From IMG/VR virus record IMGVR_UViG_3300025626_001148, positions 1 to 27,633 of that record: a stretch of DNA of 27,633 nt; one strand, 5' to 3'. Below the pieces are notes generated by a model. The model was given only the letters and a program-made list of their open reading frames with translations. It made no database searches and had not been told where the DNA came from. Shown here in pieces: positions 1 to 27,633 of this stretch. This DNA is from a virus. Position 1 is the first letter of the stretch. Every line of letters begins with the position of its first letter. Both the position numbers and the translations under genes were made by a program.

Positions 1-2
1 CT

Positions 3-224
3 GATGCTGATCGTGCAACAGCAGCAACAGACAAAGCGTATAGTGAAAACTTTGCTGACGGTAAGAAAAAAGGCAAAAGCAGACCAGGGCGTGTAAAACG
101 TGCAGGTGCAAGTTGTAATGGTAGTGTAACAGCACTACGCAAACGTGCTAAGAACGCAAGTGGCGAAAAGGCTAAGATGTACCACTGGTGTGCCAATATG
201 AAGTCAGGTAGAAAGAAAAAATGA
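3..224 (+). CDS. C-terminal part of a phage virion-associated protein (5' end outside window)
   Basis: The reading frame is open from the first bases to a TGA at 222-224, giving 73 residues of a longer protein whose start lies upstream. It is rich in Lys, Arg and Ala and ends with a motif of the type RAGASCNGSVT, then LRKRAKN, then KMYHWCANMKSGRKKK. I recognise this tail from the C-termini of proteins near structural genes in marine T4-like phages. It contains two cysteines and a His-Trp-Cys patch. The function is unknown; a virion or head-associated role is inferred from context. The stop overlaps the next start (ATGA), so the two are probably translated together. Confidence 0.7.
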   Translation, partial: DADRATAATDKAYSENFADGKKKGKSRPGRVKRAGASCNGSVTALRKRAKNASGEKAKMYHWCANMKSGRKKK

Positions 225-991
225 AGATCAACGAGGTTACCGAAGAAGTTATACCAGTTAACAATACTGAACACGCTGTAGAACGTTTGAAAGTTGCTGC
301 TGAACTTTGTAGTAAAATGGGCAACCAGCCTATTCTTTATAGAGCAATGCACGGAGGTGAATATCACGGCGGTGCTAAAAATAACCTAATACAAAAAATA
401 ACCAATCCTGCTAGAAAAGGTGTAATGGGGAATTTTAATCCTATACAAGTAGCAGTTCTTAAAGGTCTGAACATTGCTAGTCCAGCACAAGCAACTACAG
501 TAGCACCTGCAAGCAACAGCAACTATTTTGGTACCAATCATATAATAATTCCAGGTGGTGATGTTAAAGCATACTGGAACCCAGACATAGACGACTTAGG
601 TGGCTTCGAAGGATATGATCCACAATACGCAAAAGGTGCTGGACCAAGCGGCGGTACTATTAGTCGCAGAGACGAGCCAGAAGGTGAAGAATTAGAAAAA
701 ATACTAGGCGGTTATCAAAAAGGTATTCCTAGTTACAGCCAACACAAAGGCGAAGTTATATTAGATACAGAGTTTTATTATATGTTAAACTTAGAATCGT
801 TTTTGAGTAAGTTTGGCGGTAAGAAAGTCAAAGAATTAATTACTATTGATAATAGGAAAAGTTTTGCTGCTATCAAACAAGATCTATTGGTAGATAAGTT
901 TAAAACATATCGTGATGTTGGATGGTATCTAGCAAATCCTGCTACAAATATGATGAAGTGGATTGCAAGTAAAGAAAAAGAAAGACAGTAA
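221..991 (+). CDS. Conserved phage protein with MKINE leader; weak ADP-ribosyltransferase-like pattern
   Basis: This 256-residue protein starts in an ATGA overlap with the upstream stop. Visible landmarks are the N-terminal MKINEVTEE, an ILYRAMHGG segment near residue 40, IIIPGGDVKAYWNPDIDDL around residues 109-127, and GEVILDTEFYYMLN around 177-190. The order LYR-x-M, then P-x-G-(x)-W-x-P-x-I-x-DL, then G-E-V-I-L resembles a phage protein family whose R...E pattern recalls ADP-ribosyltransferases, but I cannot identify an STS motif or a clean ExE pair. The MKINE leader recurs in the gene at 1288 and contains I/L/V-x-E sites like those cut by T4 prohead protease. A packaged, injected protein is one possibility. 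Existence as a gene is near certain; function is not. Confidence 0.85.
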   Translation: MKINEVTEEVIPVNNTEHAVERLKVAAELCSKMGNQPILYRAMHGGEYHGGAKNNLIQKITNPARKGVMGNFNPIQVAVLKGLNIASPAQATTVAPASNSNYFGTNHIIIPGGDVKAYWNPDIDDLGGFEGYDPQYAKGAGPSGGTISRRDEPEGEELEKILGGYQKGIPSYSQHKGEVILDTEFYYMLNLESFLSKFGGKKVKELITIDNRKSFAAIKQDLLVDKFKTYRDVGWYLANPATNMMKWIASKEKERQ

Positions 992-993
992 TA

Positions 994-1197
994 ATGTTTA
1001 GCAAAGAGTGTAAAAAGCATTTAGAAGAACAAAACGAAACCGGCTTACAACATATGCGAGCTGCACTTTGGGCTGCACTACGTTTACAATTACTTGTACC
1101 AATGCTTATAATACATAGTATTGCTCCTCGATTCTTTACACACAAAGGATCACAAGTAATACAAGACATATTAGATGAAAGATACAGAAAGAAATAA
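994..1197 (+). CDS. Small DUF6356-like membrane-associated protein
   Basis: This 67-residue protein has a charged N-terminus (KKHLEEQNETGLQHMRAALW), a central hydrophobic stretch at about residues 25-47 and a basic tail. The pattern HLEE-x-x-x-T-x-x-x-H, then a hydrophobic helix, then HSIAPRFFTHKGS matches my memory of the DUF6356 family, small proteins found in bacteria and many T4-like phages. One membrane helix is likely. It lies 2 bases after the previous stop. Its own stop overlaps the next start as TAATG, so it belongs to the same transcript. No specific function is known to me. Confidence 0.75.
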   Translation: MFSKECKKHLEEQNETGLQHMRAALWAALRLQLLVPMLIIHSIAPRFFTHKGSQVIQDILDERYRKK

Positions 1198-1301
1198 TGG
1201 ACATAGAGTATTACGTTAAAAAGTACAAAGAACACGAACAACAAAGACTAAGTACTAATGAACGCAATGCTTTTTGGAGGCAATACAATGAAAATAAATG
1301 A
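1197..1301 (+). CDS. 34-residue hypothetical protein, translationally coupled
   Basis: A short open frame starts at the ATG that overlaps the preceding TAA (TAATG) and ends at TGA 1299-1301. It encodes a very charged, glutamine-rich peptide that begins MDIEYYVKKYKEHEQQR. It overlaps the next gene by 14 bases and carries that gene's Shine-Dalgarno sequence (GGAGG, 1276-1280) inside it. The coupling and the amphipathic, non-random composition argue for a real gene. Its shortness and the lack of a recognised family keep confidence moderate. No function can be assigned. Confidence 0.5.
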   Translation: MDIEYYVKKYKEHEQQRLSTNERNAFWRQYNENK

Positions 1302-1458
1302 ACTATGTGAAACAACTGCTGCTGAAATGTCTGCAGGATCAGTTGCCTCTAGTATGGGCGGCGGAAACGGATTTGTTAATGGTGGACCAGGTACACTAAC
1401 ACGAACAGGCTCTATAAAGAAGTCTAAGAAAAAGAAGCCTAAGCGTAATAAAGCATAA
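1288..1458 (+). CDS. Small Lys-rich protein with MKINE leader; possible internal head protein
   Basis: The ATG at 1288 is preferred over an upstream ATG at 1258 because GGAGG lies 7 bases ahead of it. The 56-residue product has the leader MKINELCETTAAE, then AGSVASSMGGGNGFVNGGPG and a basic tail, KKSKKKKPKRNKA. Small size, a glycine-rich middle and a poly-lysine end resemble internal or core-type head proteins of marine T4-like phages. The leader contains L-x-E, the type of site used by T4 prohead protease gp21 to remove capsid-targeting sequences. That function is inferred. The gene is followed by a late-promoter-like element at 1454. Confidence 0.7.
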   Translation: MKINELCETTAAEMSAGSVASSMGGGNGFVNGGPGTLTRTGSIKKSKKKKPKRNKA

Positions 1459-1465
1459 ATACTAC
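1454..1465 (+). promoter_or_regulatory. T4-type late promoter candidate
   Basis: CATAAATACTAC matches 11 of the first 12 positions of the extended T4 late promoter TATAAATACTATT except at its first base and its end. It lies about 24 bases before the start codon at 1489, and the GGAG at 1478-1481 would fall in the short leader. No sigma70 -35 element is visible nearby. This suggests the virion-type genes from 1489 onward are late. Confidence 0.6.
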
Positions 1466-1488
1466 ATAATACGTATTGGAGTTCCTCA

Positions 1489-1968
1489 ATGAGAGAAAAA
1501 GAATTTAAAGAAGGTTTAGGCGATTTAGCACATGCTGCCGAACGTGATCATGAAGTACAAATGGCTCGTGCTGAACTATACAAACTAGCAAAGTATGCTA
1601 TCAAACTACACGACATGCTCAAAGGCATTAGTGAAGCTGAAGGCTTAGAAGGTTGGGTACAAAGTAAAATTACTAAATCAGCAGACATGATTGGCAGTGT
1701 TTATCATCACCTAGACTATCAAGAAAGTCCTATGGGCGAAGTAACTGAAGCTAAGGATACGCATTGTTCAGACAAATGCTGCGGTAGTGATGTAAAAGCA
1801 GAAGATTGCACATGTCCTCCGACTTGTAAGCATTGTAACTGTAATGCTGTTGCAGAAGGCAAGTACAAGAATGATGCACAGCGCAAAGCTATACATGCTA
1901 ATAAAAAGAAAACCGAAACCTACAAAGAATCACTAAAAGGCAAATTAAACGCTAAACTAGGAAAGTAA
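1489..1968 (+). CDS. Conserved marine T4-like phage protein with a cysteine cluster
   Basis: This 159-residue protein has three parts. Residues 1-80 are helical and include AEGLEGWVQSKITKSAD followed by VYHHLDYQ, a motif I recognise from virion-region proteins of cyanophages and related marine phages. Residues 93-118 hold eight cysteines (93, 97, 98, 107, 109, 113, 116, 118) with CxC and CxxC spacings. The tail is lysine-rich. The cluster looks able to bind metal. GGAG lies 7 bases upstream of the ATG, and a late-type promoter element precedes it. A structural or head-core role is inferred from neighbours; the cysteine block is not something I expect in this family. Confidence 0.85.
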   Translation: MREKEFKEGLGDLAHAAERDHEVQMARAELYKLAKYAIKLHDMLKGISEAEGLEGWVQSKITKSADMIGSVYHHLDYQESPMGEVTEAKDTHCSDKCCGSDVKAEDCTCPPTCKHCNCNAVAEGKYKNDAQRKAIHANKKKTETYKESLKGKLNAKLGK

Positions 1969-1972
1969 TATT

Positions 1973-2170
1973 ATGTATAAGCCAGTAAACGCAGAAGATA
2001 TTTTTAGTGCAACAGACGGTAATCGTGAAAAGACTGTAATGCAGACAAATTCGATGGCATCACCACTAGTAAATTCACAAACTCCACCAGTAACACAAAA
2101 TGGAAATGCAAGCGAAGCTGAAAAGATTAGAGCAATGGGCGACAGACTTGCAAAGATTTGGGAAGACTAA
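1973..2170 (+). CDS. Small hypothetical phage protein
   Basis: The 65-residue product begins MYKPVNAEDIFSATDGN and ends with a charged helix, AEKIRAMGDRLAKIWED. The middle is rich in Asn, Thr, Gln and Pro and is probably disordered. An AGGAAAG about 8 bases upstream can serve as ribosome binding site. Its stop overlaps the next start as TAATG. It belongs by position and orientation to the virion-associated string of genes. I do not recognise a function. Confidence 0.7.
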   Translation: MYKPVNAEDIFSATDGNREKTVMQTNSMASPLVNSQTPPVTQNGNASEAEKIRAMGDRLAKIWED

Positions 2171-2979
2171 TGGACTTTAACGCACTACAACATAAACTAT
2201 TTGCACTAGATCCAAGTGATCCTAGAGAAGATTTACGCAAACTAGCTGAGTCAGCTGGTGGTATGCCGCAAGAAAGTGCGCCAATTACTGAATCTTTAGT
2301 GCAAGAAAGTGTAGAAGTGCAAGAAGGTACAATGCCAGTTGAAGGCGATTATAGTCTAAGCGACTTTGCTGCACTTGCAGGCGTTACATTAACTGAAGCA
2401 CAAAAGACTGGTAGTGCAGGACAACTCAAAGGCAAAGACGCTATTAAGAAACAGCCTGCAGGTACTACTAAAAATCCAAGTCGTGACAAACTAGTAGGCG
2501 AAAATGATCTAGACGAAATTAGTGCAAGAAATGCACTTAAAAGAGGCTGGGACAATCATAATACCTTGGGTGCGGTTGGTATTGAAAATCCGTTGAAAAA
2601 ACTAATACAACCAAATGCATCCAAGCCACAAAAAAGTAATCAGAAGTCTAAAAAACCTAAACCAGGAGATTGGAAGAGCTTTCTTCAGCAACATACTTCT
2701 TCGCTACAAAAGATTGCTGCTGATCCTATGAAGCGTAAGCAATTTGATCAGTTCATGTCTAAAATGTCAGAGGATACTAACGAACAAGAAATTGACGAAA
2801 TATTGCCAGCTCTTGGTGCAATGGCAGTTAGAGCCGTTGGTGGTGCTGTAGCAAATAAAGCTGTTGACAAACTTACTGCGTCTAAAAAGAAAAAGAAAAA
2901 ACCTATTAAGTCTAAGATCGATCCTACAACAGAATCAATTAAAGAAATGCTTTATCGCAAATTAAACAATAAGAAGTAA
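2170..2979 (+). CDS. Lys-rich virion-associated protein of marine T4-like phages
   Basis: I place the start at the ATG at 2170, which overlaps the preceding TAA, rather than at an in-frame TTG 12 bases upstream. The 269-residue product opens with MDFNALQHKLFALDPSDPRE and closes with SIKEMLYRKLNNKK. Both end motifs are familiar from proteins near the structural genes of marine T4-like phages. The middle has acidic repeats (ESxVQESVEVQE), low-complexity Lys/Pro/Ser stretches around residues 150-165, a helical segment, and a KKKKKK run near residue 240. There is a short hydrophobic Ala/Gly/Val helix near residues 210-230. A scaffold, core or packaged protein is plausible but not shown. Confidence 0.8.
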   Translation: MDFNALQHKLFALDPSDPREDLRKLAESAGGMPQESAPITESLVQESVEVQEGTMPVEGDYSLSDFAALAGVTLTEAQKTGSAGQLKGKDAIKKQPAGTTKNPSRDKLVGENDLDEISARNALKRGWDNHNTLGAVGIENPLKKLIQPNASKPQKSNQKSKKPKPGDWKSFLQQHTSSLQKIAADPMKRKQFDQFMSKMSEDTNEQEIDEILPALGAMAVRAVGGAVANKAVDKLTASKKKKKKPIKSKIDPTTESIKEMLYRKLNNKK

Positions 2980-3579
2980 ATGGAAGACAGTGCTGAGGAC
3001 TTTGTTTGGCACAATATTGATCCAGAACACATTTGGGTTATGGACAAACTAATACTTGCTCGTAAATTAAAATATAATAGTGGCCCGGTCGGACTTGATG
3101 TTCCGCATCCGGGCTTTTATATTGTACGTCCTTGTGTTAACATGTTAGGACTAGGACTAGGCGCTCAAAAAGTTTGGATCGAAAAAGAAACAATGCATCT
3201 TCCAATAGGACACTTTTGGTGCGAGTTTTTCGAAGGCGATCATTACAGCATAGATTATTTTGAAGGTAAGCAAATGCTGTGTGTACAAGGACACAAGCCT
3301 GAAGATACATTTACAAAGTGGACTGATTGGCACAGAGATGACAAGAAATTTACGTTTCCTGCATTACTAAATGAATTAGTTGAACATCATCCTTGGATGA
3401 ACTGCGAGTTTATAAGCGACAAACTCATCGAAGTACACCTAAGACGCAACGAAGACTTCGACGGCAACATTAATCATTTCATCCCAGTCTGGGAAGGGCA
3501 AGGTATTACTCCGCCCAAGGGATACACTTATCGTGAATACCCAGACGTCCACGGCAGAATCGGCGCTTTTGTAAAATAA
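2980..3579 (+). CDS. Conserved phage protein of unknown function
   Basis: This 199-residue protein begins immediately after the previous stop. Conserved-looking blocks are HIWVMDKLILARKL, GPVGLDVPHPGFYIVRPCVN, MLGLGLGAQKVWIE, and HLPIGHFWCEFFEG followed by HYSIDY. I recognise these as a widespread hypothetical of marine T4-like phages. It is rich in Trp, His and aromatic residues, and the N-terminal MDKLI...VRP pattern is faintly like ATP-grasp proteins, which I would not rely on. No signal peptide or membrane helix is seen. A terminator-like hairpin lies inside the gene at 3083. A promoter begins just after its stop, so it ends a transcription unit. Confidence 0.8.
   Translation: MEDSAEDFVWHNIDPEHIWVMDKLILARKLKYNSGPVGLDVPHPGFYIVRPCVNMLGLGLGAQKVWIEKETMHLPIGHFWCEFFEGDHYSIDYFEGKQMLCVQGHKPEDTFTKWTDWHRDDKKFTFPALLNELVEHHPWMNCEFISDKLIEVHLRRNEDFDGNINHFIPVWEGQGITPPKGYTYREYPDVHGRIGAFVK
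3083..3118 (+). terminator. Terminator-like hairpin inside a coding region
   Basis: GCCCGG at 3083-3088 pairs with CCGGGC at 3109-3114. A nested CGGA/TCCG stem (3090-3093 with 3102-3105) closes an 8-base loop, and TTTT follows directly. It is one of the strongest GC hairpins in an AT-rich window. It lies within the gene at 2980, over residues that look conserved, so it may be accidental or may attenuate transcription. Confidence 0.35.
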
Positions 3580-3582
3580 CGC

Positions 3583-3611
3583 TTGACTTTTGTCTAAATA
3601 TATCGTATAAT
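3583..3611 (+). promoter_or_regulatory. Sigma70-type promoter for dsbA-like gene
   Basis: TTGACT (3583-3588), a 17-base spacer and TATAAT (3606-3611) form a near-consensus promoter 35 bases before the ATG at 3646. The spacer holds CTAAATATAT (3594-3603), identical in register to the folE promoter at 18021. The octamer TCTAAATA (3593-3600) also resembles the T4 late element TATAAATA, so the site may serve in two phases. Confidence 0.85.
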
Positions 3612-3645
3612 TAACTTAACAATATAACTCAACAAGGAGATTACT

Positions 3646-3906
3646 ATGAGTGACCGTACCTATGGTGCAGAAGAAAAAGCTAAACTTGAGCGGCTTGTAC
3701 AAGAAGGCGTAACTGTATTACAAGAAATTGAAGACCTACAAGGCGGTCTTAAAGACACTGTTAAAGCTGTGGCAGAAGAACTTGACATTAAACCAGCACT
3801 AATTAATAAAGCAATTAAGATTGCACAGAAACGTGACTGGGATAAGCATGCTGATGCATTTGATGATCTCGAAACACTTGTTGCAACTGTAGGTGTTGAC
3901 AAATAG
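3646..3906 (+). CDS. dsbA: DsbA-like double-stranded DNA-binding protein (late transcription)
   Basis: This 86-residue, helical, charged protein matches the DsbA-like proteins of marine T4-like phages in length and pattern: YGAEEKAKLERLVQEGV, LKDTVKAVAEELDIKP, and LINKAIKIAQKRD followed by an acidic C-terminus. T4 DsbA (89 residues) binds double-stranded DNA and influences late transcription. I infer the same general role. The gene has its own strong promoter and a consensus AAGGAGAT ribosome binding site. It overlaps the next gene by one base. The assignment rests on recognition of the family, not on catalytic motifs. Confidence 0.75.
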   Translation: MSDRTYGAEEKAKLERLVQEGVTVLQEIEDLQGGLKDTVKAVAEELDIKPALINKAIKIAQKRDWDKHADAFDDLETLVATVGVDK

Positions 3907-4187
3907 TGAATAAAATTAAAGAGTTTTGGATGCAGAGTTATTACACTGACAGGACTGCATTCTTTTATGAAATCTTAAGTTTTGTATTCACTGTAGCAGC
4001 TAGTTTAACTTTAGCTATGACTGCTTACGAACCTAACATGACTATAGTATATCCAGGATTTTTCATTGGATCTATCTTTGGAGTGTTAGGATATATTAGA
4101 CGAGGCCTTGCTTGGCCGATGATGTTAACTGCATATTTTTGTGTAGTAAATGTATTCGGATTTGGCGTAGCAATGCTTTGGTGGTAA
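3906..4187 (+). CDS. Small multi-helix membrane protein
   Basis: The start is GTG at 3906, overlapping the TAG of dsbA by one base. The 93-residue product has about three membrane helices, at roughly residues 19-41, 45-63 and 68-92. They include FYEILSFVFTVAASLTLAM, PGFFIGSIFGVLGYIRRG and a final FGFGVAMLWW. I know similar small membrane proteins in the same place in marine T4-like phages. Function is unknown. It is cotranscribed with dsbA from the promoter at 3583. Confidence 0.75.
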   Translation: MNKIKEFWMQSYYTDRTAFFYEILSFVFTVAASLTLAMTAYEPNMTIVYPGFFIGSIFGVLGYIRRGLAWPMMLTAYFCVVNVFGFGVAMLWW

Positions 4188-4260
4188 TATATACTTTACA
4201 GAGTCGCTCACTTTACGAGCAGGTATACGGTTAGTTGGCCACAAGCAACAAGGAGATTGA

Positions 4261-6930
4261 ATGAGCTACGTAGACGCAATGTTTGACCGCGATAGTGATA
4301 TTATCAAAGCAGTTGAACGCAAAGACGGGAAGAGAACTTTCCGCGAATACCCTGTAAAATATACATTCTATTATAAAGATCAGCGAGGCAAGTACAAAAG
4401 TGTGTACGGTGATCCTCTAAGTCGTATTGTGTGTAAGAATACAAAAGACTTCCGTAAAGAAGTTGCTATCAACAGAGACAAAGAACTGTTTGAAAGTGAT
4501 ATCAATCCTATCTTTCAGTGTTTGAGTGAACATTATCTTAATCAAGATGCTCCTAAACTAAACATTGCTTTTTTCGATATTGAGACTGACTTTGATCCGG
4601 AACGAGGCTTTGCTGATCCAAGTGATCCGTTTATGCCTATTACTTCAATCTCAGTCTATTTGCAATGGTTAGAGACTATGGTATGTCTTGCTGTTCCACC
4701 TAAAACACTTACAATGGAGCAAGCTGAAAAAGAACTAGAAGGTATTGACAATGTGATGCTGTTTGAGAAAGAAGCAGATATGATCGACACCTTCTTAACA
4801 CTTATTGAAGACAGTGATATTTTAAGTGGCTGGAACAGTGAAGGATACGATATTCCGTATACTGTTAATAGAACTGCCCGTGTACTAAGCAAAGATGACA
4901 CACGTAGATTCTGCTTGTGGGGACAATTGCCCAAGAAGCGCACTTACGAAAAGTTTGGCAAGGAAAGCGAAACATTTGACTTAGTCGGGCGTGTACATTT
5001 GGATAGTTTGAACTTGTATCGCAAGTACACTTACGAAGAACGTCACACATATCGACTGGATGCTATTGGCGAAATTGAAGTAGGCGAAAACAAAGTTCCA
5101 TATGAAGGAACACTTGATGCATTATACAACAATGACTTCCGTAAGTTTATTGAATATAACATTCAAGATACTGCACTACTTGACAAGTTGGACAAGAAAC
5201 TACGCTTTATTGATCTAAGTAATGAACTTGCACACGCTAACACAGTGCTTCTACAAACAACAATGGGCGCTGTTGCTGTTACAGAGCAAGCAATTGTTAA
5301 TGAAGCATGGCACAGGGGCTTACAGGTGCCCAATAGAGCAAAGCGCGACGAAGAAAACACACAAGCAGCAGGCGCTTATGTTGCGTTTCCTAAGAAGGGC
5401 TTGCATAAGTGGATAGCGTCAATGGACTTAAACAGTCTATATCCAAGTGTGATTCGTGCGTTGAATATGGCACCAGAAACTGTTGTAGGACAGATCCGGC
5501 CTGAGATTTCAGATGCTCGTGTGCATGAAGACATGACACTAAAGAAGAAATCCTTTGCAGGTAGTTGGGAAGGGCGTTTTAGTACAGAAGAATATGAAGC
5601 TGTTATGGAACAGCGTAAAGACATTGTACTAACAATCGACTGGGAGGATGGCGGCAGTGATGTACTCAGTGGTGCAGAGGTTTATCAATTAATCTTTGAC
5701 AACAATCAACCGTGGATGCTTAGTGCTAACGGTACTATCTTTACTACAGAGTTCGAAGGTGTTATTCCAGGTATCCTAAAGCGTTGGTACAGTGAACGTA
5801 AAGAATTACAAGCACATCTTAAGAAAGCAAAAGACGCAGGTAATGCTGTTGAAACTGAATATTGGGATAAGCGACAGTTAGTTAAGAAGATTAACTTGAA
5901 CAGTTTGTATGGTGCTATTCTTAATCCTGGTTGTAGATTCTTTGACAAACGTATTGGACAGTCTACTACACTAACAGGACGTACAATTGTTAAGCATATG
6001 AGTGCCGAAGCAAATAAAGTTATTACAGGTACATATGACCATACTGGTGATGCCGTTATATATGGTGATACTGACTCTGTTTACTTTAGTGCTTGGCCAA
6101 TTTTAAAAGATGATGTTGAATCTGGCAAGGTTCCGTGGGATACAGAAAAGGCTATTTCGTTATATGACCAAGTAAGTGAAGCAGTAGACAGTACGTTCGT
6201 TGATATGATGGGCAAAGCGTTTCATTGTCCAAAGAGTCGTAGTGACGTTATTGCAGCAGGTAGAGAGATTGTTGCACAAAGTGGCTTGTATATTACTAAG
6301 AAACGTTATGCGGCACTAGTTGTAGACAACGAAGGCTTTAGAACAGATGTCGATGGCAAGCCTGGTAAGGTAAAGGCAATGGGCTTGGACTTGAGACGTT
6401 CGGATACTCCTGTGTTTATGCAAGAGTTTTTAAGTGAACTATTGCTAATGGTGCTTACTGACAAGCCGAGAGAAGATGTACTTGAACGCATTACAGTGTT
6501 CCGTAAAGAGTTTAGTGCAAGACCTGGCTGGGAGAAAGGATCTCCTAAACGTGCAAACAAAGTTGGACACTATCGTCGACTAGAAGAGAAGCAAGGCAAA
6601 GCAAATATGCCTGGACACGTAAGAGCAAGCATCAACTGGAATACACTCAAGCGTATGAACGGTGACAAATACAGTGAAGAAATTGTAGATGGTATGAAAG
6701 TTATTGTTTGCAAACTAAAACAGAATCCGTTAGGATACACAAGTGTTGCGTATCCAACAGATCAAATGAGACTGCCAGAGTGGTTCAAAGAACTTCCGTT
6801 TGATGATTCAGCAATGGCAGAAACTATTATCGATAACAAACTTGACAACTTGATTGGTGTATTGAACTATCCACTAGAGGATACTAAGTCGCACACAACA
6901 TTTTCAAGTTTGTTTGACTTTGGAGATTAA
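4261..6930 (+). CDS. gp43: Family B DNA polymerase, T4 gp43 type
   Basis: This is the replicative DNA polymerase with 3'-5' proofreading. Exonuclease motifs are FFDIETD (Asp106, Glu108), SGWNSEGYD (Asn192, Asp197) and YNIQDTALL (Tyr299, Asp303). Polymerase motifs are A (Asp389 in MDLNSLYPS), B (KKINLNSLYG, 542-551) and C (YGDTDSVY, Asp603 and Asp605). The length of 889 residues is close to the 898 of T4 gp43. The C-terminal SSLFDFGD is a clamp-binding peptide like the end of T4 gp43, and the partner clamp is encoded at 10017. An AAGGAG lies 8 bases ahead of the ATG. I see no good promoter in the 73-base gap before it, so it probably depends on read-through from 3583. Confidence 0.98.
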   Translation: MSYVDAMFDRDSDIIKAVERKDGKRTFREYPVKYTFYYKDQRGKYKSVYGDPLSRIVCKNTKDFRKEVAINRDKELFESDINPIFQCLSEHYLNQDAPKLNIAFFDIETDFDPERGFADPSDPFMPITSISVYLQWLETMVCLAVPPKTLTMEQAEKELEGIDNVMLFEKEADMIDTFLTLIEDSDILSGWNSEGYDIPYTVNRTARVLSKDDTRRFCLWGQLPKKRTYEKFGKESETFDLVGRVHLDSLNLYRKYTYEERHTYRLDAIGEIEVGENKVPYEGTLDALYNNDFRKFIEYNIQDTALLDKLDKKLRFIDLSNELAHANTVLLQTTMGAVAVTEQAIVNEAWHRGLQVPNRAKRDEENTQAAGAYVAFPKKGLHKWIASMDLNSLYPSVIRALNMAPETVVGQIRPEISDARVHEDMTLKKKSFAGSWEGRFSTEEYEAVMEQRKDIVLTIDWEDGGSDVLSGAEVYQLIFDNNQPWMLSANGTIFTTEFEGVIPGILKRWYSERKELQAHLKKAKDAGNAVETEYWDKRQLVKKINLNSLYGAILNPGCRFFDKRIGQSTTLTGRTIVKHMSAEANKVITGTYDHTGDAVIYGDTDSVYFSAWPILKDDVESGKVPWDTEKAISLYDQVSEAVDSTFVDMMGKAFHCPKSRSDVIAAGREIVAQSGLYITKKRYAALVVDNEGFRTDVDGKPGKVKAMGLDLRRSDTPVFMQEFLSELLLMVLTDKPREDVLERITVFRKEFSARPGWEKGSPKRANKVGHYRRLEEKQGKANMPGHVRASINWNTLKRMNGDKYSEEIVDGMKVIVCKLKQNPLGYTSVAYPTDQMRLPEWFKELPFDDSAMAETIIDNKLDNLIGVLNYPLEDTKSHTTFSSLFDFGD

Positions 6931-6935
6931 GATGT

Positions 6936-7103
6936 ATGAAAGTAGATATTAATGTTGAGTTTGACACTGACAAACCACAAGACCTAGAATTAATTGAAGA
7001 TGTATTGTATTACATTCAAGACATCAAAGAAATTTTAGAAACAAAACAACAAAACCTAAATAAACATACTAGCCCCAAAAATAGTAACAATAGGAGTAAG
7101 TAA
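6936..7103 (+). CDS. 55-residue hypothetical protein
   Basis: A small frame fills most of the gap between the polymerase and the reductase. It starts MKVDINVEFDTDKPQDLE and continues with an acidic helix (LIEDVLYYIQDIKEILE), ending in an Asn/Lys-rich tail. The ATG at 6936 lies 5 bases after the polymerase stop, with GGAGATTAAG just ahead. The regular amphipathic helix and the good fit to the gap support a real gene. The next gene starts 2 bases after its stop, and that gene's AGGAG is inside this frame. No function recognised. Confidence 0.6.
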   Translation: MKVDINVEFDTDKPQDLELIEDVLYYIQDIKEILETKQQNLNKHTSPKNSNNRSK

Positions 7104-7105
7104 TT

Positions 7106-7813
7106 ATGTTTGTCAAAGTAACAGAGATAGAACACTATACTGATACACTTTTTAGATTTCGTACAGAACGCCCTAACACGTTTAGGTTTACCGCAGGCGA
7201 ATTTACAATGATTGGAATGGGCGACAACGATATCATGAGAGCTTATAGTATTACTAGCGGACCGTACGACGATTACTTAGAATTTTATTCTATTAAAGTA
7301 CCTGATGGACCATTAACAAGTAGACTACAGCATATAAAAGTAGGTGACACCATTGAAGTAGGCGATAAATCTACTGGCACACTTACGCTTGCTAATTTAG
7401 AACTAAGTGGCAATCTTTGGTTATTAGCTACAGGTACAGGTATTGCTCCATTTATCAGTTTGTTACGCGATCCAGATTTGTATGATGCATTTGATAGAGT
7501 ACATGTAGTATGGAGTGTACGCCAGCAAGCAGAACTACTGTCTTATCATAGTTTTTTGCAAGAGCTAGACATTGACTATACACCCACAGTGACACAAGAT
7601 ATAGAATGGACAGGTTGTAAAGAACGAATAACTAAGATGATATCAGGCGGCAGCATACTAACAGGCTCGATACCTAAAAATGATAAAGTTATGATATGCG
7701 GAAGTATGCCTTTTAATAATGATGTAAAAGATTTACTCTCTCAAAATGGATGGCAGGAAGGTACTCGAAAACAAGCAGGAACATTTGTACAAGAAAAGGC
7801 ATTTGTATCATGA
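7106..7813 (+). CDS. Ferredoxin/flavodoxin-NADP+ reductase family protein
   Basis: This 235-residue flavoenzyme would move electrons between NADPH and ferredoxin or flavodoxin. The FAD-binding barrel shows RAYSITSGPYDDYLEFY (45-61), with the RxYS(I/T) motif, and GPLTSRL. The NADP domain shows LLATGTGIAPFISLLRD (106-122) and MICGSMPFNNDV (196-207). The C-terminus GTFVQEKAFVS resembles the FAD-covering tail of the bacterial FNR subclass. Length is slightly below the usual 250-260. It overlaps the cytidylyltransferase by 4 bases (ATGA). A link to the radical-SAM QueE encoded at 18795, which needs a reduced flavodoxin or ferredoxin, is an inference. Confidence 0.9.
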   Translation: MFVKVTEIEHYTDTLFRFRTERPNTFRFTAGEFTMIGMGDNDIMRAYSITSGPYDDYLEFYSIKVPDGPLTSRLQHIKVGDTIEVGDKSTGTLTLANLELSGNLWLLATGTGIAPFISLLRDPDLYDAFDRVHVVWSVRQQAELLSYHSFLQELDIDYTPTVTQDIEWTGCKERITKMISGGSILTGSIPKNDKVMICGSMPFNNDVKDLLSQNGWQEGTRKQAGTFVQEKAFVS

Positions 7814-8229
7814 GAGTAGGCTTCACCGCATCGACATTTGATTTACTTCACGCAGGACATGTACAAATGTTGCGTGAAGCTAAAGAACAGTGCGATTATT
7901 TAATTTGTGCTTTACAGATGGATCCTAGCGTTGATCGTGCTGAAAAAAACGCTCCTATACAAACTGTTGTAGAGCGTTACACACAACTCAAAGCAGTCAA
8001 GTATGTTGATGAGATTATCCCCTATGGTACAGAAAAAGATCTAGAAGATATCTTGACAATGTACAATATTCATGTTAGAATATTAGGAGAGGAGTATCGT
8101 GACAAAGACTTTACAGGTAAGGATATTTGTAGACGTCGCGATATAGACTTACATTTTAACAAGCGTGACCACAGATTTAGTTCAAGTGATTTGCGCAAGC
8201 GAGTAGCAGAAAGAGAAATTGATGTATAG
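7810..8229 (+). CDS. Cytidylyltransferase-type nucleotidyltransferase (TagD/RfaE-like)
   Basis: The ATG at 7810 overlaps the preceding TGA, making a 139-residue protein; an upstream in-frame start at 7750 would lie wholly inside the reductase gene. The N-terminus MRVGFTASTFDLLHAGHVQML carries the HxGH signature (His14 to His17) of nucleotidyltransferases. RFSSSDLRKRV near residues 121-131 corresponds to the second family motif (R-x-S-S-S-x-L). Length fits glycerol-3-phosphate cytidylyltransferase (about 130 residues) or the nucleotidyltransferase half of RfaE/HldE. It probably activates a sugar or polyol phosphate with CTP. It is grouped with HAD and epimerase genes that also suggest nucleotide-sugar metabolism. 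The exact substrate cannot be read. Confidence 0.88.
   Translation: MRVGFTASTFDLLHAGHVQMLREAKEQCDYLICALQMDPSVDRAEKNAPIQTVVERYTQLKAVKYVDEIIPYGTEKDLEDILTMYNIHVRILGEEYRDKDFTGKDICRRRDIDLHFNKRDHRFSSSDLRKRVAEREIDV
8053..8081 (+). promoter_or_regulatory. Possible internal sigma70 promoter
   Basis: TTGACA (8053-8058), a 17-base spacer and TAGAAT (8076-8081) lie inside the cytidylyltransferase gene, about 140 bases before the next small genes. The -35 is perfect and the -10 has five of six consensus bases. It is weaker than the other promoters in the window and may be chance. Confidence 0.35.
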
Positions 8230-8395
8230 AGCTAGCAGTATATTAATAGGATTTGGGGTTGGATTATTTACAGCAGGATTGATAATGATGATTGCAATAA
8301 TATTTCAACCTGATCACCCTTATGACGATTGTATGTTAAAATATACACAGCCTGAAGATATTATTGAATGTGTTTGGTTGTTGGAGAATTCGTGA
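8222..8395 (+). CDS. 57-residue single-pass membrane protein
   Basis: A short frame starts at ATG 8222, overlapping the cytidylyltransferase end by 8 bases, and stops with TGA 8393-8395. It encodes MYRASSILIGFGVGLFTAG followed by LIMMIAIIFQPD, a clear membrane helix at about residues 7-29, then a small acidic outer or inner domain with two cysteines. The stop overlaps the start of the next small gene (TGATG). No family is recognised. The hydrophobic helix and coupling at both ends support expression. Confidence 0.6.
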   Translation: MYRASSILIGFGVGLFTAGLIMMIAIIFQPDHPYDDCMLKYTQPEDIIECVWLLENS

Positions 8396-8553
8396 TGTGG
8401 ACACTTTGGATTGTTAGCACAGTAATTGGCAGTGCAGAACCTAAGGTAACTCATTATGCAGAGTTTGAGACTGCTATGAGTTGTCATATTGAACAAGCTG
8501 TACTAGAAACAATGTTTGAAAATAATGAGGTTGCATATTGCGATTATGAATAA
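8395..8553 (+). CDS. 52-residue protein with N-terminal hydrophobic segment
   Basis: I take the ATG at 8395, which overlaps the preceding TGA, rather than an upstream in-frame ATG at 8368. The product starts MWTLWIVSTVIGSAEPKVTHY and continues with an acidic region containing two cysteines, at about residues 29 and 49. The start looks like a weak signal peptide or membrane anchor. Its end overlaps the start of the HAD gene by 8 bases. I do not recognise the family. Confidence 0.55.
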   Translation: MWTLWIVSTVIGSAEPKVTHYAEFETAMSCHIEQAVLETMFENNEVAYCDYE

Positions 8554-9253
8554 ATTTATATTTGATGTAGACGGTACACTAACACCTAGCAGAGGTATTA
8601 TTGATTTAAAATTTAAAGCATTCTTTAATTCTTTTTGTTTAATGAATGACGTTTATCTAGTTACAGGCAGTGACAAAGCAAAGACGGTTGAACAGATTAG
8701 TGAGCCAACCTACAACTTATGTAAACGTGTTTATCAATGCAACGGAAATGACGTTTGGAAAGGCGCAACACACGTTCATACAAACGATTGGACATTACCA
8801 GAGTTTGCTGAATACTTTTTAAATGGTTGTTTGTACGAAAGTAGATTTAACTTGCGCACAGGTACTCATATTGAGAAGCGCCCCGGTATGGTAAACTTTA
8901 GTGTAGTAGGACGTGGTGCTGATGCAGAACAACGTCAAGAGTATGTAGCATACGACACATCTACAAACGAACGTAATACAATTGCAACAGCATTTAATAC
9001 AATGTTTCCTGACTTAGAAGCAAAAGTCGGTGGCGAAACAGGTATTGATATTAGCCCTAAAGGTTTTGATAAGAGTCAAATTATAAAAGACTTTGACAAA
9101 GAAGATACTACTTGGTTCTTTGGTGACGCTATCTATGAAGGCGGTAATGATCTTCCTATAGCAAATGTAGTAAAACATTTTAGAAAAGTAGACGGCTGGA
9201 AACAGACTATGGAATACCTGCAGATATTTCAAGAACAAGGTATAGCAGCATGA
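8546..9253 (+). CDS. HAD phosphatase/phosphomutase, eukaryotic-type phosphomannomutase-like
   Basis: The start is ATG 8546, giving MNKFIFDVDGTLTPSRG with the HAD nucleophile Asp7 and acid/base Asp9 (DxDGT). Later blocks, IEKRPGMVNFSVVGR, GGETGIDISPKGFDKSQII and WFFGDAIYEGGND, match the cap and C-terminal motifs of eukaryotic-type phosphomannomutases and HAD-IIB sugar phosphatases. Length (235) is near the 246 of PMM. It would convert or dephosphorylate a hexose phosphate, feeding nucleotide-sugar synthesis with the neighbouring cytidylyltransferase and epimerase. Mutase and phosphatase cannot be told apart from sequence alone. It overlaps the epimerase by 4 bases. Confidence 0.88.
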   Translation: MNKFIFDVDGTLTPSRGIIDLKFKAFFNSFCLMNDVYLVTGSDKAKTVEQISEPTYNLCKRVYQCNGNDVWKGATHVHTNDWTLPEFAEYFLNGCLYESRFNLRTGTHIEKRPGMVNFSVVGRGADAEQRQEYVAYDTSTNERNTIATAFNTMFPDLEAKVGGETGIDISPKGFDKSQIIKDFDKEDTTWFFGDAIYEGGNDLPIANVVKHFRKVDGWKQTMEYLQIFQEQGIAA

Positions 9254-10020
9254 ATATTCTATTAACGGGTCATAAAGGCTTTATTGGAACAGCGTTATTT
9301 AAACGTCTTATTAACAGAGGGCACAATGTATTTGGCGTTGACGTAAAGAATGGTCCTCAGTTTGATTTAGTTACGTATGATAGATGGCAAGACGACATTG
9401 ATCTTGTTATTCACCTAGCAGGCAAAAGTGGTGTACGTGAAAGTTTTACAGACCCTGCAGGATATTGGAACAACAACGTAGAAGCAACCCGTAGACTATT
9501 CGAACGCTATGAAGGTACACGTATACTGTATGCGAGCAGTTCGAGTGCTTACGAGCCCGATTTGAACCCTTATGCAGCTAGTAAGTTCATCATGGAAGAA
9601 CTTGCAGAACGCTACGGTACAGATCATGTGGGTATGCGTTTTCATACAGTGTATAGCGATAGTTGTCCTAGAGAAAATATGTTCTTTAACAAGTTACGCA
9701 ACGGCACACTAGAATACGTAACTAACCACTATAGAGATTTTATTCATCTAGAAGATGTACTAGATGCAATTGAAATATTAATAAAGGCTACACACGTTAA
9801 AGGTGTAGTTGATATTGGCACGGGGAATCCTGTTAGGATCCAAGACTTGGCTCCGGACTTACCGGTGCGTCTAAATACCCCAGGAGAGAGAAGTTGGACA
9901 TGTGCTAACACAGAAAAAATGAAGGCACTGGGCTTTAAACCTAAATACACGGTAGAAAAGTTCTTGACAAATGAAGACAAAGGCAATATAATAAACATAT
10001 TCAATGGAGAAACAGTATGA
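9250..10020 (+). CDS. NAD(P)-dependent epimerase/dehydratase (extended SDR)
   Basis: This 256-residue extended-SDR enzyme has the Rossmann motif GHKGFIG (7-13), DLVIHLAGKSGVRES (51-65), the serine region ASSSSAYE (95-102) and the catalytic YAASK (Tyr108, Lys112). It is shorter than typical UDP-glucose epimerases (about 310-340), with a reduced substrate domain. It would epimerise, dehydrate or reduce a nucleotide-linked sugar. The ATGA overlap places it with the HAD gene, and its last bases contain the promoter and Shine-Dalgarno sequence of the sliding clamp gene. The precise sugar cannot be inferred. Confidence 0.92.
   Translation: MNILLTGHKGFIGTALFKRLINRGHNVFGVDVKNGPQFDLVTYDRWQDDIDLVIHLAGKSGVRESFTDPAGYWNNNVEATRRLFERYEGTRILYASSSSAYEPDLNPYAASKFIMEELAERYGTDHVGMRFHTVYSDSCPRENMFFNKLRNGTLEYVTNHYRDFIHLEDVLDAIEILIKATHVKGVVDIGTGNPVRIQDLAPDLPVRLNTPGERSWTCANTEKMKALGFKPKYTVEKFLTNEDKGNIINIFNGETV
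9964..9992 (+). promoter_or_regulatory. Consensus sigma70 promoter for the clamp gene
   Basis: TTGACA (9964-9969), a 17-base spacer and TATAAT (9987-9992) make a perfect consensus promoter inside the 3' end of the epimerase gene. The start codon of gp45 is 25 bases after the -10, with GGAGA at 10006-10010. It lets the clamp and the DpdA-like gene be expressed separately from the sugar genes. Confidence 0.85.
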
Positions 10021-10760
10021 AAGATATTTTACAAGACGTAGTTGCACACACACATGCACTAGGATTTTTGCCACTAGTTAAAGTTACATCAGAAGATGGA
10101 ACAACTAGTGTAGACTCAATGGCAGAAGATCGCAGTGTTATTTTGAGTGCAATCACGCACACAGCAGTTAACGAGTTTGTAGGCACATTTGGTATGCCTA
10201 ACCTAGACAAACTAGCATTGCATTTGAAAAATCCAGAATATAAAACTGATGCAAAAATTGACGTAATTACCGCAGAACGTAACGGCGAAACTATGCCTAC
10301 GCACATTCACTTTGAAAATGCAGCTGGCGACTTCCAAAACGACTATCGCTTTATGAATAAAGCAATTATTGAAGAGAAGTTGAAAACTGTTAAGTTTAAA
10401 GGTGCGCAGTGGAATGTTACATTTCAACCTAGTATGGCAAGTATTGCACGTATGAAATTAATGAGTGCGGCACACAATGAAGAACCTACATTTAATGTTA
10501 CTACTAAAGCAACTGCTGGTGTTAGTGACTTAGTGTTTAGCTTTGGTGATGCAAGCACACACGCAGGTGAATTTGTATTTCAAAATGCAGTAGAAGGTAC
10601 ACTACAACACACTTGGAGTTGGCCTGTAGCGCAAGTACAGAGTGTGTTGAATTTAGACGGTGATGTTACTATGAGCATTTCAGATCAAGGTGCTATGATG
10701 ATTAGTGTAGACAGCGGCATGGCCAAATACGATTATATTCTCCCAGCGCAGAGCAAGTAA
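10017..10760 (+). CDS. gp45: Sliding clamp, T4 gp45 type
   Basis: This is the ring-shaped DNA polymerase processivity factor. Recognisable blocks are VAHTHALGFLPLVKVTS, AEDRSVILSA, FVGTFGMPNLDKLALHLKNP and the C-terminal KYDYILPAQSK. Length is 247 residues against 228 in T4, as is common in marine relatives. It should bind the C-terminal SSLFDFGD of the polymerase. It overlaps the epimerase by 4 bases, has its own consensus promoter at 9964, and is followed after one base by the TGT-like gene. T4 gp45 also couples replication to late transcription, so its expression timing matters. Confidence 0.93.
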   Translation: MKDILQDVVAHTHALGFLPLVKVTSEDGTTSVDSMAEDRSVILSAITHTAVNEFVGTFGMPNLDKLALHLKNPEYKTDAKIDVITAERNGETMPTHIHFENAAGDFQNDYRFMNKAIIEEKLKTVKFKGAQWNVTFQPSMASIARMKLMSAAHNEEPTFNVTTKATAGVSDLVFSFGDASTHAGEFVFQNAVEGTLQHTWSWPVAQVQSVLNLDGDVTMSISDQGAMMISVDSGMAKYDYILPAQSK

Positions 10761-10761
10761 T

Positions 10762-12318
10762 ATGGATGGATCGGCGGAGATCATGAATACAAATCTAACA
10801 GCACAACAAAGCGACTATGCACTGTTTTTGCCAGCGACATCTGGTTTTTACTCTGCCTTTATCGGGTATCAAAGAAATCGATACCCGTATATCGAACCTT
10901 CTAGACTGCCTAAAAACTTTACAAACGATGTAGAAAGTATTAATTACTTAGATCCTAAAAGTCCACTATTGTATTATAAATGGTGTTTATACTCCGCAGG
11001 ACATGCTAATCTCGATTTAAACAAGCAAGATGACCGAGAAGATATGTTCCGTAAACGTCCACGCAATGGTGATAGTTGGGTATTAGGCGACTCGGGTGGA
11101 TTCCAGATTGGTAAAGGCAAATGGCCCGCTGATTGGAAAGACCCTAACTGTCCTGCTGCTATGAAAAAACGCAAACAAGTGTTAACTTGGATGGACAGTT
11201 TAATGGATTACGGCATGTGCTTGGATATTCCGGCATGGGTTGCTCGATCACCAGAAGGACAAAAAGCTACAGGCATTAGCACATACGAAGAAGCATGCAA
11301 GGCTACTGAAATTAATAATGAATACTTTATTCAGAATAGAAATGGCAATTGTAAATTCTTAAACGTACTGCAAGGTGAGAATCATGCGGATGCCGACGAT
11401 TGGTACAATCGTATGAAGAAATTCTGTGATCCAAAAGTATATCCAGACAATCACTTCAATGGTTGGGGAATGGGTGGACAGAACATGTGTGACGTACACT
11501 TGGTTCTTAAACGTCTAGTTGCATTACGCTTCGATGGATTGCTAGAAGAAGGTTTACATGATTGGATGCACTTCTTGGGTACAAGCAAGCTAGAGTGGGC
11601 GTTGGTTCTAACAGATATTCAACGTGCTGTACGCAAGTATCACAATCCTAAATTTACTATTAGCTTTGATTGTGCTAGTCCGTTTCTTGCAACTGCAAAC
11701 GGTCAGGTCTACACCGAACTTGAAATAGAAGACAGAGGCAAGTGGTCATATCGGATGGCAGCAGCATTAGATGACAAGAAATATGCACAAGATACTAGAT
11801 TGTTTAGAGATGCAGTGATACAAGACGGTCATCATAAAAACTTTTCTAATAGTCCAGTTATGAATGATGTATTAACTAAAGATGTATGCATTTATGCGCC
11901 GGGCGATTTAAATAGAATTGGCAAGGAAGGTAGAACTTCTTGGGATAGTTTTAGTTATGCAATTCTAATGGCACACAATGTATGGATGCATTTAAACGCT
12001 GTACAAGAAGCAAATCGTCAATATGACGAAGGCAAAGTTCCTGCAATGCTAGTGAATGAAAAATTTGATCAACTCTACAGTAGAGATGTTATCAATGCCG
12101 TATTTGCTGCTGATACTAGAGAAGAAGCAAATAAAATAATTGAAGATCACAGTAGATTGTGGATGCAAATTCCAGGTACACGTGGTGCAGTAGGTAAGAA
12201 AACAGTTAATGCTAGTACACACTTTAATGCTCTGTTTGATATATCAGAACCAGAAGTGATAGAAGACGAAGAAATTTTGGACGAAACTAAGTTGGAGAAT
12301 TTGGATGAGCAACTTTGA
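10762..12318 (+). CDS. dpdA: tRNA-guanine-transglycosylase-like protein, probable DpdA (DNA 7-deazaguanine insertion)
   Basis: This 518-residue protein carries TGT-superfamily signatures in order: LGDSGGFQIG (catalytic Asp110), LNVLQGE (200-206), GWGMGGQ (234-240), and SFDCASPFLATANGQVYT (301-318), whose Asp303 aligns with the TGT nucleophile in FDCxxPTRxARNG. A late AHNVWMHLNAVQEANRQ resembles the TGT HN helix. No CxCxxC zinc motif is present, unlike bacterial tRNA enzymes. Phage DpdA proteins exchange guanine in DNA for a 7-deazaguanine. FolE, QueE and a QueD-like protein in this window support that role over tRNA modification. Start: ATG 10762, one base after the clamp stop; ATG 10783 is an alternative. 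The C-terminus is very acidic. Confidence 0.82.
   Translation: MDGSAEIMNTNLTAQQSDYALFLPATSGFYSAFIGYQRNRYPYIEPSRLPKNFTNDVESINYLDPKSPLLYYKWCLYSAGHANLDLNKQDDREDMFRKRPRNGDSWVLGDSGGFQIGKGKWPADWKDPNCPAAMKKRKQVLTWMDSLMDYGMCLDIPAWVARSPEGQKATGISTYEEACKATEINNEYFIQNRNGNCKFLNVLQGENHADADDWYNRMKKFCDPKVYPDNHFNGWGMGGQNMCDVHLVLKRLVALRFDGLLEEGLHDWMHFLGTSKLEWALVLTDIQRAVRKYHNPKFTISFDCASPFLATANGQVYTELEIEDRGKWSYRMAAALDDKKYAQDTRLFRDAVIQDGHHKNFSNSPVMNDVLTKDVCIYAPGDLNRIGKEGRTSWDSFSYAILMAHNVWMHLNAVQEANRQYDEGKVPAMLVNEKFDQLYSRDVINAVFAADTREEANKIIEDHSRLWMQIPGTRGAVGKKTVNASTHFNALFDISEPEVIEDEEILDETKLENLDEQL
10863..10887 (+). other. Perfect 8-bp hairpin near the start of dpdA
   Basis: CGGGTATC (10863-10870) and GATACCCG (10880-10887) can pair around a 9-base loop. 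No T-run follows, so it is not a terminator. It lies about 100 bases into the gene and could affect translation or mRNA stability, or may be chance. Confidence 0.3.
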
Positions 12319-12514
12319 TAAAACTAAAGATAAACTCTTAGCACATTATGACGAACTAAAGCGTAAGCATAGAGAACTTGACAACGAGATAGAATCAATG
12401 TATAATAATTCATATGTTACCGAAGAAATTCGACGTATGAAAACTATGAAACTTTATCTCAAAGATGAAATGCATCGTATTAACGCATACTTGGTACAAA
12501 AAGGTTTAGAATGA
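12305..12514 (+). CDS. Small coiled-coil protein (DUF465-like)
   Basis: This 69-residue all-helical protein has the pattern LLAHYDELKRKHRELDNEI, then TEEIRRMKTMKLYLKDEM, close to the DUF465/YdcH pattern (H-x-x-L-x-x-x-I, then L-K-x-x-K-L-x-L-K-D-E-I). Function of that family is unknown to me. It overlaps the DpdA-like gene by 14 bases. A consensus promoter at 12378 lies within it and would serve downstream genes. Confidence 0.75.
   Translation: MSNFDKTKDKLLAHYDELKRKHRELDNEIESMYNNSYVTEEIRRMKTMKLYLKDEMHRINAYLVQKGLE
12378..12406 (+). promoter_or_regulatory. Consensus sigma70 promoter inside the DUF465-like gene
   Basis: TTGACA (12378-12383), a 17-base spacer and TATAAT (12401-12406) give both hexamers and spacing at consensus. 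It would drive the small gene at 12511, the Gfo/Idh/MocA-type gene and the MDR gene. Confidence 0.75.
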
Positions 12515-12636
12515 AACAAGATCCTACTATCAATGAACTTAGAAAAATATTTAGAGATGCAGGTCTCGAATACTATGTTAAAAAACAAAAAGGCAGTATT
12601 GTAAAAGTTCACTTTATGGTTAAGGAAGAAGAATGA
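12511..12636 (+). CDS. 41-residue hypothetical protein
   Basis: A short frame starts with an ATGA overlap with the previous gene and ends with an ATGA overlap with the next. It encodes MKQDPTINELRKIFRDAG, then a basic, beta-prone segment ending VKVHFMVKEEE. Overlaps at both ends and helix-plus-strand composition support it as a real gene. No family recognised. Confidence 0.6.
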   Translation: MKQDPTINELRKIFRDAGLEYYVKKQKGSIVKVHFMVKEEE

Positions 12637-13505
12637 AAAGTCTTATAGTAGGCATGGGTATTGGCGAACTGTACAAATCAGTTCTAACACAGCTAGACTT
12701 TGACGTTGTTACTGTGGATCCAGTTAAAAATGCTGACTTTAAAAATATTGTTGATGCGCTAGAAGTACATCAACATTTTGATACAGTTAATATTTGTACT
12801 CCAAACTTTACACACGAAGCATTAACTTCGGTACTTGCACCACACAGTGATATTATCTTTGTAGAAAAGCCTGGCTTTAAGAATTCCACCGAATGGGAGT
12901 TTGTACACAATCAGTTTCCCGACACACGTATTATGATGGTGAAGAATAATATGTGGAGAGACAACATCTCCGAAATGCAAATGCTTGCCGCAGACAGTAT
13001 ACAAATTGACATCAAATGGATTAGAAAAAATTGCATTCCTAATCCAGGTAGTTGGTTTACAAACAAAGAGTTAGCATATGGTGGAGTAAGTAGAGATTTG
13101 GTTCCGCATTTGCTAAGTTTATATATTGCTATGAATCCTCTTTGGGAAGATACATCAGCTGATGTTAGTAATAGTCAGCAGAATTGGGAATTATCTAAAA
13201 TTGAAAGTACTGAGTATGGAGTTGTAGATTACAATGGCACATACAATGTTGATGACTATTCTCATCTAAGATATGAAAACAAATGGCATATTCAAGCAAA
13301 TTGGAGAGACTTGACTAAAGAGGAAAGTTGTGTTACATTTACTAAACGTAATGAACTATCGAAAACTATTGACTTAGGATGGTGTCCAGAAGATGCTTAT
13401 CTAAATATGATAAAAACAGCGGTTGCAAACAAAGACAACGATATCTTTTGGCAAGATCAATTTAAACAAGATTTTTGGATTCACAAACAGATTGAAACAT
13501 TATGA
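12633..13505 (+). CDS. Gfo/Idh/MocA-family oxidoreductase
   Basis: This 290-residue NAD(P)-dependent sugar oxidoreductase has a Rossmann start (MKSLIVGMGIGELYKSVL) and the family motifs VNICTPNFTHEAL (52-64) and IIFVEKPGF (74-82). The EKP lysine is the usual catalytic residue. The glycine motif is GxGxG-like but shortened. The C-terminal domain is less typical and short. It would oxidise or reduce a sugar or nucleotide-sugar. It overlaps the MDR gene by 4 bases. Together with the epimerase, HAD and glycosyltransferase genes it points to a phage-encoded sugar pathway whose product is not evident. Confidence 0.85.
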   Translation: MKSLIVGMGIGELYKSVLTQLDFDVVTVDPVKNADFKNIVDALEVHQHFDTVNICTPNFTHEALTSVLAPHSDIIFVEKPGFKNSTEWEFVHNQFPDTRIMMVKNNMWRDNISEMQMLAADSIQIDIKWIRKNCIPNPGSWFTNKELAYGGVSRDLVPHLLSLYIAMNPLWEDTSADVSNSQQNWELSKIESTEYGVVDYNGTYNVDDYSHLRYENKWHIQANWRDLTKEESCVTFTKRNELSKTIDLGWCPEDAYLNMIKTAVANKDNDIFWQDQFKQDFWIHKQIETL

Positions 13506-14401
13506 AAGTTAGACTATTACACACCGACGGCAACGGCAGTTTTAAAGAAGTAAGTTGGGACAAACCTGATATATCAGATACTGACATCGAAGTCAAGGCA
13601 CTAAAAACTGGTGTGTGCCGTAGCGATTTAGAAATGATGATAGGTAACTTTGGTCCTTTGCCTTTGCAAATGCAAGGACATGAAGGCTTGGGTGTTGTTA
13701 CAAAAGTAGGTGATCTAATTGACAATGCAAAAGTAGGCGACTATGTAGCCACTAGAGGCGAGCCTGCATATGCAGATTATTATAACTGTAGACACAACGA
13801 ATATGTAGTTGTGCCTAGCGATGATGCCAAGTATATTCTCGAACCTGTTGCATGTGGTATTAATGTAGTAATGCAACCCTTTGAAGCAATTAAAAATCGT
13901 AGTGGTGCAGATAAAAGATGTCTTATTTTAGGTAGTGGATTTCTTGCACAAGTTGCATACAAAAGTTTAGAACTACTTGATCTTGAGTTTGAAACTGTTG
14001 ATGTTGTAGGGAACTACAATCGAGAGCTGTGGGGCGACACTTTACAAAGTGAGCCAGTCGGAAGTTACGATGTTGTTGTAGATTTAAGTTCAAGAATCGA
14101 CGTGTTGGATGCTATTGAATACACCAACGAAGCATTGCTAGTATTAGGAGTGCAAAAACAATTAACAAGCGACTATGGCAACTTACTTTGGAAAGCGTGT
14201 ACTATTGTTTTTCCTAGTCCGAGAGCAGAATGTTTTATTGATGCAATGGTGTGTGCTGAAAAATGGATCACTAACAACTCATTAGTTGTTGACAACTTCT
14301 GGACTAGAGCGTATAATAGAAGTATGGAATGGCAACAAGCATTTAATGATGGACTAAATCGTCCTAATGGCTACAGTAGAGGTTATATCAAATGGGACTA
14401 A
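13502..14401 (+). CDS. Zinc-type medium-chain dehydrogenase (MDR/alcohol dehydrogenase-like)
   Basis: This 299-residue MDR protein keeps the catalytic zinc motifs KTGVCRSDLEMM (Cys39, Asp42) and GHEGLGVVTKVG (His60, Glu61), then KVGDYVAT. The nucleotide-binding part has CLILGSGFLAQVAYK near residue 140. The structural-zinc lobe with four cysteines is absent, and the total length is below the usual 340, so the coenzyme or C-terminal region is compact. A sugar or polyol dehydrogenase fits the neighbouring Gfo/Idh/MocA gene. Its 3' end holds a promoter at 14289 and overlaps the next gene by 10 bases. Confidence 0.87.
   Translation: MKVRLLHTDGNGSFKEVSWDKPDISDTDIEVKALKTGVCRSDLEMMIGNFGPLPLQMQGHEGLGVVTKVGDLIDNAKVGDYVATRGEPAYADYYNCRHNEYVVVPSDDAKYILEPVACGINVVMQPFEAIKNRSGADKRCLILGSGFLAQVAYKSLELLDLEFETVDVVGNYNRELWGDTLQSEPVGSYDVVVDLSSRIDVLDAIEYTNEALLVLGVQKQLTSDYGNLLWKACTIVFPSPRAECFIDAMVCAEKWITNNSLVVDNFWTRAYNRSMEWQQAFNDGLNRPNGYSRGYIKWD
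14289..14317 (+). promoter_or_regulatory. Consensus sigma70 promoter in 3' end of the MDR gene
   Basis: TTGACA (14289-14294), a 17-base spacer and TATAAT (14312-14317) match consensus fully. The next start codon is at 14392, leaving a leader of about 70 bases. Confidence 0.75.
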
Positions 14402-14919
14402 ACACTGAAGAACGACAAGACGTAGTATATTTTACTGGTATTGAAGTTGAACAGACTGCAATGTATGGGCAAGAAACTTTGTTTGTTGTAGGTGTACAGC
14501 CTGCAGAAGAAATTAAAAAACGTGCTGATGCTCGCGGCATTAAACACTTGTACTTTGGAACTAGTCAAAGCTTTACTCCTGGGTTAAATCTTCCAGAAGA
14601 TGCAGATGACTGGGAAGCATGGGAGGCAATGATTATGCCTCTACTAAAGGAAGGCTACTGGTGTACGCTAGACTTTGATGCAGTATATTCAAATGGTGTA
14701 TTAGAGTCAGGGTACGATGAATACAATAACTTTATTAGTATGATTAGTGTCAAGTTGCCACATCTAAAACTATTTAATTATAATGCCACTGTTAAACTAG
14801 ATGACACTACATGGGGCGACACTAATAGCGGTGTATGGTGTCATAGTTTGCATAATCTAATGGATCGTAAAGTTTATACAGACTGGAACGATTATGGACT
14901 TGACACAGTTATTGATTGA
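14392..14919 (+). CDS. Conserved marine phage protein of unknown function
   Basis: This 175-residue acidic protein contains YFTGIEVEQTAMYGQETLFV near the N-terminus, then HLYFGTSQSF, GYWCTLDFDA, ISVKLPHLKLFNYNATVKL and GVWCHSLHNLMDRKVYTDW. I recognise it as a conserved hypothetical in marine T4-like phages but know no function. It has no membrane helix. Promoters flank it: one at 14289 drives it and one at 14900 lies in its last codons. Its position beside the QueD-like gene makes a role in the deazaguanine pathway worth testing, but nothing in the sequence shows it. Confidence 0.8.
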   Translation: MGLNTEERQDVVYFTGIEVEQTAMYGQETLFVVGVQPAEEIKKRADARGIKHLYFGTSQSFTPGLNLPEDADDWEAWEAMIMPLLKEGYWCTLDFDAVYSNGVLESGYDEYNNFISMISVKLPHLKLFNYNATVKLDDTTWGDTNSGVWCHSLHNLMDRKVYTDWNDYGLDTVID

Positions 14920-14928
14920 AAGTATACT
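14900..14928 (+). promoter_or_regulatory. Sigma70 promoter for the QueD-like gene
   Basis: TTGACA (14900-14905), a 17-base spacer and TATACT (14923-14928). Transcription should begin near 14935, so an in-frame ATG at 14935 would have no leader. This supports the start at 14989 for the downstream gene. Confidence 0.8.
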
Positions 14929-14950
14929 AGTACTATGCAAGAACACTATC

Positions 14951-14992
14951 ATGAGTATATTTTACGCAGAACAAGAGAAGAAAGAACTATGA
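14951..14992 (+). CDS. Possible 13-residue leader peptide
   Basis: A short frame, MSIFYAEQEKKEL, begins at ATG 14951 and its TGA overlaps the ATG of the QueD-like gene (ATGA at 14989). It would couple translation of the next gene. No clear ribosome binding site precedes it, so it may be coincidence. Confidence 0.25.
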   Translation: MSIFYAEQEKKEL

Positions 14993-15387
14993 CAGAAGCA
15001 AGTAGAAGTATTTGGGTTACATTCCGCAAAGAAGGTGTACATATGTACCCTGGTGCTGACACTGACCCTAAACTAGCAACCGGCGATTGGGATGATGTAT
15101 CATTCCTTGGTATTCCACATCGTCATATTTTCCACTTTAAAGTTCGCATCGAAGTGTTTCACAACGATCGCGATATCGAATTCATTCAGTTTAAACGCTG
15201 GATGGAAAGATTGTATGCTGAAGTAGATAGCTCTACAGCAGTACTACAACTAGATCACAAGAGCTGCGAAATGATCGCAGATGACTTGTACAAAGAAATC
15301 TCTACAAAATATCCAGGCCGCTTTGTAGAGATTGATGTTGCCGAAGATGGCGAAAATGGCTGTTCTATTTTTTACCCCAAGTCATAA
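14989..15387 (+). CDS. Putative T-fold protein of the PTPS/QueD type (divergent)
   Basis: From ATG 14989 the product is 132 residues, typical of 6-pyruvoyl/6-carboxytetrahydropterin synthases. It has a first candidate zinc histidine (His18), then PHRHIFHFKVRIEVFH with His44 and His46 in the HxH motif, RDIEFIQFKRW (like the DF-x-x-LK segment), LQLDHKSC (Asp89, His90, as in LDH) and EDGENGC (Glu119, Cys125, as in the E-x-x-x-x-C ending). QueD turns dihydroneopterin triphosphate into carboxytetrahydropterin, the step between FolE and QueE. The catalytic cysteine usually found between the first His and HxH is missing. Homology is my inference from motif order. An in-frame start at 14935 is possible but has no leader. 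Confidence 0.55.
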   Translation: MTEASRSIWVTFRKEGVHMYPGADTDPKLATGDWDDVSFLGIPHRHIFHFKVRIEVFHNDRDIEFIQFKRWMERLYAEVDSSTAVLQLDHKSCEMIADDLYKEISTKYPGRFVEIDVAEDGENGCSIFYPKS

Positions 15388-15402
15388 CAAGAGGAATATA
15401 TT

Positions 15403-15642
15403 ATGACAATTGCTAACCCAGCAGTGAATAAAGTGTTTAACGATCTCGATCAATATCGTGATTATTGTCGTTTCGAAGGTAAAGTGTTTGACGAACGAGC
15501 ACTTTATAAGAAAGAAGATCCTAATTGGATTGCTTATCAAAAGTATCAAGGATGGTTGCGAGCAAAAGCACGTAACGGTGGAAAAGACTTCGTTCAACGT
15601 GATCGCCGTCCTAACCCACGTTTTAATAACAACCAAGGATAA
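15403..15642 (+). CDS. Small conserved phage protein
   Basis: This 79-residue protein has a GAGG ribosome binding site about 9 bases upstream of ATG 15403. It contains YRDYCRFEGKVFDERALY and then AYQKYQGWLRAKARN, with a basic, Asn-rich tail. I know this pattern from small proteins of marine T4-like phages. It is mainly helical and positively charged at the end, so nucleic-acid binding is possible. No function is established. It lies 15 bases after the QueD-like gene and 5 bases before the glycosyltransferase gene. Confidence 0.7.
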   Translation: MTIANPAVNKVFNDLDQYRDYCRFEGKVFDERALYKKEDPNWIAYQKYQGWLRAKARNGGKDFVQRDRRPNPRFNNNQG

Positions 15643-15647
15643 TAACT

Positions 15648-16703
15648 ATGACTATTCATATTGTAGACATCGAAGCAGTAGACACACGTTATACTAAGCA
15701 ATGGAAAGAACATCTTCCAGCGCAACTTCGGCGTGCTACTAATGAAGATGTAAAAGTTATTAGCGGTGGGGAAACGCCTCAGGCAACTACGCCTGGGGCT
15801 TTCCTTAACTTCGGTGGTACTAATGTTTATAAGAGTAAACAACTAGAAACTATCGGTGAAATGTTTTGTAAAGGTGAAGTAGAAGATGGAGATTATTTCC
15901 TATATACGGATGCGTGGAACCCAACTGTTATACAGTTGCGCTACATGGCTGAACTCCTTGGGGTCGACATTAGACTCGGCGGTCTTTGGCATGCTGGTAG
16001 TTATGATCCTCATGATTTCCTTGGTAGGCTAATTGGCGATAAGCCTTGGGTAAGACATGCAGAAATGTCAATGTATGAATGTTATGATGATAACTTTTAT
16101 GCTACTGACTTTCATATTGACTTGTTTACAGACACTATGATGGACAATTATGATGTTGACATGGACAAAGCAATTAAAGTAGGTTGGCCTATGGAGTATC
16201 TAAAGGATAGCTTAGTACAATATAAAGGTATGGAGAAGCGAGACTTGATCTTGTTTCCGCATCGTGTTGCTCCTGAGAAGCAAGTTGAAATCTTTAGAGA
16301 TCTTAAAGAGCGTTTGCCGCAATATGAATTTGTTGTTTGTCAAGAACAAGAACTTACAAAGAACGAATATCACAACTTGCTAAGTGAAGCAAAGATTGTA
16401 TTCTCAGCTAACCTACAAGAAACACTTGGTATTAGTTGGTACGAAGGTGCATTAGTTGATGCTATTCCCATGGTGCCTGATAGACTAAGCTACAGCGAAA
16501 TGGCACTACCTGAGTTTAAGTATCCAAGTGCGTGGACTGAAGACTATGATGCTTACTTGCACAACAGAGATAAAGTAATTGCACAAATTGTAAACTACAT
16601 GGAAAATTATGATGATTTACAAGTGTCTTTAGAAAAGCAACGTACTAAACTAAACAAAGAATTTTTTAGCGGAGCAGCATTGTATGACGCAATCAAAGGA
16701 TGA
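15648..16703 (+). CDS. GT-B fold glycosyltransferase (GT4-like)
   Basis: This 351-residue protein has an N-terminal domain of unclear type and a C-terminal GT-B donor domain. The latter shows DLILFPHRVAPEKQ (199-211) and AKIVFSANLQETLGISWYEG (248-267), which holds the EX7E pair (Glu258, Glu266) typical of retaining GT4 enzymes. It would transfer a sugar from a nucleotide donor. Candidate targets are phage DNA, virion proteins or host surface glycans, and the sequence does not choose. The ribosome binding site is AAGGA. A terminator-like hairpin lies inside the gene at 15776. It overlaps the next gene by 20 bases. Confidence 0.8.
   Translation: MTIHIVDIEAVDTRYTKQWKEHLPAQLRRATNEDVKVISGGETPQATTPGAFLNFGGTNVYKSKQLETIGEMFCKGEVEDGDYFLYTDAWNPTVIQLRYMAELLGVDIRLGGLWHAGSYDPHDFLGRLIGDKPWVRHAEMSMYECYDDNFYATDFHIDLFTDTMMDNYDVDMDKAIKVGWPMEYLKDSLVQYKGMEKRDLILFPHRVAPEKQVEIFRDLKERLPQYEFVVCQEQELTKNEYHNLLSEAKIVFSANLQETLGISWYEGALVDAIPMVPDRLSYSEMALPEFKYPSAWTEDYDAYLHNRDKVIAQIVNYMENYDDLQVSLEKQRTKLNKEFFSGAALYDAIKG
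15776..15802 (+). terminator. Terminator-like hairpin inside the glycosyltransferase gene
   Basis: GCCTCAGGC (15776-15784) pairs with GCCTGGGGC (15791-15799) over 9 bp including one G-U, with a 6-base loop, followed by TTTCC. It is GC-rich for this window and lies about 130 bases into the gene. It may reduce transcription of distal genes, or may be coding coincidence. Confidence 0.4.
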
Positions 16704-17046
16704 CAATGAATATACAATCGATTTGTCTAATATGAACGGAACTACGGATACCATTACTATCACTGGCACAAATGATATGGATAACCCTTGGGTATCTGTA
16801 GGAGATATAACAACATCAACTATTGATATTGATAGTATAATAAGCAGCAATGATAATATTACGTTTGATTGGGATAATATTAATATTACACCTACACTAT
16901 GGCAAGACACTTTGCCTGATGTAGACACTGTTAATAAAATGTGTAAAGAATATCCAGCACTTGCAAAAGCATACGAAAACTTTCAAACTGTATATAAGCT
17001 AGTTGAACAAGATTACAAAGGCAAACAAGAGGACAACGACCTATGA
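16684..17046 (+). CDS. Acidic Thr/Asp/Ile-rich phage protein
   Basis: This 120-residue protein starts at ATG 16684, inside the end of the glycosyltransferase gene. Its first two-thirds is low-complexity and rich in Asp, Thr, Ile and Asn (DTITITGTNDMD, DIDSIISSND). The C-terminus is a more regular helix, DTVNKMCKEYPALAKAYENF, that I recognise from marine phage hypotheticals. It is very acidic. Function unknown. It overlaps the next gene by 4 bases (ATGA). Confidence 0.7.
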   Translation: MTQSKDDNEYTIDLSNMNGTTDTITITGTNDMDNPWVSVGDITTSTIDIDSIISSNDNITFDWDNINITPTLWQDTLPDVDTVNKMCKEYPALAKAYENFQTVYKLVEQDYKGKQEDNDL

Positions 17047-17231
17047 GCATGAATCATGACGCAAAGCCTAAAGACGAAGAACTCGAGCGCATGAAGGCAG
17101 AGTTTCTTGCTAAGGGCGGAGAGGTTACTAAAGGTAAAACCAAAGCTATGCCCAGTGAACTTGGTATTAGTAACAATCAATGGAACAACAAACTTACTAA
17201 AGCAGAAAAAGATGCAAAGGCAGGCAAATGA
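17043..17231 (+). CDS. Small basic hypothetical phage protein
   Basis: This 62-residue, lysine-rich, hydrophilic protein contains ELERMKAEFLAKGGEVTKGK and ELGISNNQWNNKLTKAEKD. It resembles small proteins often seen in marine T4-like phages. It starts and ends in ATGA overlaps, so its translation is coupled on both sides. A second in-frame ATG at 17049 is an alternative start. No function recognised. Confidence 0.65.
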   Translation: MSMNHDAKPKDEELERMKAEFLAKGGEVTKGKTKAMPSELGISNNQWNNKLTKAEKDAKAGK

Positions 17232-17788
17232 TTAAAAAACATTACTACAGCTGGCAAGACGTTGAGAACGCTTGCACTAACATTGCACTACAAATGTACA
17301 AAGATGCATGGCGTCCTGATTACATTGTAGGTATTACACGGGGCGGCAACATTCCTGCTACTATTTTATCTAATATGTTAGGTGTACGTTGTGAGGCATT
17401 GAAAGTAAGTTTGCGGGACGATGAGCAAGGTCCTGAAAGTAACTTTTGGATGGCAGAAGATGCATTTGGTTATATTCCTCTAGAAGAACAAGAAACTTGT
17501 CGCTGGGATAATAAAATACGCAAAAACATTCTTATTGTAGATGACATCAACGATACTGGTGCTACGTTTAACTGGATTAAACAGGACTGGATGAGCAGTT
17601 GTTTACCTAATGAAGACAACGCTTGGAATAGTGTTTGGAACGGCGACATAGCAAATGTAAGATTTGCAACTATTACAGAAAATTTAAGTAGCAACTTCGG
17701 CAATGTACGATACAGTGTACACGAAGTTAACAAAGCAGAAGAAGATGTTTGGCTAATTTACCCTTGGGAAAATGTAGGCGAATATTAA
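17228..17788 (+). CDS. Purine-type phosphoribosyltransferase
   Basis: This 186-residue type I phosphoribosyltransferase has GITRGGNIPATILSNMLG (35-52) and the PRPP-binding loop ILIVDDINDTGATF (101-114). These enzymes join a base to PRPP, or regulate transcription in a few cases. The order (an RGG motif, then DD-x-x-D-TG) is closest to the hypoxanthine/xanthine-guanine group. In this context it could salvage guanine for GTP supply to FolE. Handling a deazapurine base is only a speculation. It starts with an ATGA overlap and ends a tight gene string; 20 bases separate it from the next gene. Confidence 0.87.
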   Translation: MIKKHYYSWQDVENACTNIALQMYKDAWRPDYIVGITRGGNIPATILSNMLGVRCEALKVSLRDDEQGPESNFWMAEDAFGYIPLEEQETCRWDNKIRKNILIVDDINDTGATFNWIKQDWMSSCLPNEDNAWNSVWNGDIANVRFATITENLSSNFGNVRYSVHEVNKAEEDVWLIYPWENVGEY

Positions 17789-17808
17789 ATCATATAAAAG
17801 GAAAGGAA

Positions 17809-18015
17809 ATGATTTTGAAAGAACAGTTAGTAAAAGCAGCACGTATGCATGCCGAAGGTGAACTCGAAAGAGCAAAGACTAACATTATGGTGTATATGAA
17901 TCAAAGTGTAGGTATTGGTGAACACAGCGACATTGTAGAAGCTATTCAGGAAGAACTTGACAAGATGGCAAGTGCAACTGATCGTATTGAAATGTTAGAA
18001 AAATATTTTTCATAA
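17809..18015 (+). CDS. Small conserved helical phage protein
   Basis: I choose ATG 17809, which follows AAGGAAAGG, over an upstream in-frame start at 17749 inside the previous gene. The 68-residue product includes AARMHAEGELERAKTNIMVY, then SVGIGEHSDIVEAIQEEL and a final MLEKYF. I recognise this arrangement from marine T4-like phages; it has no assigned function. It is helical and acidic. The folE promoter starts immediately after its stop. Confidence 0.78.
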   Translation: MILKEQLVKAARMHAEGELERAKTNIMVYMNQSVGIGEHSDIVEAIQEELDKMASATDRIEMLEKYFS

Positions 18016-18020
18016 TATAC

Positions 18021-18049
18021 TTGACAAAAGCCTAAATATATGGTATACT
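18021..18049 (+). promoter_or_regulatory. Sigma70 promoter of the folE-queE-metK operon
   Basis: TTGACA (18021-18026), a 17-base spacer and TATACT (18044-18049) lie 57 bases before the folE start. The spacer shares CTAAATATAT (18032-18041) in the same register as the dsbA promoter. A 12-bp inverted repeat overlaps the -10 and the expected start site. Confidence 0.88.
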
Positions 18050-18070
18050 TATAATATGAGTGTACCATAT
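18038..18070. promoter_or_regulatory. Operator-like inverted repeat over the folE promoter
   Basis: Arms 18038-18049 (ATATGGTATACT) and 18059-18070 (AGTGTACCATAT) are complementary at 11 of 12 positions, with a 9-base spacer. The left arm contains the -10 hexamer and the spacer contains the expected transcription start. This placement suits a repressor site. It could also form an RNA hairpin in read-through transcripts from upstream. Confidence 0.5.
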
Positions 18071-18105
18071 TTTATGACATCCTCGTCAATAACTCGGAGA
18101 AATAA

Positions 18106-18795
18106 ATGACAAAAAAACTATACGAAAAAATTACCGAACAACTGCAAGCAGACGGCAAAAGATATTGGGCTGGCGATAACATCTCAGACTATGTTGATAC
18201 CGAAACAAAATATCTTCTCATTGACGAAGCATCAGAAGCATTTGAAACTGTACTTGACACACTGCTGATTGATCGACACAATGATCCTAACTCAAAAGGT
18301 ACAGCACGTCGACTGGCTAAAATGTACTTTAATGAGATTATGGCAGGACGTTACGACTATCGTCCAGATGCAACTGCATTTCCTAATGATAGTGCCGATC
18401 GCTATGAAGGTATGCTTGTGGTACGCTCAGAGCTAAAGAGCATGTGTTCGCATCATCACCAGCCAGTCACAGGCGTAGCATATATTGGTATTATTGCAGC
18501 AGAAAAACTTATTGGTCTTAGCAAGTATACACGTATTGCACAGTGGTGCGCTCGACGTGGCACACTTCAAGAAGAACTTGCAAATGATATTGCACGTGAA
18601 ATTAAAGCAGCAACTGGTGCAGAACATCTAGGTGTTTACATTCAAGCAACACACGGGTGTTGTGAGAATCGTGGCATTATGGCAGCTAGCAGTCTTACAC
18701 AAACTACTGTACTACGTGGTGCATTTAAAGATGATGTAGGCACAAAGAAAGAGTTCTTTGACAACATCAAACTACAACAGGAGTTTAGCTGCTAA
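18106..18795 (+). CDS. folE: GTP cyclohydrolase I
   Basis: FolE opens the GTP ring to give 7,8-dihydroneopterin triphosphate, the first step of both folate and 7-deazaguanine synthesis. In this 229-residue protein the zinc and active-site block is MCSHHHQPVTGVAYIGI (Cys114, His117), followed by LIGLSKYTRIAQWCARRGTLQEEL (135-158) and GVYIQATHGCCENRGI (176-191, with Cys185 the likely third zinc ligand). These match the family blocks CEHHxxPxxG, GLSKxxRxxxxxARRxQxQExL and HxCxxxRG. A CGGAG lies upstream of the ATG. It begins an operon with queE (TAATG overlap) and metK. The context favours deazaguanine over folate synthesis. Confidence 0.95.
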   Translation: MTKKLYEKITEQLQADGKRYWAGDNISDYVDTETKYLLIDEASEAFETVLDTLLIDRHNDPNSKGTARRLAKMYFNEIMAGRYDYRPDATAFPNDSADRYEGMLVVRSELKSMCSHHHQPVTGVAYIGIIAAEKLIGLSKYTRIAQWCARRGTLQEELANDIAREIKAATGAEHLGVYIQATHGCCENRGIMAASSLTQTTVLRGAFKDDVGTKKEFFDNIKLQQEFSC

Positions 18796-19751
18796 TGGAG
18801 GCACCAGTATTTGAAAAAGGTTATCCGTCGTATGAAGCAGTTAACAGAAAGCCAGCAATGAAACTAAGATATAGTGAAGCATTTTATAGCGTACAAGGCG
18901 AAGGCAAGTTTGTAGGAGTACCTAGTGTATTCCTACGCACATTCGGTTGTAACTTCCGTTGCATGAACTTTGGTACAGATGAAAAACGTAATCGTACAGA
19001 GTTACACGCAGATGGTATTAGATATAATGCAGAAGTAAAAGATTTAATTGATGCAAAGGTACACGAAACAACCGAAAAATTTGAAGACTTGCCTATTATA
19101 CACACAGGCTGCGATACATACGCAAGTATCTATCCCGAGTTTAAACATTTTAATAGACAAGCAACAGTTGAAGAAGTAGTTGAGCATCTGTTATCACTCA
19201 CACCTAACGGTAAGTGGGTACAAGAAAATGGACAGGATGTACATCTTATCCTCACAGGCGGAGAGCCGTTGTTAGCGTGGCAACGACTTTACGTAGAACT
19301 ATTCGAACATCCACGCATGAGAGACTTAAAAAATGTTACATTTGAAACAAACACTACACAACCTTTACACAACGATTTCTATAACTATCTTAACACTCAA
19401 GACAGATTTACAGTCACTTGGAGTTGTTCCCCAAAACTTAGCGTTAGCGGAGAACCTTGGGAAACTGCTATATTGCCTGATGTTGCTCGCGAGTATAGCC
19501 TTGTTGACGGTAGCGACATGTATCTCAAGTTTGTTGTCGCTACTCAAGGTGACTTTGATGAAGTCGAAAGAGCTGTGGAGGCTTATAGAAATGCCGGGGT
19601 ACAATGTCCGGTATACCTTATGCCGCTGGGCGGACGCAGTGAAGAATACGCCCTTAATGTTAAAGACGTGGCAGAAGCGTGTATGGCCAAAGGATGGAGA
19701 TTCACTCCCCGACTCCACATTAGCCTATTCGGAAATGCCTGGGGCACTTGA
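18795..19751 (+). CDS. queE: 7-carboxy-7-deazaguanine synthase, radical SAM (variant cluster motif)
   Basis: QueE uses SAM, Mg2+ and a reduced [4Fe-4S] cluster to make 7-carboxy-7-deazaguanine from carboxytetrahydropterin. This 318-residue protein shows FYSVQGEGKFVGVPSVFLR (QGEG at 34-37), GCNFRC (Cys52, Cys56), TGCDTYAS (Cys106), LTGGEPLL (153-160), FETNTT (183-188) and SPKLS (212-216). In standard QueE the third cysteine follows the second by two residues (CxxCDT). Here about 49 residues intervene, giving CX3CX49C, with Phe59 at the usual place. It is longer than bacterial QueE (about 210-250). Start ATG 18795 overlaps the folE stop; an ATG at 18858 is an alternative. Confidence 0.9.
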   Translation: MEAPVFEKGYPSYEAVNRKPAMKLRYSEAFYSVQGEGKFVGVPSVFLRTFGCNFRCMNFGTDEKRNRTELHADGIRYNAEVKDLIDAKVHETTEKFEDLPIIHTGCDTYASIYPEFKHFNRQATVEEVVEHLLSLTPNGKWVQENGQDVHLILTGGEPLLAWQRLYVELFEHPRMRDLKNVTFETNTTQPLHNDFYNYLNTQDRFTVTWSCSPKLSVSGEPWETAILPDVAREYSLVDGSDMYLKFVVATQGDFDEVERAVEAYRNAGVQCPVYLMPLGGRSEEYALNVKDVAEACMAKGWRFTPRLHISLFGNAWGT

Positions 19752-19842
19752 TCAAGTGCAAAAAGAAAAACTTGATAAGGCAATGCAAGCACCTATTAAC
19801 AAAAACTTAGACGAAGAACTAAGACAAAAAGGACTAATATGA
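19735..19842 (+). CDS. Possible 35-residue protein between queE and metK
   Basis: An open frame from ATG 19735 overlaps the end of queE by 17 bases and ends in an ATGA overlap with metK. It encodes MPGALDQVQKEKLDKAMQAP and a charged helical tail ending LDEELRQKGLI. It fills the 87-base gap exactly and would couple queE to metK translation. There is no strong ribosome binding site. A longer upstream extension of this frame lies wholly inside queE and is probably not used. Confidence 0.45.
   Translation: MPGALDQVQKEKLDKAMQAPINKNLDEELRQKGLI
19744..19759. repeat. 16-bp perfect palindrome over the queE stop codon
   Basis: GCACTTGATCAAGTGC reads the same on both strands and contains the queE TGA (19749-19751). 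As RNA it can form a 6-bp stem with a GATC loop, followed by an A-rich rather than U-rich run. It is not a terminator; a binding site or mRNA element is possible. Confidence 0.4.
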
Positions 19843-20927
19843 ATCACATTTTTACAAGCGAATCAGTAAGTGACGGACACCCAGATAAGGTAGCAGATCA
19901 AATATCTGATGCGCTTGTTGATGCTGGATTAGCCGCAGGCGATACAACAACAAGAGTAGCAGTTGAAACACTAGTAACTACCAATATGGTTACTCTAGCA
20001 GGAGAAGTTAAGAACTTTAATGTAACTAGAGATGAAGTAGAAAACATTGTTCGAAACAAAGTTAAAGAAATTGGCTACGATCAGAATGGATTTTCTTGGC
20101 ACAAGTTAAAGTTATATAATGAAATACATGAACAAAGTGCAGACATTGCACTAGGTACAGACGACTTTGGTGCAGGAGATCAAGGACTTATGTTTGGTTA
20201 TGCTTGCAATCATACCGATAGTATGATGCCTGCACCTATTCATTACAGTCACAAGATACTAGAAAATTTAAAAGCAAAGCGTGGTAATGTATTAGGTCCT
20301 GATGCTAAGAGTCAAGTAAGTGTCGAGTACAATGGCGCAAGACGTGAAGGTGTTATCAAACGTATTGATCAAATTGTGGTTAGCACACAGCACACAGAAG
20401 GTTGTATAGAAGAAGCAAGACATTTGTGTAAACTTGCAGCAATGGAAGAACTAGGAAACTTAATTGATGAAAACACTGTATGGCATCTTAATCCTACTGG
20501 TAACTTTGTTATTGGTGGTCCTGATGGTGATAGCGGTCTTACTGGACGTAAAATTATTGTGGACACTTATGGTGGTTTTGCTCCTCATGGTGGCGGTGCG
20601 TTTAGTGGCAAAGATCCAACAAAAGTCGACCGAAGTGCAGCCTACATGGCACGATGGCTTGCCAAAAATGTAGTAGCAGATGAAATGGCAGACTGGTGTA
20701 ACATACAACTAAGTTACGCTATTGGTGTTAAGCAACCTACAAGCATTTATGTTGATTCAAATGGACACAATCGCAGTATTGAAAAGTTTATTCGAAACGA
20801 GATTGATCTAAGTCCAAAAGGAATCATTGACAGATTTGACTTATTCAACTATACTAATTATAGTAACAATTGTACTTACGGACACTTTGGTGACAAAGAT
20901 GTGCCTTGGGAAAGGATAGGATGGTAA
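19839..20927 (+). CDS. metK: S-adenosylmethionine synthetase
   Basis: MetK makes SAM from ATP and methionine. This 362-residue protein has all main family blocks: SDGHPDKVADQISDA (11-25), DFGAGDQGLMFG (109-120), IGGPDGDSGLTGRKIIVDTYGG (225-246) and HGGGAFSGKDPTKVDRSAAY (250-269). Length is slightly under the usual 380-400. It shares the folE-queE operon, and SAM is the cosubstrate of QueE, so a supply role is likely. Phage DNA methylation is another use, but no methyltransferase is seen here. It appears intact and full length. Its 3' end contains a promoter for the next gene. Confidence 0.97.
   Translation: MNHIFTSESVSDGHPDKVADQISDALVDAGLAAGDTTTRVAVETLVTTNMVTLAGEVKNFNVTRDEVENIVRNKVKEIGYDQNGFSWHKLKLYNEIHEQSADIALGTDDFGAGDQGLMFGYACNHTDSMMPAPIHYSHKILENLKAKRGNVLGPDAKSQVSVEYNGARREGVIKRIDQIVVSTQHTEGCIEEARHLCKLAAMEELGNLIDENTVWHLNPTGNFVIGGPDGDSGLTGRKIIVDTYGGFAPHGGGAFSGKDPTKVDRSAAYMARWLAKNVVADEMADWCNIQLSYAIGVKQPTSIYVDSNGHNRSIEKFIRNEIDLSPKGIIDRFDLFNYTNYSNNCTYGHFGDKDVPWERIGW
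20827..20855 (+). promoter_or_regulatory. Sigma70 promoter in the 3' end of metK
   Basis: TTGACA (20827-20832), a 17-base spacer and TATACT (20850-20855). It lies about 75 bases before the gene at 20929 and allows expression separate from the folE operon. Confidence 0.7.
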
Positions 20928-20928
20928 T

Positions 20929-21321
20929 ATGAAAAATTTTATAAAAAAACTAACTGGTATGGATAAGGTAGAAGCACAAAAGGCAGAAGTAGAATCTGAA
21001 AAGATGGAACTTCTTAAACAACGTGATCCTAAAGAATATGCTACACGTAAGAAGGAGCCTTGGGTAAATGTTATTGATGTTAAAGTTAATGAAGAGAATG
21101 TGCGTAATGGTTTCTTTGAACTCGACTGGAACGAATACTTTATCGCACAACTTATTCAATCAGGATACGGTGTCGATAATGATCCGGAAGAAGAAATTGT
21201 AGATCGTTGGTTTAGAGACATTGTTTATAATATGCTTGAAGAAGAAGGACAAGACACTAACCGTGGTGCTGGATATATTAATGTTGTTCCTATCGCCAAA
21301 GGTAAATCAGAAGTTAGTTGA
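20929..21321 (+). CDS. Conserved T4-like marine phage protein
   Basis: This 130-residue protein has a basic start (MKNFIKKLTGMDKVEAQKAE), a Lys/Glu helix, and a conserved core: EPWVNVIDVKVNEENVRNGF, FELDWNEYFIAQLIQSGYG and EEIVDRWFRDIVYNMLEEEG. I recognise the core from many marine T4-like phages, where it is uncharacterised. No enzyme motif or membrane segment is visible. It begins one base after the metK stop and is followed by a separate promoter for RNase H. Confidence 0.8.
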   Translation: MKNFIKKLTGMDKVEAQKAEVESEKMELLKQRDPKEYATRKKEPWVNVIDVKVNEENVRNGFFELDWNEYFIAQLIQSGYGVDNDPEEEIVDRWFRDIVYNMLEEEGQDTNRGAGYINVVPIAKGKSEVS

Positions 21322-21346
21322 CAACTGTACACAAAGATGTTATACT
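21318..21346 (+). promoter_or_regulatory. Sigma70 promoter for the RNase H gene
   Basis: TTGACA (21318-21323), a 17-base spacer and TATACT (21341-21346), starting in the stop codon of the previous gene. The ATG of the next gene is at 21379, after CAAGGCA. Confidence 0.85.
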
Positions 21347-21378
21347 ATATTTAAATTAACACAATACAAGGCAATACA

Positions 21379-22362
21379 ATGGCAACTTATGTACTAGTAG
21401 ATACTGCTAACACGTTCTTTAGAGCTCGTCACGTTGTGCGCGGCGACATTGATACAAAGGCAGGCATGGCAATTCATATTACACTTAACAGTGTAAAAAA
21501 AGCATGGACTGACTTTAAAGCAGATCATGTTGTATTTTGCTTAGAAGGACGTAGCTGGCGCAAAGACTACTACGAGCCTTACAAACGCAATCGACAAGTA
21601 GCCCGTGATGCACTTACTCCTGCACAACAAGAAGAAGACACTGTTTTCTGGGAGTTGTTTGACGAGTTTAAAGACTTTGTAAGTGAGAAGACTAACTGCA
21701 CTGTTATGCAACATAAGCAACTAGAAGCAGATGATTTGATTGCAGGTTGGGTACAATCGCACCCTAATGACGATCATGTTATTGTTAGTACAGATGGTGA
21801 CTTTGCACAACTTATTAGTCCTCGTGTACGTCAGTACAATGGCGTTGCTAACATGACTATTACACACGAAGGGTACTTTGATGACAAAGGTAATCCTGTT
21901 ATTGACAAGAAAACTAAAGAGCCTAAAGCTGCGCCTAATCCTGCATTTATGTTGTTTGAAAAGTGTATGCGTGGCGACACTAGTGATAACGTGTTTAGTG
22001 CTTATCCAGGTGTACGTACAAAAGGCACTAAGAATAAAGTTGGTCTAAATGAAGCATTTGAAGACAAGCAGTCTAAAGGTTTTAACTGGAACAATATGAT
22101 GCTACAGCGTTGGACAGATCACAACGGTGACGAACATCGTGTATTAGATGATTACAATCGTAATGTTGTATTGTGTGATTTGACCGCACAACCTGCAGAC
22201 ATTAGAGAGATAATTAATAACACTGTTGCAGAAGTAGAGCCTAAAGAAATTACACAAGTAGGCATGCGTCTTATGAAATTCTGTGCTAAGTGGGACATGC
22301 AACGTATTGCAGACCAGGCACAATCTTTTGCACAACCTTTACAAGCGAGGTACCCTAAATGA
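21379..22362 (+). CDS. rnh: RNase H / 5'-3' exonuclease, T4 rnh (FEN) family
   Basis: In T4 this enzyme removes RNA primers and flaps from Okazaki fragments. The 327-residue product shows the metal-binding acids of the FEN family: VLVDTANTFFRARH (Asp8), EGRSWRKDYYEPYKRNR (56-72), LEADDLIAGW (Glu116, Asp118, Asp119), VSTDGDFAQLI (Asp139, Asp141) and RGDTSDNVFSAYPGV (Asp200, Asp203). T4 RNase H has 305 residues. It has its own promoter and overlaps the next gene by 4 bases. It should act with the polymerase and clamp encoded in the same window. Confidence 0.94.
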   Translation: MATYVLVDTANTFFRARHVVRGDIDTKAGMAIHITLNSVKKAWTDFKADHVVFCLEGRSWRKDYYEPYKRNRQVARDALTPAQQEEDTVFWELFDEFKDFVSEKTNCTVMQHKQLEADDLIAGWVQSHPNDDHVIVSTDGDFAQLISPRVRQYNGVANMTITHEGYFDDKGNPVIDKKTKEPKAAPNPAFMLFEKCMRGDTSDNVFSAYPGVRTKGTKNKVGLNEAFEDKQSKGFNWNNMMLQRWTDHNGDEHRVLDDYNRNVVLCDLTAQPADIREIINNTVAEVEPKEITQVGMRLMKFCAKWDMQRIADQAQSFAQPLQARYPK

Positions 22363-22841
22363 CATTAAAAGCAAAACCAGTATTAAAAGATAAATTTTGG
22401 ATTATCGAAAACGACGAACAACGCATTGGCACAATGTCGTGGAATGATGATAGGTATATGTTCTCTAGCAATAGAGAGACATGTTTCTTTGATAACAAAC
22501 GAGAAATGAAGAAAAGATTTGGGACCGACATTGTTTGGACTACCTTAGGTAGTGAAAATAATAAAATAACTTTTAATCATGAAAATTGCACAGTACACGG
22601 TTATCCAACTAGTGTAATTCCGTTTAATACAATGTATGACGTAAAACGTAAACTTCCATTGTTTACAAAAAGTAATAAATCTAAAAGTGCATATTGTGCT
22701 GGATATTATATTATTCAGTTTGACAAAGGCTGGGTTAAAAGTTTTTGCCCAAAACTAATTACTATCGAGCGTTATAACTTCAAAGGACCATTTAAGACTG
22801 AGATAGAAATGCGACAGGAGTTACGCCGTGCAAAAAATTGA
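22359..22841 (+). CDS. Conserved phage protein of unknown function
   Basis: This 160-residue basic protein starts in an ATGA overlap with RNase H. It is beta-rich with many aromatic residues: KDKFWIIENDEQRIGTMSW, then CFFDNKREMKKRFG and AYCAGYYIIQFDKGWVKSFC. I recognise it only as a hypothetical that often follows such genes in marine T4-like phages. It contains six cysteines without zinc spacing. Its end carries the AGGAG ribosome binding site of the next gene. Confidence 0.78.
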   Translation: MTLKAKPVLKDKFWIIENDEQRIGTMSWNDDRYMFSSNRETCFFDNKREMKKRFGTDIVWTTLGSENNKITFNHENCTVHGYPTSVIPFNTMYDVKRKLPLFTKSNKSKSAYCAGYYIIQFDKGWVKSFCPKLITIERYNFKGPFKTEIEMRQELRRAKN

Positions 22842-23070
22842 TCCATTAAACACCATTCCTTTACAGCAATTTTTAAATGCTGTAAAGGCAGCTGAACAAA
22901 GTCGGGCAAGAGAAGTTAAACTTGACATTGCAACAGCTAAAACATTAGCATTTACCTTAGGTGCTGTTATGAGTAGACTACATGGCGACTTAGAAAAACT
23001 TGTTGCAGAATCTAAAAATAGTGATGACGAAGTTATACAAATTAATTTAGATGGCGGATCTAAGTTTTAA
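22828..23070 (+). CDS. Small hypothetical phage protein, GTG start
   Basis: The start is GTG at 22828, chosen because AGGAG (22816-22820) lies 7 bases ahead and no better ATG exists. It overlaps the previous gene by 14 bases. The 80-residue product is helical (LQQFLNAVKAAEQSRAREVK, AKTLAFTLGAVMSRLHGDLEKL) with an acidic tail ending INLDGGSKF. No function recognised. Confidence 0.7.
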   Translation: MQKIDPLNTIPLQQFLNAVKAAEQSRAREVKLDIATAKTLAFTLGAVMSRLHGDLEKLVAESKNSDDEVIQINLDGGSKF

Positions 23071-23071
23071 G

Positions 23072-23115
23072 TGCGTAGTTAATGTTTTAAAAAGATAAAT
23101 ATATGCGTAGTTAAT
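23072..23115. repeat. Two 12-bp direct repeats
   Basis: TGCGTAGTTAAT occurs at 23072-23083 and again at 23104-23115, 32 bases apart start to start, about three helical turns. The second copy forms part of the 5' arm and loop of the hairpin at 23101-23133. They may be paired protein sites or the trace of a local duplication. Confidence 0.6.
23094..23101 (+). promoter_or_regulatory. Late-promoter-like octamer
   Basis: GATAAATA matches seven of eight bases of T4 TATAAATA. With T4 spacing, transcription would begin near 23107, inside the 5' arm of the hairpin at 23101-23133. Confidence 0.45.
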
Positions 23116-23133
23116 TATAAGGATTACGCATAT
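23101..23133 (+). promoter_or_regulatory. Hairpin sequestering a start codon
   Basis: ATATGCGTA (23101-23109) is perfectly complementary to TACGCATAT (23125-23133), a 9-bp stem with a 15-base loop. The loop holds the Shine-Dalgarno AAGGA (23119-23123), and the 3' arm contains the first two bases of the ATG at 23132. Long transcripts would have a blocked start. Transcripts begun at the late-like octamer would lack most of the 5' arm. Confidence 0.6.
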
Positions 23134-23422
23134 GAGCAGACCAAAGCCAACAGTTATATTAGAAAACATTAACAATAAGACTTATAAGAGCGAACAAGTA
23201 CTCGAAGCTGAGGCAATATGGGCAGTGTTTTATCAAAGCAAGCCTTTTAATTTAAAAAGTGCAAACGCTCTTACAAACTATCCAGGACCTAAGTATAAGA
23301 AAGTTAGTTTTTCAAACCCAGGACACGCACACAATCTTGCTAAAAAATTAAACGAAATGTTTAAGTGCGAAGATTTTGTAGTTTATAAACTTACTACTGG
23401 CGAGTTAGTTACAGAAGAATGA
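23132..23422 (+). CDS. Conserved marine phage protein under hairpin control
   Basis: This 96-residue protein starts MSRPKPTVILENINNKTYKS and contains LEAEAIWAVFYQSKPFNLKS, YPGPKYKKVSFSNPGHAHNL and a short C-terminal domain. I recognise it as very conserved among marine T4-like phages, without known function. It is basic and of mixed alpha/beta character. A perfect 9-bp hairpin covers its start codon, so its translation is probably timed. It overlaps the next gene by 4 bases. Confidence 0.8.
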   Translation: MSRPKPTVILENINNKTYKSEQVLEAEAIWAVFYQSKPFNLKSANALTNYPGPKYKKVSFSNPGHAHNLAKKLNEMFKCEDFVVYKLTTGELVTEE

Positions 23423-23802
23423 ACTGGAAAGAAGTATATACAAAGCTCTTTCTAAAAGAACTAGGTAAGAGCACCAATAATGTTACTATAGCAGAATACA
23501 TGCCGATATGGTGGAAGAACAATAGAGAAAAGGACGAAGGTGGCCTGCGTCTTACAGAAGCTGGGTTTGATATATTAACAGAAATAGATTTAGCTACTTA
23601 TGATATTCCGTATCCAAGAGATGTTCCTTTATCTACTCAAGTGATCATACACCTTGACAAGTTTATTGACTGTCCTTACTATCTTACAAATAGAAGTATC
23701 ATAGTAACGAACGAAAAGAAAGCAGTTGAGCTTACTCTTTTTAGTGGTGATTTACGCAAATACGGCCTAACAAAAGCAATTACTAGACAAAATAAATCCT
23801 AA
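23419..23802 (+). CDS. Conserved marine phage protein
   Basis: This 127-residue protein begins in an ATGA overlap with the previous gene. It includes IAEYMPIWWKNNREKDEGGL, RLTEAGFDILTEIDL, STQVIIHLDKFIDCPYYLTN and ELTLFSGDLRKYGLTKAI. I know this as a conserved hypothetical of T4-like marine phages that is often next to the preceding gene. No catalytic motif seen. The same hairpin and late-like promoter would control both genes. A new promoter follows. Confidence 0.78.
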   Translation: MNWKEVYTKLFLKELGKSTNNVTIAEYMPIWWKNNREKDEGGLRLTEAGFDILTEIDLATYDIPYPRDVPLSTQVIIHLDKFIDCPYYLTNRSIIVTNEKKAVELTLFSGDLRKYGLTKAITRQNKS

Positions 23803-23840
23803 GTTATTGAAATTAAACAAGTTCTTTTTTTAGAAAACAG

Positions 23841-23868
23841 TTGACAAATCCTGTAGATATGTTATTAT
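23841..23868 (+). promoter_or_regulatory. Sigma70 promoter of the moxR-like gene
   Basis: TTGACA (23841-23846), a 16-base spacer and TATTAT (23863-23868). The leader before ATG 23920 includes TTTAAATA (23879-23886), seven of eight bases of the T4 late octamer, and AGAGGGA as ribosome binding site. Confidence 0.75.
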
Positions 23869-23919
23869 ATATGTATAGTTTAAATAAACACACTGATGTA
23901 AACAAAGAGGGAATACACA

Positions 23920-25005
23920 ATGGATACTTCGACTCGCACAGTTAGCCCAAACGGCGCAAAAAACAGCATTAAACATGCGCTTAAAAAGCAGCGTCCTATT
24001 TTCTTATGGGGTCCTCCAGGTATTGGTAAGAGTGACATTGTACGTCAAGTTAACGACACCTTTGCAAACTCGCATTTGATTGACATTCGTTTGAGCCTTT
24101 GGGAGCCTACAGACATTAAAGGCATTCCTTACTTTGACAGCAACTCAGGTACAATGGTATGGGGTGCGCCTAACGAACTTCCTTCAGAAGAGTTTGCAGC
24201 ACAGTATGATCATATTACACTGTTCTTAGATGAGATGAACTCGGCAGCGCCTAGTGTACAGGCAGCAGCATATCAGCTTATTCTTAACCGTCGTGTAGGC
24301 ACTTACAAGTTACCAGACAACGTTTCTGTTGTTGCAGCAGGTAACCGTGAAGCTGATAAAGGTGTTACGTATCGTATGCCTGCTCCGTTGGCTAACCGCT
24401 TTATTCACTTAGAACTTGCTGTTAACTTTGACGACTGGTTCAACTGGGCAGTTGCTAACAATGAGCACACTGATGTTGTAGGCTACTTGACTTTTGCTAA
24501 GAAAGACCTGTATGACTTTGATCCTAAGAGCTCATCACGTTCGTTTGCAACGCCTCGTTCGTGGTCATTTGTATCAGAATTGCTAGAAGACGAGTTAGAC
24601 GAAAACACCACTACAGATCTTGTAGCAGGTGCAGTAGGCGAAGGCTTGGCTGTCAAGTTTATGGCACACCGCAAGGTAGCTGCTAACATGCCTAACCCTA
24701 CTGATATTTTAACAGGCAAAGTAAAAGAGTTGAAAACTAAAGAAATTAGTGCTATGTACTCTTTAACAGTGTCTTTGTGCTACGAGCTTAAAGAATCCTG
24801 TGACAACGGCGATAAGAAGTTTGATGACAAAGTTAACAACTTCCTGCGCTTTTCAATGGATAACTTTGACACTGAGCTTGTTGTAATGGGCATTAAGCTT
24901 GCACTAACACAGTACGGCTTGCCAATTGATCCAGATGAAGTAGAGTGCTTTGATGAGTTCCACGACCGTTATGGCAAATATATTAAGGCTGCAAACGCTG
25001 CTTAA
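23920..25005 (+). CDS. MoxR-type AAA+ ATPase
   Basis: This 361-residue AAA+ ATPase has Walker A GPPGIGKS (31-38), Walker B LFLDEMN (101-107, Asp104, Glu105), the sensor-1 region VVAAGNRE (137-144, Asn142) and an arginine-finger region PAPLANRF (Arg160). The MoxR group works with VWA-domain partners to mature, load metal into, or remodel protein complexes, and the next gene encodes such a partner. It has its own promoter at 23841 and ends at a strong terminator at 25014. Codons are somewhat richer in G/C at third positions than the neighbours by eye. The target is unknown. A T4 gene of this type is not known to me. Confidence 0.92.
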   Translation: MDTSTRTVSPNGAKNSIKHALKKQRPIFLWGPPGIGKSDIVRQVNDTFANSHLIDIRLSLWEPTDIKGIPYFDSNSGTMVWGAPNELPSEEFAAQYDHITLFLDEMNSAAPSVQAAAYQLILNRRVGTYKLPDNVSVVAAGNREADKGVTYRMPAPLANRFIHLELAVNFDDWFNWAVANNEHTDVVGYLTFAKKDLYDFDPKSSSRSFATPRSWSFVSELLEDELDENTTTDLVAGAVGEGLAVKFMAHRKVAANMPNPTDILTGKVKELKTKEISAMYSLTVSLCYELKESCDNGDKKFDDKVNNFLRFSMDNFDTELVVMGIKLALTQYGLPIDPDEVECFDEFHDRYGKYIKAANAA

Positions 25006-25013
25006 CGAACTAA

Positions 25014-25047
25014 AAAGGACAAGTTCTTTTGAGCTTGTCCTTTCTTT
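25014..25047 (+). terminator. Intrinsic terminator after the moxR-like gene
   Basis: AAAGGACAAG (25014-25023) pairs perfectly with CTTGTCCTTT (25034-25043) around a 10-base loop, followed by CTTTC. The stem has T-rich 3' flanks and lies just after the stop at 25005, before the next promoter. It separates the two genes of the pair into distinct transcripts. Confidence 0.85.
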
Positions 25048-25062
25048 CGACAAATATAATGG

Positions 25063-25090
25063 TTGACATATATACTATAGATGCTATAAT
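25063..25090 (+). promoter_or_regulatory. Sigma70 promoter of the VWA/metallopeptidase-like gene
   Basis: TTGACA (25063-25068), a 16-base spacer and TATAAT (25085-25090), 30 bases before the ATG at 25121. AAAGGGCA serves as ribosome binding site. Confidence 0.85.
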
Positions 25091-25120
25091 ATATGTATAA
25101 GTTAGATAAAGGGCAATGAC

Positions 25121-26431
25121 ATGAGCACTAAAGATACAGCAAGTAAACTAAAAAACTTTACTCCAGATCCGGATATTACACCCGAAGCATTAGAAACAAT
25201 GCGTGTAGAAGTTATGGATCGTATTATTACTGCACGTATTGGCTTGCTACTGCGTCATCCGTTTTTTGGCAACATGGCTACACGCTTAAAAATTATTGCG
25301 GCGGATGACTGGCTTCCTACTGCGGCTGTAGATGGTCGCAACCTTTATTACAACACACAATTCTTTAATGCAATGAACAATAAAGAAATTGAGTTTGTTG
25401 TTGCACACGAAATCTTGCATATGGTATTTGATCACTTAGGACGGCGTGAAGATCGCAATCCTATGATTTACAACATCAGCGCAGACTACATTGTAAACAA
25501 TACACTTGTGCGTGATCGCATTGGTACTATTCCAAGCATTGTTGATTGCTATCAAGACTTTAAGTACGAAGGTTGGACTAGCGAAGAAGTATATGATGAT
25601 GTATATGAAGAGGCTAAAAAGAACGGCGAAGAATACTTAAAACAACTTGGCGAAATGTTAGACGAACACCTTGACATGGACGAAGGTGACGAAGGCAGTT
25701 CAGACGGTGATGTAGACGAAGACAGCAACGGTAATGCTACAAGCAAATCTAAGCCTAAGTACTCTAAAGAAGACATGAAGCAGATCAAAGATGAGATCAA
25801 AGAGAATATGATCTCTGCGGCACAGAGTGCTGGTGCTGGCAATGTTCCAGGTGCTGTACAGCGCATTATCAAAGAGCTTACTGAACCTAAGATGAACTGG
25901 CGTGAAATTATCCGTCAGTCTGTACAAAGTTCTATTAGAAGTGACTACACATTTAGTCGTCCAAGTCGCAAAGGTCAGATGAGCGGTGCTATTTTACCTA
26001 GCATGGACTTTGAAGATACTATTGATATTGCAGTTTGTATAGACATGAGTGGTTCGATTGGCGAAGTACAAGGCAAAGATTTCTTAGGTGAAATCAAAGG
26101 TATTATGGAAGAGTTTCCAGACTATAACATTAAAGTATGGTGCTTTGATACTAGAGTATACAACGAAGAAGACTTTGAAGCTAACGACGGCAAAGACTTG
26201 CTGGACTACCAATTAATGGGTGGCGGCGGCACTGACTTTATGGCTAACTGGACATATATGAAAGAACAAGATTATGTTCCTAAGAAACTTATTATGTTTA
26301 CAGATGGTTATGCATGGGATAGCTGGGGTGATCCAGACTACTGTGATACAGTGTTTGTTATTCACTCAAACCGTGATAAGAATTTAGAAGGACCGTTTGG
26401 TACCTCGGTACATTACGATGCAGCGGCATGA
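25121..26431 (+). CDS. HExxH metallopeptidase-like plus VWA domain protein (DUF2201 type)
   Basis: This 436-residue protein joins two domains. Residues 25-150 form a putative metallopeptidase domain with AHEILHMVFDH (His96, Glu97, His100, and His105 nearby). Residues 178-215 are a very acidic, disordered linker. Residues 300-436 form a VWA-like domain with a complete MIDAS: DMSGS (Asp308, Ser310, Ser312), GGGGTDF (Thr371) and FTDG (Asp395). This architecture is known in bacteria next to MoxR ATPases, as here. It likely acts with the ATPase to process or remodel a protein target. It has its own promoter and a 4-base overlap with the next gene. Whether it cleaves protein is unproven. Confidence 0.9.
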   Translation: MSTKDTASKLKNFTPDPDITPEALETMRVEVMDRIITARIGLLLRHPFFGNMATRLKIIAADDWLPTAAVDGRNLYYNTQFFNAMNNKEIEFVVAHEILHMVFDHLGRREDRNPMIYNISADYIVNNTLVRDRIGTIPSIVDCYQDFKYEGWTSEEVYDDVYEEAKKNGEEYLKQLGEMLDEHLDMDEGDEGSSDGDVDEDSNGNATSKSKPKYSKEDMKQIKDEIKENMISAAQSAGAGNVPGAVQRIIKELTEPKMNWREIIRQSVQSSIRSDYTFSRPSRKGQMSGAILPSMDFEDTIDIAVCIDMSGSIGEVQGKDFLGEIKGIMEEFPDYNIKVWCFDTRVYNEEDFEANDGKDLLDYQLMGGGGTDFMANWTYMKEQDYVPKKLIMFTDGYAWDSWGDPDYCDTVFVIHSNRDKNLEGPFGTSVHYDAAA

Positions 26432-26709
26432 TTAAGAATAAAAAGATAAATTCATTAAATGTATTTGAAGTGAGGCAAGTTAAATCGGCTCCGCCCCATT
26501 TCGAGTACGTTAACTTACCTATGAAATATAATTTAGAGGAAAGTTTGGTTAAATGGATTAAGCAGAATCTAAAAAATAGATTCTATGCAGGCAAAAATAT
26601 AAGTCTAGACAGTGATAACAAGTTGGTACAAGTTTTAACTGTAGGGTTTGAAGAGACCAAAGACATGAGTTATTTCATGTTAGCGTGTCCACATTTAAAG
26701 TACAAATAA
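26428..26709 (+). CDS. Conserved phage hypothetical protein
   Basis: This 93-residue basic protein begins in an ATGA overlap with the VWA gene. It contains SLNVFEVRQVKSAPPHFEYV, then NLEESLVKWIKQNLKNRFYA and a C-terminal strand pair ending MLACPHLKYK. I recognise a similar small protein in marine T4-like phages, uncharacterised. No membrane segment. It shares the transcript of the VWA gene and may or may not belong to its function. Confidence 0.72.
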   Translation: MIKNKKINSLNVFEVRQVKSAPPHFEYVNLPMKYNLEESLVKWIKQNLKNRFYAGKNISLDSDNKLVQVLTVGFEETKDMSYFMLACPHLKYK

Positions 26710-26712
26710 ATA
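26705..26712 (+). promoter_or_regulatory. Late-promoter-like octamer
   Basis: AATAAATA matches seven of eight bases of T4 TATAAATA and lies 35 bases before the ATG at 26747, overlapping the preceding stop. A TATAAT at 26724 has no matching -35, so late transcription is the more likely use. Confidence 0.4.
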
Positions 26713-26746
26713 AAGTACGCATATATAATATAACAAGGAGATAATT

Positions 26747-26980
26747 ATGAGCGAAGAAACTAATGTCGAAGCAACTGCAACTACAGAAGCACCGACATCC
26801 GAAGCACAGGGTCCTGATCTAACTGTGCAAGATTTGCAAGCATTAAAAAGCATCATTGATGTTGCAAGTCAGCGAGGCGCATTTAAGCCTAATGAAATGA
26901 TGACTGTAGGACAAACTTATGGTAAACTAGAAACATTTTTAGCAGCCGTTGCACAACAGCAGCCTGCACAAGGAGAATAA
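26747..26980 (+). CDS. Small conserved marine phage protein
   Basis: This 77-residue protein has a disordered Thr/Glu/Ala-rich start and a conserved helical core, LTVQDLQALKSIIDVASQRG and FKPNEMMTVGQTYGKLETFL, ending in a Gln-rich tail. I recognise the core as highly conserved across marine T4-like phages, with no known function. It has a consensus AAGGAGAT ribosome binding site like dsbA and gp43, suggesting high expression. It sits one base before the next gene. Confidence 0.82.
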   Translation: MSEETNVEATATTEAPTSEAQGPDLTVQDLQALKSIIDVASQRGAFKPNEMMTVGQTYGKLETFLAAVAQQQPAQGE

Positions 26981-26981
26981 T

Positions 26982-27608
26982 ATGTTAAAGCACGTAGGAC
27001 GGATGACACATAACAATCGTAGAGTAATTGTTGCATACAAAGTACTCCCTGGAGATCCAGAGAATTGTGTTGTAGTAACAACTGAAAACTTAGAAGCAGG
27101 TGATCACGATGCACTAATCAAACTTGTCGAATCTCCCGCAGGACAAGAAGCAGATGATTTAGCAACTGTTATGATGCGTACACAACTATCAGACGGTAGT
27201 AACATGCTTGCACGGTTCCACACAACTGGTAAGATGGTTAAAGTAAAGACTTCTGAGGTTGATATGATTCCTAATCAGAATACCTCTATTAAACTAAGCG
27301 AACTTAATGAAGCTATTGCACAACAAAAAGGTATAACTGTTGCTGACTTAGCAGTTAAAGGCCCAGATGGTAAAACTGTGCAATCATCAAACGCACCATC
27401 AATGACTGCTAGTGAAATGGCTGCGGCGGCACCTAATGTAGCACCTGTTGCAGACGATGGTGTAATTACTGACGAAGAACTTGCTAAAAAATTCCGCAGT
27501 GATGCAGATCGTCTAAGCAAAGAAGCAGCCGAACTTCGTAGACAAGCTGAAGAATTAGTTCCAACTAAAAAGAAAGCATCTACAAAAAAGACTGCGCAAA
27601 GTGCCTAA
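26982..27608 (+). CDS. Conserved marine phage protein
   Basis: I choose ATG 26982 with AAGGAG ahead; an upstream in-frame ATG at 26949 lies within the previous gene. The 208-residue product starts MLKHVGRMTHNNRRVIVAYK, has a compact N-terminal domain with LESPAGQEADDLATVMM-like helices, a Ser/Ala-rich middle, and a C-terminal coiled-coil-like helix (ELAKKFRSDADRLSKEAAEL) with a lysine-rich tail. The N-terminal part is familiar from marine T4-like phages near late genes. Function unknown. Confidence 0.8.
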   Translation: MLKHVGRMTHNNRRVIVAYKVLPGDPENCVVVTTENLEAGDHDALIKLVESPAGQEADDLATVMMRTQLSDGSNMLARFHTTGKMVKVKTSEVDMIPNQNTSIKLSELNEAIAQQKGITVADLAVKGPDGKTVQSSNAPSMTASEMAAAAPNVAPVADDGVITDEELAKKFRSDADRLSKEAAELRRQAEELVPTKKKASTKKTAQSA

Positions 27609-27633
27609 AAACAAATTACCACCCGACGTAATA
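27601..27633 (+). CDS. Start of a conserved phage protein (3' end outside window)
   Basis: A GTG at 27601, overlapping the previous gene by 8 bases, opens a frame reading (M)PKNKLPPDVI to the window end. The KLPPDVI start resembles a small conserved protein I know from marine T4-like phages. Only 11 codons are visible, so this is tentative. Confidence 0.4.
   Translation, partial: MPKNKLPPDVI

Follow-up and report, generated by a model that had tools for sequence, protein, structure and literature searches.

Which task a MoxR-type AAA+ ATPase and a metallopeptidase-like VWA partner perform for a phage, and when in infection they are made, is the question raised by two neighbouring genes on a 27.6-kb virus record (hereafter the window, meaning the whole stretch of DNA that was analysed). 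The window belongs to a large marine virus of bacteria and is probably a fragment of a jumbo phage, because its DNA polymerase has its closest counterparts in the jumbo phages Phosso (49.5%) and Atu_ph07 (45%) and contigs bearing relatives of the gene pair reach 364 kb. No phage record matched the window in a Megablast search. At 7106–14401, within a phage DNA-metabolism region, several nucleotide-sugar and redox genes stand in a row (ferredoxin-reductase-like, cytidylyltransferase, phosphomannomutase-like, epimerase, oxidoreductases). FolE (GTP cyclohydrolase I) and QueE genes at 18106–19751, and a gene at 10762–12318 that by eye resembles a tRNA-guanine-transglycosylase/DpdA-type protein without a Pfam hit, are hinting at 7-deazaguanine DNA modification. 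The product of 19839–20927 (phrog_1569, unnamed) resembles by eye an S-adenosylmethionine synthetase; no more than 7 of the 48 related contigs have the gene in place, so that it comes and goes in the lineage.

The first-pass annotation assigned the two genes to a MoxR AAA+ ATPase and a DUF2201-type protein; both open reading frames were recovered at the same positions, and the profile matches agree. The ATPase (23920–25005, plus strand) gave a full-length match to the family profile PHROG 1297, named ‘ATPase’ (residues 4–356, 7.1e-99, 332 bits), and weak matches to Pfam AAA families. Its Walker A (GPPGIGKS, aa 31–38, 24010–24033), Walker B (LFLDE, aa 101–105), sensor 1 and both conserved arginines (R160 and R213) are intact. 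Across 19 isolates, G34, K37, E105, N142, R160 and R213 are invariant, D104 is found in 95%, and the Walker A residues G31, G36 and S38 are kept in 84–95%. The protein is predicted to form an AAA+ ring. The monomer model was poor (pLDDT 60) and served for superfamily placement only; the solved folds nearest to this low-confidence model include CHU_0153, NorQ and RavA. A sequence comparison with solved structures returned nothing at E ≤ 0.01. The pair shares with E. coli RavA-ViaA the combination of a MoxR AAA+ ring and a VWA partner, but membership of that system was rejected, as the ATPase has no sequence match to RavA at that threshold and shares with it the AAA+ fold alone. ViaA is not known to carry an HExxH motif. 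Assignment to a defence system was also discarded; the sole PADLOC hit was to DolB, weak (E 6e-4) and confined to the AAA+ part.

CbbQO and NorQD likewise combine a MoxR hexamer with a MIDAS-bearing VWA adaptor, but they serve bacterial metabolic targets, and neither is known to have a metallopeptidase domain. By analogy with CobS/CobT, NorQD and CoxDE, the phage pair might insert a metal or cofactor and so mature a metalloenzyme that the phage needs, which would suit the presence of NorQ among the nearest folds of the low-confidence model and a weak match to PHROG 249 (‘porphyrin biosynthesis’). This match scored 24 bits, that to phrog_1297 332 bits, and a CobS/CobT cobaltochelatase was dismissed on that comparison; moreover, no single metalloenzyme gene consistently adjoins the pair across the clades examined. 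We consider such a role very improbable.

The partner (25121–26431, plus strand) matched phrog_1314 (8e-113) and two Pfam domains above their cut-offs, DUF2201_N (4e-42) and the DUF2201 VWA domain (2.5e-15), and is a fusion of an HExxH metallopeptidase-like part with a VWA part. Both motifs that had been described as full, HExxH and MIDAS, are present and intact. The MIDAS opens with DMSGS (aa 308–312, 26042–26056) and is completed by T371 (26231–26233) and D395 (26303–26305); D308, S310, S312, T371 and D395 are invariant in 115/115 homologues. The HExxH reads HEILH (aa 96–100, 25406–25420) and is followed by H105, D122 and N126, which together with H96 and H100 are invariant in 21 isolates. 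The first-pass annotation had named loss of catalytic residues from most homologues as grounds for abandoning its reading. When this was checked, the catalytic glutamate E97 proved to be kept in 114/115 homologues (20/21 isolates and 94/94 environmental sequences), the lone exception being Atu_ph07 (L159, partner at 9971–11260), in which HQILH replaces it. Peptidase activity may therefore not always be needed. The candidate zinc ligands are H96 and H100 of the HExxH plus either H105 or D122. In the AlphaFold2 model of the partner (mean pLDDT 76, about 90 in the N-terminal part), the C-terminal VWA part matches solved integrin-type I domains, a MIDAS-bearing class. The N-terminal part has a weak sequence match to the solved HExxH protein MJ1213 (E 0.006–0.012), which fits a small zinc peptidase, and the conserved HExxH suggests a clipping activity as well.

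In PHROG 1314 and many RefSeq phage entries, the DUF2201 metallopeptidase-VWA protein goes by the name of ‘HNH endonuclease’ or ‘homing endonuclease’. Pfam showed no HNH family in the partner at E ≤ 0.1, and its domains are metallopeptidase-like and VWA, so an identity as HNH endonuclease was ruled out; the label has apparently been copied from entry to entry by mistake.

The pair as such is already known, with matches in 762 and 804 phage records. It corresponds to N4 gp24/gp25 (PHROG 1297/1314), core genes of N4-like phages (Schitoviridae), with which it shares gene order, motifs and 32% and 25% identity, respectively, over the aligned part. The window differs in having separate host-type promoters and an insulating hairpin; in the N4 gap, neither such a terminator nor a sigma70-type promoter was seen. 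The same domain architecture occurs in group 2.2 jumbo phages, for which a 2021 paper (PMC7824862) describes a MoxR-vWA pair with an N-terminal metallopeptidase. Description of the genes as bacterial protein-remodelling machinery holds for MoxR-VWA pairs generally; the DUF2201 metallopeptidase type is named in few of the openly licensed papers searched. Bacterial DUF2201 was found in Thermotoga maritima and Deinobacterium chartae. Among openly licensed publications, no interaction, ATPase or peptidase measurements on such phage pairs were found, and a term search of the CRISPRi-ART paper for essentiality found no mention of the pair.

The proposal that each gene has its own sigma70 promoter was examined in 98 distinct intergenic gaps of environmental relatives, the window included, counting matches of at least 10/12. 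In the window, the ATPase gene is preceded by TTGACA-16-TATTAT (23841–23868, plus strand, 11/12) and the partner gene by TTGACA-16-TATAAT with an extended -10 (25063–25090, plus strand, 12/12). Single sites of this kind prove little, since the scan by itself detected 21 promoter-like sites in the region and 19.1 in shuffles. Conservation settles the matter: an ATPase promoter is present upstream in 86/98 relatives (5.95 expected) and a partner promoter in the gap in 92/98 (3.15 expected), which rules out chance promoters. An extended -10 was observed for 71/92 partner promoters (TGn) and 62/86 ATPase promoters.

The strong terminator claimed between the genes is also conserved. It consists of a 13-bp stem with a UUUU loop (25014–25043) and a T-rich tail that takes the element to 25048 on the plus strand, and the 65-nt region folds at -21.6 kcal/mol. 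The hairpin was found in 89/98 gaps. In an 18-sequence alignment, compensatory changes were present at 9/13 pairs with 95.7% of cells paired, and this signal vanished when the stem partners were slid by one column. Terminator-like hairpins are sparse overall, at 2/39 junctions in the window, of which this is one, and 3/122 in G001, a 159-kb relative; the terminator between the two genes was absent from the listing of an automated scan of the window.

A controlled subunit ratio, as put forward in the first-pass annotation, is plausible, known relatives working as a 6:1 complex or occurring at about 4:1. An excess of the ATPase is not supported, because the partner promoter is nearer to consensus than that of the ATPase in 68/98 relatives and the opposite is true in 10/98. 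For the same reason, a ratio set by the terminator alone is not supported for the lineage of the window.

A hairpin terminator directly after the ATPase stop codon was also found in 12/12 more distant isolates checked, with unrelated sequences. These were 11 jumbo phages (121Q, GAP32, RaK2, XaC1, Munch, Vibrio 2.275, Phosso, PA5oct, Atu_ph07, G and SCTP-2) and CR3 (Vequintavirinae); the terminator of Munch had also been annotated by its depositors. Background frequencies were 11–26% of junctions in the eight isolates for which these were counted (RaK2, Munch, Vibrio 2.275, Phosso, PA5oct, Atu_ph07, G and CR3). In PA5oct, G, Vibrio 2.275 and SCTP-2 the terminator keeps with the ATPase gene despite kilobases of sequence before the partner. 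The same test found none after the ATPase gene of Presley, PA26, a Rhizobium phage and a Moorella phage. Among relatives with a 44–70% identical partner, the terminator was present at 8/11 loci having both genes and absent at L176, L198 and L199. The gap at L198 is 14 nt long, and separate transcription is thus not universal. In several distant jumbo phages no sigma70-type promoter was found in the short gap, so that the partner there may depend on read-through. No report of this promoter-terminator layout was found in openly licensed papers. What is new is the conserved early-type promoter of each gene with the intervening terminator, across many phages.

The timing of expression bears most directly on what the pair is for. 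In G001 (L151–L158), coding-strand sigma70-type sites matching at least 11/12 lie at 1–12 kb and 134–157 kb, and the pair, at 10.8–13.3 kb, has such sites around it. The stretch from 14 to 134 kb, which contains the major capsid gene at 90 kb, has only two, both on the minus strand. This structural stretch instead holds 12/14 copies of ATAAATAC, typically 26–47 nt upstream of the genes that carry it; the motif resembles the T4 late promoter, so that this marine lineage has a late motif of the T4 type. At the pair it was found in 0/98 gaps and upstream regions. Sigma70-type sites also crowd near the pair in G002 and G003, where the partition is less clean than in G001, and the distant 364-kb G011 shows no clear separation between the two kinds of motif. 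With a near-consensus host-type promoter and no late-type motif, the pair resembles early or middle (sigma70-type) phage genes, and its homologues in N4 are middle genes (PMC4193335). Taken together, the promoter class, the missing late motif and the N4 precedent favour early or middle expression.

This timing has to be weighed against a role in virion assembly, which the available part of PMC7824862 proposes for the jumbo-phage pair without discussing its regulation. The ATPase and partner would then act as a chaperone and processing peptidase that fold or clip structural proteins, by analogy with p618/p892 of the archaeal two-tailed virus, and would simply be stocked early. Early promoters are compatible with this, as certain phage assembly chaperones are early products. 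Virion structural genes (neck, tail) lie directly upstream of the pair in 121Q, RaK2, GAP32 and XaC1, four virion-protein genes are found near the gp24/gp25 homologues in roseophage RPP1 (PMC4193335), and the PA5oct ATPase record bears an ‘ESI-MS/MS’ note. The promoter class is nevertheless not late, the N4 pair is middle-expressed, and several clades hold the pair among DNA-metabolism genes: DNA or nucleotide genes are its neighbours in the window, Phosso, Atu_ph07, PA5oct and N4. On balance, we regard assembly as a possible but rather doubtful explanation.

The two genes tend to travel together. In 18 isolates the distance between them is at most about 5 kb, and they stand side by side in nearly all of 133 environmental loci, some of which share a contig. 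In rV5_ev168 a few kb separate them and they are read from opposite strands, and in VLCpiM5a no annotated ATPase gene occurs within 4 kb on either side of the partner. A scan of genome contigs for bacterial relatives recovered only four contigs from metagenome-assembled genomes (L196; L197, i.e. PBPT01000016.1, 335 kb; L198; L199), which are probably jumbo-phage contigs binned with bacteria. The marine metagenome-assembled genomes that hold contigs with the gene block are labelled Neomarinimicrobiota, Puniceispirillum, Rickettsiales and Gammaproteobacteria.

Three small genes on the plus strand flank the pair in the window. Immediately 5' of the ATPase gene lies o127 (23419–23802, phrog_15638), in place in 102/103 related contigs; downstream follow o77 (26747–26980, phrog_13789; 80/81) and o212 (26970–27608, phrog_15894; 72/72). 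Weak homologues of o127 were found just upstream of the ATPase gene in 121Q, RaK2, XaC1 and Munch, homologues of o212 just downstream of the pair in 121Q, RaK2, Munch, GAP32 and XaC1 (E 4e-9 to 9e-15), and homologues of o77 near the pair in PA5oct and Atu_ph07. The flanking of the pair by o127 and o212 in several jumbo-phage clades suggests a larger conserved module.

Our preferred explanation, to which we give about an even chance, is an early or middle MoxR-VWA machine that remodels and clips a host or phage complex and whose subunits are dosed independently. The ATPase would form the AAA+ ring. Its partner would dock on the ring and recruit one specific protein through the MIDAS metal ion, a proposal supported by the conserved gene pairing and by CbbQO, where one VWA protein binds the AAA+ hexamer and MIDAS mutants lose substrate sensing (PMC4660213). 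The zinc-peptidase-like HExxH domain, given its intact catalytic residues, would clip what the ring pulls or distorts. Judging from the promoter classes in relatives, host polymerase would transcribe each gene from a sigma70-type promoter of its own in the early or middle phase of infection; the terminator would insulate the genes from each other, and the late promoters of the virion genes would not be used. As this non-late transcription suggests, the machine would most likely act before or while the genome is replicated, remodelling a host or phage complex or subjecting it to limited proteolysis. The first candidates for adaptor or substrate are o212 and o127.

A narrower form of this explanation, in which a single host protein with a defence or housekeeping role is unfolded by the ring and degraded by the peptidase, would draw on the early-type promoters, the intact HExxH and the spread over phages with many different hosts (762 records). 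A core position in N4-like phages and such diverse hosts fit a conserved target better than fast-changing defences, and we consider a counter-defence or takeover protease of this kind distinctly unlikely. A bolder form of the remodelling and clipping machine, itself unlikely, would be an ATP-driven, MIDAS-targeted early protease with separately transcribed subunits in an ancient terminator-bearing layout, acting on a single conserved complex that it would remodel in numerous large phages unrelated to one another. Phages would then possess a general takeover machine, for which o212 or o127 would serve as adaptor or substrate.

These two genes are core to N4-like phages, occur in many jumbo phages and are often misnamed in databases. 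Their conserved early-type promoters and terminator yield a prediction of timing that fits badly with a purely late role in virion assembly. The layout suggests that the machine acts early in infection, rather than only when particles are built.
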